DNA from: Anaeromonas gelatinilytica
GTDB lineage: Bacteria; Bacillota; Clostridia; Tissierellales; SIT17
DNA length: 64,000 nucleotides
Direction: 5' to 3'
Assembly: GCF_016820635.1 (NCBI RefSeq)
Contig: NZ_WSFU01000008.1
Location: 1-64,000 of the forward strand
Shown here: one piece after another, positions 1-64,000 of the stretch
Numbering within the stretch: the stretch's first letter is position 1
Layout of the letters: each line of letters opens with the position of its first letter
The notes under the pieces: generated by a model
Database searches by the model: none
What the model was told of the DNA's origin: nothing
What the model saw: only the letters and a program-made list of their open reading frames with translations
Program-made: the position numbers and the translations under genes

Positions 1-52
1 GTAGTATTTTTTCATTATAAATTTTTAGTTTCACTCAATAATCATAAGATTT

Positions 53-373
53 TCAGTGGCCTCCTTTAGGATTAGGAGCTTTTATTACAAATATCTCAAG
101 AGTTTCATCATCTTTATTATTCACATTCATTAATGTTTTGTATGGAATATTAATAATACTACCTTTCTCATATTTATGCTCCTCTTGTTTGTCTAATTGT
201 AGAGATAACACACCCCTTATCACAATCATATAAACATTTGAATTTGCATTATGTTGAGGTAGACCTTTATTCTTAGAAAATATCATATGATTCAAATGTA
301 GATTTTTATCATTTATAATTTTTTCTATCTTTTTATCATTACCATTATCATATTCAAATAATTTTTCAATCAT
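53..373 (-). CDS. small cupin-domain protein
   Basis: This 106-residue protein is about the size of one cupin beta-barrel. The first cupin motif is recognisable from H41 to G54 and the second around G71-P78, but only one of the usual histidine ligands (H41) is present, so the metal site looks degenerate. The substrate is unknown. The gene starts at an ATG behind a good AGGAGG site and diverges from a Crp/Fnr-type regulator. A GTAAC-N4-GTTAC palindrome lies upstream, centred about 32 bp from a TATAAT at 407-412, which suggests activation by that regulator. I cannot assign an enzymatic role; a ligand-binding or sensory role is also possible. Confidence 0.7.
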   Translation of the reverse strand: MIEKLFEYDNGNDKKIEKIINDKNLHLNHMIFSKNKGLPQHNANSNVYMIVIRGVLSLQLDKQEEHKYEKGSIINIPYKTLMNVNNKDDETLEIFVIKAPNPKGGH

Positions 374-434
374 TAAAAATCCTCCTTTATATTTAGTTAT
401 ACATCAATTATAATTATTTATATAAGTAATTTCT

Positions 435-448
435 GTAACTATTGTTAC
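435..448. promoter_or_regulatory. Crp/Fnr-type operator GTAAC-N4-GTTAC
   Basis: Perfect 5-bp inverted repeat GTAAC-TATT-GTTAC between the divergent cupin and Crp/Fnr genes. Its centre (441.5) lies 32 bp from the centre of a TATAAT hexamer (407-412) reading toward the cupin gene. With a start site about 10 bp past the hexamer, the operator sits near -42, the class II activator position. The spacing is seen; the assignment to the adjacent regulator is inferred. Confidence 0.6.
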
Positions 449-464
449 GAAAGGATGATTTTTT

Positions 465-1133
465 ATTATTAATAAAAATTTCTTAAATATTATTCAATCA
501 AATCCATTATTTAATGATATTTCTAATGATAGACTAAAAAAACTATTTGAATCTAATGAACTTTCTACAAAAAAATATTCAAAGGATGAAATAATATACT
601 TTCAAAATGAAGAATGTTCATCCTTCGATATATTAATCTCTGGAAAAGTTTCTATTCAAAAATTAGATGAAAATGGTAATATATTGACAATTACTAATTT
701 CTATCCAGGAGATTCCTTTGGAGGACAGATGATATTTGCTGACAACAATTATTATCCAATGAATGTTATATCAAAGGATGAATCAATAATATTAAATATA
801 AAAAAATCACTAGTTTTAGATTTATGTCAAAACAACAAACAATTTTTGTCTGAATTATTAAAGTCAATTTCTAACAAAACTCTTATAATAAGTAATAAAA
901 TCCATGATATATCTCTAAAAACTATTAGAGACTGTATTTTAGATTATTTAAAATACGAATATAAACTTCAAAATACTTTGACATTGAAAATGAAAATCAC
1001 TAAAAAAGAATGGGCAGAAAAAATTGGTGTTCATCGTCCTTCCCTTTCTAGAGAATTAATGAAAATGAAACAGGAAGGACTAATTGATTACACAAGAAAT
1101 ACTATTACTATAAAAGATATTAAAATTTTATAA
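465..1133 (+). CDS. Crp/Fnr family transcriptional regulator, probable AUU start
   Basis: Helix-turn-helix regulator of the Crp/Fnr family. The first in-frame ATG (684) would remove much of the cyclic-nucleotide-binding-like barrel. The same frame is open from 459 and encodes normal N-terminal barrel sequence. An AAGGA site at 451-455 is placed correctly for an ATT codon at 465, giving 222 residues, the usual family length. The C-terminal winged helix carries the recognition segment around HRPSLSRELMKM. The only upstream ATG (455) is one frame off across a T6 run and overlaps the ribosome binding site. No conserved Fnr-type cysteine cluster is apparent, so the ligand is unknown. Proximity to fprA hints at redox or nitrosative sensing; that is inference. 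Confidence 0.75.
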   Translation: MINKNFLNIIQSNPLFNDISNDRLKKLFESNELSTKKYSKDEIIYFQNEECSSFDILISGKVSIQKLDENGNILTITNFYPGDSFGGQMIFADNNYYPMNVISKDESIILNIKKSLVLDLCQNNKQFLSELLKSISNKTLIISNKIHDISLKTIRDCILDYLKYEYKLQNTLTLKMKITKKEWAEKIGVHRPSLSRELMKMKQEGLIDYTRNTITIKDIKIL

Positions 1134-1243
1134 TATTATTTTAATTCTTTTTGTTTATTCATATAATAATAAGCTTTTATTTTTGGATAACATATAAACG
1201 AAATTCCTAATATCATTTATTATTTATGCATAAGCACTTATAG

Positions 1244-1281
1244 AAATAGCCCTTATAATATATATATTATAAGGGCTATTT
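1244..1281. terminator. intrinsic terminator after fprA
   Basis: Perfect 17-bp stem (left arm 1244-1260, right arm 1265-1281) with a 4-nt loop, 11 bp past the fprA stop codon. Its AAATAG/CTATTT ends supply U-rich tails on both strands, so it may also end the convergent Crp/Fnr transcript. Confidence 0.85.
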
Positions 1282-1292
1282 AAAATTAAATA

Positions 1293-2483
1293 TCATTTTA
1301 TCTTTTCAGCAAAATCTTTCCCAAAGTTTTTACATCTTTCTATTTGAACATCATCTGGATTCCATAATTCTCTTATGCCTTCATTTACAACATCATATTT
1401 GGCATCTTTTAATTCGTCATTTATTATCTTAATGCCTTCTCCACTCCAACCATAACTTCCAAAGGCTGCAAATTTTTTGTTTTTATATTTCATACCTTTC
1501 ATCATTTCTAATAATCCTGAAATAGAATATAAAAGTCCATTATTCACGGTAGAAGACCCAATTAATACTGCTTTAGATTTAAATACTTCTGTTAATATAT
1601 CATTCTTATCAGTTTTTGCTCCATTAAATAATTTTATTCTAGTATCTTTTTCTACATCTTTAATTCCTTCTGCTATTGCCTCAGCCATTCTTCTAGTTCC
1701 ATGCCACATACTATCATATATTAAAGTTATCTGGTTTTCTTGATATCCATCAGCCCATTCTAAATACTTTTCAATTATTTGAACAGGATTATCTCTCCAT
1801 ATAACTCCATGACTTGTACATATCATATCTACAGGCAATTTAAAATCTAATACCTCTTTAATTTTTCTTGTAACTAGAGGAGAAAATGGTGTTAATATAT
1901 TAGCATAATATTTAATAGCTTCTTGATATAATTCTTCTTCATTTACTAAATCATTAAACATTGGATCAGATACATAATGCTGTCCAAAAGCATCATTGCT
2001 AAATAACATATTATCTTTAGTCATATATGTAAACATACTATCAGGCCAATGTAACATTTTTGCTTCTATAAATACTAATTTACTTTTTCCTATATTAAGT
2101 TCATCTCCGGTTTTAACTTCAACAAAATTCCAGTCCTGATGATAATGACCTTTTATCGAATTTATCGCAGCTTTAGTACAATATATTGGAGTATTAGGAA
2201 TTTCCCTCATGAGTTCTACCAAAGCACCACTATGATCAATTTCTCCATGGTTGGCTATAATATAATCAATCTCATCTAAATCAATCTCCTTTTTTAATCT
2301 TTCTATATATTCTTTAGCAAAAGGCATCCAAACTGTATCAATAAGTACAGTTTTTTCATCTCTGATTAAATATGAATTATATGTAGTTCCCCTATGAGTA
2401 GAATATTCATCTCCATGAAAATCTCTAAGTTCCCAATCCTTTATTCCTACCCATGTAACTTTATAATTTACTTTAAAACTCAA
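1293..2483 (-). CDS. fprA: A-type flavoprotein / flavodiiron protein
   Basis: Flavodiiron protein that in anaerobes reduces O2 and/or NO to water or N2O, usually fed by rubredoxin. The N-terminal metallo-beta-lactamase-like domain has the diiron ligand set H79, E81, D83, H84 (HGEIDH), H145, D164 and H225. The C-terminal flavodoxin domain begins near residue 252 and carries the FMN loop around DSMWHGTRRMAE. At 396 residues it is the normal length for class A proteins, with no extra rubredoxin domain. The ATG start has a strong AGGAGG-type site. It is a single-gene unit ended by a hairpin. The choice between O2 and NO as main substrate cannot be made from sequence. Confidence 0.95.
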   Translation of the reverse strand: MSFKVNYKVTWVGIKDWELRDFHGDEYSTHRGTTYNSYLIRDEKTVLIDTVWMPFAKEYIERLKKEIDLDEIDYIIANHGEIDHSGALVELMREIPNTPIYCTKAAINSIKGHYHQDWNFVEVKTGDELNIGKSKLVFIEAKMLHWPDSMFTYMTKDNMLFSNDAFGQHYVSDPMFNDLVNEEELYQEAIKYYANILTPFSPLVTRKIKEVLDFKLPVDMICTSHGVIWRDNPVQIIEKYLEWADGYQENQITLIYDSMWHGTRRMAEAIAEGIKDVEKDTRIKLFNGAKTDKNDILTEVFKSKAVLIGSSTVNNGLLYSISGLLEMMKGMKYKNKKFAAFGSYGWSGEGIKIINDELKDAKYDVVNEGIRELWNPDDVQIERCKNFGKDFAEKIK

Positions 2484-2551
2484 AATAATCCCTCCTATCT
2501 TTTTCTTATATGAAGTATACCCAATATATAGTTAAAATAAAAGTCTTAGTA

Positions 2552-2645
2552 TTAATCTCTCATTACACATCTATATCCATATCCCCAAATTGTTTCTATA
2601 TATGTAGGTTTAGAAGAATTATCTTCTATTCTATATAATATTATC
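2552..2645 (-). pseudogene. relic of an OmpR-family response regulator (C-terminus only)
   Basis: In the gap upstream of fprA, the minus strand encodes about 30 codons ending in TAA at 2552-2554 that read RIEDNSSKPTYIETIWGYGY followed by a short tail. This is the end of a winged-helix DNA-binding domain of OmpR/PhoB regulators, where the WGxGY turn is characteristic. A TAG lies immediately upstream in frame, and no receiver domain is present. It is therefore a decayed remnant, not a gene. Confidence 0.7.
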
Positions 2646-2676
2646 TATAATTTAATATAAACCTTAATTCAAAACT

Positions 2677-3588
2677 TTACTCCAATACTCCAAATTCATA
2701 ACCTTCGCTTTTAAGATAATCTATAACATCAGGTAACATCTCTACTGTAGATGTTTTTGTAGGTGCATCATGCATTAATATAACAGCTTTTTCTTTTCCC
2801 TCTACAGTATCCTTTATATTTTCAATCAATTCATTTACACTAAATCTCTTTTTTTCTGAATCTCTATTTAAAGCATTCCAATCTATATACTTATATCCAT
2901 TATTTAATACTGCGGTTCTAAAGGGAGATTTTTTCTCTCCAAAAGAACCTCCTGGAAATCTAAATAATTTACTATTAAAATCTTCTCCTAATATTTCTTT
3001 TAATATATTATCCGTTCTATCTATTTCATTTAATAGAATATTAACATTCGAATATATTTTACTATAATTATGAGAATAAGTATGATTACCTATGCTATGT
3101 CCATTATCATATATATCTCGAATTATATTATCATTTTTTTCAGCCAATTGACCTAATACAAAAAAAGTTGCTTTAACATTTTTTTGATTAAGTATTTTTA
3201 AAATCTTTATGGTATTCTTACTAGGTCCATCATCAAACGTTAAAAAAGCCATTTTTCTACCATCTTTTAAATAAGCTTCTTCACTAGGTACTGAAACATG
3301 TGTACTATATGAAACTTTTTTAGATTCTTCATGATCTTTTGATTTATTTTTTTCAATTTTTTTATCTGAATTTTTTACTTGATTCTCCTCATCATCTTTA
3401 TCTGACTTTTTCTCTTTTTCTGCTTTTTCTTTTATTATTTTTTCCTTAGCATATTCTTTTTCTTTACTATTCTCTTTTTCACTAATGGTTGTCCATTTCC
3501 CAAACAAGGTCAATATTCCTAATATAAATATTATACATAAAATAATAAACCTTATTCTTCGTAATCTTTTGTTCACTTTTTTACTCAT
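2677..3588 (-). CDS. membrane-anchored polysaccharide deacetylase (CE4/NodB)
   Basis: Removes acetyl groups from cell-wall or other extracellular N-acetylated glycans. Residues 13-30 form a membrane anchor, followed by a very charged Lys/Glu-rich spacer (about 35-92), then the NodB domain. Metal and catalytic motifs are intact: TFDDGPS (D119, D120), the HxxxH motif (HTYSH, H169 and H173), RFPGG at 210-214, and a late ILMHD histidine. The length (303 residues) suits the PdaA/PgdA group. It appears to be monocistronic. The exact glycan, peptidoglycan or spore cortex, cannot be told from sequence. Confidence 0.9.
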   Translation of the reverse strand: MSKKVNKRLRRIRFIILCIIFILGILTLFGKWTTISEKENSKEKEYAKEKIIKEKAEKEKKSDKDDEENQVKNSDKKIEKNKSKDHEESKKVSYSTHVSVPSEEAYLKDGRKMAFLTFDDGPSKNTIKILKILNQKNVKATFFVLGQLAEKNDNIIRDIYDNGHSIGNHTYSHNYSKIYSNVNILLNEIDRTDNILKEILGEDFNSKLFRFPGGSFGEKKSPFRTAVLNNGYKYIDWNALNRDSEKKRFSVNELIENIKDTVEGKEKAVILMHDAPTKTSTVEMLPDVIDYLKSEGYEFGVLE

Positions 3589-3768
3589 TTCTTGTCCCCC
3601 TACAGTATAAAATGTCGAATTTTAATTCCTAGATATACAATTATTCTACACTATTTATTAGACTTTTGGGTTACAAATAGGTACAAAAAAGTTACAAAAA
3701 TATTACAAAATTCCTAATATTATATTGTTTTTTATGACTATCTACAATACAAACATATATGACAACTA

Positions 3769-3807
3769 AAAAAGATAATTTCTATATTTTACAGAAATTA
3801 TCTTTTT
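3769..3807 (-). terminator. intrinsic terminator after the PrcB-like lipoprotein gene
   Basis: Inverted repeat with 15-bp arms (3769-3783 and 3793-3807, AAAAAGATAATTTCT type) about 20 bp beyond the stop codon of the lipoprotein gene, giving a U-rich end on the minus strand. Confidence 0.8.
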
Positions 3808-3827
3808 AACTTAATAATTAATTTTAC

Positions 3828-4280
3828 TTATTCTATTATTTTAAATTCTTTACCTTTAATTGTCACTACTTTTATATCTTTTACATCTTCTATATCTTCT
3901 ATTTTAATAATTTTATAAGGATAAGTTATTGCTTGAGTCACCATATCATCTGTTTTAGGCTTATATTCCATTATAGTTATTTTAGTAATATTATCATCTT
4001 TCTCAACCTTTTCTATGACAATATCATATCCACCAGTGTTTTTTTCTCCTAAGCCTATATATATGTACTTTCCATTTTCTTTAGATTCTATTACCTTATA
4101 TCCTTGATTTTCTTTAATATCTTCTATACTATTTTCTATATTCCGAGGAACATTTTCTACAATCTCATACTCAATTCCTTTTAATTTATTCACTCCACTC
4201 ACCTCTTTAGTTGATGATGAACATCCTAAAAAGATTATTGAAATAGCTAAAATTATTAGTCCAAAAGTTATTTTTTTCAT
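3828..4280 (-). CDS. lipoprotein with PrcB C-terminal-like domain
   Basis: Predicted lipoprotein of 150 residues. Starting at ATG 4280, which is preceded by GGTGGAG, gives a lysine-rich signal peptide with lipobox FLGC. An upstream GTG at 4289 overlaps the ribosome binding site and is less likely. The remainder matches the PrcB C-terminal domain pattern: NTGGYDIVIEKV, then a run of short strands and a QAITYPYKIIKI end. In oral spirochaetes PrcB is part of a surface protease complex; in Firmicutes the domain occurs in stand-alone lipoproteins of unknown function. No protease gene is adjacent here. Confidence 0.75.
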   Translation of the reverse strand: MKKITFGLIILAISIIFLGCSSSTKEVSGVNKLKGIEYEIVENVPRNIENSIEDIKENQGYKVIESKENGKYIYIGLGEKNTGGYDIVIEKVEKDDNITKITIMEYKPKTDDMVTQAITYPYKIIKIEDIEDVKDIKVVTIKGKEFKIIE

Positions 4281-4394
4281 ATGTATCACTCCACCTATTT
4301 ATATTTCATTTTTTTCAAATAATACTTTTTATTTAATATATACTCTCATCTTTATTATAACATAAAATAATACTAATATTTACCTTTCATCCCT

Positions 4395-5633
4395 TTAATT
4401 AGATCCCTTTTCATTCAAAAGTCTCCTTATATCATTATTGATTTTATCTATATCAATATTCTCAATTGTTTCATCCTTTAATTCATACTTACCTTTCAAT
4501 TTCAATATTCTATATATACTCTTATCAATTCTTTCCTCTGATATTCTCCCATCTTTTACTGCGGTTCTTAATTCCTTTAATACATTTATTTGATTTTCAT
4601 ATCCATGACAGACTAAAATAATATCACTCCCAGCATCTACAGACTTAATGGCTGCATCTTCTATATTATAATTTTCTGTAATCGCTCCCATTGTCATATC
4701 ATCTGTAACAACTAAACCATCAAATCCTAACTCTTTTCTTAAAAGATTATTAATAATTTCTTTTGACAAAGTAGCTACATTTTCTGCATCTATGTTCTCA
4801 AAAATAATATGAGCAATCATTATTGAATCTGTCTTATTATTTATAGCCTCTTTAAAGGGAACAAGTTCAAAATTCATTATCTCTTCTATATTTTTTTTAA
4901 TAACAGGTAACCCTACATGAGAATCTATCGATGTATCTCCATGTCCAGGAAAATGTTTAACTACAGATATAACTCCCTCTGACTGAATTCCTTTCATTGT
5001 TTCAATACCTAATTCACTTACGATTTTTTCATTAGAACCAAAAGCCCTATCACCAATTACTGGATTATTAGGATTACTATCTATATCTAAGACTGGTGCA
5101 AAATTCATATTAAATCCCATAAGCTTTATTTCTTTTGCAATTAATTTGCCTACATTATAAGAAAAATCTTTATCTTCAATATGTCCTATTACTTTATTAG
5201 AAGGTATTTTTCTAATTTCATCTGGCATTCTACTTACTCTACCACCTTCCTCATCAACAGACATAAACAATGGAATATCATTATTATTAGAATTTATAAT
5301 CTTTAAATTATTTGTCAATTTTAAAAGTTGATATGAATCTTTTATATTTTTACTAAATAAAATAAATCCTCCCACATAATACTCTTCTATCAATTTCTTT
5401 GTATTATCATCTAATGTATAATCATCAAATCCTACTATAACCATTTGTCCTATCTTCTCTTCTAAAGTCATTTCTTCAATTTTCTTAATTATAGGATCTT
5501 TTTCTTCATCTGGTTCTATTTTCTGTAATGGTGGAGTTTCTTCTATATATTCTTTTTTCATATTTAAATATCCTATAATAACCACAACTAGCACTATTAA
5601 ACCTACAATAATAAATAAAATTTTTTTATTCAT
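4395..5633 (-). CDS. nagZ: beta-N-acetylhexosaminidase, glycoside hydrolase family 3
   Basis: GH3 enzyme that removes terminal N-acetylglucosamine from peptidoglycan fragments. Chosen start is ATG 5633, preceded by AAAGG; the 7-codon upstream extension from a GTG is less likely. An N-terminal hydrophobic helix (about residues 4-24) anchors or exports it, as in Gram-positive NagZ. The family hallmark KHFPGHGDTSIDSH supplies the His/Asp acid-base loop, and VVTDDMTMGAI holds the nucleophilic Asp. The catalytic barrel is full length and a second GH3 domain is absent. Next to the deacetylase and lipoprotein it fits wall turnover, though each seems separately transcribed. Confidence 0.92.
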   Translation of the reverse strand: MNKKILFIIVGLIVLVVVIIGYLNMKKEYIEETPPLQKIEPDEEKDPIIKKIEEMTLEEKIGQMVIVGFDDYTLDDNTKKLIEEYYVGGFILFSKNIKDSYQLLKLTNNLKIINSNNNDIPLFMSVDEEGGRVSRMPDEIRKIPSNKVIGHIEDKDFSYNVGKLIAKEIKLMGFNMNFAPVLDIDSNPNNPVIGDRAFGSNEKIVSELGIETMKGIQSEGVISVVKHFPGHGDTSIDSHVGLPVIKKNIEEIMNFELVPFKEAINNKTDSIMIAHIIFENIDAENVATLSKEIINNLLRKELGFDGLVVTDDMTMGAITENYNIEDAAIKSVDAGSDIILVCHGYENQINVLKELRTAVKDGRISEERIDKSIYRILKLKGKYELKDETIENIDIDKINNDIRRLLNEKGSN

Positions 5634-5848
5634 TAATTTTACAACCTTTCTCACTTATTATATATACTCTTATAAATATTAATCTAGATTTATTCAATAA
5701 TGTTCCAATGCATTAGCATTTTAAGTTTGAACTTGAATGTTGATATTTATAATATATATTCCATTATCTACCTATTATACGCTATTAATACTATCTTTTA
5801 GACAAATATTGATACTTTTACAAAAATACTAAGAATTCTCAATTCTAT

Positions 5849-5895
5849 AAATTTAAAATAGACATCCCAAATTTTTGAATGCCTATTTTAAATTT
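5849..5895. terminator. hairpin after the thioredoxin-like gene
   Basis: Imperfect inverted repeat with AAATTTAAAATAG at 5849-5861 against CTATTTTAAATTT at 5883-5895, abutting the stop codon of the thioredoxin-like gene. It is AT-rich and of moderate strength. Confidence 0.55.
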
Positions 5896-5898
5896 GTC

Positions 5899-6126
5899 TT
5901 ATAAATATTTTTTTATTTCTTCTGGTTTTGCTACTTTCCCAACAATCTTTACATCTTCATCTATCACTAAAGCTGGAGTCTTCATTACGCCATAAGACAT
6001 AATATCTTTAAAATCTGTAACTTTCTCAATCGTAGCATCAATACCTAACTCATCCACAGCCTTTTTAACATTTTTCTCTAATTTTGTACAATTAGCACAA
6101 CCTGAACCTAAAATTTTAATAATCAT
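5899..6126 (-). CDS. small thioredoxin-like redox-active disulfide protein
   Basis: A 75-residue minimal thioredoxin fold of the MTH895/TM0996 type. It has the redox motif GCANC (CxxC) near the N-terminus and a cis-proline loop (MKTPALVIDED). It is the last gene of an ArsR / permease / thioredoxin-like operon and lies 42 bp from the permease gene. This trio recurs in anaerobes, where the disulfide protein probably transfers electrons or a thiol-bound ligand for the permease. The physiological substrate is unproven. Family assignment is firm; partner and role are inferred from neighbours. Confidence 0.85.
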   Translation of the reverse strand: MIIKILGSGCANCTKLEKNVKKAVDELGIDATIEKVTDFKDIMSYGVMKTPALVIDEDVKIVGKVAKPEEIKKYL

Positions 6127-6167
6127 AACACACGCTCCTTTTTATAATTAATATATTTATATTTAAT

Positions 6168-7193
6168 TTAAATAAATAAATATCCAAAGGCATTAAAAAT
6201 ATATCCAATAATAATTATTCCAATCGTTACTATTCCAAAAAACATTCCTAATAACTTTGGTTTAACAACCTTTGAAAGCATAATCATGGACGGCATCGAC
6301 AGAGCAGTTACCCCCATCATGAAAGATAATGCTGTTCCTAAGCCTACTCCTTTTGTTATCAAAGCTTCTGCAATAGGCAATGTTCCAAATATATCTGCAT
6401 ACATAGGTACTCCTACAAAAGTTGCTACAAGAACTGAATACCATTTATCTTTGCCCAATATTGCAGAAATAATGGATTCTGGAATATAATTATGAATAGC
6501 CGCTCCTATTCCAACACCTATTAATATATATAGCCATACTTTTTTAATAATATCTAATACTTGATTCTTTGCAAATTCTATTCTTTCATAGGAAGTTAAC
6601 TCTTCTTCTTCACTTTCAATCATTTTATTATTATAAACAAAAGATTCAACATACTTATCAAGTTTTAACTTACTAATAATTCCTCCTCCTAAAACTGCTA
6701 ATATTAAGCCTACAATAACATATGCTATAGATGTCTTCCAATTAAATATACTAGCAAGTAAAATAACCGATGCTAAATCTACCAAAGGTGAAGAAATCAA
6801 AAATGAAAATGTAGTACCTATTGGTAACCCTGCATTAGTAAATCCAATAAATAGTGGTATAGAAGAACATGAACAAAAAGGTGTCACAGTTCCAAGTAAA
6901 GCGGCTAAAATATTTGATGTAATTCCTCTAAACCTTCCTAATATTTTTTTAGTTCTCTCTGGTGGAAAGAAACTTTGAATATAAGATATTACAAATATAA
7001 GTACTGAAAGCAAAATAAATATTTTTATTACATCATAAATGAAAAAATGTATGCTTCCTCCTAATCTTTCCTCAATAGACAATCCAAACACTTTTTCCAC
7101 TAAAAACTTAATAAGTTTATGAAGCCATGTCATTTTTAATAATTGATCATTAAGAGTACTAAATACACTTGATATTATATTCATCATAATCAC
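6168..7193 (-). CDS. DUF318/ArsP-like membrane permease
   Basis: Integral membrane permease of 341 residues with about 8-10 hydrophobic segments in two related halves, matching the DUF318 permease family that includes the organoarsenical exporter ArsP. The CSCSSIPLF segment in the first half carries the family's conserved cysteine pair, and the second half repeats the pattern around VGVPMYADIFG. Half-repeats are separated by a charged cytoplasmic loop near residues 190-210. It sits between an arsR-like gene (5 bp away) and a thioredoxin-like gene. Export of arsenical or another thiol-reactive metalloid is plausible but not shown; general metabolite permease is an alternative. Confidence 0.8.
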   Translation of the reverse strand: MIMMNIISSVFSTLNDQLLKMTWLHKLIKFLVEKVFGLSIEERLGGSIHFFIYDVIKIFILLSVLIFVISYIQSFFPPERTKKILGRFRGITSNILAALLGTVTPFCSCSSIPLFIGFTNAGLPIGTTFSFLISSPLVDLASVILLASIFNWKTSIAYVIVGLILAVLGGGIISKLKLDKYVESFVYNNKMIESEEEELTSYERIEFAKNQVLDIIKKVWLYILIGVGIGAAIHNYIPESIISAILGKDKWYSVLVATFVGVPMYADIFGTLPIAEALITKGVGLGTALSFMMGVTALSMPSMIMLSKVVKPKLLGMFFGIVTIGIIIIGYIFNAFGYLFI

Positions 7194-7198
7194 CTGCC

Positions 7199-7552
7199 TT
7201 AAATATTTTGGGATTTGATTTTTTCATTAATACATTCCTCTGCTATAGGAAGTCTTTCTATATCTTTTTTTAAAACAGAATAATCATCAATACTTGAAAT
7301 AATATTATCTAATATTCCTTTAAGCATTTGATTTTCATTATCTAAATAATAAAATATAAATTGCTCTTGTCTTTCATCTTTAACAAACCCTTTATCTTTT
7401 AACTTACTTAAATGCTTTGATATCTTAGGCTGACTCTCTTCTAATATTCCTTGCATTTGACATACACATAATTTTCTATGATAGAGTAAATTTAAAATTC
7501 GTATTCTTGTTTCATCTGATAAAACTTTGAATAAATTCACTAATTTATCCAT
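7199..7552 (-). CDS. ArsR/SmtB family repressor
   Basis: Winged-helix metalloid sensor of 117 residues, starting at ATG 7552 behind AAAGGATG; the longer frame to 7639 runs through the operator and promoter and is rejected. The DNA-binding segment ESQPKISKHLSKLKDKGFV is typical. LCVCQMQG carries the alpha-3 CVC motif used by ArsR and CadC for As(III)/Sb(III) or Cd/Pb binding, so a thiolate inducer is likely. First gene of the operon with the permease and thioredoxin-like genes. A perfect palindrome over its own -10 box indicates autorepression. Confidence 0.9.
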   Translation of the reverse strand: MDKLVNLFKVLSDETRIRILNLLYHRKLCVCQMQGILEESQPKISKHLSKLKDKGFVKDERQEQFIFYYLDNENQMLKGILDNIISSIDDYSVLKKDIERLPIAEECINEKIKSQNI

Positions 7553-7574
7553 ACAATTACATCCTTTCATTAAA

Positions 7575-7639
7575 AATATAATACTTATATACTCATATGA
7601 GTATATAAGTATTATATTTTTATATTTATTATTTGTCAA
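7575..7639 (-). promoter_or_regulatory. consensus promoter and 44-bp perfect operator palindrome of the arsR operon
   Basis: TTGACA (complement of 7634-7639) and TATAAT (complement of 7611-7616) are exactly 17 bp apart. A perfect dyad of 2 x 22 bp covers 7575-7618, centred on CAT|ATG at 7596/7597, so it spans the -10 box and the transcription start. This is the expected place for an ArsR repressor and would also let the RNA leader fold. Confidence 0.85.
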
Positions 7640-7669
7640 TGATTATATAAAAGATTTAAAAATATATAA

Positions 7670-8920
7670 TTAATTCATTATATGAATTTTTTCTAGAAAT
7701 TCTTTATATTCTAAAATGAAATGAAAATTTTCTTTATTCTTTAATTCATTTAATATTTCTGTAGCTTGTCCCTGTGTATAATCAATTTGCATTTCATTCT
7801 TTAAAAAATAAATCGGAATTTTAGTTTCCTTTAATACTTGGAGATTAATCAAATTTCCTTTTCCATAAGGAACATTTGTCACCAAAACATAATCTGATTG
7901 ACGAATAAATTCTAAACTTTCAGATGCTTCCTTTGAAGTAAAATGTGAAAAAGGAGGTGCATCTACACAAGGAATCTTTAATATATTACATATCTCCCAA
8001 TCACTATCCCCCTGATTAACTACTCCAGCTGATACTTGAAAGCCAAGAGAATTTAATTGTTCTAATATCTCTCCTCCAGTATCACCACCACATATTACAT
8101 GAATCTTTATATGTTTTCTATTTATTTCTTTTTTAATAACTCGCAAAGGAAGAATCTCTTTTTTACCTAATATTTTATTATTCCGCACAATCATCTCCAT
8201 ATCATAAACCTTAGACAGATTTTCTTCCTTCACAACCTCTTCTGGATTACCCTGTGCAAGAACTTGTCCATTATGCAATAAAATTAATCTATCACTAAAT
8301 CTAGCAGCCATATTAATATCATGCAAAACAGCCACAACTGTTATATCTCTTTTTTCTTTCAACATATAAATAAGTTCCATAATTTCTAATTGATGATGGA
8401 TATCTAAATGAGAAGTAGGTTCATCTAATAGAATAATACTAGATTGTTGCGCAATTGCACGAGCTACAATTACCCTCTGTCTTTCACCACCACTTAATTC
8501 ATTAAAAAATCTATCTTTAAATTTCCAAGTATTAGTCATAACCATGGCTTCCTTAACTACTTCATAATCCTTTTTTCCTAGTTTGTTTTTTCTAGCAATA
8601 TGAGGATTCCTTCCCATCATCACAATATCAAAATTAGTAAAATCATACTCAATATTAAATTCCTGAGGTACAACTGCTACTAATTTTGCTAATTGACGTT
8701 TTGATAAATTTGTATGCTTATTTCCCTTAATAAAAATCGAACCATTCTCAGAATCAATAATACTAGTAATAGCTTTAATTAATGTAGACTTTCCTGTTCC
8801 ATTAGGACCGATAATTCCTACAAATTCTCCTTTATAAATAGATGCATTCAATCCATCTATGATTTTTTTATTGCCATAAGCTACAACAAGATCCTCAATT
8901 TTTAATACTTCTTCCTTCAT
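7670..8920 (-). CDS. btuD: corrinoid ABC transporter ATPase with extra C-terminal domain
   Basis: Residues 1-255 form a complete FecE/BtuD ATPase: Walker A GPNGTGKST, signature LSGGERQRV, Walker B ILLDEPTSHLD and a switch histidine (VLHDINMAA). A further domain of about 150 residues follows, starting near KIHVICGGDTGGEIL. Similar extensions occur on archaeal and clostridial corrinoid-type ATPases, by my recollection, and are not catalytically characterised. The glycine-rich start and alternating strands suggest a Rossmann-like, ligand-binding fold. Last gene of a cobalamin-riboswitch operon, immediately after the permease gene, so corrinoid uptake is the likely role. Confidence 0.88.
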   Translation of the reverse strand: MKEEVLKIEDLVVAYGNKKIIDGLNASIYKGEFVGIIGPNGTGKSTLIKAITSIIDSENGSIFIKGNKHTNLSKRQLAKLVAVVPQEFNIEYDFTNFDIVMMGRNPHIARKNKLGKKDYEVVKEAMVMTNTWKFKDRFFNELSGGERQRVIVARAIAQQSSIILLDEPTSHLDIHHQLEIMELIYMLKEKRDITVVAVLHDINMAARFSDRLILLHNGQVLAQGNPEEVVKEENLSKVYDMEMIVRNNKILGKKEILPLRVIKKEINRKHIKIHVICGGDTGGEILEQLNSLGFQVSAGVVNQGDSDWEICNILKIPCVDAPPFSHFTSKEASESLEFIRQSDYVLVTNVPYGKGNLINLQVLKETKIPIYFLKNEMQIDYTQGQATEILNELKNKENFHFILEYKEFLEKIHIMN

Positions 8921-9946
8921 CTATATGCCTCCACGTTTTCTCTTTTTTAATAAATAAACAAAGAATGGTCCTCCAAATATAGAAGTAATCACTCCAACTG
9001 GTATCTCTTGCTTCATTAAAGATCGAGCAATAGTATCACAAAAAATAAGAAATACTCCACCTAACATAAAAGAATAAGGATACATTTTTTTATGTTTGGG
9101 TCCTACAAAAATTCTAACTATATGAGGAATAACTAACCCCACAAATCCGATAATACCAGTAACACTAACGGTTGCTGCCGTTACAAAAGTCGTAACTACT
9201 AAAACTATCAATTTTAATCTATCTGTATTTACTCCAAGCTGTGAAGCTGTATCTTCTCCTAAAAGCATAATATCCATTTGCCTATGCAATATATATAAAA
9301 TAATAAATCCAATAATTGCATATGGAAAAATTAACATCATATCTTCCCAACTTTTCCCATTAAAGCTGCCCATAGTCCAATAAATAATTCTACTCATTTG
9401 ATCTGAAAAAATCATCAAAATAGAATTCATTGCAGATAAAAATTGGGATAAAGCAATACCACTTAATAGCAAAGTAGAAACAGGTACCTTTTTTCCCACT
9501 CTCGAAATATTATATACTACTACCAAAGTAAGCATAGCAAAAATAAAAGCAAGTATAGAAATCATATCTACTCTTAGAAAAGAATTGTTCAATCCAAGAA
9601 TTATTCCAATGCTTGCTCCTAAAGCTGCCCCTGATGACACACCTAATAGGAAAGGATCCGCCATTGAATTCTTAAATATGCCTTGATAAGAAACACCACA
9701 CATAGATAGAGAGCCACCTACAAGTAAGGCTAGCAAGACTCTTGGAAATCTTAAATTCCATATAATTGATATAGTAGAATCTTTTACTCCTTCTATATTA
9801 CCTATACCTGTAATCTTATGAAACAAAATTTGAATAGTTTGACTAACAGAAATATCTGCAACTCCAATAGTAGTACAAATAAATATAGTAATAAATGCAA
9901 TAATTATAATAAAAAATAGAAAATATTTTTGAATAAATCTCTTCAT
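8921..9946 (-). CDS. btuC: corrinoid ABC transporter permease (FecCD family)
   Basis: Membrane subunit of 341 residues with the multi-helix pattern of BtuC/FecCD permeases, about ten segments. Family signatures are the segment LRFPRVLLALLVGGSLSMCG, a GVSSGAALGA loop, and a C-terminal GFVGLVIPHIVR loop that contacts the ATPase. Its stop abuts the btuD start, and btuF lies 54 bp upstream. With the riboswitch upstream this is most likely a cobalamin or cobinamide importer; iron-siderophore permeases look similar, and the riboswitch is what decides. Confidence 0.9.
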   Translation of the reverse strand: MKRFIQKYFLFFIIIIAFITIFICTTIGVADISVSQTIQILFHKITGIGNIEGVKDSTISIIWNLRFPRVLLALLVGGSLSMCGVSYQGIFKNSMADPFLLGVSSGAALGASIGIILGLNNSFLRVDMISILAFIFAMLTLVVVYNISRVGKKVPVSTLLLSGIALSQFLSAMNSILMIFSDQMSRIIYWTMGSFNGKSWEDMMLIFPYAIIGFIILYILHRQMDIMLLGEDTASQLGVNTDRLKLIVLVVTTFVTAATVSVTGIIGFVGLVIPHIVRIFVGPKHKKMYPYSFMLGGVFLIFCDTIARSLMKQEIPVGVITSIFGGPFFVYLLKKRKRGGI

Positions 9947-9964
9947 GACATCTCCCTTTTCATT

Positions 9965-9996
9965 AAAAGGGACAACCCTAAAAGGTTGTCTCTTTT
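9965..9996 (-). terminator. intercistronic hairpin between btuF and btuC
   Basis: Stem GACAACC/GGTTGTC extended by AAAAG/CTTTT, with the T-run on the minus strand. It lies inside the operon, so it probably reduces expression of btuC-btuD relative to the binding protein, or protects the btuF 3' end, rather than stopping all transcripts. Confidence 0.6.
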
Positions 9997-10000
9997 ATAT

Positions 10001-10960
10001 TTATTCTTCAAATACTTCAGGATAAATAGCCTTTGCATAAATCTCTAAACCATCTATTACTCTCGGTCCTGGACGCTGAATAATATCATTTTCTGGTGTC
10101 CCGGATGTGATTTCTACAATATCATCATTTTTAAATGCATCAATAGCCTGAATTCCCTCTAACTTTTTAATATCTTCTGCTGATGTAAATGTAGATATAT
10201 AAATGTCTGGATTAGCCTCAATTACTTTTTCTAAACTCAATTGAGGATATGGAGTATCAGCATCTGATGCAATATTGCTTGCATTTATTTCCTGTAACAT
10301 AGAATCAATAAAAGAATCTGGTCCTACAGAATAAAAATCACCAAGATCTATAAAGACTTTCTTACTTTTTACATCCTTTAATTTAGTAATAATTTCTTCT
10401 CTCTCATTCTTCATATTATCAATTACTTCATCAGATTTTTCTTTTACATTAGTTATCTGCCCAATAGTTTCAATACTCTTAAAAACATCATCAATACTAG
10501 ATGAATTAAAAACTACTAACTTTATTTCAGAGGCCTCTAAAAGCTGTTTTATATCTTCTGGAATAGATCTAAAAGCAAAAACTACATTAGGGTCTAAATC
10601 AATGATTGCTTCCGTATTTGGTCCATCATAATCTCCAACAACTTCTATATCTTGTGCCTCCTCAGGATAATTACTATAATTATCTCTACCAATAACCTTA
10701 TCCCCTAATCCTAAAGCAAATAATATTTCTGTATTACTAGGTGAAATAGATACAATTTTTTCTGGAGCCTTTTCAAATATAACTTCATTTCCTAAATCGT
10801 CAACAACAGTCAATGGATATACTGTTTCTGTTGATTCTATATTATTATCTCCATTATTAGATGTATTATCTTTACCATCACTATTAGAACAAGCTGTCCA
10901 CGTAAAAACCATTAAGACAACCATAATTAAAATAAGTACTTTTTTTAATCCTTTCATCAT
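10001..10960 (-). CDS. btuF: corrinoid-binding lipoprotein of ABC importer
   Basis: Solute-binding lipoprotein of 319 residues. It has an N-terminal signal with lipobox TWTAC, an acidic/Asn-rich linker, then a class III periplasmic-binding fold (BtuF/FecB type) starting at VVDDLGNEV. The motif IVSISPSNTEILFALGLGDKVIG is characteristic of this family, shown here in name only. Two adjacent ATGs follow AGGAGGAAGA. First gene of the operon; the long leader upstream is a cobalamin riboswitch with its own terminator-like hairpin. Vitamin B12 or a precursor is the expected ligand. Confidence 0.9.
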   Translation of the reverse strand: MMKGLKKVLILIMVVLMVFTWTACSNSDGKDNTSNNGDNNIESTETVYPLTVVDDLGNEVIFEKAPEKIVSISPSNTEILFALGLGDKVIGRDNYSNYPEEAQDIEVVGDYDGPNTEAIIDLDPNVVFAFRSIPEDIKQLLEASEIKLVVFNSSSIDDVFKSIETIGQITNVKEKSDEVIDNMKNEREEIITKLKDVKSKKVFIDLGDFYSVGPDSFIDSMLQEINASNIASDADTPYPQLSLEKVIEANPDIYISTFTSAEDIKKLEGIQAIDAFKNDDIVEITSGTPENDIIQRPGPRVIDGLEIYAKAIYPEVFEE

Positions 10961-10986
10961 TCTTCCTCCTATAATTATATTTAAAA

Positions 10987-11014
10987 TAAAAAAAGCCCTC
11001 TACAATAAGAAGGT
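10987..11014 (-). terminator. expression-platform terminator of the cobalamin riboswitch
   Basis: On the minus strand CCTTC pairs with GAGGG across an 8-nt loop and is followed directly by C and seven Ts. It lies between the aptamer and btuF, the expected place for a B12-induced transcription terminator. The stem is short, so this is a moderate call. Confidence 0.55.
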
Positions 11015-11067
11015 TTACGAATTTAAACTATATTTATTTACTCCTCCCCTCCGTAGGTAATTTATAA

Positions 11068-11215
11068 TTCTCTAAGGCAGGTCTCCTGACTTGTGCTTCA
11101 TTCTCTGCTCATCCTTCCCATTTTTAAAAAACAGTGGTTTTATGAGTTTGTCCACACTTACAGTAGCGGGGGCTGTCATGGCTTTTCACCACATTCCCTA
11201 TTAAGTATAATACTA
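11068..11215 (-). ncRNA. cobalamin (AdoCbl) riboswitch
   Basis: On the minus strand the conserved blocks appear in order: GGGAA near the 5' end, GGTGAAAAGCC, GACAGCCCCCGCTACTGT, a CCACTG segment with a following GGGAAG, and AAGTCAGGAGACCTGCCT, the B12-box. This is a classic cobalamin riboswitch and it precedes btuF. It explains the apparent plus-strand reading frame across it. Control by transcription termination is inferred from the downstream hairpin. Confidence 0.95.
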
Positions 11216-11338
11216 CACCTTAAAAATTTATTTAATTTTCATATAATCATGTTTCCATATTACCATGCTTATCTTAAAAAATCAAGTAAAACAACAATCT
11301 ATTAATACAATTTAACTTTCTAAATTTTTATTAAAAAT

Positions 11339-11372
11339 AAGCATCTAATAGTAAAATTACTATCAGATGCTT
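11339..11372 (-). terminator. intrinsic terminator after the ABC-2 operon
   Basis: Stem AAGCATCTGATAGTAA paired across a small loop (11339-11372), followed by ATTTTTAAT on the minus strand, about 35 bp past the permease stop. Confidence 0.85.
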
Positions 11373-11405
11373 ACAAAATTCTTTCATCACAATACCTATA
11401 TATAC

Positions 11406-12635
11406 TTATTTTTTTCTTATTAATTTAAAAGCATTTTTTAACTTAATAGGATTGCCATACATAAGAGTAGCCATTCTATAAATTTTAGAAGCTAAGATTC
11501 CTATTAATACCGTAGATACAGTTAATATAACTAATGAAATAATTATCTCAATAGTTGATACAGTTCCCATTGATACTCTTACAAACATTGACATAAATGA
11601 ACTAAAAGGAATAAAAGAAGTTACTTTTAATACCATACTTTCAGTATTATACATTCCCATCATAGCTGCACCAAACACACCAATAAATATTATAGTTATT
11701 GGTGTAGAACTAGAGCTCACATCTTCCGTTCTTGAAACTAATGCTCCTAAAGTTCCAAAAATAAATGTATAAAAAAGATAACCTAATATCCCAAAAATAG
11801 AAAAAGTAAGAAGTACTTCTGAAGGTATCTTAAATACAAAATCTAATTTATTATCCCAAGCATCGGCATTTAGATTATAGGTAGTCATAGATATTAAAAT
11901 AACTAATCCAACCTGTATTATTCCAGCTAATGCTCCTCCTATAACTTTACCAAATATTAAATTACTACTATCTGTACTAGTAACTAAAACTTCCATAGTT
12001 CTATTACTCTTTTCACTAGCTACCGATGTTGCAACTAATTGACCATAAATGATTATCATAAAGTAAAGGACAAATACTAAAATATAGGTATAAAGATAAT
12101 TACTACTACTATCTTTTCCTAAAATATCTGTATCATATTCCATATTAGGAGAAATTAATCCTTCTACTTCACTATATTCAATTCCCAATTGTTTAAAACC
12201 GCTCATCCTATATGCTCTCATTAATGCTTCTTCAAAGAATGTTCTATTAGAATCTAACATCTCATTATTTTTTATAATATATCGATATTTAGTAGGAGTT
12301 TCTATAATATATCCAGCTTCTATTTCTCCAGAATTTATATCCTTTTCTAATTTCTCTTGATTTTCATATTCTACTAATTTTCCTACAAAAAAGCTTTCTT
12401 CTAAATCTTTAATATTTATTAAAGATTCATCCCTATTTATATAACCATATATATCATCTGAATCAACGGAATCTTCCCCAGTATCCTTTTCAGAATCAAA
12501 AAATGTATCCTTTATAGTAGGTATGGATAATCCAACAATTAATAACACGCAAATAATTATCGTGGATATTAAAAAGGTCTTATTTTTCAAAAACCCCATA
12601 AGTTCAAATTTTAATACAGTGAAAAAATCTTTCAT
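11406..12635 (-). CDS. ABC-2 type permease (NatB-like exporter subunit)
   Basis: Membrane subunit of 409 residues. A first helix (about 18-40) is followed by a long extracytoplasmic domain (about 45-190), then five more hydrophobic segments. This is the layout of NatB/YhaP and ABC-2 permeases. The segment ASEKSNRTMEVLVTS is the conserved cytoplasmic loop of the family. Its ATG shares one base with the ATPase stop (TAATG), so the two are translationally coupled. In Bacillus, NatAB exports Na+; here substrate is unknown and could be a drug or peptide. Confidence 0.85.
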   Translation of the reverse strand: MKDFFTVLKFELMGFLKNKTFLISTIIICVLLIVGLSIPTIKDTFFDSEKDTGEDSVDSDDIYGYINRDESLINIKDLEESFFVGKLVEYENQEKLEKDINSGEIEAGYIIETPTKYRYIIKNNEMLDSNRTFFEEALMRAYRMSGFKQLGIEYSEVEGLISPNMEYDTDILGKDSSSNYLYTYILVFVLYFMIIIYGQLVATSVASEKSNRTMEVLVTSTDSSNLIFGKVIGGALAGIIQVGLVILISMTTYNLNADAWDNKLDFVFKIPSEVLLTFSIFGILGYLFYTFIFGTLGALVSRTEDVSSSSTPITIIFIGVFGAAMMGMYNTESMVLKVTSFIPFSSFMSMFVRVSMGTVSTIEIIISLVILTVSTVLIGILASKIYRMATLMYGNPIKLKNAFKLIRKK

Positions 12636-13549
12636 TAACTATCACCTACCTTTTTAACAAAAATATCTTCTAACGTCGGCTCATATACTGAAAAGTTCTC
12701 AATATCTAGATTTAATTTTACTACAGCATTAAATAAATCATTTTTCGTCTTATCTTCTAATAATTCTATTATTAAATAATCTTTCTTTCTATCCACCACT
12801 TTAGCAATATCTCTTAAATCATCTATAAAAATTTCCTCTAATTTATCAGGAGATAAATTTACTTCTTTTATAGTTAATCTATTCATACCATATTTTCTTT
12901 TTATCTCTTTTAAATTTCCTGTTAAAACTATTTCTCCTTTATTTATTAAAGCTATTTCTTCACAAAATTCTTCCACATAATTCATTTGATGACTAGAAAA
13001 AATTAATAACTTATTATCATTTATCAATTCTCTAATAATTTCCTTTAAAATTTGAGAATTCACTGGATCTAATCCACTAAAAGGTTCATCTAATATTATA
13101 ATTTCTGGGTTGCATATGAATGTTTCTGCTAATTGAACTTTTTGTTGATTTCCTTTTGACAATGTTTCTAACTTCTTGTTTTTATATTCTTCTACTCCTA
13201 GCCTTTTTAACCAATATAATGTATTCTCCTTAGCCTCCTTATTACTTAACCCTCTAAGTTGGCCTAAATATATTAATTGCTCTAAAACTTTTTTCTTGGG
13301 ATATAATCCTCTTTCTTCTGGTAAATATCCTATCTGATAATTTCCCGCTACAAATTTTTGTCCATCTAAAAGAATATCTCCACTATTTGCATTAAATAAA
13401 TTCATAATTATTCTAATAGTAGTAGTTTTTCCCGCTCCATTTCTTCCTAATAAACCTAGAGCTTTACCACTTTCTACTGAGAAAGATATCCCATGTAGAA
13501 TTTCTGTATATGAAAAACTTTTACGTACATTCTTTACTTCAAGTTTCAT
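12635..13549 (-). CDS. ABC exporter ATPase (NatA-like)
   Basis: ATPase of 304 residues from ATG 13549, which follows AGAGGTG; the 12-codon longer frame lacks a good site. Walker A GRNGAGKTT, a signature LSKGNQQKV, Walker B IIILDEPFSGLD and a SSHQM switch are intact. The LSKGNQ form of the signature is typical of NatA/YhaQ ATPases. The C-terminal 80 residues form the regulatory extension common in drug and Na+ exporters. It partners with the overlapping permease gene. Confidence 0.88.
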   Translation of the reverse strand: MKLEVKNVRKSFSYTEILHGISFSVESGKALGLLGRNGAGKTTTIRIIMNLFNANSGDILLDGQKFVAGNYQIGYLPEERGLYPKKKVLEQLIYLGQLRGLSNKEAKENTLYWLKRLGVEEYKNKKLETLSKGNQQKVQLAETFICNPEIIILDEPFSGLDPVNSQILKEIIRELINDNKLLIFSSHQMNYVEEFCEEIALINKGEIVLTGNLKEIKRKYGMNRLTIKEVNLSPDKLEEIFIDDLRDIAKVVDRKKDYLIIELLEDKTKNDLFNAVVKLNLDIENFSVYEPTLEDIFVKKVGDS

Positions 13550-13678
13550 AATAACACCTCTTTTCATTAATTTCACCCGTTCCAATCATACTTCTACATA
13601 ATCCCCCTTTATTCCTTCTTAATTTTTTATATTTTAAATATAAATCTCATTAATAAGTATATTACACATTGTAAAATA

Positions 13679-13717
13679 GAAAAGTCTATAAATGCATATG
13701 CATTTATAGGCCTTTCT
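13679..13717 (-). terminator. intrinsic terminator after the chemoreceptor gene
   Basis: Perfect 24-nt palindrome CTATAAATGCAT/ATGCATTTATAG (13686-13709), extended by AG-rich flanks and followed by CTTTTCT on the minus strand, just past the chemoreceptor stop codon. Confidence 0.75.
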
Positions 13718-13734
13718 ATTAATATATTTATCAG

Positions 13735-15786
13735 TTAAACTCTAAATTTTTTAATAACCGACTGTAAATCCTGAGCTAAACTTGCCAAACTCTCACTTGC
13801 ACCTGCAATCTCTTCGATAGAAGCAGTCTGTTCTTCCATTGATGCCGATGCCTGCTGAGTAGAAGCAGAGTTTTCTTCTGCAATAGCAGAAAGATTCTGA
13901 AGAGTATCAAGGATTTTATTTTTCATATTATTCATTTCATCACTTGAAATATTCAACTCTTCAACGGCTATTTCTGAATCTTTCATAGAATCTGCTATCA
14001 TCTCATATTTATTTTTACTATTAATGACACTTTTTGTTTGTTGCTCAACTATAGTGGATATTCTTTTTATTGTATTAACAGCATCATGAGAATTATTTTG
14101 TAACTCTTTCACTATTTCATCAATAGCCTTTGTTGACACAGAAGATTCCTCAGCTAATTTTCTGATTTCTTCTGCCACTACCGCAAATCCTTTTCCAGCA
14201 TCCCCTGCTCTTGCTGCCTCTATAGCTGCATTTAAAGCTAAAAGATTAGTCTGTTCTGCAATAGATGCAATCACATTACTTGCTTCACCAATTTTATTAG
14301 AACTTTCATTAGTCTTTAAAATTGCTTCATGAATCTCTTTTGATGCTCCATTACTTTCCTTTGTTATTTTATATAAATTCTCAATTTCTTCTAAACCATC
14401 ATTAACTACTGTTACAACATTATTTGATGCTTTATTTAAGTTCTCCATGTGAGCCTGATTTTTTTCAATCGCATTTCCTAATTGTATAGCCTTATTAGAA
14501 CCTCCTTCCGTATTTTGGGCCTGTTCAGAAGCTCCTCTTGCAATTTCTTCTACTGTTTTGGATACTTCTTCTGCCGCAGTAGCTGATTGTTGTGATGTAG
14601 CTGTCAACTCTTCTGAAGCAGCAGATACTTGTTCTGAAGAATTACCTATTTCCTTAATAATATCTCTAAAACTATTTGTTATATTTTGCAATGCCCTTGA
14701 TAGATATCCAAGCTCATCTTTCTTTTTAAGATATTTTTCATCTACATCTTGTGTAATATCAAGCTTGGCTATTTTTTCTGAATAATCTACTGTTTTTATA
14801 ATTGGTTTTGTCATTGAACTACCAATTATATAAACTATAAAAATACTCACTATTAAAATAATGATTGTAGCTATCATAATACTTCTTTGAAGTCCAGGAA
14901 TTGCTTCTAATACTTCTTCTTGATCAGCAGTAATAATAAATATCCAATTCGTACCTTCAATAGGTGAATATCCAGCATATAGATTATTACCATTAAAAGA
15001 GTAATCACTTACTCCCTTTTTTTCTTTTAATATTTCATTAAATAATTCTGCTAATGATGTTAAGCTTTCATCTTTTTTTACTTCCTCCGTTGGATTAAAT
15101 TCATTCATTACCTTATCTCTATCGGGATGAGCAACTACTGTTCCATTATTATTAATGATATATCCATATCCACTTTCTCCAAAACCTGTATCATCTACAA
15201 TATCACTTAGAGCCTCCCCATTGCTACGACTAATTAATGCACCTACTACATTACCATCTCTTTCAATAGGTACTGCATACATTAAAACTAATTCATTTGT
15301 TACACGACTAATCAATAAATCTGATATACTAATTTCACCATTTAAGGCCTTTTTTATATAATCTCTATCACCTAGTTCATTGGTTGTACCATCTGAATAC
15401 TGAGCAAAACCATTAAGATCAACAACAGCAATATCAATAAAATTTGTTTTCTCTACTTGTCTTTGTAATATAGGCTGTTGTACTTCCCAATCCATACTTT
15501 GTATTTCTTCCATTTGTGACATTGTTTCTAATGTTCGACTTTGAGTTTCAATTCGACTTTCTGTTAATCTTGATGCTTCATATGATAATGAGGCTAATGA
15601 CTCTTCTGATTTTTTAGTAAGAGAATTAACAGCATTTCCTAGAGAAATAGCTCCTGATGCAATAGATGCAGCTAAAATTAATATAGAAAAATAAGCTATT
15701 AATTTTGCTCTAATACTTTTAAATTTAAATCCAAATTTAAATTTTCTTATATTTTTATCTTTAATTTTATATTTTGTTTTTTCCAT
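13735..15786 (-). CDS. methyl-accepting chemotaxis protein with dCache sensor
   Basis: Chemoreceptor of 683 residues. A basic N-terminus and TM1 (about 28-50) are followed by an extracytoplasmic double-Cache domain (about 55-295; [16 protein letters not shown] and a DRDY loop are typical), TM2 (about 300-325), HAMP (about 325-380), and the cytoplasmic signalling helices. The hairpin tip reads [20 protein letters not shown], the invariant CheA/CheW contact site. Methylation helices flank it. It follows a cheW-like gene carrying an in-frame stop, 26 bp away, and a c-di-GMP-I riboswitch. Ligand is probably a small metabolite such as an amino acid, which is inference. Confidence 0.95.
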
Positions 15787-15812
15787 TTTAGTTCCTCCAT
15801 TAAATTTAATAT

Positions 15813-16250
15813 TTAATTTACATTTTTTTCACCAATAAAAAGAAGTTCTGTCAAATCTAATAATATTATGACTTCTTCATCCATTCTACCTATCCCCATA
15901 ATATATTTTTCATCAATATTCATAGCTATATCTGGTGAATCATCTATATATTTCTGATGTAGGTTTACAACTTCAGAAGCATCATCAACAACTATACCAA
16001 TTTGCCTATTATCTATATTTATAATAATTATCCTACTATTTTCTTGAACCTCCCATTCTTTCATATTAAACTTCTTTTTTAGATTAATTACAGGAATAAT
16101 ATCTTCCCTCAAATTAATAATACCTTCAACAAAAACTGGTACATTAGGAATTTATGTGCTCTTTTCATATTCTGTAATTTCTTTTACTTTCATAATTTCT
16201 ATTCCATATTTTTGATTCTCAAGTTTAAACAAACTATATTGCTTATTCAA
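15813..16250 (-). pseudogene. cheW: cheW with in-frame TAA nonsense codon
   Basis: A TTG start at 16250, behind a perfect AAGGAGGTGA site, opens a CheW coupling-protein frame of 145 codons, the family's usual length. It reads through KLENQKYGIEIMKVKEITEY, then hits TAA (complement of 16152-16154). The same frame continues with IPNVPVFVEGIINLREDIIP, the canonical CheW core, to a stop at 15813. Everything but one codon is intact, so this is a recent nonsense mutation, a sequencing error, or readthrough. Restart at the TTG before REDIIP would give a 99-residue C-terminal piece lacking the first strands. A functional CheW would link the neighbouring receptor to CheA. Confidence 0.8.
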
Positions 16251-16286
16251 TTTTATGTCACCTCCTTTTAATTTTTATTTAAATTA

Positions 16287-16327
16287 AACCCCCTTTATGT
16301 TTACATAATGTAAGCAAAAAGGGGGTT
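16287..16327 (-). terminator. terminator in the c-di-GMP riboswitch expression platform
   Basis: AACCCCCTTT at 16287-16296 pairs with AAAGGGGGTT at 16318-16327, with an inner TTACAT/ATGTAA element; on the minus strand it is followed by TTTAATTT. It lies between the aptamer and cheW, the expected site for riboswitch-controlled termination. Confidence 0.8.
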
Positions 16328-16334
16328 AATCTAC

Positions 16335-16417
16335 CGTATTCTGCAACCGGCTAACCTATTAATTTATAATTTAGACCCTTGGCTTTGCGTCCTTACCTTT
16401 CGATAAGTTTGCTCTTT
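16335..16417 (-). ncRNA. c-di-GMP-I (GEMM-I) riboswitch
   Basis: On the minus strand the conserved blocks are GCAAAC, a TATCGAAAGGTA stem capped by GAAA, GACGCAAAGCC, GGGTCT, and AGGTTAGCCGGTTGC, whose GGTTGC closes on GCAAAC. This is the GEMM-I consensus. It precedes cheW and the chemoreceptor gene, so c-di-GMP level should set their transcription through the adjoining terminator. Whether the ligand turns expression on or off cannot be read with certainty by eye. Confidence 0.92.
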
Positions 16418-16551
16418 TAATTCATATTAATCATTATTTTTTATTATAGAAATATTTGGATATATAAATCTTTATTTAAGAATATAATAAATAATTTAAC
16501 ATCACAATATTTTTCGACTAATTTTTACATAATAATCTATATCTATTCATT

Positions 16552-16589
16552 AAAAACCCCAAAATATTTATAAATATTCTGGGGTTTTT
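16552..16589 (-). terminator. intrinsic terminator after the histidine kinase gene
   Basis: AAAAACCCCA / TGGGGTTTTT stem with an inner AATATTTATAAATATT, 13 bp past the kinase stop codon. Strong GC foot and U-tail. Confidence 0.9.
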
Positions 16590-16602
16590 GTAACTTTTTA
16601 TT

Positions 16603-17844
16603 TTAATATTTTAGAAATGTAATAATAAATTTTGTTCCTTCTCCTAATTGACTTTCAGCTTCAATTATTCCTCCATGTCCCCCAATTATAGCTTTAGATA
16701 GTGCTAATCCTATGCCCACAGAATCACTCTTTTGAGATCTCTTAGATTTATAAAATCGCCTAAATATATTAGGCAAATCCTCTTCACTAATTCCCTCACC
16801 CTGATCTTCAATAATGATTCTTTTATATATAGGATTTTCTAATATTTCTACATTTATCTTATCACCAGAATTACTATGTTCTATACTATTTATAAATATA
16901 TTCATTAACGCTTCTTTTAACCAATAAATATCATGTTCTAAAAATACTTTTTCATCTTGACTAAAATCAATAGATACTTTCTTTTCTATCGCTTTACTTT
17001 CTATCATTTCAATTGATTCTTCAATAGTCGTATTTAAATCATTATTCTTTCTCTCAAACTTAATAGCATGTACATCTAGTCTAGCTAATCTGAGAAGACT
17101 TTTAATTAACCATTCCATTCGTTCTAATTGATTTTCATTATTTTTTAAAAATGTCAACTGTTGTTCTCTGGATAGATTTTTATTTAACATGATATCATTA
17201 TAAACAATCATAGAAGATAAAGGAGTTTTTAATTGATGGGAAATATCTGATAATAAATCTACTAAAAATTGTTTTTCTCCATTAAGTTCCTCTAAATTAT
17301 TTCTTATAATTCCTCCCATTGAATTAAATGCAGTCACTAATTTAGGGAAATCTCCTTCTTGATCCTCTTCTATAAAGGTATCATATTGACCTTCTACAAT
17401 ACTCTTAGCTCCAGAAGTAATCCTTCTAATTCTTTTATAAAAATATACCTGATAACAATAATTAAAAGTCAATAATAACAAAAGCATCATAATAAATATC
17501 GAAAAAAAGATTTCATTATTACTTCTATATGTTCTATTTATGTATGGAAATAAATTGTTTTCAAGCTCTCTACTTAGCCCATACTCTTTTAAAATTTCAA
17601 CTCCTTTATCCCTTTGTTCTTGAGAAGTTTCTTTCACAAGTATAGGTATTATTTCCTGTGCTAATTCAGGATCTTTTTCTTTTATTTCTGACACTATTCC
17701 TCCAAAACTATTTATATAATCATCTTTTAATTGATTATATTGCATATTCAAAATTAAAAATATCGATATAAAAAATGTAATGATAATTATAGATAATATC
17801 ATAGAACTTCTCTTCAATTGAGGATTTATAAAATAATTTCTCAT
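16603..17844 (-). CDS. sensor histidine kinase
   Basis: Membrane kinase of 413 residues. TM1 (about 13-33), an extracytoplasmic loop of roughly 80 residues, TM2 (about 115-135), a HAMP-like linker, then the HisKA dimerisation helix with phospho-accepting His in SDISHQLKTPLSSM. The HATPase domain carries an N-box (NIFINSIEHSN), G1 (EDQGEGIS) and G2 (GIGLALSK). The gene lies 6 bp past its response-regulator partner. With the adjacent ABC transporter genes it resembles peptide-antibiotic sensing modules (VncS/BceS neighbourhoods), but the larger loop suggests direct sensing. That function is inferred. Confidence 0.93.
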   Translation of the reverse strand: MRNYFINPQLKRSSMILSIIIITFFISIFLILNMQYNQLKDDYINSFGGIVSEIKEKDPELAQEIIPILVKETSQEQRDKGVEILKEYGLSRELENNLFPYINRTYRSNNEIFFSIFIMMLLLLLTFNYCYQVYFYKRIRRITSGAKSIVEGQYDTFIEEDQEGDFPKLVTAFNSMGGIIRNNLEELNGEKQFLVDLLSDISHQLKTPLSSMIVYNDIMLNKNLSREQQLTFLKNNENQLERMEWLIKSLLRLARLDVHAIKFERKNNDLNTTIEESIEMIESKAIEKKVSIDFSQDEKVFLEHDIYWLKEALMNIFINSIEHSNSGDKINVEILENPIYKRIIIEDQGEGISEEDLPNIFRRFYKSKRSQKSDSVGIGLALSKAIIGGHGGIIEAESQLGEGTKFIITFLKY

Positions 17845-17850
17845 TTTAAA

Positions 17851-18546
17851 TTACTCCTTTATTACTTCTTTTTGCCACTTATACCCTAATCCCCTTTGAG
17901 TTATAATATATTGAGGTTCTTTAGGATTATACTCTATCTTTTCTCTTAACCTTCTAATATAAACTGATAATGTATTTTCATCAAAAAAGGCTTCTTCTCC
18001 TTCTGTTAAAGAACTAAGAATTTCTTCTCTTTTTAATAATTGCTGAGGCCTATTTATAAAAATCAACAATAATTTATATTCCAAAGCTGTTAAATTAATT
18101 TCTTTTCCATTTTTATCAATATATACAGTGGAAGTATTTATTTTTAAATCTCCACTTATATATGTAGTATCATTATCATTATTTTTAAAAGTTCTTCTCA
18201 ATAAAGCTCTTATTCTAGATAAAAGTTCTCCCACTCTAAAAGGTTTAGTAATATAATCATCTCCACCTATATCTAATCCTAAAACTACATTTACTTCTTC
18301 ATCTAAAGCCGTTAAAAATATAATCGGTATTTCACTAGATTCCCTTATATACCTACAAAAGTCATATCCACTTCCATCAGGAAGATTAATATCCAATATA
18401 ATAAGGTCTAATGATTCCCCATTATGTATAATTTTTCCTTCCTTTAGAGTACTTGCAGTATATACTTCATATCCCTTTTCTTTAAGTGTAAACTCTATAC
18501 CCATAGATAAAGCTTTATCATCTTCTACTAATAATATTTTAGACAT
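17851..18546 (-). CDS. OmpR-family response regulator
   Basis: Regulator of 231 residues. The receiver has the acidic pair VEDD (about 8-10), phospho-acceptor Asp in LIILDINLPDG (about 53), Thr in FLTALDEE, and Lys in ITKPFRVGELLSRIRALLRR. The winged-helix C-terminus ends with the IITQRGLGYKW hairpin. It sits between the FtsX permease gene (110 bp, with an intervening terminator) and its kinase. Probable target is the ABC transporter operon upstream. Confidence 0.95.
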   Translation of the reverse strand: MSKILLVEDDKALSMGIEFTLKEKGYEVYTASTLKEGKIIHNGESLDLIILDINLPDGSGYDFCRYIRESSEIPIIFLTALDEEVNVVLGLDIGGDDYITKPFRVGELLSRIRALLRRTFKNNDNDTTYISGDLKINTSTVYIDKNGKEINLTALEYKLLLIFINRPQQLLKREEILSSLTEGEEAFFDENTLSVYIRRLREKIEYNPKEPQYIITQRGLGYKWQKEVIKE

Positions 18547-18634
18547 TTCATCACCTCTTAAAGCATTATATATTCATTACTTTACAAGTATAATATCCTA
18601 TATAAAACAAATCTTATCTTCTATTATAACAAAT

Positions 18635-18658
18635 AAAGGAGAATAAAAATTCTCCTTT
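18635..18658 (-). terminator. intrinsic terminator after the FtsX-like permease gene
   Basis: AAAGGAGAAT/ATTCTCCTTT hairpin that includes the permease stop codon and is followed by ATTTGTT on the minus strand. It separates the transporter genes from the two-component genes. Confidence 0.75.
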
Positions 18659-21161
18659 AGTAATCTCCTTTAATAGTTTCTATTAAATTATCCTTTTTAA
18701 TACGAGCTAATGGATATAATACTGAAAGATATCCAATTATAAGAGTAGCTATTGCTGCAATACCAATAGTACTCCAAGGTATCCCCCAACTAAATTCTCT
18801 TGCTTCATTTATTCCTCCAGCTAAAATGAAGGATAATATACTTCCTATTATAGAACCATATATTATGCCCTTGATTCCATAAAGCATACCCTCTAATACA
18901 ATCATCTTTCTTAATCCTTTATGAGTAAGACCAATAGATCTCAATGTAGCAAACTCTCTCTTTCTTAATAAAATATTAGTAGTTAAAGTGTTAATTATAT
19001 TTACACTTCCTATTAAAGAAACAACAACTACAAATCCATAAAGAAGTATCTGTATCATTAATATACTAGATTTATTTTTCCTATTATTATCTATATGATT
19101 AATAATCTCTAAATCTGGATTTTCTTTAATTATATTTTCTATTTTTGCAATAGCCATCTTTTCACTTTCTATATCTTTTAAAACAATATTTAAATTTATA
19201 GGTGATAAAGATTCCTCTTTCGTAAATCTCTTAGCAACATTTTTAGATGTAATGAACCTTAGACCTTCTGGATTACCATTATAACTAAATACTTCATCTT
19301 CAACTATAGCTACTACCTTTAATTCTTCTCCTAATTTATCTGCTTTTTCTTCATCTTGATCCCAATACAATCTTTCAGAAACATTTATTTTGTCTCCTAC
19401 TTTTATATCTGCTACAGGACCATAATAAGTGTTATTTGTGTCATAATTGAATATCCTATTTTTTCTTATTAATATTACTCCATTTTCTTCATCTAATTCT
19501 TCAGTATCAATATTTCCTGATTTTACATATTTTTTAGATGCATCTAAAACATTCTTATCATAAATATTAATACTTCCAGAAATCTCTGTCTTACCATTAG
19601 AAGATGACTCTCTGTAAATATCCTGTTCAAAACCTTGAAGTTCTTTAATTTCTTTATTCTTATCTATTTCCATATTAAATTCATATCCATCATATACTTT
19701 ATAGACTTTTTTAACAGAAGAAATATCTTCAATTTCTTTAATAACATCTTCATCAATAGTTATCCCTTCTGATGTACCTTGTACTCCTCTTGTAATTGAA
19801 AAATGAACATTCTGTGATTCCTTTAAACCATCAGTCACAGTTAGTGACATATCTACAAAGGATTTAAATGTAATAAACAATATTACACTTATTATAATAG
19901 AAAAAACTGTAATTCTATATCTTTTTCTATTTCTCTTTATATTTTTATGAGCTAATTCTCCCTCAAATCCTAATAATTTTCCTGTAATCTTTACAGGTAG
20001 GCTTTTTCTTCGTTTTATCTTTTCCTTCTTTATAGACTTCCTACTGCTAATAGCAACCAATGGTGAAATCTTACTAGCAAATATTGATGGCATTAAAGCT
20101 GATAAATATATTGAAACCAAACCTATTGCTGCACTACATCCTAATATAGTGGGAGATATAACAGGTTTGAAAACTTCTAAATTTTCTCCACCAATTAATT
20201 TGAAAGCAAAACTAATAGAATAAATTGCTACAATACCAAAAAATAATCCTATAGGTATACCAATTAAAGATAATAATGTTGCTTCCCTTAAAATAATCTT
20301 TCTTATTTGTTTAGGCGTTGTACCCACTGCTCTTAAAAGTCCAAATTCTTTTATACGTTCCATTACACTGATTTGGAAGGAATTATATATTACTGCTATT
20401 GTTGAAATAACAACTATCAAAATAATAACTCCTACTGCAATATATAAACCTAAAAAAGCCTCATTATCTCTTTCTGATGCTCCTTGCACTCCAAGTAAAG
20501 CCTCATTCTTTTCAAAATCATCTTCTTCTCCTAGCTTACTTAATTCCTTTACTGCAGATTTTAAATTTGTCTTTGAACTAATCTCTACTAATAATACCGT
20601 TTCTTTTTCACCTGAATAGTTACCTTTCTTAAGAATATTACCTCTATTATTTATCTGTTCCATTATATTATTTTCTAAAATACCTACAAGTCTATATTCC
20701 TCATTATTTATTTCAATCTTTCCACCAATATCAGCATTGGAATCAATATATCTTAATAACCACCCTTCAAGAGCAACTTCTCCTTCATCTTCAGGAAATC
20801 TTCCTTCTTTCACTTGATAAGGAAGTAATTCTAAAGCTTGATTAGTAGCTGATATTTCACGTACATCTATTGAATCATTAATAGTAAATTCTTCTTCTAC
20901 ATTGAATGTCCCATTTCTTGCAACTTTAGGATTATTAGATATTTTTTCTATAAGTCCTTTATCTGGATTTGTATATTGTAAATGATGAGAACCATACGTA
21001 TTTTTTGCCTTTTCAATTTGTACCTCTTGCATCCCTTTTAAAAATAATCCAATAGATGAGATTAAAGATACAGATAGAATAATTCCAATTATAGTCAACA
21101 TAGATCTTTTCTTATTATTCTTTAAATATTTCTTAGTAAGTTGTTTATATCTCGTAATCAC
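18657..21161 (-). CDS. FtsX-family ABC permease (MacB/BceB-like)
   Basis: Permease of 834 residues with two FtsX modules. The first half has TM1 (about 20-42), a large extracytoplasmic domain, and three helices (about 245-375). A second helix near 415-435 starts another extracytoplasmic domain of about 260 residues, followed by three C-terminal helices (about 705-825). Both modules carry the RAVGTTPKQIRKII / RSIGLTHKGLRKMI loop typical of FtsX permeases. A GTG start at 21161 follows GGAGGTGAATAGTAA. It pairs with the ATPase encoded 15 bp upstream. Such pairs export lipopeptides or sense antibiotics; substrate unknown. Confidence 0.9.
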   Translation of the reverse strand: MITRYKQLTKKYLKNNKKRSMLTIIGIILSVSLISSIGLFLKGMQEVQIEKAKNTYGSHHLQYTNPDKGLIEKISNNPKVARNGTFNVEEEFTINDSIDVREISATNQALELLPYQVKEGRFPEDEGEVALEGWLLRYIDSNADIGGKIEINNEEYRLVGILENNIMEQINNRGNILKKGNYSGEKETVLLVEISSKTNLKSAVKELSKLGEEDDFEKNEALLGVQGASERDNEAFLGLYIAVGVIILIVVISTIAVIYNSFQISVMERIKEFGLLRAVGTTPKQIRKIILREATLLSLIGIPIGLFFGIVAIYSISFAFKLIGGENLEVFKPVISPTILGCSAAIGLVSIYLSALMPSIFASKISPLVAISSRKSIKKEKIKRRKSLPVKITGKLLGFEGELAHKNIKRNRKRYRITVFSIIISVILFITFKSFVDMSLTVTDGLKESQNVHFSITRGVQGTSEGITIDEDVIKEIEDISSVKKVYKVYDGYEFNMEIDKNKEIKELQGFEQDIYRESSSNGKTEISGSINIYDKNVLDASKKYVKSGNIDTEELDEENGVILIRKNRIFNYDTNNTYYGPVADIKVGDKINVSERLYWDQDEEKADKLGEELKVVAIVEDEVFSYNGNPEGLRFITSKNVAKRFTKEESLSPINLNIVLKDIESEKMAIAKIENIIKENPDLEIINHIDNNRKNKSSILMIQILLYGFVVVVSLIGSVNIINTLTTNILLRKREFATLRSIGLTHKGLRKMIVLEGMLYGIKGIIYGSIIGSILSFILAGGINEAREFSWGIPWSTIGIAAIATLIIGYLSVLYPLARIKKDNLIETIKGDY

Positions 21162-21175
21162 TTACTATTCACCTC

Positions 21176-21868
21176 CTATTCATTCCTTAAATATTTATCT
21201 GATATTATTTCTCCATCTTTTAATGTAATGATTCGATCAGCCAATGAAGCTATATTTAATTCATGAGTAATTAATATTAATGTTTGATTATATTTTTTTG
21301 CTGTGAATTTCAACAATTCTACTACTTCCTTTGATGTAACACTATCAAGATTTCCTGTAGGTTCATCTGCAAGAATAATAGAAGGCTTATTGAATAATGC
21401 CCTTCCAATTGCTACTCTTTGTTGTTGCCCCCCTGATAATTCTGAAGGAAGATGATCCTTTCTATCCTCCATACCTAAAATTTTAATCAATTCATCTAAA
21501 TATTTTTTATCTATCTTATCATTATCCAGTAATGCTGGAAGAGCAATATTTTCTTTTACATTTAATATAGGTATTAGATTGAAAAATTGAAATATAAAAC
21601 CTATCTTTCTTCTTCTAAAAATAGCAAGTCTTTCTTCCTTATAATCATAAATACTTTCACCATCTACAATTACCTTCCCATTTGTAGGTCTATCTAAACC
21701 TCCTAATAAATGAAGAAGAGTACTTTTCCCTGAACCTGATGATCCTACTATAGAAACAAATTCACCATTATTTACTGATAAATTTATATCCTTAAGTGCT
21801 TCCACTTTATTTATTTCACTGCCATAAGTCTTATTTAAATTCTCTACTTTTAGTATCTCCATTTTCAT
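21176..21868 (-). CDS. ABC transporter ATPase (MacB/LolD type)
   Basis: ATPase of 230 residues with Walker A GSSGSGKST, signature LSGGQQQRV, Walker B IILADEPTGNLDS, and a switch LITHELN. The LADEPTGNLD form is typical of MacB/LolD ATPases that work mechanically with FtsX permeases. First gene of a two-gene unit with the 834-residue permease. Two close ATG codons (21868 and 21862) are both possible starts behind AAGGAAGTGA. Confidence 0.93.
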   Translation of the reverse strand: MKMEILKVENLNKTYGSEINKVEALKDINLSVNNGEFVSIVGSSGSGKSTLLHLLGGLDRPTNGKVIVDGESIYDYKEERLAIFRRRKIGFIFQFFNLIPILNVKENIALPALLDNDKIDKKYLDELIKILGMEDRKDHLPSELSGGQQQRVAIGRALFNKPSIILADEPTGNLDSVTSKEVVELLKFTAKKYNQTLILITHELNIASLADRIITLKDGEIISDKYLRNE

Positions 21869-21948
21869 TCACTTCCTTTACTTGTTTTTCTCTACACCCA
21901 TTATATTGTTTCCTAACACTCTACACCATAACTACTTCCTTACAATAT

Positions 21949-21984
21949 TAAAGTCTATCTTACTATTTAGTAAGATAGACTTTA
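21949..21984 (-). terminator. intrinsic terminator after the YtrA-type operon
   Basis: TAAAGTCTATCTTACT / AGTAAGATAGACTTTA, 16-bp arms around a 4-nt loop, starting 2 bp past the last gene's stop and followed on the minus strand by an AT-rich stretch. Confidence 0.8.
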
Positions 21985-21986
21985 AA

Positions 21987-22646
21987 TTAAAATTCTCTAT
22001 TTTTATAAAAATATAAAGAAATCAAATAAGAAACTGATATAATAGCCAATGTAATTCCTATCAAACAAATTGATATTTGAAATTCTGTGTGATTTTGAAA
22101 AAATTTTAAAATAGAATTAACAGAAAAATACTTACTATCTTCTAAAAAAATATTTGATATTACTGATGCTCCAGAAAAAATGAAAACATATACAATCACA
22201 TTAAAAATCTTAGATTTTACATATCCAAACTTAAAAAATATTGGCAAATAAATTCCACTAAATACACTTATATAAAATAAGGTCCACACTATTTCCATAA
22301 TATTCATATAATGCACATTTACATTAATATTTAATGTACTGATTACAAATACAACAATGAAATATATTAATAAACTTATAATTGAATATATGAATGTTAA
22401 TATATATTTTGAAAACACAATATTACTTCTTTTAATTGGCAAACTATTTAAAATAATATCAGAATGATTCATTTCTTCATATGCTAATGTTGTCATAAGA
22501 AGTATATATGTTAATGCAACAACAGCTGATATAAAAGCATCACTTCCTAGACTTTGAAATGCAAACACCAAAAATATCATATAAATAAATCCTAATAAGA
22601 TTGTCCTTTTAATTAATAATATATCCTTTATAATTAAACTACTCAT
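21987..22646 (-). CDS. ABC-2-like membrane permease of the GntR operon
   Basis: Small integral membrane protein of 219 residues with six hydrophobic segments and short loops, the plan of ABC-2 permeases accompanying YtrB-type ATPases. The motif LMTTLAYEEMNHSDIILNSLPIKR, cited only by its SLPIKR end, is typical of this group: a lineage-specific cytoplasmic loop before helix 3. Its start overlaps the ATPase stop by 8 bp, indicating coupled translation. Substrate unknown. Confidence 0.8.
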   Translation of the reverse strand: MSSLIIKDILLIKRTILLGFIYMIFLVFAFQSLGSDAFISAVVALTYILLMTTLAYEEMNHSDIILNSLPIKRSNIVFSKYILTFIYSIISLLIYFIVVFVISTLNINVNVHYMNIMEIVWTLFYISVFSGIYLPIFFKFGYVKSKIFNVIVYVFIFSGASVISNIFLEDSKYFSVNSILKFFQNHTEFQISICLIGITLAIISVSYLISLYFYKNREF

Positions 22647-23505
22647 TCAAATTCCTCCCTGTAAAATATAACATGATATCTTCTAAATTAGGTTTTTCAG
22701 TAACAATATTTTGTTTAGAAAATTTATTGAAAATTTTTTCCTTTCTTATCAATCCTTCAAACCCAAATTTATTTTCTTTAATACTAATAAAATCTGTATC
22801 ACTAATATTTTGAAGAGTTTTCTTATCACCTTTTATAATAGTATAATCATCTAAAATATCATCTTTAGTATCATTAAGAACTATTTCTCCCTTATTAAGT
22901 AATACTATACAGTCAGCTATTCTATCTAAATCTGAAGTTATATGAGTAGAAAAAAACACTCCTTTATTCTCATCCTGAATTATATAAGATAAGATATCTA
23001 GTAACTCACTTCTCACTATAGGATCAAGACCAGATGTTGGCTCATCCATAATAAATAATTCTGCTTGATGAGATAATGCAATTATTAATGAAAATTTCAT
23101 CTTCATTCCTTTAGACAATTTTTTAATCTTCTTATTTGATGGTAAATTAAACTTTTCTAAGTATTTATTATAAATATCCTCTTCCCAATTCTCATATAAT
23201 GGAGAAATTATTTTTTTCATTTCTGATATTGTTAATTCTCCATAAAAATGATTTTCATCATATACAAATCCAATTCTATTTTTGATATCAACTTCATTTT
23301 TCACATTATCTAAACCAAAAATTTTAATTTCTCCATTATCCTTTTTCAATAAATTCATTATCAACTTAATGGTCGTACTCTTACCAGCTCCATTTGGTCC
23401 TATAAATCCTGTTATAAATCCTTTTTCAACAGAAAAACTAATGTCTTTTAAAGAAAAATCTTTAAAATCTTTTCTTAAATTTTTTACCTCCAAAATTGTT
23501 CCCAT
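22639..23505 (-). CDS. ABC transporter ATPase (YtrB-like)
   Basis: ATPase of 288 residues from ATG 23505, which follows AGGAGGTATAAT. Walker A GPNGAGKST, a shortened signature LSKGMKMKF, Walker B LFIMDEPTSGLDP and a switch FSTHITSD are visible. The SKGMKMK form is common in the YtrB/BcrA-like exporter ATPases that accompany GntR regulators. The C-terminal 70 residues form the usual regulatory extension. The middle gene of a GntR / ATPase / permease operon. Confidence 0.9.
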   Translation of the reverse strand: MGTILEVKNLRKDFKDFSLKDISFSVEKGFITGFIGPNGAGKSTTIKLIMNLLKKDNGEIKIFGLDNVKNEVDIKNRIGFVYDENHFYGELTISEMKKIISPLYENWEEDIYNKYLEKFNLPSNKKIKKLSKGMKMKFSLIIALSHQAELFIMDEPTSGLDPIVRSELLDILSYIIQDENKGVFFSTHITSDLDRIADCIVLLNKGEIVLNDTKDDILDDYTIIKGDKKTLQNISDTDFISIKENKFGFEGLIRKEKIFNKFSKQNIVTEKPNLEDIMLYFTGRNLNE

Positions 23506-23506
23506 A

Positions 23507-23881
23507 TTATACCTCCTCATAAAAAAGTTTTAGCATTTCTTGTATTTCTTCTAATGTTAAATCAATACTTTTCCCAGCTATAACAGCTTCCTCTAATTTT
23601 TCTTCAATGAATTTAAGTTTAGTCTCCTTTACAAGTTCTTTATTCTTAGTAGAAACATAAGTTCCTTTACCTTGTACTGTGACAATATATCCCTCTTTTT
23701 CAAGTTCATCATAAGCTCTTTTGGTTGTTATTACACTAATTTGAAGTTCCTTAGCTAATACTCTTATAGAAGGAAGAATTTCTCCTTCAGTAAGTTCTCC
23801 ATTTAATATTATTTGTTTAATTTGTCTAATAATCTGAGCATAAATAGGTTCCTGGGATGTATTAGAAATAATTATATTCAC
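23507..23881 (-). CDS. GntR family regulator (YtrA subfamily)
   Basis: Repressor of 124 residues from a GTG at 23881 behind GAGGTGAT. The winged helix covers about 10-75 (PIYAQIIRQIKQIILNG, then the recognition helix around SVITTKRAYDELEKEG). The effector region is only about 45 residues, as in YtrA-type regulators that respond to wall-active antibiotics in Bacillus. Its stop and the ATPase start share a translation signal. The dyad upstream over its own -10 box implies autorepression of the operon. Confidence 0.9.
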   Translation of the reverse strand: MNIIISNTSQEPIYAQIIRQIKQIILNGELTEGEILPSIRVLAKELQISVITTKRAYDELEKEGYIVTVQGKGTYVSTKNKELVKETKLKFIEEKLEEAVIAGKSIDLTLEEIQEMLKLFYEEV

Positions 23882-23924
23882 CCCTACAATCACCTCACCT
23901 TACATTTATAATTTATTCAACTGT

Positions 23925-23971
23925 TATCAACTGTATATATACATTATATACAGTTGATATAAAAAAATCAA
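23925..23971 (-). promoter_or_regulatory. promoter and dyad operator of the GntR operon
   Basis: TTGATT (complement of 23966-23971) and TATAAT (complement of 23943-23948) are 17 bp apart. A dyad TATCAACTGTATATA-N5-TATATACAGTTGATA (23925-23959) covers the -10 box and most of the spacer, the expected arrangement for autorepression by the YtrA-like protein. Confidence 0.8.
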
Positions 23972-23993
23972 CAGATTATTAAAATAAATATTA

Positions 23994-24026
23994 AAACCTA
24001 TCCTACTATTTTAGTAAGATAGGTTT
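23994..24026 (-). terminator. intrinsic terminator
   Basis: AAACCTATC / GATAGGTTT stem with extra inner pairing (CTACT/AGTAA), then TTTTAATATTT on the minus strand, just past the small membrane-protein relic. Confidence 0.75.
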
Positions 24027-24041
24027 ATTTCTTCTCCCACG

Positions 24042-24315
24042 TTAATAAAATCTACTTAAAATAAAAATCGCTAAGATAAATCCTGCCGCAAAATAATTTA
24101 AATAACCTATATTATTTTTCTTAGATATTACTTTCTTGTGTCCCTAATAAAATCATCAATAATATTAAAAGTATCTGTTGTATACCTAGTATTCTGGCTG
24201 TTAACTCTCTGTTACTAATATTAACAAAATATACGAATCCAAAAATAATTATTAATAATCCAATAAATATTTTCCCAAATAAATATAATTTAGCTTTTTC
24301 ATTTTTAAAATTCAT
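24042..24315 (-). pseudogene. frameshifted small membrane protein (DUF3953-like)
   Basis: The minus strand encodes a 64-residue hydrophobic protein (24121-24315) with two predicted helices, ending ILLGTQESNI. Immediately after, the next frame continues as VISKKNNIGYLNYFAAGF and a further hydrophobic stretch to a stop at 24042, without any start codon of its own. Dropping one A from the GAAAG at the junction fuses them into one three-helix protein of about 90 residues, which resembles DUF3953 proteins by my recollection. Either a one-base frameshift or a sequencing error is likely. Function is unknown. Confidence 0.55.
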
Positions 24316-24569
24316 TATATCCTCCTAATCACTTGAAAAATATCCTATTTACTTCTATATATTAATTTAATTCATTTTTATTACATCTTAATCAATCATT
24401 GAATTCAATCTCTATACAGATTCAGATATTTCATAACTGTAATTGGCTATTTTTTCTGAAATTTTTTATTGTCAAATATATTTTTATTCATTAAAGAAAT
24501 TAAGATAGATATTAAATATCTAAAGCTTCCTACATTAATTCCAAGTAAATACAATCTTATAAAAAAAGA

Positions 24570-24603
24570 AAATGCCAGGCAAAAGTAAGTTTGACTGGCA
24601 TTT
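24570..24603 (-). terminator. intrinsic terminator after the MDCC peptide gene
   Basis: AAATGCCAG/CTGGCATTT stem (24570-24578 and 24595-24603) followed on the minus strand by TCTTTTTTT, 15 bp past the stop of the small peptide gene. Confidence 0.85.
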
Positions 24604-24617
24604 AAGTTCTTCTTTAA

Positions 24618-24752
24618 TCATGCTTTATTTTTATTCACTTTAGAATTATTGCTTTTCTGATTTACTGAACAGCAATCCATTCTTTCACTCCCAAAGCTAT
24701 CTTTATTTATTTTTTCTAATTTTCTTAAAAAATTAGAAAACCACTTTTTCAT
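24618..24752 (-). CDS. LDCC-motif-type small putative metal-binding protein
   Basis: A 44-codon gene: MKKWFSNFLRKLEKINKDSF, then GSERMDCCSVNQK and a Lys/Asn-rich tail. The amphipathic aromatic start, the GxxR spacer and the paired cysteines match small clostridial proteins I recall being annotated as LDCC-motif putative metal-binding proteins; here Leu is replaced by Met. The upstream ribosome binding site is weak (AGAAGAAA), but the terminator fits. Role unknown; the vicinal cysteines suggest metal or metalloid binding. It is too short for normal ORF cut-offs. Confidence 0.65.
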   Translation of the reverse strand: MKKWFSNFLRKLEKINKDSFGSERMDCCSVNQKSNNSKVNKNKA

Positions 24753-24831
24753 TTATATTTCTTCTTGCTATTTCAATTCTCTATAAGATATGCACCTATA
24801 TTTTAATATTAAAGTATGGGTACTTTCTTTT

Positions 24832-25449
24832 TTATTTTTCATTATATATCACTATTTTCTTTACAATATCACCAGTTAAATTTATTACATCTATATTTGC
24901 AAATCCTACTTTTTTAATATTTTCCTCAGTTCTTCTATTAATATTTGCACCATAAAAATTTACAATTAATGGATTAAATATATCCATTAATAAACCAAAT
25001 ACTTTTTTATCACTTCGTACATGCTCAATCATAATTATTTTCCCATTAGGTTTACATACTCGTCTTATTTCTTTTAAACCTTTTATTGGATCAGGAACAG
25101 AACAAAATACACAAGTAGTAAAGACGTAATCAAAAATATTATCTGGAAACTCCATACTTTGGACATCCATATGAATTAATTCCACTTTTTTATCCAACTG
25201 TTTTGCTTTCTCTATTGCCTTTAAAAGCATTTTTTCACTAAAATCGATAGCAGTTATATCAATATCATCTGGATAATAGGGTATATTTTTTCCTGTACCT
25301 ACACCTACTCCAAGAACTTTTCCTCTTAATTCCTTAGTAACTTCTACTCGCCACTTCTTTAATGCCATGATTTCCATTGGCTGTTCTAAAAAATCATAAA
25401 TTCTCGAAACCCTATTATATCTTTTTCGAATTTTTTCAGTTTGATTCAT
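24832..25449 (-). CDS. class I SAM-dependent methyltransferase
   Basis: Methyltransferase of 205 residues. Motif I GVGVGTGKNIPYYP, the acidic ADOMET contact in ITAIDFSEKML, a post-motif LIHMDVQSMEF, and motif II FDYVFTTCVFCSVPD are present. The VFCSVPDPIKGLKEIRRV segment is typical of the UbiE/PmtA-like group acting on lipids or quinones, but the substrate is not determined. Monocistronic or linked with the SHOCT gene 42 bp upstream. ATG start follows GAGAGGG. Confidence 0.85.
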   Translation of the reverse strand: MNQTEKIRKRYNRVSRIYDFLEQPMEIMALKKWRVEVTKELRGKVLGVGVGTGKNIPYYPDDIDITAIDFSEKMLLKAIEKAKQLDKKVELIHMDVQSMEFPDNIFDYVFTTCVFCSVPDPIKGLKEIRRVCKPNGKIIMIEHVRSDKKVFGLLMDIFNPLIVNFYGANINRRTEENIKKVGFANIDVINLTGDIVKKIVIYNEK

Positions 25450-25491
25450 TATACCCTCTCCAAGTTAATTTATAATAAATCTTGCATCTCA

Positions 25492-25731
25492 CTATTCCCT
25501 TAAATTTTTTTTCATTTGCTTATATTCTTCTTCTGAAATCTCTCCTTTTGAATATCTTTCATTTAATATATTAAGGGCTGTATCACTTTCATTCCTCATA
25601 TTATTACTTCCATTATTATCTTTGACTAATTTAGTTACCACATAGGCAATTACTATTATTAAAATCAATGGTATAATCATTCCGAACCATCCCATCATTC
25701 CATATCCACCATAATGCATCAATTTTATCAT
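25492..25731 (-). CDS. small membrane protein with SHOCT domain
   Basis: A 79-residue protein with a Gly/Met/His-rich N-terminus (HYGGYGMMGWFGM), one transmembrane helix (about 17-35), a polar linker, then a C-terminal SHOCT motif (LNERYSKGEISEEEYKQMKK). SHOCT domains occur as short oligomerisation tails. The His/Met-rich head resembles small proteins that accompany metal transporters, but no such transporter is adjacent. It lies 42 bp before the methyltransferase gene and is probably co-transcribed. Confidence 0.8.
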   Translation of the reverse strand: MIKLMHYGGYGMMGWFGMIIPLILIIVIAYVVTKLVKDNNGSNNMRNESDTALNILNERYSKGEISEEEYKQMKKNLRE

Positions 25732-25847
25732 TCCTTTCTATCTATTATTTTTGATATTATTGTAATAAAATATTACTCTTTAATTTATTATTTTTATTAT
25801 AAAGAATAAATATGAAGAAAATTTGAAGATAGTAAATATTTTATAAA

Positions 25848-25894
25848 ATAAAGCACATCGATAAAAAGTAATACTTTCTATTGATGTGCTTTAT
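25848..25894 (-). terminator. intrinsic terminator downstream of glmS
   Basis: ATAAAGCACATC/GATGTGCTTTAT, 12-bp arms (25848-25859, 25883-25894), followed by TTTATAAAAT on the minus strand. It lies 167 bp past the glmS stop codon, which is unusually far; nothing coding is visible between. Confidence 0.75.
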
Positions 25895-25980
25895 ATTTCC
25901 TAATAATACAACCTTTTTTAAGATTGAATTTAAAACAAAATTCATAGTATTTTTTCAGATTTAATCTTATTTTTCCACCT

Positions 25981-26040
25981 TATTACAGAGTTCGCAACTT
26001 TATTACATGATTCGTGTATTTATTACATTTGGTCAACAAC
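25981..26040. repeat. 20-bp-period direct repeats, possible insertion-sequence end
   Basis: TATTACA occurs at 25981, 26001 and 26021, exactly 20 bp apart. The first two units also share TTCG at the same offset and a TT end. Evenly spaced short repeats of this kind are a feature of IS21-family ends. No transposase gene is nearby, so this would be a relic or a chance pattern. The surrounding gap 25732-26060 otherwise holds only the terminator above. Confidence 0.35.
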
Positions 26041-26060
26041 ATATTTCCCAGGAAATACCC

Positions 26061-27887
26061 TTATTCTACAGTAACTGACTTAGCAAGGTTTCTTGGTTTA
26101 TCTACATCTGCACCTCTTAAAGTTGCTACATGATATGCTAATATCTGCAATGGTACAACACTTAATATTGGTGATAAATCATCCACTACATCTGGTATAT
26201 ATATTACCCTATCTGATGACTTTGCTATTTCTGTATTCCCCATTTTTCCTAAAGATATTATTTTTGCTCCTCTTGCATGAACTTCTTTTATATTACTTAC
26301 TGTCTTATCATATAATTTATCTTGAGTTGCTAGTGCTATAACAGGAGTGCCATCTTCTATTAATGCTATAGTTCCATGTTTAAGTTCTCCTGCTGCCATT
26401 GCTTCTGAATGAATATAAGACACTTCTTTAAGTTTTAATGAGCCTTCTCTAGCTACATCATAATCTATTCCTCTACCAATATAGAATATATGTTCACTTT
26501 CACATATTTCTTTAGCTAATTCTTTTATTGAATCATCCATTTTTAATATATCTTCTAATTTTTCTGGTATTAATCTAAGTTCTTCTATTAATTCATTATA
26601 TTCTTCTTTTTGTATTGTTTCCTTTTTATTTGCCATATCTAAAGCTATTAGTGATAAAGATACTAATTGCGTTGTATATGCCTTTGTAGAAGCTACTGCT
26701 ATTTCTGGTCCTGCCCAAGTATAGAATACATCATCAGCTTCTCTAGATATTGTACTTCCAACTACATTTGTTACTGCTAATGTTCTTGCTCCTTTTTCCT
26801 TTGCCATTCTTAATGCTGCTAATGTATCTGCTGTTTCTCCTGATTGACTTACTACTATCATCAATGATTTTTCATCAATAAATGGATCATTATATCTAAA
26901 CTCTGACCCAATTTCTGCTATTACTGGTACATCAACATATTTCTGTATCAAACTCTTTCCTAATAATCCTGCATGATAAGCTGTACCACAAGCTATTATA
27001 TATACTTGATTTATCTTCTCCAAATCTTCTTTTGTAAGACTTATATCATCTAATCTTATCTGATTTTCTTTATTCAATCTTGGAGATAATGTATCTTTTA
27101 CTGCTTTAGGTTGCTCACATATCTCTTTAATCATGAAATGGTCATATCCGCCTTTTTCTGCTGCTTCTACATCCCAATTAACTGTATAAACTTCTTTTTC
27201 TACTGGAGTTCCATCACTTTTCATTAAGATAATATTATCTTCTTCTACAACTGCCATTTCTCCATCTTCCATTATAAATATATTTCTTGTATATTTTAGT
27301 ACTGCTGGTATATCTGATGCTATGAAGTTTTCTCCTTCTCCAATACCAATGATCAAAGGACTATCTTTTCTTACTGCTATTAATTTATCAGGATTTTCTT
27401 TATTTATTACTCCTAATGCATACGCCCCTTCTAAATCTTTAACTACTTTACTTACTGCTTCAACTAAATCTCCTTCATAATACATGTCTACTAAATGTGC
27501 TACTACTTCTGTATCTGTTTCAGAAAGAAATTTATATCCCTTCATTATTAATTTTTCCTTTAATTCAATATAATTTTCTATTATCCCATTATGAACTACT
27601 GCAATATTTCCCGAACTATTAGCATGGGGATGACTATTAACATCTGATGGTTCTCCATGAGTTGCCCATCTTGTATGACCTATACCTACATTTCCTTTTG
27701 AAGGATTCTTATCTAAATTTTCTTTTAATACTGCTAATCTACCTTTATATTTTCTCACATCTAATTTATTGTCTTTTAATATCGCTATTCCTGCAGAGTC
27801 ATATCCTCTATATTCTAGTTTAGATAATCCCTCTACTAATATATTTGATGCTTCTTGCTTTCCAATATATCCTACTATTCCACACAT
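26061..27887 (-). CDS. glmS: glutamine-fructose-6-phosphate aminotransferase
   Basis: Makes glucosamine-6-phosphate from fructose-6-phosphate and glutamine, the entry to peptidoglycan precursor synthesis. The 608-residue protein has the nucleophile Cys2 of MCGIVGYIG (Cys1 after Met removal), the glutaminase loop HTRWATHGEPS, and two SIS sugar-isomerase domains (about 290-430 and 460-600) with SQSGETADT and a C-terminal DKPRNLAKSVTVE tail that closes the active site. Length and motifs are normal. The leader contains a glmS ribozyme, so the mRNA is degraded when GlcN6P is abundant. It follows glmM in the same direction. Confidence 0.98.
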   Translation of the reverse strand: MCGIVGYIGKQEASNILVEGLSKLEYRGYDSAGIAILKDNKLDVRKYKGRLAVLKENLDKNPSKGNVGIGHTRWATHGEPSDVNSHPHANSSGNIAVVHNGIIENYIELKEKLIMKGYKFLSETDTEVVAHLVDMYYEGDLVEAVSKVVKDLEGAYALGVINKENPDKLIAVRKDSPLIIGIGEGENFIASDIPAVLKYTRNIFIMEDGEMAVVEEDNIILMKSDGTPVEKEVYTVNWDVEAAEKGGYDHFMIKEICEQPKAVKDTLSPRLNKENQIRLDDISLTKEDLEKINQVYIIACGTAYHAGLLGKSLIQKYVDVPVIAEIGSEFRYNDPFIDEKSLMIVVSQSGETADTLAALRMAKEKGARTLAVTNVVGSTISREADDVFYTWAGPEIAVASTKAYTTQLVSLSLIALDMANKKETIQKEEYNELIEELRLIPEKLEDILKMDDSIKELAKEICESEHIFYIGRGIDYDVAREGSLKLKEVSYIHSEAMAAGELKHGTIALIEDGTPVIALATQDKLYDKTVSNIKEVHARGAKIISLGKMGNTEIAKSSDRVIYIPDVVDDLSPILSVVPLQILAYHVATLRGADVDKPRNLAKSVTVE

Positions 27888-27964
27888 TTTACATTCCTCG
27901 CTTTCAATAATTAATCTTTACATGACAAATAGACTCACTAAATAGTGAGTTTATCTCCACTTAA

Positions 27965-28112
27965 TAGGATTTGTACAAATAATTACTTATTTGTTTTGTC
28001 CTATATCTAAGGATGGTGGCTCACCCCGAGGTATCCGCCGATTAATTCGATAAACCTCGCCCTCGTCTGCACAGGTAGTGTCGTTCCTAGCCCATGCCCT
28101 GGCGCTTTCTTT
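27965..28112 (-). ncRNA. glmS ribozyme: glmS ribozyme-riboswitch
   Basis: On the minus strand the core reads AGCGCCAGGGC, then GCAGACGAGGGCGAGG, TATCG, CGGCGGATACCTCGGGG and a paired CCT...AGG extension. These are the conserved catalytic core and pseudoknot elements of the GlcN6P-activated glmS ribozyme. The self-cleavage site is expected between A at 28106 and G at 28105. It lies between glmM and glmS, so a terminator near 28169-28191 and the ribozyme both separate the two genes' transcripts. Confidence 0.95.
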
Positions 28113-28168
28113 GTTATTCAATTTTAATATATTCTCCTATAGACATCACTCCCTTCAATGTTTAAACA

Positions 28169-28191
28169 AAGGAGGATTAAAAATCCTCCTT
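28169..28191 (-). terminator. intrinsic terminator after glmM
   Basis: AAGGAGGATT/AATCCTCCTT stem directly after the glmM stop codon, followed on the minus strand by TGTTTAAAC. Moderate U-tail. It implies glmS is transcribed from its own promoter. Confidence 0.75.
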
Positions 28192-28192
28192 A

Positions 28193-29539
28193 TTATTGTA
28201 ACCTATTTTCTATAAGTTTGGCTAGTTTTTCTGCTATTATTTTTATTTCTTTTTCATCTTTACCTTCTATCATTACTCTTACTAAAGGCTCTGTTCCTGA
28301 TGGTCTTATTAAGATTCTTCCTTCTCCATGGAATCTTTCTTCCAAATTACTTATCTCTGCTTTAATAATCTCATCTTCTAGATAATTATTTTTCTTTGAA
28401 TTATCTACTTTAGCATTTACTAATACTTGAGGCAATGATCTCATTATTCCAGCTAATTCGGATAAATTTTTATTATTTTCTTTCACTACTGTTGCTAATT
28501 GAAGAGCTGTTAATAGTCCATCACCCGTCGTATTATAATCTAAAAATATAATATGTCCTGACTGTTCTCCACCTAATTTATAATTCTTCTTAACCATTTC
28601 TTCTAATACATATCTATCTCCTACTTTTGTCTTAATAAGTTCGATATCTCTATCATTAAGACAAATATCAAGACCCATATTACTCATAACTGTTCCTACT
28701 ACAGTATTATTTGTAAGTAAACCTTTGTTTTGAAGATTAACTCCACATATAGCCATTATATGATCTCCACTTACAATTTGACCCTTTTCATCTACAGCTA
28801 TAAGTCTATCAGCATCTCCATCAAAAGAAAAGCCAATATCTGCACCTATTTCCTTTACTAATCTTTGAACTTCTTCAGGTTTAGTAGATCCACATTTTAC
28901 ATTTATATTTATACCATTAGGATTATTATGTATTACATGTACATCTGCTCCTAATTCTTTTAATAAAGCTGGTGCCGCTTCATAAACTGCTCCATTTCCA
29001 CAATCTATTGCTATTTTCAATCCATCAAATCTTGTATTTATTGTAGTTTTTAAAAATTCAGTATAATCATTTAATGCATCTAATACTATAGTTTTTTTGC
29101 CTACTTTTTCTCCTATTGGATATTGAGATATATCTTTTTCATTTAAAATATAGTCCTCTATTTCATTTTCTATTTTATCAGTTAGCTTATATCCTTCTGA
29201 ATTAAAAAACTTAATCCCATTGTACTCAACTGGATTATGAGAAGCTGATATCATAACACCTGCATCTGCATCATACTTTCTAGTTAAATGAGCTACCGCT
29301 GGCGTAGGAAGTACCCCTACTGATAACACATCAACTCCTACAGAGCACATGCCAGATACTAAAGCTGATTCAAGCATATCACCTGAAATTCTAGTATCCA
29401 TACCTACTACTATTTTTGGCCTATTTTTACCTTTTGTTAATAAGTATCCTCCAATTCTTCCAAGCTTATATGCTAAGTCAACTGTTAAATCCTTATTCGC
29501 TATTCCTCTTACTCCATCAGTACCAAATAATTGTCTCAT
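28193..29539 (-). CDS. glmM: phosphoglucosamine mutase
   Basis: Converts glucosamine-6-phosphate to glucosamine-1-phosphate. The 448-residue protein has the phosphoserine loop [13 protein letters not shown] (Ser about 100), metal loop [11 protein letters not shown], sugar-binding loop [10 protein letters not shown], and the C-terminal phosphate-binding [12 protein letters not shown]. Start [12 protein letters not shown] is the family standard. In many Firmicutes glmM is with cdaA-cdaR; here that pair is at 44.6-46.7 kb and glmM instead precedes glmS. Confidence 0.98.
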
Positions 29540-29891
29540 TCATTAAACCTCCCGAAACTTAGATACTTTACCATGATATCATAATTCAAAACTATACTCA
29601 ACTATTCACTTAACCACCTTCATGGTAATTTTCACAAAATAATATACTCTATAGTTCTATTTATACTTCTAAGAAATAATTATTTTAATTATAGCATATT
29701 TATTTATTTTTTAATATTAGTAATATTTATAAGCTACTGTAAAGTAATCATTGGCAATTCTTTTTTCTTAAATTTAAATAATTCAATAATTATTAATTTT
29801 CTTTAACTTTTTTAATATTCCTTTATTATTTCTACTAACCCTATTTCTATCATGATTTTCTAAATATCCATCAATACTAAGATACAAAAAA
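29540..29891. other. intergenic region without gene
   Basis: About 350 bp of AT-rich DNA between glmM and the YitT gene. I see no plausible reading frame, conserved RNA motif or repeat. It must hold the glmM promoter, but no convincing -35/-10 pair stands out. Confidence 0.6.
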
Positions 29892-29911
29892 GGAGATTCT
29901 TTCGAATCTCC
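29892..29911 (-). terminator. intrinsic terminator after the YitT-family gene
   Basis: GGAGATTC-GAAA-GAATCTCC on the minus strand, followed by six Ts, 3 bp past the stop codon. The GNRA tetraloop and U-run make it a strong call. Confidence 0.93.
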
Positions 29912-29914
29912 CAA

Positions 29915-30811
29915 CTAAAATTCTATATTTCTAAAGCCTCTACCCTTTACTTCTTTACTATCACTTATATTGATAAAGGCATCTTCATCTATTTCTTTAA
30001 CTATTTCTTTTAATTTCCCTACTTGTGTGGATGTTACAGTGCAATATATTATCTTCTTATTATCACGGGTATAAGCTCCTTCTCCTTTTAAGAAAGTGGC
30101 TCCTCTACCTAATTTTGCAAATATTTCATCGGCTACTTTTTCAGGCTTATTTGATATTAACATTACTGATTGATTTGTATCTAATCCAGCTTGAACTTTA
30201 TCTAATATCTTATAAGCTATATATAGCCCTATTAGCGTATACATTGCAGGTTTCATTCCAAATAATATTGAAGATAAGCCAATTATTACAATATTAACTC
30301 CCATTAAAGTCGCGCCAATATCTAAATTGAACTTTTTGTTTAGTATGGCTGCTATAATGTCTAGACCTCCTTGAGATGCCTTATTTCTGAACATTATACC
30401 CATACCTAATCCATTTAGTACTCCTCCAAAAATTGATTCCAATAATATATCGTTTATCTCTATAATACCACCTATGCTCTCAGTTATATTAAGCAATAAA
30501 GACATAGCAAACATTGATATAAAACTGTAAAAAACAAAATCTCTATTAACTATTTTAAAACCAACTACAAATATAGGAATATTAATTAAAAATACTAATA
30601 ATCCTGTAGGTAGTCCTGTTAAATAGTGTGCCATTATTGCTATACCACTAGCTCCTCCACTTAATAATCGATTTGGTATGAAGAAACCATTAATAGCAAT
30701 CGCACATAAAAGACCTCCTAAAATCACTGAAATCAATCTCATCGAGTGGGGCAAATCCTGTGAGTCAGATTTTGACTTACCTTTAAGATTTGCTTTTTTT
30801 GCAAGTAACAC
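29915..30811 (-). CDS. YitT family membrane protein (DUF161/DUF2179)
   Basis: About five transmembrane helices (residues roughly 22-220) followed by a soluble C-terminal DUF2179 domain (about 225-298) with the KIIYCTVTSTQVGKLKEIV pattern. A GTG at 30811 behind AAGGGG gives 298 residues; the longer frame to 30889 has no ribosome binding site. The family is widespread in Firmicutes and its transport substrate is not established. Appears monocistronic. Confidence 0.85.
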   Translation of the reverse strand: MLLAKKANLKGKSKSDSQDLPHSMRLISVILGGLLCAIAINGFFIPNRLLSGGASGIAIMAHYLTGLPTGLLVFLINIPIFVVGFKIVNRDFVFYSFISMFAMSLLLNITESIGGIIEINDILLESIFGGVLNGLGMGIMFRNKASQGGLDIIAAILNKKFNLDIGATLMGVNIVIIGLSSILFGMKPAMYTLIGLYIAYKILDKVQAGLDTNQSVMLISNKPEKVADEIFAKLGRGATFLKGEGAYTRDNKKIIYCTVTSTQVGKLKEIVKEIDEDAFINISDSKEVKGRGFRNIEF

Positions 30812-31063
30812 TTTTATGACCCCTTTTCTTATTCTAGGCGCTAACCTATTTTTCACCTTAATTATACATAGGTGATATACATAATTCAATCTAAATTTTC
30901 AATTATATTATTAAGAAAATGTAATTTTTTAGACTATTTTAAATATAGATATCCTCCATATATTATTATTCATTAAAGCATTATAATGATAAATATTTAA
31001 TACCAATATGCAATATATAAATATCCCCTTTCATATTTTTAAAGTTACAATTCCATAACATTA

Positions 31064-31106
31064 TTGACTATTGGTCATTTCTGTTTTATAATATGACCAA
31101 TGGTCA
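31064..31106 (+). promoter_or_regulatory. promoter with two TetR operators
   Basis: TTGACT (31064-31069) and TATAAT (31087-31092) are 17 bp apart. Two related near-palindromes, TGACTATTGGTCA (31065-31077) and TGACCAATGGTCA (31094-31106), overlap the -35 box and the transcription start. Their centres are 29 bp apart, close to three helical turns. This is the expected arrangement for autorepression by the TetR protein encoded directly downstream. Confidence 0.85.
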
Positions 31107-31125
31107 TAAATAGGAGGTGTTAAAA

Positions 31126-31704
31126 ATATCTAAAATACAAAAAAATAAAATTCAAAAAGAAAATTCCCTTATGTCGTCTGCTTTTGAACTCTTCAGTACC
31201 AAAGGTATTAACGAAACATCTATTAGTAATATAGTTCATAAAGCCGGTGTAGCAAAAGGAACCTTTTATCTTTATTTTAAAGATAAATATGATATTTTGA
31301 ACAAAATTATACTTAATAAAAGTAGTCATTTATTAATTGAGTCTATGAATGCTACTAAATCTAAAAATTTCGCTAGTTATGAAGAAGCTATTTTATATTT
31401 TATTAATTATATTATTGAATATTTCAATAAAAATAAACTCATGTTGAAATTGATTTATAAAAACTTATCCTGGGGAGTGATAAAAAGAGCATCCAATGAA
31501 TATGAGGGAATTCATGAAATATATGATTTTTTTATGAATCTATATAAAGACTCTGATATAAGTGAACAGGATATAGAAAAAACATTATTCATTATTATTG
31601 ATCTAGTAGGTTCAGTTTGCTATAGCTCAATAATTTTAAATGAACCGGATACTATTGATAAGATGAAACCAATATTATTTGATACTATTAAAAAAATAAT
31701 TTAG
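31126..31704 (+). CDS. TetR family transcriptional regulator, probable AUA start
   Basis: Regulator of 192 residues. The DNA-binding helix-turn-helix is SNIVHKAGVAKGTFYLYFKDK, here named by its GTFYLYF core; the C-terminal ligand domain is unassigned. The frame has no ATG before residue 16. AGGAGG (31112-31117) is ideally placed for an ATA codon at 31126, yielding SKIQKNKIQKENSL after the first residue, a normal TetR start. An upstream in-frame GTG at 31117 lies inside the ribosome binding site and is unlikely. First gene of an operon with an MMPL and a YhgE-like protein (the MMPL start is 11 bp on), which it probably represses. Confidence 0.85.
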   Translation: MSKIQKNKIQKENSLMSSAFELFSTKGINETSISNIVHKAGVAKGTFYLYFKDKYDILNKIILNKSSHLLIESMNATKSKNFASYEEAILYFINYIIEYFNKNKLMLKLIYKNLSWGVIKRASNEYEGIHEIYDFFMNLYKDSDISEQDIEKTLFIIIDLVGSVCYSSIILNEPDTIDKMKPILFDTIKKII

Positions 31705-31715
31705 GGGATGATTAG

Positions 31716-33812
31716 ATGAATGTTTTTAGTAATCTTGTAGCTAAACATCGCAAATTAGTATTACTACTAGCTACATTATTATTACTACCTTCCTTATATG
31801 GAATGATTAAAACAAATATAAATTATGATATATTAGCTTATTTACCAGAAGATTTAGATTCTGTAAAAGGGCAAAATGTATTAAATGATACTTTTAAAAG
31901 TGCCTCCATGGGAATGTTAGTAATAGAAAATATGGAAGATAAAGATGTAATAGATGTAAAAGGAGAAATAGAAAAAGTAAAAGGAGTAGATTCAGTAACT
32001 TGGATAGATGATTTATTAGATATTAGCGTTCCTGAAGAAATACTTCCAGATGATATTAAAGACATATTCTATAGTGAGGATTCAACATTACTGATGATTA
32101 ATTTTCAAGACAAATCATCATCTGATATAACTCAAGATGCTATAGAAGATATAAGAGGTATTGTAGACGATAAAAGCTTTTTAAGTGGTATGTCTGCTGT
32201 TATAAAAGACACAATAGATTTAGCTGATTCTCAAACTCCAATATATGTTGGCCTAGCTGTAGTATTAGCTATATTAATATTAATTTTAACTTTGGAATCA
32301 ACTGTTGTACCTTTTATCATTCTAATTAGTATAGGCTATGCCATAGTGTACAATTTTGGAAGTAATATATTCTTAGGTGAAATATCATATATTACTAAAT
32401 CATTAGCTGCTGTACTCCAACTAGGAGTCACATTAGATTATTCAATTTTTCTTCTTCATAGATTTCAAGAAGAATCAAAAAATACTGATGATAAAGAAAC
32501 GGCTATGGCACATTCTATATCTAAGACTGCTTCTTCAGTAATAGGAAGTTCTTTAACAACCATTGCAGGCTTTTTATCAATAGCCTTTATGGAATTAACT
32601 ATCGGAAAAGATATTGGTATAGTAATGGCTAAAGGTGTAATTTTAGGGGTTTTATCTGTATTGACTATACTTCCATCTTTAATACTTGTATTTGATAAAC
32701 CTATTAATAGATTCAAACATAAAACCCTATTACCTGAATTTAATAAATTATCAGATCTAGTCACTAGAAAATATAAATTTTTTATTATAGTAGGTTTAAT
32801 TTTATTTTTACCTACTCTATATGGACAATTAAATAATGACGTGTACTATAATTTAGATGAATCACTGCCAGATGACCTAGATTCAATAGTTTCTTTAGAA
32901 AAACTCAAAACTAATTTTAATATGACCACAACTCATATGGCAATAGTATCTGATAAAGTACCTGACTATGAAATATATAAAATGATTGACAAAATAAAAA
33001 ATGTAAAAGGAATAGAAAATGTGCTAACATATCAAACTTTCATCGGACCAGGTATTCCTGAAAATTTTATTCCAGAAAAAGCTAAATCTAAATTTCAAAA
33101 AGATGGCTATAAACAATTAATCATAAATTCTAAATATAGAGCAGCAACTGATGAAGAAAATATTCAAATCAAAAAAGTAGACAAAATAATCAAAAACTAT
33201 GATGAAAAGGCTATGTTGACTGGAGAAGGTGTCTTAACAAAAGATTTAATTGACATTGCGGATAGAGATTTTAAAAGAGTTAATTTAATTTCTTATTTCT
33301 CAGTATTTATTATAATAATGCTAATATTTATATCTTTTTCCATACCACTATTACTTATATTAGTAATAATGCTAGCAATATTTATCAATATGAGTGTACC
33401 ATTCTATCTAAATCACTCTATACCTTTCATTGCTAGTATAGTTATTGGATCTATACAATTAGGGGCTACAGTTGATTATGCTATTTTGTTAACTACTAGG
33501 TTTAAAGAAGAACTAAAAAATAATACGGATAAATTTAAATCTATGCAAATAGCAGTAAGAGAATCATCAAAATCTATTATAACTAGTGGATTAACCTTTT
33601 TTGCTTCTACAATTGGTGTAGCAATAATATCAAATATGGAATTTATAAGTAGTTTATCCACTATGATTGCAAGAGGAGCATTGATAAGTACAGCAGTTAT
33701 ACTATTTATTTTACCAGGATTATTATTAGCTGCTGAATCAATAATTAATAAAACAACAAAAAATTGGGTTTCTAATACTAAAAGGAAAGGAAGTAATGTA
33801 AATGAAAAATAA
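31716..33812 (+). CDS. MMPL/RND superfamily transporter
   Basis: Integral membrane protein of 698 residues with the two-fold RND plan: TM1 (about 12-30), an extracytoplasmic domain (to about 170), a five-helix block (about 172-330), then TM7 (about 345-365), a second extracytoplasmic domain, and a final helix block (about 520-680). Both blocks contain the conserved TLDYSIFLLHRF / TVDYAILLTTRF segment typical of MMPL proteins. Such transporters export lipids or hydrophobic compounds. It sits directly downstream of a TetR gene and overlaps the next gene by 11 bp. Confidence 0.92.
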   Translation: MNVFSNLVAKHRKLVLLLATLLLLPSLYGMIKTNINYDILAYLPEDLDSVKGQNVLNDTFKSASMGMLVIENMEDKDVIDVKGEIEKVKGVDSVTWIDDLLDISVPEEILPDDIKDIFYSEDSTLLMINFQDKSSSDITQDAIEDIRGIVDDKSFLSGMSAVIKDTIDLADSQTPIYVGLAVVLAILILILTLESTVVPFIILISIGYAIVYNFGSNIFLGEISYITKSLAAVLQLGVTLDYSIFLLHRFQEESKNTDDKETAMAHSISKTASSVIGSSLTTIAGFLSIAFMELTIGKDIGIVMAKGVILGVLSVLTILPSLILVFDKPINRFKHKTLLPEFNKLSDLVTRKYKFFIIVGLILFLPTLYGQLNNDVYYNLDESLPDDLDSIVSLEKLKTNFNMTTTHMAIVSDKVPDYEIYKMIDKIKNVKGIENVLTYQTFIGPGIPENFIPEKAKSKFQKDGYKQLIINSKYRAATDEENIQIKKVDKIIKNYDEKAMLTGEGVLTKDLIDIADRDFKRVNLISYFSVFIIIMLIFISFSIPLLLILVIMLAIFINMSVPFYLNHSIPFIASIVIGSIQLGATVDYAILLTTRFKEELKNNTDKFKSMQIAVRESSKSIITSGLTFFASTIGVAIISNMEFISSLSTMIARGALISTAVILFILPGLLLAAESIINKTTKNWVSNTKRKGSNVNEK

Positions 33813-35952
33813 TAAAACTTTAAAAGTTTTTATTAGCATTTTAATTATATCATTTTTATTTACAAATTTTGCAACAGCTGCAAGTCCCGTTGTTAAAGAT
33901 GAAACAGTTTATATAACTTTAGATCATGATGGTAAAGAATTGGAAAAAACTTCAAGCATATGGTTACATTCAGATAATGTCTTAAAAAATATAGAAGATA
34001 AATCTAGTCTAGACAATATCAAGAATATTAAAGGAAATGAAGAACCTGAAAAAAAAGGTGATAATCTTATATGGAATACAGATGATAAGGAAATATTTTA
34101 TCAAGGTACAACAGAAAAATCATTACCTATAAGCTTTGATATTAATTATTTTCTAGATAGTAAAAAAGTTAATCCTGAAGATATTTTAGGAGAATCTGGA
34201 GATTTAAAAATTAAAATAAAAGTTACTAACAATGATAAAGTGGATGATTTATATGTACCTTATGTAGTTGCATCCATAGTTACTCTTCCTACTAATAAAT
34301 TTACTAATATAAAAACTAATACTGGTAAAGTTTTATCAGAAGGAAATAATAATGTCGTATCTTTTGTATCTATACCTGGTTTAAAAGAAAGTTTAGATTT
34401 AGATAATGATATGATTGATCTTCCTAACTCTATAGAAATAAATGCTGAAGTTAAAGACTTTGAAATGAATTCTATATATTCAACAATTCTCACAAAATTG
34501 CCTGAAATAGAAGAAATGGATAAAGAAAATGATATAGATAGTTTATTAGACGGTATTGATAAAATTAAAGACTCTAGTGATAAATTAACTGATGCTAGCG
34601 AAAAACTATATCAAGGTCAAAACGATTTAAATGATGGATTAAATACTTTTATGAATGGTATAATGGATTTAAGTTCTGGCAGTAACACCTTAAAAGATGG
34701 ATTGAATAAATTAGAAAATGGAATGGGTTCAGCAAAAGATGGAAGTGAAAAAATTAGTGAAGGAGCTAATAAGCTATCAGATAGTAGCAATGAATTGGGG
34801 AAAGGTATAGACGCTTTAGGTAAAGGTACATCTGAGTTTGGTAAAAAAGCTATGAAATTTTCTAGTTCAGCTCAAGAAATATCAAAAGGACTTAAAAATA
34901 TACCTGAAAATACCAAAAAACTAAATTCGGGAATGGATTTAATAATAGAAAATACAGAAAAAATACATGATACTCAAACTCAACTTACTTCTGGTTTAAA
35001 ACAAAGTACAAAGGCTTCCAAAGACTTAATATCTGCTAAAAAAGCAGAAAATGAAGGGGTTAAACAATTAAAATTAACTATAAATAAATTAAATGAAGTT
35101 ATTAAATCTTTAGAAGGAACTCCAGGGCAGGAAGCTACTATTGAGGCTCTTACAACAATAATGAATACTCAACAAGCAACACTAGATCAATTAGAAGCCG
35201 GTGGTAATGATATTTTAACAGGACTTAATCAGTTAAACGCAGGCTTAAATAAATCAAAAAATGGCTCTAGTGAATTATCTACTGGTTTAAATACTATTAA
35301 TGAAAAACAAGGTGATGTTAATGCAGGTATATCTCAATTAAAAGAAGGAACTAAATCATTAGGAACATATTCTGATAAACTTATTGAAGCAAGTAGACAG
35401 TTAAATAATGGTGCTAAATCAATATATGACAATAGTCAGTTATTACTAGAAGGATTCTATAAATTTGAAAAAGGAAGTAATGATTTGGCTATTTCAACAA
35501 ATACCTTATCTACAGCATTAGGCACTTTAAAAGGTGGTACACAAGAGTTAGTTAATGGTAGTGAACAACTATCTAATGGTGGAAGTTTATTAGCTGTAAA
35601 CAGTGGAAAATTAATATCTGGAAGTGAAAAATTAGTTAAAAATAGTAATAAATTTAAAGATAGTATGAATGAATTCAATGAAGAAGGAATAGATAAAATG
35701 TCCTCTGAAATAGAACCTCTAACTATAGACGCTGAAAAAATATTAGATAATAAAGATAAACTTGTTGAATTGTCAAAAGAAAATACTAGTTTTTCAGGTA
35801 TAAATAAAGATATGGAAGGTGAACTTAAATTTATATTAAAAACTCCTGAACTAAGGCAAGAAGATAAATCAAATGATGAAAATGTTGAAACAAAAAATGA
35901 AGATGAATCAAAAGGATTTAAAGAATGGCTAAAAAACCTTTTTAAAAAGTAA
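33802..35952 (+). CDS. secreted YhgE/Pip-like coiled-coil protein
   Basis: Exported protein of 716 residues: signal peptide (about 1-27, cut near ATAA), a beta-rich domain (about 30-230), then a very long heptad-like region (about 250-640) with degenerate repeats of the type LxxGxxxLxxGxxxLxxG, the hallmark of YhgE/Pip coiled-coil stalks. The acidic/lysine C-terminus (KEWLKNLFKK) has no membrane helix. It overlaps the MMPL gene, so the two are probably a functional pair, with the stalk bridging the wall. The precise role is unknown. Confidence 0.8.
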   Translation: MKNNKTLKVFISILIISFLFTNFATAASPVVKDETVYITLDHDGKELEKTSSIWLHSDNVLKNIEDKSSLDNIKNIKGNEEPEKKGDNLIWNTDDKEIFYQGTTEKSLPISFDINYFLDSKKVNPEDILGESGDLKIKIKVTNNDKVDDLYVPYVVASIVTLPTNKFTNIKTNTGKVLSEGNNNVVSFVSIPGLKESLDLDNDMIDLPNSIEINAEVKDFEMNSIYSTILTKLPEIEEMDKENDIDSLLDGIDKIKDSSDKLTDASEKLYQGQNDLNDGLNTFMNGIMDLSSGSNTLKDGLNKLENGMGSAKDGSEKISEGANKLSDSSNELGKGIDALGKGTSEFGKKAMKFSSSAQEISKGLKNIPENTKKLNSGMDLIIENTEKIHDTQTQLTSGLKQSTKASKDLISAKKAENEGVKQLKLTINKLNEVIKSLEGTPGQEATIEALTTIMNTQQATLDQLEAGGNDILTGLNQLNAGLNKSKNGSSELSTGLNTINEKQGDVNAGISQLKEGTKSLGTYSDKLIEASRQLNNGAKSIYDNSQLLLEGFYKFEKGSNDLAISTNTLSTALGTLKGGTQELVNGSEQLSNGGSLLAVNSGKLISGSEKLVKNSNKFKDSMNEFNEEGIDKMSSEIEPLTIDAEKILDNKDKLVELSKENTSFSGINKDMEGELKFILKTPELRQEDKSNDENVETKNEDESKGFKEWLKNLFKK

Positions 35953-36021
35953 ATATATAATAGATTTTAAAAAGTATATATCCTTTTCAACTCACATTGT
36001 GAAATAAATAATGAAAATAAT

Positions 36022-36061
36022 AAAAATAGTGTCAATCAATTAATTGATTGACACTATTTTT
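36022..36061. terminator. terminator of the TetR-MMPL operon
   Basis: Perfect 40-nt palindrome, two 20-nt arms (AAAAATAGTGTCAATCAATT and its complement), 70 bp past the last gene. A-run and T-run ends allow termination in both directions. Confidence 0.85.
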
Positions 36062-36094
36062 CTCTTAACCAGTTATCTCCTTTACAATATAAAG

Positions 36095-36134
36095 AACTAA
36101 ATCCGAATAAATAGTCTATTATTCGGATTTAGTT
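36095..36134. terminator. terminator of the VOR operon
   Basis: AACTAAATCCGAATAA/TTATTCGGATTTAGTT, 16-bp arms around an 8-nt loop, 50 bp past the last VOR gene on the minus strand. Confidence 0.85.
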
Positions 36135-36185
36135 TAAACTTATATTTAGATACATGAAAATGACATATACCTTTAAATATCTATA

Positions 36186-36722
36186 TTATCTTACTGCTTC
36201 TGCTCCTTTTTCTAAAGCTTCTTTGTTTATTGCTACTAAATTAGCTTTTGACTCACCAAATACTTTCTTAAATGCTTCTATTATTGACTCAGTTTTTACT
36301 GCTTTTGTTAATTCCAAATATGCTCCTAACATCACCATATTAGCTACTTTCGAATTTCCTAATTCATCGGCTAATTCATTTGCGGGAATATAATGTATAT
36401 TCAAATCATCCCTTTCAGATTTTATATCTATAAGAGAACTATTAATTAATAAATTTCCTTCTGGTAATACATCTGATTCAAATTTATCTAATGAAGGTCT
36501 ATTCATAACTATTGCTACTGTAGCTTCTGTAACTATAGGCGACCCTATAGGTTCATCTGAAACCATAACATTACAATTTGCGGTACCTCCACGCATTTCT
36601 GGACCATAAGAAGGTAACCATGAAACATTCTTGTTCTCTATCATTCCAGCATAAGTTAAAAGCTGTCCCATAGACATAACTCCCTGTCCACCGAATCCTG
36701 CTATTATAACTCTTTCTTGCAT
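36186..36722 (-). CDS. vorC: 2-oxoacid:ferredoxin oxidoreductase gamma subunit
   Basis: 178-residue gamma subunit of a VOR/KOR-type oxidoreductase, which together with alpha, beta and delta subunits oxidises a 2-oxoacid and CoA to acyl-CoA, CO2 and reduced ferredoxin. The GFGGQGVMSMGQLLTYAG nucleotide-like loop and the conserved PSYGPEMRGGTANCNVMVSD segment mark the family. It is the last gene of the operon, 1 bp from the beta subunit gene. Symbol letters vary between databases; substrate is inferred from operon context. Confidence 0.9.
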   Translation of the reverse strand: MQERVIIAGFGGQGVMSMGQLLTYAGMIENKNVSWLPSYGPEMRGGTANCNVMVSDEPIGSPIVTEATVAIVMNRPSLDKFESDVLPEGNLLINSSLIDIKSERDDLNIHYIPANELADELGNSKVANMVMLGAYLELTKAVKTESIIEAFKKVFGESKANLVAINKEALEKGAEAVR

Positions 36723-36723
36723 A

Positions 36724-37470
36724 TTATTTTACCCCCTCAGGTGTACATAAATTTCCTAACGGATAGTACGGAATCATATTATCTTCCAACCACTTAAGTG
36801 CCTCTACTGGTGTTAAGCCCCAGTTTGTAGGACAAGTTGACAACACTTCAACTATTCCAAAACCTTCTCCTTTTAATTGCATTTCAAAGGCTTTCTTTAT
36901 AGCTTTTTTAGCTTTTCTTACTTCGGCTGCATTGTGAACAGAAACTCTCTCTACAAATTTTGCTCCATCAAGTGTAGCAAGCATTTCTGATACTCTTATT
37001 GGATTACCTGCATGGGATGCATCTCTACCATAAGGTGCTGTAGTAGCCTTTTGTCCTACTAATGTTGTAGGTGCCATTTGTCCACCAGTCATACCATATA
37101 TAGCATTATTTACGAAAATCGTAGTTATTTTTTCTCCTCTTGCTGCTGCATGAACTATTTCTGCTGCTCCTATAGATGCAAGGTCTCCATCCCCTTGATA
37201 AGTAAATACTACTTTATCAGGATGAACTCTCTTTATTCCAGTAGCAACTGCTGGTGCTCTACCATGAGCTGCTTCTTGCATATCACAATTAAAATAATCA
37301 TATGCAAATACAGAACATCCAACTGGTGCTACTCCTATAGATTCTCCTAAAACATCAAGCTCTTCTAATACTTCTGCAACTAATCTATGGATTATACCAT
37401 GGGTACATCCTGGGCAGTAATGAAAAGGCTTATCTGTCAATCCTTTAGTTTTTTCAAATACCTTAGTCAT
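36724..37470 (-). CDS. vorA: 2-oxoacid:ferredoxin oxidoreductase beta subunit (TPP-binding)
   Basis: Thiamine-diphosphate-binding subunit of 248 residues. The [12 protein letters not shown] ... NN motif binds the Mg-TPP pyrophosphate. Conserved cysteines in YCPGCTHG suggest the usual 2-oxoacid oxidoreductase contacts with an iron-sulfur cluster. The C-terminus holds the STCPTNWG loop typical of KorB/VorA proteins. Its start overlaps the alpha subunit stop. Symbols differ among databases. Confidence 0.9.
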
Positions 37471-38531
37471 TATTTTACACCCCCTGAAATCTTTTTAATT
37501 TCCTCTACAATAGCATCTGGAATTGGAACCATTCCTCCTGTTCTTCCATAAAAATGAACAGGTTTTCTTCCATTAATAGCTATCTTAACATCATCTATCA
37601 TCTGACCAGTACTCATTTCTACTGTAAGTATTCCCTTAGTCCTATCAGTTATTTCCTCAAAAGCTTTATCAGGGAATGGCCATAAGGTAATAGGTCTAAT
37701 AAGTCCAATTTTTATACCTTCTTCTTCACATTTAGCTATAGCATTTTTAACTACTCTTGAAGTTGTACCATAAGCAACTACTACAACATCAGCATCTTTT
37801 ACATTGTAGTTTTCATATCTTGTTTCATTTTCTTTCATTTCAGCATATTTATTTTCAAGTCTTATTACGTGATCCTCTAATTCTTGTGGATCTATATATA
37901 AAGAATTAATTATATTAGGTTTTCTTTCTCCTTTTGTACCATCTGTCGACCATGTTTTAGGTGCAATTGGTCTTTTCTTAGGTTCTTTAAATTCTACAGG
38001 TTCCATCATTTGACCAATCATACCATCTCCAATTACCATAACTGGATTTCTATATTGTTCAGCAACATCAAAAGCTTCCATAAGCAAGTCTACTGTTTCT
38101 TGAATAGTAGCAGGTGCATATACTAAATGTCTATAATCTCCATTTCCTCCACCTCTAGTTGCTTGATAATAATCAGATTGAGCAGGTTGTATTCCCCCTA
38201 ATCCTGGACCACCTCTAACTATGTTAACAATAACACATGGAAGCTCAGCTCCAGCAATATAAGATATACCTTCTTGCTTTAATGCAATACCAGGACTTGA
38301 AGATGATGTCATAACTCTTGCTCCAGCTCCAGCTGCTCCATATACCATATTTATCGCAGCAACCTCACTTTCAGCTTGCAAAAATACTCCCCCTATATTA
38401 GGAAGCTCTCTTGCCATATACTCTGGTAATTCATTTTGTGGTGTTATTGGGTAACCAAAGAAGTATTTACATCCTGCTTTAATAGCAGCTGCTCCTATGG
38501 CTTCATTTCCTTTCATCAATACTTTAGCCAT
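37470..38531 (-). CDS. vorB: 2-oxoacid:ferredoxin oxidoreductase alpha subunit (VorB type)
   Basis: Alpha subunit of 353 residues combining the TPP-enzyme pyrimidine-binding domain ([36 protein letters not shown]) and the C-terminal transketolase-like domain. The motif [13 protein letters not shown] and the [20 protein letters not shown] region match proteins annotated as 3-methyl-2-oxobutanoate dehydrogenase VorB. Branched-chain 2-oxoacids are therefore the favoured substrates; a 2-oxoglutarate enzyme is the alternative. The neighbouring acyl-phosphate genes support the branched-chain assignment. Confidence 0.9.
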
Positions 38532-38546
38532 TTAATTCCCCTCCTA

Positions 38547-38777
38547 TTATTTCTCTATTATTCTTTCAACTTCAATTACAGTATCAGGACAGATTGTAGC
38601 ACAATTTGCACATCCAATACATTTGTCCATATCTGATACAGTAGCTGGATGATATCCTTTTACATTAATCTTTTCTCTGTTCATAACTACAATATCTACA
38701 GGACAAACAGTTGTACATAACTCACAACCTTTACATCTATCCTCATTAAAAGTAACAGCACCTTTTGACTTTGCCAT
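38547..38777 (-). CDS. vorD: 2[4Fe-4S] ferredoxin-like delta subunit
   Basis: 76-residue delta subunit with two complete cluster motifs, CKGCELCTTVCP and CIGCANCATICP, separated by about 25 residues with a conserved YHPATVSD. It carries electrons from the TPP site to free ferredoxin. The N-terminal MAKSKGAV extension is as in VOR/KOR delta subunits. First of the four oxidoreductase genes, 15 bp before alpha. Confidence 0.93.
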   Translation of the reverse strand: MAKSKGAVTFNEDRCKGCELCTTVCPVDIVVMNREKINVKGYHPATVSDMDKCIGCANCATICPDTVIEVERIIEK

Positions 38778-38832
38778 TCATAACCCTCCCTCTTATAATT
38801 AATTCTTTATATTAAGCTTTAATCAAAGCCTA

Positions 38833-39507
38833 TTAACTCATCCAATCTTCCCTCATATACATTTTAATGGGGAAGATTTCACCTTCTATATCTTTAGGCA
38901 ATTCTTTTGCAACATTCTCTATACAAGATACATATCTAATAGGAACATTTAATTCCTCTGATACTTCTTTGCAAAGTTCTTGACCTCTTAATACATCCTC
39001 TATTGTGGTACTTCTTAATAAATGGGTATTATTTATTAACCCAGTAACTTTAGCCCTAGATTGAACCTCTATATTTTTCAAATAGGCAATAGTCTTCTCC
39101 TTCGTTTGAGTTTCAAATCTATTAGCATTTATCACGAATAACATATCATATTTTCCTTTTTGGAAATATTCATGATATCTTCCTAAGGATCTAGCTCCTA
39201 TTGGATCTCCTCCTACATCTAAAACTGCCTCAAAAGTTTCATCTTGTAATGGAGTCAATACTTCTCCTGAAATAGCAGGCAAATCAGAGCTTGCCCCTTT
39301 TATTGAACTACCTATTACTCTAATACCTAGATCACTTAAGAATCCTTCTTTTTCTCTACTTCTAAAATAAGGATTTACTACATCTAAATCCACTATTGCT
39401 ACCTTTTTATTAACCCCAGCTAACTTAACTGCATAATTTACTGCAAATTCAGTCTTCCCACTTCCATAATGTCCAGTTATTACCCTTATTCTATTGTCTT
39501 TTAACAT
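38833..39507 (-). CDS. P-loop ATP-binding protein of the acyl-phosphate operon (unknown role)
   Basis: 224-residue SIMIBI-class P-loop protein. Walker A is GHYGSGKTE (12-20). A MinD/CobQ-like Asp follows in AIVDLDVVNPYFR, and a second acidic segment lies at LDVGGDPIGARSLGRY. No membrane or DNA-binding part is visible. Proteins of this kind recur next to VOR and butyrate-kinase genes in Clostridia, by my recollection, without known function. A role in cofactor or iron-sulfur insertion, or in energising substrate entry, is speculation. It lies between buk and vorD and is certainly part of the operon. Confidence 0.85.
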   Translation of the reverse strand: MLKDNRIRVITGHYGSGKTEFAVNYAVKLAGVNKKVAIVDLDVVNPYFRSREKEGFLSDLGIRVIGSSIKGASSDLPAISGEVLTPLQDETFEAVLDVGGDPIGARSLGRYHEYFQKGKYDMLFVINANRFETQTKEKTIAYLKNIEVQSRAKVTGLINNTHLLRSTTIEDVLRGQELCKEVSEELNVPIRYVSCIENVAKELPKDIEGEIFPIKMYMREDWMS

Positions 39508-39525
39508 AAAACCACCCTTAAGTGT

Positions 39526-40602
39526 TTATTTGTATTTTTTTGCTTTTTCTTCTCCTCTTAATACTCTAAGTCCACCTTGAGCTAGGGCAATCATCTCATC
39601 TTCTCCTGGATATATAAACATTTTTCCAATAAATTCTACATTCTCTTTTATCCAAGATATAAACTCTTTGTCATATGCTATGCCACCTGTTATAATGATT
39701 CCATCAACTTCTCCTTTTAATACTGCAGCACAAGCACCTATTTCTTTAGATATTTGATAAGCCATAGCTTTATATACTAATTCAGATTTTTCATTTCCTT
39801 CTTCAATCATTTTTGAAACTTCTCTAGCATCATTAGTTCCTAGATATGCAACTAATCCACCTTTTCCTTTTATCATTTTCTTTATATCTTTTAATTCATA
39901 TTTTCCTGAATAACAAAGTTTAGCTAAGTCTCCAGCTGGAACTCCTCCAGATCTTTCAGGAGAAAAAGGTCCATCTCCATCTAATGCATTATTTACATCT
40001 ATAACTCTTCCATTTCTATGAGCACCTACAGATACTCCACCACCAAGATGTGCAACTATAAAGTTTAATTCTTCATATTTTTTTCCTAGTTCATCTGCTG
40101 CCCTTCTTGCTACAGCCTTTTGATTCAATGCATGAAATATACTTATTCTTTCTAATTCAGGCATTCCTGATACTCTTGCCACATCATCTAACTCATCTAC
40201 AACAACAGGATCAACTATAAAAGATGGAATATTTAATTGAGAGGCTATTTCTTCGGCAATTATTCCTCCAATATTTGATGCATGTTCTCCTAATACTCCT
40301 GTCTTTAAATCTTCTAACATTTTTTCATTAACTTCATATGTTCCACCAGGTATAGGCTTCAAAAGACCTCCTCTACCTATTATTGCTTGAAATTTTCTGA
40401 TATTTATACCTTTCTCATTTAGGGTTTCAAGAATTATATTCTTTCTAAACTCATATTGATCATAAATCTTATCAAAATTTTTTAATTCACCTGAAGAATG
40501 TCTTAATGTTTCTTCTAATACTACCTTCTCGTTATCATAAACCGCAATTTTTGTCGAAGTAGATCCTGGATTTATTACTAATAATCTATAAGAATTGGTC
40601 AT
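39526..40602 (-). CDS. buk: butyrate kinase family enzyme (copy 1)
   Basis: Acyl-phosphate kinase of 358 residues, making ATP from butyryl- or branched-chain acyl phosphate. ASKHA-fold motifs are intact: phosphate 1 [15 protein letters not shown], the [11 protein letters not shown] segment, [15 protein letters not shown] and [15 protein letters not shown]. The first codon overlaps the ptb stop by four bases. A second kinase of the same family is encoded on the other side of ptb; the two copies differ enough throughout to suggest different chain specificity, but this is inference. Confidence 0.93.
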
Positions 40603-41522
40603 TTTTGTTGTTCCTCCTTATTTTTTGATGCCATTAATGCTCCTAGAGCTATAGAATTTAATTTTGCAGATTCACTATCTGCCCTTGATGTTAATACTAC
40701 AGGTGCCTTTGCACCAACTATTACTCCAGCATTTTCAGCTCCAGCTAAAAATACTAAAGCTTTATATAAAATATTTCCTGCTTCTATATCAGGCATTAAT
40801 AATATGTCTGCATCTCCAGCTACAGGATGATTTATTCCTTTATGCTTTGCTGCTTCCATTGATATCGCATTATCTAAAGCAAATGGCCCCTTAACAACAC
40901 AATTTTTTATTTCTCCATTTTCATTCATTTCAGTAAGTTTAGATGCATCTACTGTATCTGGCATCTTAAGATTAACTTTCTCTTTTGCACATATAACTGC
41001 AACTTTAGGTTCTTCTATACCCAAGGATTGAGCTACAAAATTAGCATTTTCTAGTATTTCTTTTTTAGCTTCTAATGATGGTGCAATATTCATAGCCGCA
41101 TCAGTTACAAATAATACCTTTTCATAAGTAAGTATATCAAAAACTGCAACATGACTCAATATTTTACCTGTTTTAAGTCCTACATCATCATTTAACACGA
41201 CCTTAAGAATTATTGATGTATCAACTAATCCTTTCATAATCATATGAGCCTTTCCTGTACTTACTAATTCAACAGCCTTTAAAGATGCCTCTTTTACATC
41301 TTTAATATCTACTATTCCAAACTTATCTATATCAAGTCCGATACTTTTTCCAATTTCTATTATCTTTTCCTTATCGCCTACCAATATGGCATCTGCTATT
41401 TCTCTTTCTTTAGCTTCTTTAACAGCTAGCAAAACTTCTTTATCTTGAGCTACTGCAACAGATAGAATTTTTGATCCTTTTTCCCTCGCTAAATTTAGCA
41501 CATCATCAAAATTTCTAATCAT
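40599..41522 (-). CDS. ptb: phosphate butyryltransferase
   Basis: 307-residue PTA/PTB-family phosphotransacylase converting acyl-CoA and phosphate to acyl phosphate. The C-terminal substrate and phosphate loops around [19 protein letters not shown] and the [13 protein letters not shown] segment are conserved; named here by these short cores. Its start overlaps buk2 stop by 8 bp and its stop overlaps buk1 start by 4 bp, so translation of the three is coupled. With the VOR enzyme, isobutyryl- and isovaleryl-CoA are likely substrates besides butyryl-CoA. Confidence 0.93.
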
Positions 41523-42606
41523 TTAAATCCACCTTTTCATCATAAAGTTTTACTTCTTCTCTTCCTTCTAATACTCTTAATGCCCCTTCATTTAACGCCT
41601 CCAATTCATCCTCTCCTGGATAAATTCTTATGGGCCCTATGAATTGAACCATATCCTCAATATAAAATGTAAGCATATTAGAATAAGCTAGTCCTCCAGT
41701 GAGGATAATATAATCCACTTTTCCCCTTAATGTTGATGCCATTTTACCTATCTCTTTTCCTATTTGATAAGCCATAGCATTAAATATCAATTTAGCTTCT
41801 TCATCTCCTGAATTAATTCTTTCTACTACTTCCTTAGCATTATTTGTTCCCAAATAACCAACTAATCCAGCTTTTCCTCTTAATTTCTTTTTTATTTCTC
41901 CAAGAGTATATTTATCAGAAAAACAGAGTTTAGCTAATTGTCCTACCGGTACTTCTCCAGCTCTTTCTGGAGAAAATGGTCCCATTTCATTTGCATTGTT
42001 TACATCTATTATTTTACCTTTTTCAATGGCAGCTACAGATATTCCTCCACCTAAATGAGCAATTACTAAATTAAGTGAGTCATATTTCCTATTGATTTCA
42101 TCAGCTAATCTATAAGCTACTGCTCTAATATTTAAGGCATGTAGTAAGGATTTTCTAGGAATTTCAGGTATTCCAGAAATTCTAGCTATATCATGAAATT
42201 CATCTACGGCCACAGGATCTACTATAAAAGAAGGTATATTAACTCTATCTCCCAACCCTCTTGCTATCAATCCTCCAAGATTCGATGCATGTTCTCCTTG
42301 TATACCTACCTTTAAATCCTCAATCATTTGTTCACTTATCTTATAAGTTCCTGCTGGCATTGGCCTTAACATACCTCCGCGACCCACTACTGCCCTAAGT
42401 TGTTCTAGATCAATATTATCTTCTGATAATACTTCTAATATCAAATCCATCCTATACTCATATTGATCCGTAATTTTTTCGAATTTCTCTAATTGTGTTG
42501 AATCATGTTCTAACTTCTTTTCTAAAACCTTTTCCTTATCTTTAAAAATAGCAATTTTAGTAGAAGTAGAACCAGGGTTTATGGTTAAAATAAATTCTTT
42601 ATTCAT
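41515..42606 (-). CDS. buk: butyrate kinase family enzyme (copy 2)
   Basis: Second acyl-phosphate kinase, 363 residues and first gene of the operon. ASKHA motifs are intact: [50 protein letters not shown] and IILTGGLAYSN. Compared with copy 1 it differs in most non-motif positions, and the start is an ATG preceded by GGGAGTGAAGG. The sigma-54 promoter lies about 40 bp upstream. A butyrate or branched-chain fatty-acid kinase role fits; acetate kinase is unlikely. Confidence 0.93.
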   Translation of the reverse strand: MNKEFILTINPGSTSTKIAIFKDKEKVLEKKLEHDSTQLEKFEKITDQYEYRMDLILEVLSEDNIDLEQLRAVVGRGGMLRPMPAGTYKISEQMIEDLKVGIQGEHASNLGGLIARGLGDRVNIPSFIVDPVAVDEFHDIARISGIPEIPRKSLLHALNIRAVAYRLADEINRKYDSLNLVIAHLGGGISVAAIEKGKIIDVNNANEMGPFSPERAGEVPVGQLAKLCFSDKYTLGEIKKKLRGKAGLVGYLGTNNAKEVVERINSGDEEAKLIFNAMAYQIGKEIGKMASTLRGKVDYIILTGGLAYSNMLTFYIEDMVQFIGPIRIYPGEDELEALNEGALRVLEGREEVKLYDEKVDLND

Positions 42607-42643
42607 TCCTTCACTCCCGTTATTTTTTCTATTATATTAATAG

Positions 42644-42660
42644 TGCAAAATACATGCCAA
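42644..42660 (-). promoter_or_regulatory. sigma-54 promoter of the acyl-phosphate/VOR operon
   Basis: On the minus strand TTGGCATG-TATT-TTGCA gives the -24 GG and -12 GC with the required 10 bp between, a near-perfect match to TGGCAC-N5-TTGC. It lies 38 bp upstream of the first kinase start codon. A sigma-54 activator gene is directly upstream, so regulation is well supported. Confidence 0.93.
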
Positions 42661-42799
42661 ATTAAAAACTCTTATTTGTTAGTCTTATTAAAATAATTAT
42701 ATTAATTGTATAATGATTAAAACATAAATAATACTCACTATTTGTCATATCAATCTAATAAAAAAATATGAAGTATTATAATTCTTCATATTTATGTTC

Positions 42800-42857
42800 T
42801 GCAATTTGTTGCATGCATATTTTTTCAGTAATATAAACCCAACTGCAATTTGTTGCA
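42800..42857. promoter_or_regulatory. two upstream activator sites TGCAATTTGTTGCA
   Basis: Identical 14-mers TGCAA-TTTG-TTGCA at 42800-42813 and 42844-42857, 44 bp centre to centre (about four helical turns). Each is a 5-bp inverted repeat. They lie about 150-200 bp upstream of the sigma-54 promoter, the usual enhancer distance, and next to the end of the activator gene. Confidence 0.88.
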
Positions 42858-42859
42858 CG

Positions 42860-44575
42860 TTATTCTATTTTATATTTATCTATTTTATAATATAAACTTC
42901 TTACAGAAATACCTAATACCTTAGCTGTATCAGTTCTATTACCATTATATTTTTTTAAAATTTTAACTATGTGATTCTTCTCTGCCAACTCTACAACATC
43001 ACTTAAACCTTCTATTTTTTCTTCATCTGATGATTTATATTCTATTTTTTCCAGTATATCTATATAATTTTCTATAATCTTAGGAAGATGTTTCTTTTCA
43101 ATTTTCGTTTTATTTAATTTCATATTAATTATTGCTCTACCTATAATATTTTCTAATTCTCTAATATTTCCCGGCCAATCATGTTCTTTAAGCAATTCTA
43201 ATGCTTCTTCTGAAATATCAGTTATTGCTCTTCCATATTCTTGATTAAGTTTTCTAATAGAATTAAATACTAATGCTGGTAAATCATCCTTTCTATATCT
43301 CAAAGGAGGTATTTCTATAGGAATTACATTCAATCTATAATATAAATCCTTTCTAAATCTACCTTCTTTTACTGCATTTTCTAAATTCATATTAGTAGCA
43401 CCTATTATCCTCACATTAACACTTATAGACTTAGAACCACCTACTCTTACAACTTCTTTTTCTTGTAGTACCCTTAATAATTTTACTTGGGTACTTAAAC
43501 TTATTTCTCCTATTTCATCCAAGAAAATCGTTCCTCTGGAGGCCTGTTCAAAAAGTCCCTTTTTCCCACCTTTTTTAGCTCCAGTAAAAGCTCCTTCTTC
43601 ATAGCCAAATAATTCACTTTCTAATAAGCTTTCACTCAAGGCAGTACAATTAACTCGAATAAACTGATTAAATTTTCTATTACTCGCATTATGAATTGCG
43701 TGAGCAAAAAGTTCTTTACCAGTTCCACTTTCTCCCCTCAAAAGGACTGTTGCTGGAATTCTAGCAGCTTTTTTAGCCTTTTCTATAGCTTCCTTTATTT
43801 TAATATTTTCTCCTACAATATCTTCAAATGTATATTTAGCTTCTAACTTTCTTATTATTTCCTTCGCTAAATCAAGCTCATCTGTAAGCTTCATTAAATC
43901 AGATACATCATGAAGAATACCTACACTGCCTCTTAATTCTCCATCAACTATCATCGGAGCAGCTGTAGCTATTACTTCCTTTTTATTGGGTCCTACTTTC
44001 ATCCTTGCATTCTTTACAGGTTTCTTATTTTTTAATACCTTTAAATGTATACTCTCACCTTCAGCTATATCCGCTGTTGCAATTTTTCCTATAACATCTT
44101 TTTTACTCAATCCTGTAAGTTTAGTATAAGCAGGATTAATCATTAAATTTATTCCATCCTGATCTACCACTGATATTGCATCCTGAGTTGAATTAAAAAC
44201 TGCTTCCAACATACTCTGAATTTCTTTTAAATTAGTAACTTGAGAAAATAGTTCTTTAACTTCCGTGATATCTCTGAAAACAGCTACAGCTCCTATTATT
44301 TCGTCATTTTCATTTTTTACAGGCATTCTATTTGTGATTATCTTTATGTTTCCTAAATCTTGTTGCCTGTTTAATTCATAATCTCCTGTTCTTAATATAT
44401 ACATTAATCTAGTATTCAAAATTACTTTCTCTACTTCTTTCTTTAAAGCATATTCCTTATTTATACCAGTTAATTTCTCTGCAGCTCTATTAAACAATGT
44501 AATTATACCATCTTTATTTACTGCTATCATTGCATCATGGGTTGAATTTAATATTATCTCTAAATCTTTCCTCAA
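42860..44575 (-). CDS. sigma-54-dependent activator with two PAS domains
   Basis: 571-residue enhancer-binding protein. Two N-terminal PAS domains (about 1-110 and 125-230) sense an unknown ligand. The AAA+ domain (about 250-485) has Walker A GESGTGKE, the sigma-54 contact loop GAFTGA, Walker B IFLDEIGE and an arginine finger. A Fis-like helix-turn-helix forms the end ([20 protein letters not shown]). A TTG start follows AGGAGTGG. The two palindromes next to its 3' end and the sigma-54 promoter beyond them are the obvious targets. It probably measures a 2-oxoacid or amino-acid signal through PAS; that part is inference. Confidence 0.95.
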
Positions 44576-44605
44576 TTTATACCACTCCTAGAATGATATT
44601 TAATT

Positions 44606-45880
44606 CTATGTCGAGTCAGTCTCTTCTTCGGGTTCCTCTTCATTTTCTTCAATAGTGTTTTCTTCTATTATTATATCTAATGTATCAGGATTAATTTCCT
44701 CGATTTCTATATCATCTGGAAATTCTACTTCAATGCCTACAGCATGATTTCCTACAGATAAATCTTTTAAATCCATATATACTTTTAAATCCTCTTTTTC
44801 TATATCTTTAATTTGATTTTTTTGTCCTATTATAGTTATTTTTATTTTATCTTTCCCATTTTCTGATTCATTTAATTTAAATTCATAATCTTCATTAATA
44901 TTTCTTCCTTCTATTTCTTCCTTATCAAATTCAAATGTTTTTCTTTCTTCTTTAGAAATATTAACAGTAACTTTCGGTTTAACATCACTGGCTAAATATA
45001 CTCCTTCTGGCAATTCTAGTTCAACTTCATTTTCTACACTATTATTTTCTTGGCTAATATTGATTGGTTTTGTTTTAACTACATCAATATCTTTAACCAC
45101 ATCTTCTGAACCTTTTATAGTTATTTTCTTAGGACTCACTTCAATATCTTCTAATTGATAATTATCCGATGGAGCCCCTTCAATAACAGGTTCAATTTCT
45201 ACATCCTTAAGTTTTAAAATAGACACTTCTACATTTACTGTATTAGGTTCTTTCTCTAACCTAGTTATTTCTTCATTGTCTGAATTTAATAATTTCATCG
45301 GAACTGAAGTACTTATATCTTTTTCTATTTCATCTATATTGACTGTAGCCATAACTTTATTCACTTTATTAACTATACTCCTTGGTCCTCTAACCAATAC
45401 TTCATCAGGAGATATATTAATCTCTCCATCTGCATATCCTTCCTTAGGTTCTCCAGATAAATTTACAGATATAGGCATTTGCTTTTCTATCAATTTGTCA
45501 ATATTGACTTCTATAGTTTTAGGATAATAATTTACTATTTCCCCATTTGATGTCCCAGTAATTTCGATTGGAACTTTATTTACTCCTTCTCTATAACCTC
45601 TTAAATCTATTCGGGCTGTTATATCATCTCTACCTATTCCTAATATATTATTTCTTCTTCCTTTAACTTCTACCGTTATTGATTTTTCTCCTAATTCCAT
45701 AAGCATGAGATTATCTCGTTCCAAACTAGACTCATTCAATATCTCAACATCTACATTTGATATTGTTTTTACTATTTCAGGATTAACTTCACTCATAACA
45801 TAAGCCCACATTATAAATGCAAAAAATACAGCTACTATCTTCATTGTAAAATTTCTATCTGTCAGATCAATCTTTTTCAT
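44606..45880 (-). CDS. cdaR: YbbR-domain protein, CdaA regulator
   Basis: Membrane-anchored protein of 424 residues from ATG 45880: one N-terminal helix (about 10-32), four YbbR beta-domains in the extracytoplasmic part (about 40-395), and a Glu-rich tail. In Firmicutes CdaR binds and controls the diadenylate cyclase CdaA. The start overlaps the cdaA stop by 14 bp, and AGGAATAAG is placed before it. A long C-terminal acidic tract is unusual but seen in clostridial homologues. The activator gene 31 bp downstream is in the same direction, so partial co-transcription is possible. Confidence 0.9.
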   Translation of the reverse strand: MKKIDLTDRNFTMKIVAVFFAFIMWAYVMSEVNPEIVKTISNVDVEILNESSLERDNLMLMELGEKSITVEVKGRRNNILGIGRDDITARIDLRGYREGVNKVPIEITGTSNGEIVNYYPKTIEVNIDKLIEKQMPISVNLSGEPKEGYADGEINISPDEVLVRGPRSIVNKVNKVMATVNIDEIEKDISTSVPMKLLNSDNEEITRLEKEPNTVNVEVSILKLKDVEIEPVIEGAPSDNYQLEDIEVSPKKITIKGSEDVVKDIDVVKTKPINISQENNSVENEVELELPEGVYLASDVKPKVTVNISKEERKTFEFDKEEIEGRNINEDYEFKLNESENGKDKIKITIIGQKNQIKDIEKEDLKVYMDLKDLSVGNHAVGIEVEFPDDIEIEEINPDTLDIIIEENTIEENEEEPEEETDST

Positions 45881-46706
45881 TCTTATTCCTCCATTTAAAT
45901 AGAAGTCCTTGTTTCTTTTTAATGTTACGACTATATACATTTTGAAGAATTTGTCTTAGAGTTTTTACATCCACATACCTAGAAAGCTTACCTTTATCTG
46001 CAATCGAGATAGCTCCGGTTTCTTCTGATACAACTATAGCCAGTGCATCCGATCTTTCAGATATACCCAAAGCTGCTCTATGTCTTGTTCCTAATTCTTT
46101 ATTTATATTCATATTTTCACTTAAAGGCAATACACATCCTGCTGCTCTTATTTTATCATCTTTTATTATCACTGCTCCATCATGTAAAGGAGTATTTGGT
46201 ATAAATATATTAATAAGTAATCCACTAGATACAGTACCATTTATATCATTTCCTGTATCAACTATCTCTCCTAAACCTGTTTCTCTCTCAAACACAATAA
46301 GTGCACCTATCTTTTGTCTTGAAAGAGAAGCCGATGCTTCCACTATCTCTTCAATGACATCAGTAATATCTTCTTCTCTTATTTCTATAAAAGATTTAGT
46401 AAAAAACCTACTCCTACCAATATATTCTAGACCTCTTCTAAGCTCGGGCTGAAATACTATCAATAATGCAATAACCCCTACTGTCATTGTGTTTTGTAAA
46501 ATCCAGTGAGTAGTAAATAATCTTAACCATTCACTTGCTTTAGTAGCTACTAATAAAACAATAATTCCTTTAATAAGTTGCTCTGCTCTAGTTTCTCTGA
46601 CTAAAGTATAAATCTTATAAAAAGCAAAAGCTACTATAATCATATCTATTATATCTCTTATTGTTATATTTAAAAATAGTCCTTTAAAATATTCCAAATC
46701 CAACAC
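45867..46706 (-). CDS. cdaA: diadenylate cyclase CdaA
   Basis: Makes c-di-AMP, which controls potassium uptake and osmotic and wall homeostasis. Three N-terminal helices (about 10-90) are followed by a coiled coil and the DisA_N catalytic domain, with the signature motifs LHDGAVII (DGA) and GTRHRAALG (RHR). The 279-residue length is typical. A GTG at 46706 or the TTG at 46703 is the start. glmM, normally the third gene of this locus, is not here. Confidence 0.95.
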   Translation of the reverse strand: MLDLEYFKGLFLNITIRDIIDMIIVAFAFYKIYTLVRETRAEQLIKGIIVLLVATKASEWLRLFTTHWILQNTMTVGVIALLIVFQPELRRGLEYIGRSRFFTKSFIEIREEDITDVIEEIVEASASLSRQKIGALIVFERETGLGEIVDTGNDINGTVSSGLLINIFIPNTPLHDGAVIIKDDKIRAAGCVLPLSENMNINKELGTRHRAALGISERSDALAIVVSEETGAISIADKGKLSRYVDVKTLRQILQNVYSRNIKKKQGLLFKWRNKNEKD

Positions 46707-46818
46707 CTCTGTATTATAAATTATATTATATATATTTCTATTTTTATTTAATTAATCCTCTAGAAAAATTATATAATATTATTGACTTTTTTAAAACATA
46801 AATAATAATTAAATATAC

Positions 46819-46853
46819 AAAAATTGAGATACCTATTAGATACCTCAATTTTT
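46819..46853 (-). terminator. intrinsic terminator after the CapA-like gene
   Basis: AAAAATTGA/TCAATTTTT outer arms (46819-46827, 46845-46853) with partial inner pairing, 4 bp past the stop codon and ending in a U-run on the minus strand. Confidence 0.85.
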
Positions 46854-46856
46854 ACA

Positions 46857-48059
46857 CTATTCTACTATTTCTATTTCTTCCATTAATTCCATAGTATTAC
46901 TATAAGAATTTTTTAATTTATCTTTCACAGTTTCTGATAATTCATTACTATCTACATAATCCGAAACTGGTAGTATTTTAAACTTGTCTTTTCCATTATT
47001 AGAATATTTATATACCCAAGTAGGAATATAGTTTATTCCATCAATAACAACTTCATCAGTATTTAAATTTTTCTTAAAATCAATATTCACTATTACTCCA
47101 TCCTCGGTATAAATATTGTTTTGTGTTGAAGGTAATGTTTCCCTTCTTTGATTTGATATGAAATTTCCCATGGAATAAATAATAAATTTATCTTCTCCGT
47201 TCTTCTTTATAATTTCAGATCTTTGAATCACATGAGGATGACTACCTAATATAATATCAGCACCCCATTCAAACATTTTATCTGCTAATTCCAATTGCCT
47301 TTCATTAGGTTCTCTATTATACTCATTCCCCCAATGCATAGATACTATTACCTTATCAGATACATTTTTAGCTTGCGTTATATCCTCTTTAATTTTTTCC
47401 TCATCTATTAAATTTATCATATATGATAGTTCTTCTTCACTTAACCTTACATCATTGCCATTTAATCCATAAGTATATGCTAGAAATGATAATACTATTC
47501 CATTTTCTTCTCTAAGCAAAAATCTTGAACCTTCTTCCTTACTAGTACCTATATATTCTAGCCCTTTACTTTTTATATTGTCTATAGTATTTATTATCCC
47601 TTTCTTACCTGTATCTAATGAATGATTATTAGCAGTAGATAATACATCATATCCAGCATATTTCATGGTTTTCATGGTAGACATAGGGCTATTAAACGAT
47701 GGATAACTACTTACATCATATTCATCCCCTGCTGTAGTAGTCTCAAAATTTCCTATAGCTATATCTGACTGCTCTAAATATTTTTTTACAGGTTCAAAAA
47801 CTTCATCAAAATTATATTCACCAGTGTTCGAATCATAAGCAGCTTTAAGTTGACTATTATGGAACATAATATCCCCTGTAGCTGATAATGAAAGATACGA
47901 ATATTCCGGTTTTTCTTCTTCAACTAAATCTTTTTCATCCCCATCGATATCTTCTACAATATCTCCCTTATCTAATCTATTTTCTAAATAGGAATATCCC
48001 AAAAATACTCCCACTATTACAATACCCATTATTATAATAAGTACAATTAATTTTTTCAA
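46857..48059 (-). CDS. CapA family poly-gamma-glutamate-type protein
   Basis: 400-residue CapA/PgsA-like protein: N-terminal helix (about 3-20), a Glu/Asp-rich linker, then a metallophosphoesterase-like CapA domain (about 55-345) with conserved GDIMFHNS, GNFETT, ANNHSLDTG, MHWGNEY and HPHVIQ motifs. Homologues either anchor poly-gamma-glutamate or act as periplasmic phosphatase-like proteins; no capBC partner is adjacent, so a capsule role is unlikely. A TTG start follows GTGAGGT. Alone in its transcript. Confidence 0.88.
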   Translation of the reverse strand: MKKLIVLIIIMGIVIVGVFLGYSYLENRLDKGDIVEDIDGDEKDLVEEEKPEYSYLSLSATGDIMFHNSQLKAAYDSNTGEYNFDEVFEPVKKYLEQSDIAIGNFETTTAGDEYDVSSYPSFNSPMSTMKTMKYAGYDVLSTANNHSLDTGKKGIINTIDNIKSKGLEYIGTSKEEGSRFLLREENGIVLSFLAYTYGLNGNDVRLSEEELSYMINLIDEEKIKEDITQAKNVSDKVIVSMHWGNEYNREPNERQLELADKMFEWGADIILGSHPHVIQRSEIIKKNGEDKFIIYSMGNFISNQRRETLPSTQNNIYTEDGVIVNIDFKKNLNTDEVVIDGINYIPTWVYKYSNNGKDKFKILPVSDYVDSNELSETVKDKLKNSYSNTMELMEEIEIVE

Positions 48060-48128
48060 AACAAAACCTCACTTTATTATTTTTATTATATTATGTCATA
48101 TATATTAAACAAAGAAAAGAATATTATA

Positions 48129-48164
48129 CAAAAGAAGATAGAGTCTAGACTCTATTTTCTTTTG
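48129..48164. terminator. long near-perfect hairpin at the stop of the MASE3-phosphatase gene
   Basis: 18-bp arms with one mismatch (centre at 48146/48147), CAAAAGAAGATAGAGTC against GACTCTATTTTCTTTTG. The stop codon lies in the hairpin tip. U-rich ends on both strands. Confidence 0.8.
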
Positions 48165-49854
48165 TATCTATTATAAACATCGTTATATCATCTTCTATTT
48201 CAGAGTTTCCTCTAAATCTATTTATATCATTAGTTACATTATTTAATATTTCTCTTGATATTAAATGATTTTTTTTCTTAACTAGGCTTATTAATCTTTC
48301 AGAACCATACAAAATATTTTCTTCATTTTGAACCTCTATAACTCCATCAGTATAAAATAAAATTCTATCTCCATCATCTAATTTAATTATCTCATTTCTA
48401 AATTCCGGTTGATAAATATCTCCTAATTTACAAATAGGAAATCCATCTATTAATTCAAGAATATTAATATCACCATTTTCTTTAATATGAATAGGACTAC
48501 AATTATGCCCTGCTGAAGAATAAATGAATTCATTGGTATCTAAATTTAACAATCCATATAACATTACTACATGAGTTTCATCTGGAAAATCAGAATCATT
48601 AAACACCTCATAAAAGTTCTTTAATACATTAGCTGGATTTAAATAAAACTCTTTATCTTCTTCATCATCAAAAGGTGTTAATACTCTATCCGAAAATATC
48701 GTTAGCATTGCTGAAGATACTCCATGTCCTGATACATCTATAAGAAACATTCCTATATGACTATCATCAATTTTGAAGTATTTATAAAAATCTCCACTTA
48801 ATTTACCACAAGGAATATAATCTGACTGAAATTCTATACCTAAATATTTTTCTGTTTTTTTAGGAATCAATGCCATCTGAATTTGTTTAGCTGACTCCAA
48901 TTCATTTATCATCTGACTATTCATATCTTTTAGTTTATAATTAGCTATTGTCATTTCATCTGTTTTTTCTTTTACAACATCTTCCAACTTGTCCACATAT
49001 TCTTTAAGCTCTTCTTTCATTTTAGATACCTTCATATATGGAACTTTTATGTTCTCTATGAATAATACCTTGAATATAATGAAATAAGACATAACCTTAA
49101 AAACATGACCTAAAAAATTTATTCCATCATGAACATCATTATATAAAGTAAATATACTCTCAGAAAATATACTTAACATTAAAGCTGAAAACATGGAAAC
49201 TTTCAAATTATTAGAAACAAATTTATTATCTTTAAACATAAGTGCTATAATAGATAAAATAAATAATGATATAATCAAATACTCCAATCCTATTTTAGTT
49301 GAAGTGAGACCTAAACCTTCAATAAATAAATCCGGTACAATAGCAGTATCATATGCTATGACAAAAACAAGTATTATTGTCACTACTGCACTTACAACAG
49401 TAAAAATTTTTTTGTTTATTTTAGTTTTAGTATCTTCAGAAATTAAATTAGCAACCAATATTCCTAATGCCAATAAAAGCCTAGAAAATATCCAATAAGC
49501 TGTCGGTTTTTGAACTGTATTTGGTGTTATAAAATCTGGCATACCATTATAAGATAATAAATGAAATATATCCAATAAACCAACTATAAAAAAAGTATTA
49601 GCATATATAATATTCTTTAATTTATCATTAAAATCATATATATTATATAAAGCTAAAAAGATAGAAAGAGCTACTAATACACTAAGTATCTCCAATAATG
49701 TATGAAATACAAGAAATAATTCTTCATTTAATACTAGATCAAAAATATCTGTATATATTATTACTACCATGCTTAATATTCCTAGTACTATAGTATTTAA
49801 TAGAGGTATATAATCCTTATCAAATTCAAAGCTTAATTCTTTCTTCCTAATCAT
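48145..49854 (-). CDS. MASE3-linked SpoIIE/PP2C-type phosphatase
   Basis: 569 residues. The N-terminal MASE3-like membrane sensor (about 15-275, about 8-9 helices) includes the conserved GLLDIFHLLSYNGM segment. A coiled coil (about 285-330) leads to a PP2C-type SpoIIE domain (about 335-565) with LSGDFYKYFKIDD, IDVSGHG and DDGDRILFYTDGVIE metal-site motifs. Such proteins dephosphorylate anti-sigma-antagonist proteins in stress or sporulation signalling. No anti-sigma gene is adjacent, so the pathway is open. Divergent from a second PP2C gene. Confidence 0.92.
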   Translation of the reverse strand: MIRKKELSFEFDKDYIPLLNTIVLGILSMVVIIYTDIFDLVLNEELFLVFHTLLEILSVLVALSIFLALYNIYDFNDKLKNIIYANTFFIVGLLDIFHLLSYNGMPDFITPNTVQKPTAYWIFSRLLLALGILVANLISEDTKTKINKKIFTVVSAVVTIILVFVIAYDTAIVPDLFIEGLGLTSTKIGLEYLIISLFILSIIALMFKDNKFVSNNLKVSMFSALMLSIFSESIFTLYNDVHDGINFLGHVFKVMSYFIIFKVLFIENIKVPYMKVSKMKEELKEYVDKLEDVVKEKTDEMTIANYKLKDMNSQMINELESAKQIQMALIPKKTEKYLGIEFQSDYIPCGKLSGDFYKYFKIDDSHIGMFLIDVSGHGVSSAMLTIFSDRVLTPFDDEEDKEFYLNPANVLKNFYEVFNDSDFPDETHVVMLYGLLNLDTNEFIYSSAGHNCSPIHIKENGDINILELIDGFPICKLGDIYQPEFRNEIIKLDDGDRILFYTDGVIEVQNEENILYGSERLISLVKKKNHLISREILNNVTNDINRFRGNSEIEDDITMFIIDTKENRV

Positions 49855-50253
49855 GATCCACCTCCATTTTAAAACACCATAAAATTAATGTATCAAAATT
49901 TGTATAATTATGTATCATTATACCAAAAAAGGATACAAAATAATAGCTTTTTAAAACTAATAAATCTTATTTATTTTAAATTATCGACATTTTTAATACT
50001 TAAATCTATCATAATTTTAACCTTCAATAAATCTCTTTATATAATTAATTATTTAATCACAATTACCATAACAAATATTGAATCTTATTCTTCTATTCTC
50101 TATTTTTTAATAATTATTAAATCTCTATATTTCATAATTAGACCTTTAATGGTATAATTATCTTATAATCTACACATTTTTCCAACATAATATATGTTCT
50201 ATCAACATTATATCATCAATTATATAGCAACTGGACTAAGGGGGAGAATTAAA
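49855..50253. other. divergent intergenic region
   Basis: About 400 bp of very AT-rich DNA between two divergent phosphatase genes. A hydrophobic plus-strand frame across 49888-50157 has no ribosome binding site and low-complexity composition, so I do not call it. Promoters for both genes must lie here; no motif stands out. Confidence 0.6.
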
Positions 50254-51387
50254 ATGAAAAATAATATTTTAATAGCGTCTAAATTTGCTAAGGATTTAAC
50301 CCAGATATCTTCTATAATTAATTCTACAATGGAAGATATTTTTATTTTTAAAGCTTGTGACGGTATCGAGACCCTAGAAACAATTTATTCTAACAATATT
50401 GATTTGATTATTGTTGATTTAAATTTACCTAAGAAAGACGGATTAAAAGTTATAGAAACAATAAAATATAGTTCTATCTATAAAGATATACCAGTTATCA
50501 TATATACTTCAAATACTAACAAAGAGATTATTAATAAAACATTAGACTTAGACGTAATGGGTTGCTATTTTAAACCATTAAGTTCAGAAGATATAAACTA
50601 TTTTTTACCTATAAAAATTAAAACTGCTTTGAAATTCTATAGTCACAGAAAATATCTTTTAAAAGTAATTGAATCAAATAAAGAGGATTTAAAATTAGCA
50701 AAAATACTACAAAATTCTTTAATGTTCAATTATAAAAATGATATTAATGTTGAAATGATTGGAAAATACTTGCCTTCCGATGGATTAGGAGGAGATTGCT
50801 ATGACTCTATCATTATTAATGACAAAACATGGTTTATGATTGCTGATGTAATGGGACATGGAGTAACTTCTGCCATGGTATCTTTTATGGTTAAGGCGTT
50901 ATTCAACCAATTAGTAACTTATGATTTATCTCCAAAAGAATTATTAAAAGCAATGAATACTACGTATTGCAATATGATAGGTGTTGACCATAATATTATA
51001 TTTTCTATATTTATTGGAACTATTTCTAATAATGAATTTACATTTTCTTCTGCAGGACATCCTTATCCAATAGTATACAATAATGAGAAAAGTAAAATTT
51101 CTTTTCTAGAAAATACTAATATGCTGATGGGCATAACACCAGAAACAACTTTCGATGAGTGTAAACAAAATATTAATTCAAAAGATTTAGTATTTCTATA
51201 TACAGATGGACTTTATGAAAGAAATAACTCTACCCAAGGTTTAGATACATTAATAAACTATGCTAAAGTTCATCAAAATCTATTATCTGAAAATCCAGAA
51301 CTATTCTTAAATGATATATTAAATGAATTTACTATAAACAACTCTATAGATGATGATATAGCTTTATTAATGATAAAAAAGAAGTAA
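50254..51387 (+). CDS. receiver-domain SpoIIE/PP2C-type phosphatase (RsbU-like)
   Basis: 377 residues from ATG 50254 behind AAGGGGGAG; the longer frame to 50194 is unlikely. A receiver domain (about 1-125) with phosphoacceptor Asp in LIIVDLNLPKKDG is followed by a PP2C phosphatase domain (about 150-375) with LGGDCYDS, IADVMGHG and LVFLYTDGLYERN metal sites. So phosphorylation of the receiver should set phosphatase activity. No histidine kinase is adjacent. A divergent MASE3-linked PP2C protein may share its target. Confidence 0.92.
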   Translation: MKNNILIASKFAKDLTQISSIINSTMEDIFIFKACDGIETLETIYSNNIDLIIVDLNLPKKDGLKVIETIKYSSIYKDIPVIIYTSNTNKEIINKTLDLDVMGCYFKPLSSEDINYFLPIKIKTALKFYSHRKYLLKVIESNKEDLKLAKILQNSLMFNYKNDINVEMIGKYLPSDGLGGDCYDSIIINDKTWFMIADVMGHGVTSAMVSFMVKALFNQLVTYDLSPKELLKAMNTTYCNMIGVDHNIIFSIFIGTISNNEFTFSSAGHPYPIVYNNEKSKISFLENTNMLMGITPETTFDECKQNINSKDLVFLYTDGLYERNNSTQGLDTLINYAKVHQNLLSENPELFLNDILNEFTINNSIDDDIALLMIKKK

Positions 51388-51412
51388 AGGAAAAATTCCC
51401 TTTACTTCTTTT
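51379..51412. terminator. bidirectional terminator
   Basis: AAAGAAGTAAAGG pairs with CCTTTACTTCTTT (stem at 51379-51412), placed between the convergent phosphatase and rubrerythrin genes; U-rich ends on both strands. Confidence 0.9.
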
Positions 51413-51423
51413 CGTATACTAAA

Positions 51424-51984
51424 TTATTTTGTAAAAGCTGTAAACTTATTTCTTCTTGCACCACAAATTGGACAAACATCTGGTGCACCATCGATAGCAG
51501 TATATCCACATACATCACATATGTATATATCCTCTACATTATAATCTTCTCCCTTATCTACTGCTTTTTTAGCTTCAAGATATAATTTTTCATGTATTTT
51601 TTCTGCTTCAATAGCATAATGCATAGATTGTATAGCAGACTTTTCGCCTTGCATCTTAGCAACTTCTAAATATGCTGGATACATTTGATGTATTTCAAAG
51701 TGTTCTCCATCTGCAGCCCATTGAAGATGAGATGAAGTATTATCCACACCAAACCCTGCGTTTGATGCCACTAAAAATTCTCCTTCTTCATTTCCTAATG
51801 CATTAAAATGATTTGATGCATGTACTTCCTCTGCATAAGCTATTGCAGTAAATAATCTAGCTACATTTGGAAATCCCTCTTTTTCTGCCTTATCCGACCA
51901 TACTTTATATCTCATATGAGCCTGTGATTCTCCTCCAAATGCTGATCTAAGATTTGCAGCTGTCATATCATTCATATTTAACAT
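51424..51984 (-). CDS. rbr: rubrerythrin
   Basis: 186-residue non-haem iron peroxidase that reduces H2O2 in anaerobes. The ferritin-like four-helix domain provides the diiron ligands (E in FGGESQAH, EEVHASNHF, and EAEKIHEKLY). The C-terminal rubredoxin domain has both iron-binding pairs, CDVCGYTA and CPICGA. Typical length, ATG behind AGGATG. It follows a terminator shared with the convergent phosphatase gene. Linked in this window with fprA as oxygen defence. Confidence 0.97.
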   Translation of the reverse strand: MLNMNDMTAANLRSAFGGESQAHMRYKVWSDKAEKEGFPNVARLFTAIAYAEEVHASNHFNALGNEEGEFLVASNAGFGVDNTSSHLQWAADGEHFEIHQMYPAYLEVAKMQGEKSAIQSMHYAIEAEKIHEKLYLEAKKAVDKGEDYNVEDIYICDVCGYTAIDGAPDVCPICGARRNKFTAFTK

Positions 51985-52023
51985 CCTCCTTGTAATTTAT
52001 ATATAATATCTTGCCAATAAATA

Positions 52024-52066
52024 ATATACCCAATAAATTCTAAATAAAACAATTTATTGGGTATAT
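52024..52066. terminator. intrinsic terminator after the CoA-disulfide reductase-type gene
   Basis: ATATACCCAATAAATT/AATTTATTGGGTATAT, 16-bp arms (52024-52039, 52051-52066), 31 bp past the stop codon; a single strong hairpin of low GC. Confidence 0.8.
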
Positions 52067-52096
52067 ATTTTTATTATTTAATGTCTTAACTCCATA

Positions 52097-54604
52097 TTAT
52101 ATAAACAAATTAACATTTGATTCTTCTGCTGCTCCTAGATAATTTGCAACTCCACTAATCTCTACTCCATCGATTAACTCTTCTTTTGTAATTCCCATTA
52201 CATCCATACTCATAGCACAAGCTACTATTCTTACTCCATTTTCTTGGGCTTTCTTCATTAATTCTTCTAATGAATCTATATTTTTATCATTCATCACTTT
52301 TCTTATCATTTTAGAACCCATACCTGCCATATTCATCCTAGATAATCCTAATTTTTTACTACCCCTAGGCATCATTTTGCTAAACATTTTATCCATAAAT
52401 CCCTTATTTACATTTACTTTTTCAGGTTTTCTTAAAACATTTAATCCCCAAAAAGTAAAGAACATAGTAACCTTTCTTCCCATTGCTGCTGCTCCATTTG
52501 CTATTATAAATGAAGCTATGGCTTTGTCTAAATCTCCACTAAAAACTACCATGCTTTTATCATTTCTTTGTGATGCAGTTAGAACAGATTGTGTTTTAGT
52601 AACTTGTTTTCCTAATCCTTTTTTAATTATAGCAGCAAAGGATCTATCTCTTTTTTCTGTCTTAATAAGAATATTTCCCGTAGTTTTACACCATGTCTTA
52701 ATATCTGACATAAATCCTGGATCTGTAGCTTCTACTTCTAATATATCTCCATTTTTCAATTCCTTCATTTTATTAAAAACTTGCATTATTGGTCCAGGAC
52801 ATTGTAATCCACAGGCATTAAGTTTCACCGTTTCACCCATTTCATCATTATTAATCTCTTCCACATGCTCAGGATTTCCTGCCTCATCATATTCAATCCC
52901 TGAATCACATATTTGTCCTCTACATTTATCTCCATCATCTTGACAGAACATGCAACTATAAGTCGTATATCCACCACTTAAATTCTTAACATTCTTAAAA
53001 CCTTTTTGTTTTAATATTCTAGTAGCAATATACCCTCTAACACCAATAGCACAATATAATACTATAAGTTTATTTTTATCTAACTCATCATATCTATTTC
53101 TTAATTCATCTACACTTATATTTATAGATCCTTCAATATATCCCAATTCTCTTTCTATTTCTTCTCTTACATCTAAAATGATAGTATTATTTGTGTCTAA
53201 ATCTTCTAATTCATTCCAATGAATAATATCCATATCCCCTTTAAGAATATTCTCAGCAGTAAATCCTGCCATGTTTACCGGATCCTTAGCTGATGAATAA
53301 GGTGGTGCATAAGCTAATTCAAGCTCCTTTAAATCATAAATAGTACTATTAAATCTAATGGCAGTAGCTATTACATCTACCCGTTTATCAACTCCATCAT
53401 ATCCTACAATTTGAGCCCCTAATACTTTACCTTCTTTATCAAATATAAGTTTTATAGTCATAGGTATTGCTCCGGGATAATATCCAGCATTTGATTTTGA
53501 ATGAATTATTGAAGTAAAGTAATCATCTTTATCTTTTTTACCATTTCTCTTCAATGTTTTTTCATTAATACCTGTATTACCTACTGTTAAATCAAACACT
53601 TTTGCAATTGATGTTCCTTGAGTTCCATTGTATCCTTCTTCTCTACCAACTATATTATTAGCAACTATTCTTCCTTGCTTATTTGCAGGTCCAGCTAAGG
53701 GAACCATTGTTTTATCCTTAGTATTAAAATCAATGACTTCTATAGCATCCCCTAATGCATAAATACTTTTATCAGAAGTCCTTAAATATTTATCAACTAC
53801 TATTCCTCCCCTTTGATTCATCTCAAGATCAGATTCTTTAGCTAAAGAAGAATTTGGTCTAACTCCTATTGAAAGAAGAACAATATCTGATACTATTTCT
53901 TTTCCACTTTGTAATACGACAGTAGTACTTCCATTACTATTATTTTTAAACTCTTTAACTCCATCTTCTAATATCAAGTTTACATCCTTACTTCTAATAT
54001 GATTATGAACTATCTGAGCCATTTCATAATCAACTGGTGCCATAACTTGATCTGCCATCTCTACTATTGATACATCTAATCCACTATCATGTAAATTTTC
54101 TGCCATTTCCAAACCAATAAATCCACCACCGATTACAGTTGCTCTCTTGGGCTTTTTCTCATCTATATAATCTTTTATCTTATCAGTATCTGGTATATTC
54201 CATAATGTAAAAATATTATCTGAATCTATTCCTTTTATAGGTGGCCTTAACGGAGTAGAACCAGGTGAAAGAACCAATATATCATATGACTCTCTATATT
54301 TCTTGTCTTCATCAAGCTTCTTAACTACAACTTCCTTGTTTTCTCTATCTATACTTAACACTTCATTTTTCACTCTAACATCTATATTGAATCTTTTATT
54401 CATATCTTCTGGAGTCTGAAGTAATAAGGCATCTCTCTCTTCAATAGTTCCTCCAATATAATAAGGTAATCCACAGTTTGCAAAGGAAATATATTCTCCC
54501 CTTTCAAACATAATTATTTCCATATTTTCATCCATTCTTCTAAGCCTTGCAGCAGTACTAGCTCCACCAGCAACTCCCCCAACTATAAGAACCTTCCTTG
54601 ACAT
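52097..54604 (-). CDS. multidomain CoA-disulfide reductase / rhodanese / TusA / DsrE protein
   Basis: 835 residues from ATG 54604, preceded by GGAGGG. Domains in order: FAD/NAD(P)-disulfide oxidoreductase (about 1-450; GGVAGGAST and the redox cysteine in FANCGLPYYIGG as in CoADR), rhodanese (about 460-550; catalytic loop CAIGVRGY), TusA sulfur carrier (about 585-660; CGLQCPGPIM) and DsrE-like domain (about 680-835; FSGDLDKAIA). Between them is a Cys-rich linker. The protein probably moves persulfide sulfur from a thiol pool to a carrier. An ArsR regulator is directly upstream, and a shared 12-mer lies before both genes. Confidence 0.93.
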   Translation of the reverse strand: MSRKVLIVGGVAGGASTAARLRRMDENMEIIMFERGEYISFANCGLPYYIGGTIEERDALLLQTPEDMNKRFNIDVRVKNEVLSIDRENKEVVVKKLDEDKKYRESYDILVLSPGSTPLRPPIKGIDSDNIFTLWNIPDTDKIKDYIDEKKPKRATVIGGGFIGLEMAENLHDSGLDVSIVEMADQVMAPVDYEMAQIVHNHIRSKDVNLILEDGVKEFKNNSNGSTTVVLQSGKEIVSDIVLLSIGVRPNSSLAKESDLEMNQRGGIVVDKYLRTSDKSIYALGDAIEVIDFNTKDKTMVPLAGPANKQGRIVANNIVGREEGYNGTQGTSIAKVFDLTVGNTGINEKTLKRNGKKDKDDYFTSIIHSKSNAGYYPGAIPMTIKLIFDKEGKVLGAQIVGYDGVDKRVDVIATAIRFNSTIYDLKELELAYAPPYSSAKDPVNMAGFTAENILKGDMDIIHWNELEDLDTNNTIILDVREEIERELGYIEGSINISVDELRNRYDELDKNKLIVLYCAIGVRGYIATRILKQKGFKNVKNLSGGYTTYSCMFCQDDGDKCRGQICDSGIEYDEAGNPEHVEEINNDEMGETVKLNACGLQCPGPIMQVFNKMKELKNGDILEVEATDPGFMSDIKTWCKTTGNILIKTEKRDRSFAAIIKKGLGKQVTKTQSVLTASQRNDKSMVVFSGDLDKAIASFIIANGAAAMGRKVTMFFTFWGLNVLRKPEKVNVNKGFMDKMFSKMMPRGSKKLGLSRMNMAGMGSKMIRKVMNDKNIDSLEELMKKAQENGVRIVACAMSMDVMGITKEELIDGVEISGVANYLGAAEESNVNLFI

Positions 54605-54640
54605 TAATAATCCCTCCATTAACATTATATTTGTATATAT

Positions 54641-54652
54641 TGATATTACGAT
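54641..54652. promoter_or_regulatory. candidate operator TGATATTACGAT before the CoA-disulfide reductase-type gene
   Basis: This 12-mer begins 37 bp upstream of the gene's start codon. It matches 11 of 12 positions of TGATTTTACGAT located 29 bp before the upstream arsR start, suggesting one regulator for both. Confidence 0.45.
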
Positions 54653-54692
54653 TCATTTGTTAAAATAAACACATGTTTAAACATATAAAAAT

Positions 54693-54971
54693 TTACAAGA
54701 TAGAAGTAACTATTTTTTTAGCATCTTCATTTATTACATAATAATTAATTTCCGTACCATTTCTTCTACCCTCTATAATACCTGCAGCTTTAAGTTTACT
54801 TAAATGTTGAGAAACAGTAGATTGAGGAGCATTCAAACAACTTTGCATAGTGGTAACATTTCTACCTTCTTTCTCTATTAATCCCTGTACAATACACAAT
54901 CTAATGGGATGTGCTAATGCTTTTAATATTTCCGATTTATCATTAAACAAATCTAATTTATCAGTATTCAT
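54693..54971 (-). CDS. ArsR-family regulator, possible sulfur/persulfide sensor
   Basis: 92 residues from ATG 54971 behind AGGAGAG. The winged-helix core is complete (recognition helix around PQSTVSQHLSKLKAAGI). Two cysteines, C26 and C45 (MQSCLNAP), are visible, but the C-terminal partner cysteine of BigR/SqrR persulfide sensors is absent. Inducer is therefore uncertain; a thiol-based signal is plausible. It precedes the multidomain sulfur-transfer gene, with a shared operator-like motif before each gene. Confidence 0.88.
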   Translation of the reverse strand: MNTDKLDLFNDKSEILKALAHPIRLCIVQGLIEKEGRNVTTMQSCLNAPQSTVSQHLSKLKAAGIIEGRRNGTEINYYVINEDAKKIVTSIL

Positions 54972-54999
54972 ATTAATCTCTCCTAATATCATTATATTA

Positions 55000-55011
55000 T
55001 GATTTTACGAT
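55000..55011. promoter_or_regulatory. candidate operator TGATTTTACGAT before the arsR gene
   Basis: One of a near-identical pair (the other at 54641-54652). It lies within a partial AT-rich dyad (ATATTATGATTTTACGATAT) just upstream of the arsR start, the typical place for an autoregulatory site. Confidence 0.45.
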
Positions 55012-55155
55012 ATAATTTACACTTTTGCAAGTTCTTTAATCATTTATTATAAAATAAGTAATTTTTGTGTTATTACATTATATTTTTATCACAGTAATAT
55101 ATGATTCTACGTAATATATAAGGAAAAGAAACTTTAGAGTATAAGGAGGGTTTAT

Positions 55156-55344
55156 ATGGATAATAAAATGTGCCCCAATGATGAATATGATATCGATAGT
55201 CGTCATTACAAATTAGCTCATGCTTATATACCTTACCAAAATATGTGTAAAATATATGATTTAAAAGAAGCCTTATGTAAAGGAACTCTTTTTCCTGAGT
55301 TATATATGCCATATAAAAAATATGATAGAAGAAAAAAATATTAA
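55156..55344 (+). CDS. cotJA: spore coat-associated protein CotJA
   Basis: 62-residue CotJA-type protein (core AHAYIPYQNMCKIYDLKEAL, Tyr-rich, then a GTLFPELYMPY motif that defines the family). Begins the cotJABC operon with ATG behind AAGGAGGG. In Bacillus the operon is transcribed by mother-cell sigma-E; I could not find a convincing sigma-E promoter here. Its 3' end is followed by a good ribosome binding site for cotJB. Confidence 0.9.
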   Translation: MDNKMCPNDEYDIDSRHYKLAHAYIPYQNMCKIYDLKEALCKGTLFPELYMPYKKYDRRKKY

Positions 55345-55362
55345 ATTGCTGGAGGTGTTTTA

Positions 55363-55632
55363 ATGGACTATAATCAAGTAAAACTATTACAAGAGATTAT
55401 GGAAGTAGGATTTGCATTAATAGAAACTAATCTTTATTTAGATACACATCCTACTGATGAAAGAGCATTAATGCTTCACAACACACACTCAAGAAAATAT
55501 AATGATTTATACAATCGTTATAGTAGTAAATATGGACCATTAACATATACTGGTATGTCAAGGTGTCCATGGGAATATATACAAGGACCATGGCCTTGGG
55601 AAATAGAATATGAAAAATGCCATTGGGATTAA
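55363..55632 (+). CDS. cotJB: spore coat protein CotJB
   Basis: 89-residue CotJB family protein. The long amphipathic helix LLQEIMEVGFALIETNLYLDTHPTD and the C-terminal PWPWEIEYEKCHW motif are characteristic; only the short cores are quoted here. ATG behind GGAGGTG, 18 bp after cotJA and 13 bp before cotJC. Acts with CotJA in loading CotJC into the coat. Confidence 0.92.
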   Translation: MDYNQVKLLQEIMEVGFALIETNLYLDTHPTDERALMLHNTHSRKYNDLYNRYSSKYGPLTYTGMSRCPWEYIQGPWPWEIEYEKCHWD

Positions 55633-55645
55633 AGGAGGTTAATAT

Positions 55646-56218
55646 ATGTGGATTTATGAAAAAAAACTAGAATATCCTGTCAGAGTAGACTCCTGCAATC
55701 CTACTCTGGCATCATTAATAATAGAACAATTTGGAGGAGCTGATGGCGAACTATCTGCAGGAATTAGATATTTAACTCAAAGATGGACTATGCCTACAAA
55801 TGAAGCTAAAGGAATTTTAACAGATATTGGTACTGAAGAACTTGCTCACTGGGAAATGATTGGTACTCTTGTATATAAGCTAACAAAAAATGCTCCAGTA
55901 GATAAGATTAAAGATACACCTTTTGCAGCTAGTTATGCTAACCATGGTAAAAGTCCTTTCCCACATAATGCTGCTGGAGTTCCTTGGACTGCTACATTCA
56001 TAAACTCCAAAGATGACCCTGTTGCTGATATCCATGAAGATATGGCAGCAGAACAAAAGGCTAGAGCTACTTATGAACATCTTATCAATCTAAGTGATGA
56101 TCCAGGAGTTAATGATACCCTTAGATTCCTAAGAGAAAGAGAAGTTGTACACTACCAAAGATTTGGAGAAACCTTAAGAATAGTTGAAGAATACAAAGAT
56201 TCCAAAAAATATTATTAA
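55646..56218 (+). CDS. cotJC: CotJC, manganese-catalase-like spore coat protein
   Basis: 190 residues with the Mn-catalase ferritin-like fold. Metal ligands are recognisable in LIIEQFGGADGE, GTEELAHWEMI, and EDMAAEQKARATYEHLI, and a late EREVVHYQRF histidine. Last gene of the cotJ operon, with ATG behind AAGGAGG. Mother-cell-expressed catalase of spores; strong evidence that the organism makes endospores. Confidence 0.96.
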   Translation: MWIYEKKLEYPVRVDSCNPTLASLIIEQFGGADGELSAGIRYLTQRWTMPTNEAKGILTDIGTEELAHWEMIGTLVYKLTKNAPVDKIKDTPFAASYANHGKSPFPHNAAGVPWTATFINSKDDPVADIHEDMAAEQKARATYEHLINLSDDPGVNDTLRFLREREVVHYQRFGETLRIVEEYKDSKKYY

Positions 56219-56222
56219 ACAT

Positions 56223-56259
56223 AAGACCTTGTGATTTTTTTGAAATTGCAAGGTCTTTA
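56223..56259. terminator. intrinsic terminator of the cotJ operon
   Basis: AAGACCTTG/CAAGGTCTT stem (56223-56231, 56247-56255) followed by TACTTTATT, just past the cotJC stop. Confidence 0.85.
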
Positions 56260-56445
56260 CTTTATTATAACTATTACCTAATATAATTTTAACTCAATAA
56301 ATAAAACATTTCTCAATTATAATTTATCATAAATAACCCTAAAATAATGATTAAAGCTACTTTGCTTTAGTTAGAATACTATAATAATTATAAAATTATA
56401 ATCATATATTAATATAAGAATAAATACACGAAATGAGGTTTAAAA

Positions 56446-56652
56446 ATGACAGATAAAAAAGACAGTATGAAATTTTTAAAAAAGTATAGATATACTACAT
56501 ATAATATTTTAAGACTATTTATACTTACAATAATTCTCTTAGTATTCCTCGAGAAAATAGAAATGAATACAATATTAGCAGTTATAATAATTAGTATAAG
56601 TATGTTCATAATTATATCAAGCATATACAGAATGATAACTTTTAAAGATTGA
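56446..56652 (+). CDS. small membrane protein of unknown function
   Basis: 68 residues: a charged N-terminus (MTDKKDSMKFLKKYR) and two hydrophobic helices (about 19-35 and 43-62). ATG is preceded by ATGAGGTTTAAAA, which is a passable ribosome binding site. I recognise no family. It lies alone between cotJC and the CRISPR trailer, and its end overlaps a minus-strand remnant by 11 bp. The antisense frame of the same region has no ribosome binding site and is rejected. Confidence 0.5.
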   Translation: MTDKKDSMKFLKKYRYTTYNILRLFILTIILLVFLEKIEMNTILAVIIISISMFIIISSIYRMITFKD

Positions 56653-56872
56653 AATAAACAAATATAGCTATTACATTTAATAATAGAGTATATTTTTCTC
56701 TAAGATTGATATTGTCTGTCTTTTTAACCTCTAAATCTTTAAATAATGACAATAATTTATTTACATCCTCCGTTTTTTCATTTCTTTTATAATTTTCATC
56801 ATATTCTAAAGTAATCTCATCTATAATAACTTTATGAAAATTATACTCTTTAATTTCATATGATTTTATTCC
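56642..56872 (-). pseudogene. coding remnant cut off at the CRISPR trailer
   Basis: The minus strand is open from the first (degenerate) repeat down to TAA at 56642-56644, about 76 codons, with protein-like composition (KEYNFHKVIIDEITLEYDEN, later LLSLFKDLEVKKTDNINLRE). There is no start codon, and an in-frame TAA lies within the repeat. It therefore looks like the surviving C-terminus of an older gene that the CRISPR array has replaced on its 5' side. I do not recognise the family. Confidence 0.45.
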
Positions 56873-59800
56873 TTATAGGTACTATATCAATTAAGAAAAA
56901 GAGTTTAAAAATAATCCTTGACATTGATGTTTCAATTCCTTATAGGTACTATATCAATGTTATATTAAAAGATTTTGATTTAAATGTAGCTTTCAAGTTT
57001 CAATTCCTTATAGGTACTATATCAATTGTGTTTTCAACTATTAACATTTTTTCACCACTGAAGTTTCAATTCCTTATAGGTACTATATCAATTTAGCACT
57101 CTTTAAGTCCACTTTATTAAATATAGAATTGTTTCAATTCCTTATAGGTACTATATCAATGATAAACATGAAAACTTGTACAGTAGAAGGATGCAAGTTT
57201 CAATTCCTTATAGGTACTATATCAATGAAATAGCAGGTCTTACATGGTCTGATATAGATTATAGTTTCAATTCCTTATAGGTACTATATCAATCTTCCTT
57301 GAGATTCTGCTAAAGGAATTAATTTATTCAGTTTCAATTCCTTATAGGTACTATATCAATTTAAACTTTCAAAAGCTGGAGGGATAGCATGAGTAAAAGT
57401 TTCAATTCCTTATAGGTACTATATCAATCCTGCTACCGTTCTCCATAACCACTTTAAATTATCTTGTTTCAATTCCTTATAGGTACTATATCAATGGTCT
57501 ACAAATGTAGACTTTCCTACATAACTATCTGCAGTTTCAATTCCTTATAGGTACTATATCAATGATGAATGGTATCAAGAATATGGTTTATATTTTGCAT
57601 TGTTTCAATTCCTTATAGGTACTATATCAATTGTATGAAGTGGTTAGGTTTTATGGAAGAGAATGAAAGTTTCAATTCCTTATAGGTACTATATCAATAA
57701 TTATCTATCTTTATACCTTCGACTATAGAGGTAGAGTTTCAATTCCTTATAGGTACTATATCAATTCAACCGATAACTTTTGCAGCAATTCAGAATCAGA
57801 AGTTTCAATTCCTTATAGGTACTATATCAATTTACATTCCTCCTCTTTTTTATTTTTCTATTATCCAAGTTTCAATTCCTTATAGGTACTATATCAATGA
57901 TGGCGGAACATTAAAATTTGATGAAACGGATACAAGTTTCAATTCCTTATAGGTACTATATCAATATAAATCAGGAGAATTTAATGTACCTTTTGGAAGA
58001 TAGTTTCAATTCCTTATAGGTACTATATCAATGAAAAATTTGATAGTCAAGATTACGATATAAAATTAAAGTTTCAATTCCTTATAGGTACTATATCAAT
58101 CTAATTGGTTATTAAACATGGTAAAACTTCTTAAAATGTTTCAATTCCTTATAGGTACTATATCAATGTATGAAAGGATATAGAATATACATATCTTCTA
58201 TGGGTTTCAATTCCTTATAGGTACTATATCAATTATGTACTTTACCCCTTCTTCAATGAAATCACTTATGGTTTCAATTCCTTATAGGTACTATATCAAT
58301 TTTCAAGTATTTCTCCTTCTGATTCATCATCTTCTAGGTTTCAATTCCTTATAGGTACTATATCAATCTTCTAAGTGATTTTTATTTGTAATATCAATAT
58401 TTCCGTTTCAATTCCTTATAGGTACTATATCAATTTATTTGAAGAAGAAAAACCAAAACCACCACAAATTGTGTTTCAATTCCTTATAGGTACTATATCA
58501 ATAACAATAGTTCCTGGTACATTCGTAAGCAAGTTAGGGTTTCAATTCCTTATAGGTACTATATCAATTCTACTGCTTTTTTTTGAGCTTCTTCTCCAAA
58601 TCCAGGTTTCAATTCCTTATAGGTACTATATCAATTCTCTAACGATATAAAATCAGATAACATTTGAATACGTTTCAATTCCTTATAGGTACTATATCAA
58701 TTGAACACAATGAAGTAAAAGACATAATTGATTATTGGAGTTTCAATTCCTTATAGGTACTATATCAATGGGGTTCCAAGACAAGACTTGGGATTTTCCA
58801 GAAAAGTTTCAATTCCTTATAGGTACTATATCAATTATCATTTCTTTTTGCAGTTTTTTAGACTCTTCCTCGAGTTTCAATTCCTTATAGGTACTATATC
58901 AATTTCACTAGAAGCTCCATATGATGATGCTATGACTTAGTTTCAATTCCTTATAGGTACTATATCAATGATATTGATTTTATACTAGAAACTTTAGATA
59001 TGGCTGTGTTTCAATTCCTTATAGGTACTATATCAATAAGAACATAAAGAACGGGAGAATGGCAAATTAACGATGTTTCAATTCCTTATAGGTACTATAT
59101 CAATTTTACAAAAATAATGTGTGGTCTATGTATAAATCAAGGTTTCAATTCCTTATAGGTACTATATCAATTGACAATTTACAAAGCCCGACTTTAAAAC
59201 CTTTTCAGGGTTTCAATTCCTTATAGGTACTATATCAATTCTATACACAACTGCATATGAGAAAATACATGCAAGTTTCAATTCCTTATAGGTACTATAT
59301 CAATTATAAGTGAATTAATCTTGACCATACATTTTTATTTCGTTTCAATTCCTTATAGGTACTATATCAATTAGGCTTCCTTTCCTTTAACTGTATCTAA
59401 GCTATCATGTTTCAATTCCTTATAGGTACTATATCAATTAGGTAAGACAGTAACTTCACTTACTGCAATAGAAGAATGTTTCAATTCCTTATAGGTACTA
59501 TATCAATCACAGAAAAAGCTATAGATAGTTTACTTACATTTTGTAGTTTCAATTCCTTATAGGTACTATATCAATCTAGATTTAAAAGACAGTGTGTTTT
59601 CTGGGGAACGAGGTTTCAATTCCTTATAGGTACTATATCAATGTAACTCAAATGTTCAAAAAGTTACAAAAAGAAGTAAGTTTCAATTCCTTATAGGTAC
59701 TATATCAATTGATTGTATGGAAAGACATCCAGGAACATCATTAGCGTTTCAATTCCTTATAGGTACTATATCAATTATCAGAATCGGTGATTATTACGGA

Positions 59801-60509
59801 AAAGAGAATGTGTTTCAATTCCTTATAGGTACTATATCAATCAAAAAAATTAGACATAATGAATTCAAAGGATTGGGGGTTTCAATTCCTTATAGGTACT
59901 ATATCAATCTAGAATCTGTAGTTACTGATCTTTTACTAATTTTCTCGTTTCAATTCCTTATAGGTACTATATCAATAATAAGATCACAAATAGTTAAAGA
60001 TTTAATTAAAACGTTTCAATTCCTTATAGGTACTATATCAATGTAATTAATTGAGGTATAGCTGACAATATTCCAGATGTGTTTCAATTCCTTATAGGTA
60101 CTATATCAATTTTGTGCTAATCCACCAGCTTTGTTAAAACCGGACAAGTTTCAATTCCTTATAGGTACTATATCAATTGTTCTCCAACTCATCATATCCA
60201 CTGTACCACTAGAGTTTCAATTCCTTATAGGTACTATATCAATTAGATATAACTTCTGGTCCTTTTGTAGTTACTGTATGTTTCAATTCCTTATAGGTAC
60301 TATATCAATAACCTTTGCTTTTTAAACCTTCGTCAATAGCTCTTAGTTTCAATTCCTTATAGGTACTATATCAATTCTAGTGCACTCTTTTTATCTGTCA
60401 AGTCAATATCATCGTTTCAATTCCTTATAGGTACTATATCAATAGGTGTTAACCTCCAAAATTCTTCGGGCTTTAGACCGTTTCAATTCCTTATAGGTAC
60501 TATATCAAT
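56862..60509 (-). CRISPR. CRISPR array, 55 repeats, 54 spacers (type III-A locus)
   Basis: 55 copies of a 30-nt repeat, plus-strand form beginning GTTTCAATTCC and ending ACTATATCAAT. 54 are identical; the leftmost (56862-56891) has three changes. Spacers measure 35-39 nt, mostly 36-38. On the minus strand the repeat ends ATTGAAAC, the standard 8-nt crRNA 5' handle, so transcription runs right to left; the degenerate repeat is then at the far (trailer) end, and the leader is on the csm6 side. All repeats are evenly spaced with no rearrangement. I saw no two identical spacers by eye. Confidence 0.98.
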
Positions 60510-60651
60510 CCACTCAAATATAGGTATATAGCCATTTATCTTTTTATATACCTTGAATACTATGATATTGATATATATTCTATATTAATTTTAAATTTCC
60601 TTCTGTTATAGTAATATTCCTAAAATGTTTATTTTTATTTATAAAAATAAA
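60510..60651 (-). promoter_or_regulatory. CRISPR leader
   Basis: About 140 nt of AT-rich DNA between the first repeat and the hairpin. AGGTATATA/TATATACCT (60522-60530, 60545-60553) form a 9-bp inverted repeat 12 bp from the first repeat; its TATACCTATA part resembles the repeat core. A second dyad, TTTATTTTTAT/ATAAAAATAAA, lies at 60628-60651. The array promoter must be here, but I cannot place it confidently. Confidence 0.75.
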
Positions 60652-60699
60652 TTGTCGTCGATCTCCAGGGATTTTCACGCTATTGGGGATCGACGACAA
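60652..60699 (-). terminator. 12-bp GC-rich hairpin between cas genes and leader
   Basis: TTGTCGTCGATC (60652-60663) and GATCGACGACAA (60688-60699) are exact inverted repeats around a 24-nt loop with a further CCA/TGG pairing. It starts 5 bp past the effector stop codon and is followed on the minus strand by TTTATTTTTAT. It can work as the cas operon terminator; its GC content and length are exceptional for this AT-rich locus, so an additional leader or RNA role is possible. Confidence 0.7.
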
Positions 60700-60704
60700 A
60701 TTTA

Positions 60705-62042
60705 TTATCTCTTCTTATATGATCTTTTTATTTCTTCTATTGAAACTTTATTTGGAATTTCTTCTATACTCTTATCGTCTAAAATACTTATTATCGTTTC
60801 AAAATAATTATTAAAGTTATCTATATCATCTACATATGTTGCTTTATTTCCCTCTGGCATAGCATGGGCTATTCTTTTTCTAATTCTATTAACACTTTTA
60901 TATTCTTTTTTTAATTTAAGTATTCTTTTATTTTCTCTTATAACTTTAACATTAAACATAACAGATTTTGCTAGTTCTCTTTTTTCATGATTAGTAGAAT
61001 CTAGATCGTAAATATCACATAATCTTGTAACTATTGATTCTATTAAGCATATATAAGCACTACTATATCTACTATTCTCATTAAACCATTTTGACATCTC
61101 TAATTGAAATTTATAATCTTTTTCTATGTTTGCAAATCTCTCTATGAATTCTCTAATTGTAGTGGAAACATACTTGAACATACCCATATCATCTAAATTA
61201 GCTTTATTAAGTTTCTCACTTAAGTTATTTATTTGTTTCCTAATTCTAAAAATATAATTTATATTTATAGCATGTGTCATATTCTTGATGTTTTTCTTAA
61301 TCCCTTTATCTTCTACAAGTTCAGATATTAAATATCCATTTCCATAATTAACGAAATCATTTGTACCTCTTATCCACCTAGAAATCTCAAGTAAGGATTT
61401 TAAATCAACTATAGGTACTAATCCATCATCATCTTTTGCTTCAAACATCCCATAATATACTCCCTTTATATGGATTTCTTGAGTCTTTAAAGTTCTTATA
61501 AAGTCCAACATCAAATACAAAAATAATGGTATTGATCTAAAGGAATGGGTTATATCCAGATATACTTCATCTTCTGGATGTATTTCATTACTTATCATCA
61601 TAAAAATGTCTAGATTATAAAAAAGTTCCTTTTCATCAACTCCATATTTAATTAAAAAACATTTTGAATCATCTTTAGATTTAAAATTAAAAGACTTTAA
61701 ATATTTATTTATGGATATATTCACTTTTTCTAATATTTCTTCATCATAGCCTTCAGATTTATAATCAAATCTTTCTATTTCTTCCCCTAGTTGCTCCCAA
61801 TAATTAAAATCAATATTACTATTTATTTTTTCTTGAAAATGATAATACACTTCTTCCCACATAGATTTTCCTGTACCTATAAAAAATATTTTATCCACTT
61901 TATTTTCTTCCGCTAATGCAGAGGCTACAAAAGGAGTCTTGTATATTTTCCCATTTTCATTAAACTTATATGTCGCAGAGTAATATCTTCGATCTTCTTT
62001 TTTTCTTCCTACTCCTAATGGAGATATTAAAATTTTAGCCAT
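60705..62042 (-). CDS. CARF-HEPN CRISPR effector (TM1812/Csx2-type, Csm6-like)
   Basis: 445 residues. The N-terminal CARF domain begins MAKILISPLGVG and carries GTGKSMWEEV and DITHSFRSIP, the TM1812-family signature that binds cyclic oligoadenylate made by Cas10. The C-terminal HEPN RNase domain has the catalytic R-x4-H, RKRIAH (R388 to H393). Last gene of the csm operon, its ATG overlapping the csm5 stop. When Cas10 detects target RNA, this protein should degrade RNA non-specifically. Symbol left blank because csm6, csx1 and csx2 are used inconsistently. Confidence 0.9.
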   Translation of the reverse strand: MAKILISPLGVGRKKEDRRYYSATYKFNENGKIYKTPFVASALAEENKVDKIFFIGTGKSMWEEVYYHFQEKINSNIDFNYWEQLGEEIERFDYKSEGYDEEILEKVNISINKYLKSFNFKSKDDSKCFLIKYGVDEKELFYNLDIFMMISNEIHPEDEVYLDITHSFRSIPLFLYLMLDFIRTLKTQEIHIKGVYYGMFEAKDDDGLVPIVDLKSLLEISRWIRGTNDFVNYGNGYLISELVEDKGIKKNIKNMTHAININYIFRIRKQINNLSEKLNKANLDDMGMFKYVSTTIREFIERFANIEKDYKFQLEMSKWFNENSRYSSAYICLIESIVTRLCDIYDLDSTNHEKRELAKSVMFNVKVIRENKRILKLKKEYKSVNRIRKRIAHAMPEGNKATYVDDIDNFNNYFETIISILDDKSIEEIPNKVSIEEIKRSYKKR

Positions 62043-63121
62043 TATCTATTCTCCTTTTTTGTGATCTTTACCCAACCAAATACATCTTCAATATCTCCAT
62101 TTCTATAAATTATGCTTCTAGTTTTAGGAAATCTTTGATCTATCTTTCCTTTAAATTTACCCAATTTATTTAATTCATGTTTATGTATCAAATGTCCTAT
62201 TGAATTATCATAATAAGTCTTTCCTGAACCTACCCTTAAAATAAATCCTTCTTTATCTTCTTGTAAATTTAATATTTCATTTTTTATATTTTTATACTTA
62301 TTTAATAATTTGCTAAACACAATTGAATCTGATCTTTCAAAAGTCTTTATTTCTTCTTCAATACATTTAAGTGAAAATCTGTTTATCATATTAAATAACT
62401 TTTCAAGATTTTCATCTCCATATAGATAATCTAATTTTGATGGTATCTTTTTATGTATATTTTTTATTGCCTTTCCTTGAATACTTATTTCTGATTCCTC
62501 ATTTTCTTTTATAGATTCACTGACAATTGGATTTGCATTTTTCTTTTTTATAAGATGATACCTATATCCCTTCAGAACCTCCAATGAATTATCTAAAAAA
62601 GAAGAACTGTCAGATACATAAAGAAATTTTAAATTATCATCTCCAAAGGCTCCAAATACATCTCCACCTATATACCCTCTACTTTTAAGTTTAGAATAAT
62701 CATATCTATCTTCCTCTATGTGATTATACAATAAAGCAGTTCTAATTGAGCCCTTAATACTGCTCCCTGGTATGTAAGGATTAGACTGACTATCTACTAT
62801 AGTTCTCTTTATTTCTTGATTTATTTCATCATTAGTTTTTAATTCCAAATGAATAAAATCTCTATAATCTAAATTGTTGTTCTTAAAAAAATCTATTAAT
62901 CTATATTTATTCTGTATATTTGTTCTCGCTCCTAAATTTACATATTTAATATATTCATCCATTAAAGAAGAATTTTTATCATTTTCCATAAAAAATTCGT
63001 CTATTTTACTATGATCTACATAATATATCTTCTCATCAGAATATATATAGTCAGAATATGAAGTTAATTTATCTCTAGATCCAATATTTATAGGTGATAA
63101 AGTCTGTATCTTAAATCTCAT
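62042..63121 (-). CDS. csm5: type III-A RAMP protein Csm5
   Basis: 359 residues, a RAMP (RRM-like) protein at the crRNA 3' end of the Csm complex. Starts MRFKIQTLSPINIGSRDKL. It has the conserved YIPGSSIKGSIRTALLYN segment, typical of Csm5 and Cmr6 proteins, and a late glycine-rich loop LRVGSGKTYYDNSIGH. Stop overlaps the effector start by one base, and its own start abuts csm4. Confidence 0.92.
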   Translation of the reverse strand: MRFKIQTLSPINIGSRDKLTSYSDYIYSDEKIYYVDHSKIDEFFMENDKNSSLMDEYIKYVNLGARTNIQNKYRLIDFFKNNNLDYRDFIHLELKTNDEINQEIKRTIVDSQSNPYIPGSSIKGSIRTALLYNHIEEDRYDYSKLKSRGYIGGDVFGAFGDDNLKFLYVSDSSSFLDNSLEVLKGYRYHLIKKKNANPIVSESIKENEESEISIQGKAIKNIHKKIPSKLDYLYGDENLEKLFNMINRFSLKCIEEEIKTFERSDSIVFSKLLNKYKNIKNEILNLQEDKEGFILRVGSGKTYYDNSIGHLIHKHELNKLGKFKGKIDQRFPKTRSIIYRNGDIEDVFGWVKITKKENR

Positions 63122-64000
63122 CTATATTCCACCTCCTATACCCATTAATAAAGGCTTTCCATATAAGTATACTTGATGATTATCAAATCCTTTAGGTGTA
63201 ACATCTAAAATTTCTCCATCTACTAATCCACTAAATATACTCCCTTCATTAATAATATTTACTTTTCTTTTTTTATAAGGTTGTCCTCCCATTGAATATA
63301 TATATCCGTCTCTTCTCTCTAATTCATATAAATAAATTTTATTTGCTTCTTCTTTTAATGGATAATAGGTTGATAAATTCATATAATATTTAGAATTTTT
63401 ATTTGCTTCTGTTAAAATTTCCTTTTCAAAAAATTCAATATGTGAAAAAAAACCGTATCCTTTACTCCTCTTACCACCTATACCAGTATCTTCAATTAAA
63501 GATATAGCTAATTTTAATTCATCAGTTAAATTACCTAAGTAAAGAAAATACATAAATGGTTTAACTATGTAATTTTTAGTTTCTTGATAATTAATCATTA
63601 AATCTTCACTAAAGAAAAAATCATTAGATTTATCAAATATCCTATCTACCTCTATATTAGGTTTTACTCCCTTTGATATGAATTTCATATTATCCATATT
63701 GTCAATAATTTCATTATCAATATCCTTTATATCATCTTGAGTACATACAAATTTATTACCAATAAATATTAAATCTGTTATATTGAAATCAAATACATTT
63801 TTCCCTTCATCCCAATAATCAGATATTTTATTAAATACATCTATTGATATATATTTTATTTTTTTTATTTTCTTTCTCAATATTAACTCTTTTTCCATAT
63901 CAGAGCTATCTATTAATCTTATATCTACTATTGGTTTCTTTATGAATAAAATATCCTTAATCTTACCCTTAGTTTTAGAATGTATTTCCAAACCATAAAA
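63122..64000 (-). CDS. csm4: type III-A RAMP protein Csm4 (5' end beyond window)
   Basis: At least 292 residues, open through the window edge; the TTG at 63991 is not a real start. FIKKPIVDIRL and the RKKIKKIKYISIDVFNKI segment match the conserved Csm4 region after the missing N-terminus, and GIGGKRSKGYGFF is the Csm4 glycine-rich loop that contacts the crRNA handle. The subunit bridges Cas10 to the backbone. Cas10 (csm1), csm2, csm3 and any cas6 or cas1-cas2 must lie outside this window. Confidence 0.9.
   Translation of the reverse strand, partial: FYGLEIHSKTKGKIKDILFIKKPIVDIRLIDSSDMEKELILRKKIKKIKYISIDVFNKISDYWDEGKNVFDFNITDLIFIGNKFVCTQDDIKDIDNEIIDNMDNMKFISKGVKPNIEVDRIFDKSNDFFFSEDLMINYQETKNYIVKPFMYFLYLGNLTDELKLAISLIEDTGIGGKRSKGYGFFSHIEFFEKEILTEANKNSKYYMNLSTYYPLKEEANKIYLYELERRDGYIYSMGGQPYKKRKVNIINEGSIFSGLVDGEILDVTPKGFDNHQVYLYGKPLLMGIGGGI

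Follow-up and report, generated by a model that had tools for sequence, protein, structure and literature searches.

Apparent AUA start codon in a TetR repressor gene with twin putative operators, and candidate AUU, AUA, and AUC starts in related Tissierellales

Here, we propose that positions 31126-31704 of a 64,000-nucleotide stretch of Anaeromonas gelatinilytica DNA (positions 1 to 64,000 of contig NZ_WSFU01000008.1, hereafter the window) encode a TetR repressor of its own operon, composed of tetR, an MMPL transporter gene, and a gene for a coiled-coil protein, and that this repressor is translated from an AUA codon at 31126. We assign a probability of roughly 0.83 to this reading, which is based on sequence comparison. 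The window has a GC content of 27.8%, and the locus is located on a 72-kb contig of a 2.89-Mb assembly comprising 146 contigs. Natural AUA and AUU starts are held to be very rare, and the wider pattern of AUU, AUA, and AUC (AUH) starts described below is more interesting than the single tetR gene.

Results

The open frame of tetR (31126..31704, forward strand) specifies 192 residues plus a stop codon. Its match to TetR_N (PF00440; 1.2e-13, 51 bits) exceeds the Pfam gathering score of 24 and starts at residue 16, counted from the ATA, in agreement with the predicted TetR identity of the gene. The curated NCBIfam cut-offs were not reached for FadR (47.7 of 200 bits), AcrR (46.4 of 271 bits), and MtrR (46.1 of 280 bits). 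AcrR, MtrR, FadR, and YvdT, which have the TetR_N domain in common with the repressor, are among its nearest named matches, the similarity being distant. These regulators have operators over their promoters. Eleven nucleotides after tetR follows a gene for an MMPL/RND (HAE3-like) transporter (31716..33812, forward strand), overlapped by a gene (33802..35952, forward strand) for a coiled-coil-like protein of 716 aa, which contains X-X-X-Leu-X-X-Gly repeats and whose N-terminus is hydrophobic. Judging from the gene spacing, the three genes probably form one operon, the likely target of the repressor.

Upstream of tetR, sequence inspection and a promoter scan identified a -35 hexamer, TTGACT (31064..31069), separated by a 17-bp spacer from a -10 hexamer, TATAAT (31087..31092), both on the forward strand and accompanied, as originally predicted, by two 13-bp near-palindromes. 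The putative operator O1 (TGACTATTGGTCA, 31065..31077, forward strand) overlaps the -35 hexamer and is self-complementary at 10 of 13 positions, and the putative operator O2 (TGACCAATGGTCA, 31094..31106, forward strand), self-complementary at 12 of 13 positions, directly follows the -10 hexamer and would cover the expected transcription start. With 11 of 12 consensus matches, this promoter was the best of 8 promoter-like matches in 30880-31740, a number not above that in shuffled sequences of this region (mean 9.6, sd 3.1).

The pattern TGACN4GGTCA occurred in the 64-kb window solely at O1 and O2 (3 strand matches, 0.07 expected), and TGACYAWTGGTCA was present in the whole A. gelatinilytica assembly (G000) solely at the O1/O2 pair. 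Among the congeners, a homologous pair was found in G003, one site in G001, and none in G002. Because a reversed control pattern of TGACYAWTGGTCA also matched in G001 and G003 (2 strand matches each, representing one site; 0 matches in G000 and G002), single sites of this type can be due to chance. The one palindrome in G001, a genome without tetR at E <= 1e-40, counts against the proposal. The motif TGAC-N5-GTCA recurs upstream of 69 of 94 tetR loci, with two to three sites within 170 nt in 54 loci, one in 15, and none in 25. In loci with exactly two such sites (n=49), these are 40-44 bp apart in 27 cases and 29 bp apart in two, the latter being the spacing of G000 and G003. Two palindromic sites at the gene's own promoter, unique in the assembly and built on a motif recurrent in relatives, represent the arrangement of an autoregulated TetR gene. 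The twin operators, as putative binding sites lying over the promoter and nowhere else in the assembly, thus lend support to the autorepression suggested by the original prediction. Since the exact operator motif is restricted to O1 and O2, the repressor, provided that it binds there as the sequence suggests, would control only its own operon.

An SD sequence, AGGAGGTG (31112..31119, forward strand; predicted -14.1 kcal/mol), includes AGGAGG at 31112-31117, and the proposed ATA start codon (31126..31128, forward strand) is situated 8 nt after AGGAGG, as first described. The combination of a strong SD and normal spacing to an AUH codon is hence present in this gene; in predicted pairing, 9% of 289 SD-led canonical starts in a genome sample are at least as strong. 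An in-frame start upstream of 31114 is impossible, because the frame opens there, just after a TAG. A mini-frame in the same frame, extending from ATG 31093 to TAG 31113, starts upstream of the expected transcript start and was rejected by inference. At the conserved N-terminus, tetR has no in-frame ATG, GTG, or TTG with an SD, and the sole in-frame canonical codon ahead of codon 16 is a GTG at 31117..31119 (forward strand), located inside the SD. With this refinement, the claim that no ATG, GTG, or TTG serves better as a start holds. A point against the AUA start is that the leader is predicted to fold weakly (-3 kcal/mol, z -0.88), with the AUA and some of the SD paired in a common stem.

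Comparison with G003 is central to the assignment of the start codon. Its locus (L007) reads AATAGGAGGTG-CTAAAA-ATA-TCT, and the operator pair and its 29-bp spacing are as in G000. Both tetR genes share 90% DNA identity and 88% protein identity, with the SD, its spacing, and the ATA all retained. With a dN of 0.053 and a dS of 0.383 (dN/dS ~0.14), the repressor protein is under purifying selection. At E <= 1e-40, tetR was detected in two of the four genomes of the genus, and both have the ATA. This confinement of the ATA-started tetR to two species, 90% identical in DNA, counts against the proposal.

To place the start position in a broader context, 94 tetR loci were aligned, the window's own included, of which 14 came from the comparison-genome set (window included) and 80 from other genomes. 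They represent 93 distinct sequences, since L017 of G050, a genome of the same order, equals L041 of Caloranaerobacter azorensis, a species assigned to Tissierellales; further close relatives belong to Tissierellia. An SD-led canonical start was found in 86 loci (64 ATG, 13 TTG, and 9 GTG), and 47 of these starts coincide with the ATA codon and 9 precede it by one codon, which identifies the ATA position as the one where most relatives start. Eight loci lack such a start: the two congeners have ATA, and six loci have a canonical codon that is not accompanied by an SD match of at least 4 nt. ATA occupies this column in a third locus, L051, but there an ATG and a separate SD lie upstream.

GTG 31117, the first start codon in a mechanically compiled ORF list, would result in a protein three residues longer (M-L-K-I-S...). 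Besides being the only in-frame ATG, GTG, or TTG before codon 16, it is kept in the congener, and starts three codons upstream of the ATA position occur in 4 of 86 orthologs. However, each of these four has its own SD, whereas GTG 31117 overlaps the SD and is preceded at 4-12 nt by no SD-like match of at least 4 nt. Its conservation is expected anyway, as it is part of AGGAGGTG, and a GTG in the SDs of RNase Y and infC is in frame at some loci and out of frame at others, while the ATH codon stays. A point in favor of the GTG is that the sole substitution between GTG and ATA in G000 versus G003, TTA to CTA, would be synonymous if GTG 31117 were the start. On balance, we consider initiation at this GTG unlikely and reject it in favor of the AUA.

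Still less probable is a shorter repressor starting at the internal ATG of codon 16 (31171..31173, forward strand), correctly noted earlier as a methionine 15 codons downstream. It is the first ATG of the frame, and the TetR_N match begins at residue 16, but the congener has ATT (Ile) here, no SD is visible before the ATG, and the N-terminal segment ahead of this codon resembles the N-termini of relatives. AUA and AUG differ in the third base alone, and one A/G difference would give ATG, but a sequencing or assembly error is exceedingly improbable, because the congener keeps SD, spacing, and an identical ATA in the assembly of another species, and AUH starts were also found in other genes of several genomes. 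Neither an ATG in place of the ATA nor a start at the internal methionine, the outcomes that would contradict the original prediction, was thus borne out by comparison with the congener, and a natural AUA start of this tetR is very likely on the available sequences.

A second regulator of the window, a Crp/Fnr-family open frame (459..1133, forward strand) with cNMP_binding and HTH_Crp_2 domains, has its first canonical codon at index 75. Because this codon lies inside the cyclic-nucleotide domain, translation has to begin at some non-canonical codon if the sequence is intact. We identified an SD, GAAAGGA (449..455), by sequence inspection and, by comparison with the fetched loci, a putative ATT start (465..467), both on the forward strand. 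This is in line with the predicted occurrence of two regulators with an AUH start in the window, if the Crp/Fnr gene is the second one that was meant. A match was detected in 39 of 60 genomes, and 12 loci were fetched. G002 has AAAGGATGATTTTTT-ATT as in G000, so that ATT is found in two of the three congeners with the gene (G000 and G002). In 10 of the 12 loci, namely, G001 and nine others, an ATG is present at or within a few codons of the ATT position. A palindrome, GTAACTATTGTTAC (435..448, forward strand), is situated just upstream of the SD. By eye, palindromes of the GTAAC...GTTAC type are found just upstream of Crp/Fnr in 11 of 12 loci, which suggests that this gene may also be autoregulated; the motif occurs somewhere in 12 of 12. 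GTAAC-TATT-GTTAC (window positions 430-458) can also fold as an RNA hairpin whose base includes the GAAA of the SD, so the same element could be an operator and a ribosome-binding-site hairpin.

The proposed survey of this genome for AUU and AUA starts, carried out on about 400 kb (354-359 ORFs of at least 100 aa), yielded five firm candidates, encoding TetR, Crp/Fnr, RNase Y, thiamine diphosphokinase, and a second TetR, in addition to a probable ATA start of MgtC. The latter was not counted as firm, as two congeners have ATG three codons on. Similarly not counted were a K+ channel gene with ATA, in which ATG follows two codons on, the genes for FliK, PilZ, Cas1, a lipoprotein, an SNF transporter, and a radical-SAM protein in G001, and L234 and SpoVAA-like L245 in the comparison genome G051. 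The SNF (sodium-dependent) transporter gene (L208, 18578-19948) has an apparent ATT start behind GGGGGTGA.

RNase Y (L129, 16157-17698, and L148-L177) displays an apparent AUU, AUC, or AUA start behind AGGAGGTGC-like SDs. The gene was present in 41 of 41 genomes, and 25 of 30 fetched loci have AUH alone behind the SD; four were scored canonical, one of them on account of a probably spurious TTG upstream of the SD, and one was neither. For infC, found in 40 of 41 genomes, all 30 fetched loci have AUH at the start position (23 ATT, 4 ATA, and 3 ATC), behind an SD of the AGGAGGTG type. The thiamine diphosphokinase gene (L135, 8956-9588, and L280-L295) has ATT in four of four congeners and ATG (11) or GTG (1) in 12 other fetched loci. 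Together with Crp/Fnr, it represents an apparent ATG-to-ATH switch. The second tetR (L141, 9694-10320), on another contig, has an ATT start, and its first canonical codon (index 48) falls within TetR_N; in the 15 other fetched loci, the aligned position or one adjacent to it is a canonical codon. A near-palindrome, cgacatggtcg, is located upstream of this gene. The pyrR codon that is ATT in G001 is ATG in G000 and G051, and the gene had no match in the searched parts of G002, G003, and G040. UvsE of G002 has ATT, with the first canonical codon at index 105. CcpN of G051 (L246, 5040-5699) has an apparent ATT start behind GGGAGAGGTGGTGAT at profile position 1, and an in-frame ATG without SD lies seven codons upstream. 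These findings suggest that AUU, AUA, and AUC starts recur among the sampled relatives of the order.

Unfiltered candidate rows per ORFs numbered 9/354 in G000, 9/501 in G001, 5/533 in G002, 3/166 in G003, 2/147 in G040, and 4/390 in G051, several being chance or ambiguous on reading. A strict orphan-SD test of little power gave an ATH excess in G001 (p 0.0028) and G003 (p 0.037), but no significant excess in G000 (0.22), G002 (1), G040 (0.2), and G051 (0.36). An excess of AUH starts in the genus over other genera is therefore suggestive only and not statistically supported. In a screen of 145 non-overlapping ORFs of one 151-kb contig for conserved N-termini, 18 were flagged, of which only thiamine diphosphokinase and MgtC were AUH-like at the conserved N-terminus; the screen can miss cases, because RNase Y went unflagged. 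Two other screens were discarded, one that was swamped by antisense ORFs and one for conserved SDs without canonical start, whose 984 rows, as far as listed, were mostly inside coding sequence.

Discussion

We propose that the repressor would bind O1 over the -35 hexamer and O2 over the start site, shutting off its own promoter, and that the long SD might hold the 30S subunit so that the initiator tRNA accepts AUA. On top of autorepression, AUA would lower, not abolish, repressor synthesis, and a moderately reduced yield could provide low basal repression and fast induction of the efflux operon. In this probably autoregulated repressor gene, we view the AUA as a weak start that can be tuned.

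The original prediction regarded AUA initiation as very inefficient, which is doubtful considering the strong SD of tetR and published reporter data. According to passages of a clostridial study, AUU, AUA, CUG, and AUC behind one leader reached 5-20% of AUG activity in Clostridium butyricum and 7-17% in C. sporogenes, compared with 0.1-0.3% in E. coli. Behind another leader, the six non-AUG codons all reached 45-85% and 40-100%, respectively, compared with 0.04-3% in E. coli (PMC9680021). In these contexts, AUU and AUA thus work far better in the two clostridia than in E. coli. In Staphylococcus aureus, AUA and AUU leaders are given as ~10% of AUG, and the AUA of ccpN as up to 30% in rich medium (PMC13009471). 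Since these reporters retain activity, AUA probably lowers rather than abolishes synthesis of the repressor; the same efficiencies and the strong SD make its predicted scarcity hypothetical. Extended SDs are seen in the S. aureus paper as an aid to weak starts (PMC13009471), whereas part of a review describes over-extended SDs as themselves discriminated against (PMC4611024), which counts against such a role of the SD here.

tetR is not the first gene of its kind, because a repressor with an AUA start is already known. The S. aureus precedents named in text from PMC13009471 are ccpN and infC with AUA and cvfC1 with AUU. Like tetR, which is known here from its sequence, ccpN encodes a transcriptional repressor and has an AUA start behind a long SD; its use of a non-canonical start is conserved with Bacillus subtilis (PMC13009471). 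The apparent ATT start of CcpN in G051 echoes this published AUA start. In contrast to tetR, which adjoins an MMPL efflux gene and has twin operators, ccpN encodes an HTH-CBS protein of central metabolism. infC resembles tetR in its AUH start behind a AGGAGGTG-like SD but is subject to feedback by its own product on the ribosome; tetR could be affected by IF3, without feedback through IF3. Streptomyces sigR, as presented in part of PMC5472188, also encodes a transcription regulator whose level is kept low by a non-canonical start, and this start was misannotated to a nearby canonical codon. Unlike tetR, it starts with GTC, is repressed by IF3, and encodes a sigma factor balanced against an anti-sigma factor (PMC5472188). 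The AUU and AUA starts described in passages on C. butyricum and C. sporogenes are heterologous, in engineered constructs of another lineage and not in natural genes (PMC9680021, PMC11040787). Searches of the open-licence PMC literature yielded no report of natural AUU or AUA starts for Tissierellales, RNase Y, or a TetR gene.

It might be that AUU, AUA, and AUC are near-ordinary starts in these clostridia, initiation being relaxed, and that the AUA of tetR has no regulatory meaning. This possibility contests the regulatory role and not the AUA start, and its odds are separate from those of the alternatives weighed above. The efficiencies of 5-100% of AUG, depending on the leader, in the clostridial reporters (from passages of PMC9680021) and the occurrence of AUH at enzyme genes (thiamine diphosphokinase and UvsE) speak in its favor. 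On the other hand, an SD-led canonical codon (237 ATG, 35 TTG, and 22 GTG) is present in 294 of 359 ORFs of the A. gelatinilytica sample, compared with five firm AUH genes, of which three encode regulators. Moreover, no clear lesion was seen by eye in the IF3 protein of 30 loci, and a standard initiator-type anticodon stem is present in G001. Of 41 genomes, 20 contain this stem (GGGCTCATAACCC), but it was not found in G000, G002, and G003, whose tRNA clusters are perhaps poorly assembled. The 16S tail GGNTCACCTCCTTTC was found in G001 and G003 and not in G000 and G002. Relaxed initiation accordingly has some plausibility, though we lean toward a regulatory role of the start.

IF3 discriminates against codons such as AUA, according to part of a review (PMC4611024). 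The tetR start might be IF3 sensitive, and the gene of IF3 itself also appears to start at AUH. Because IF3 discriminates against AUH and seems itself to be made from an AUH codon, it is tempting to speculate that AUU, AUA, and AUC form a third tier of starts in this order, switched gene by gene (TetR, Crp/Fnr, PyrR, thiamine diphosphokinase, UvsE, and the second TetR) and accompanied by the widely kept starts of infC, RNase Y, and perhaps CcpN, which may constitute a translational regulon tied to IF3 supply. We regard this as a rather doubtful proposal, which, if true, would couple the stringency of initiation to RNA decay (RNase Y), efflux control, and global regulators.

Five firm AUH candidates in about 400 kb of one genome, several of them common to congeners, are of interest considering that distant relatives of this group use such codons well in reporters (passages of PMC9680021). 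Gene finders restricted to ATG, GTG, and TTG would probably choose GTG 31117 for tetR, misplacing its start into the SD, and would truncate Crp/Fnr by ~70 residues. RNase Y is a main mRNA-decay enzyme, and its apparent AUH start in most sampled relatives makes translational control of RNA decay directly testable.

Elsewhere in the window, a CRISPR array (56921-60530) contains 54 repeat copies (GTTTCAATTCCTTATAGGTACTATATCAAT), spaced by 66-68 bp among the repeats listed, and is followed by a TIGR02221/TM1812-type CRISPR-associated gene at 60705-62045 on the reverse strand.
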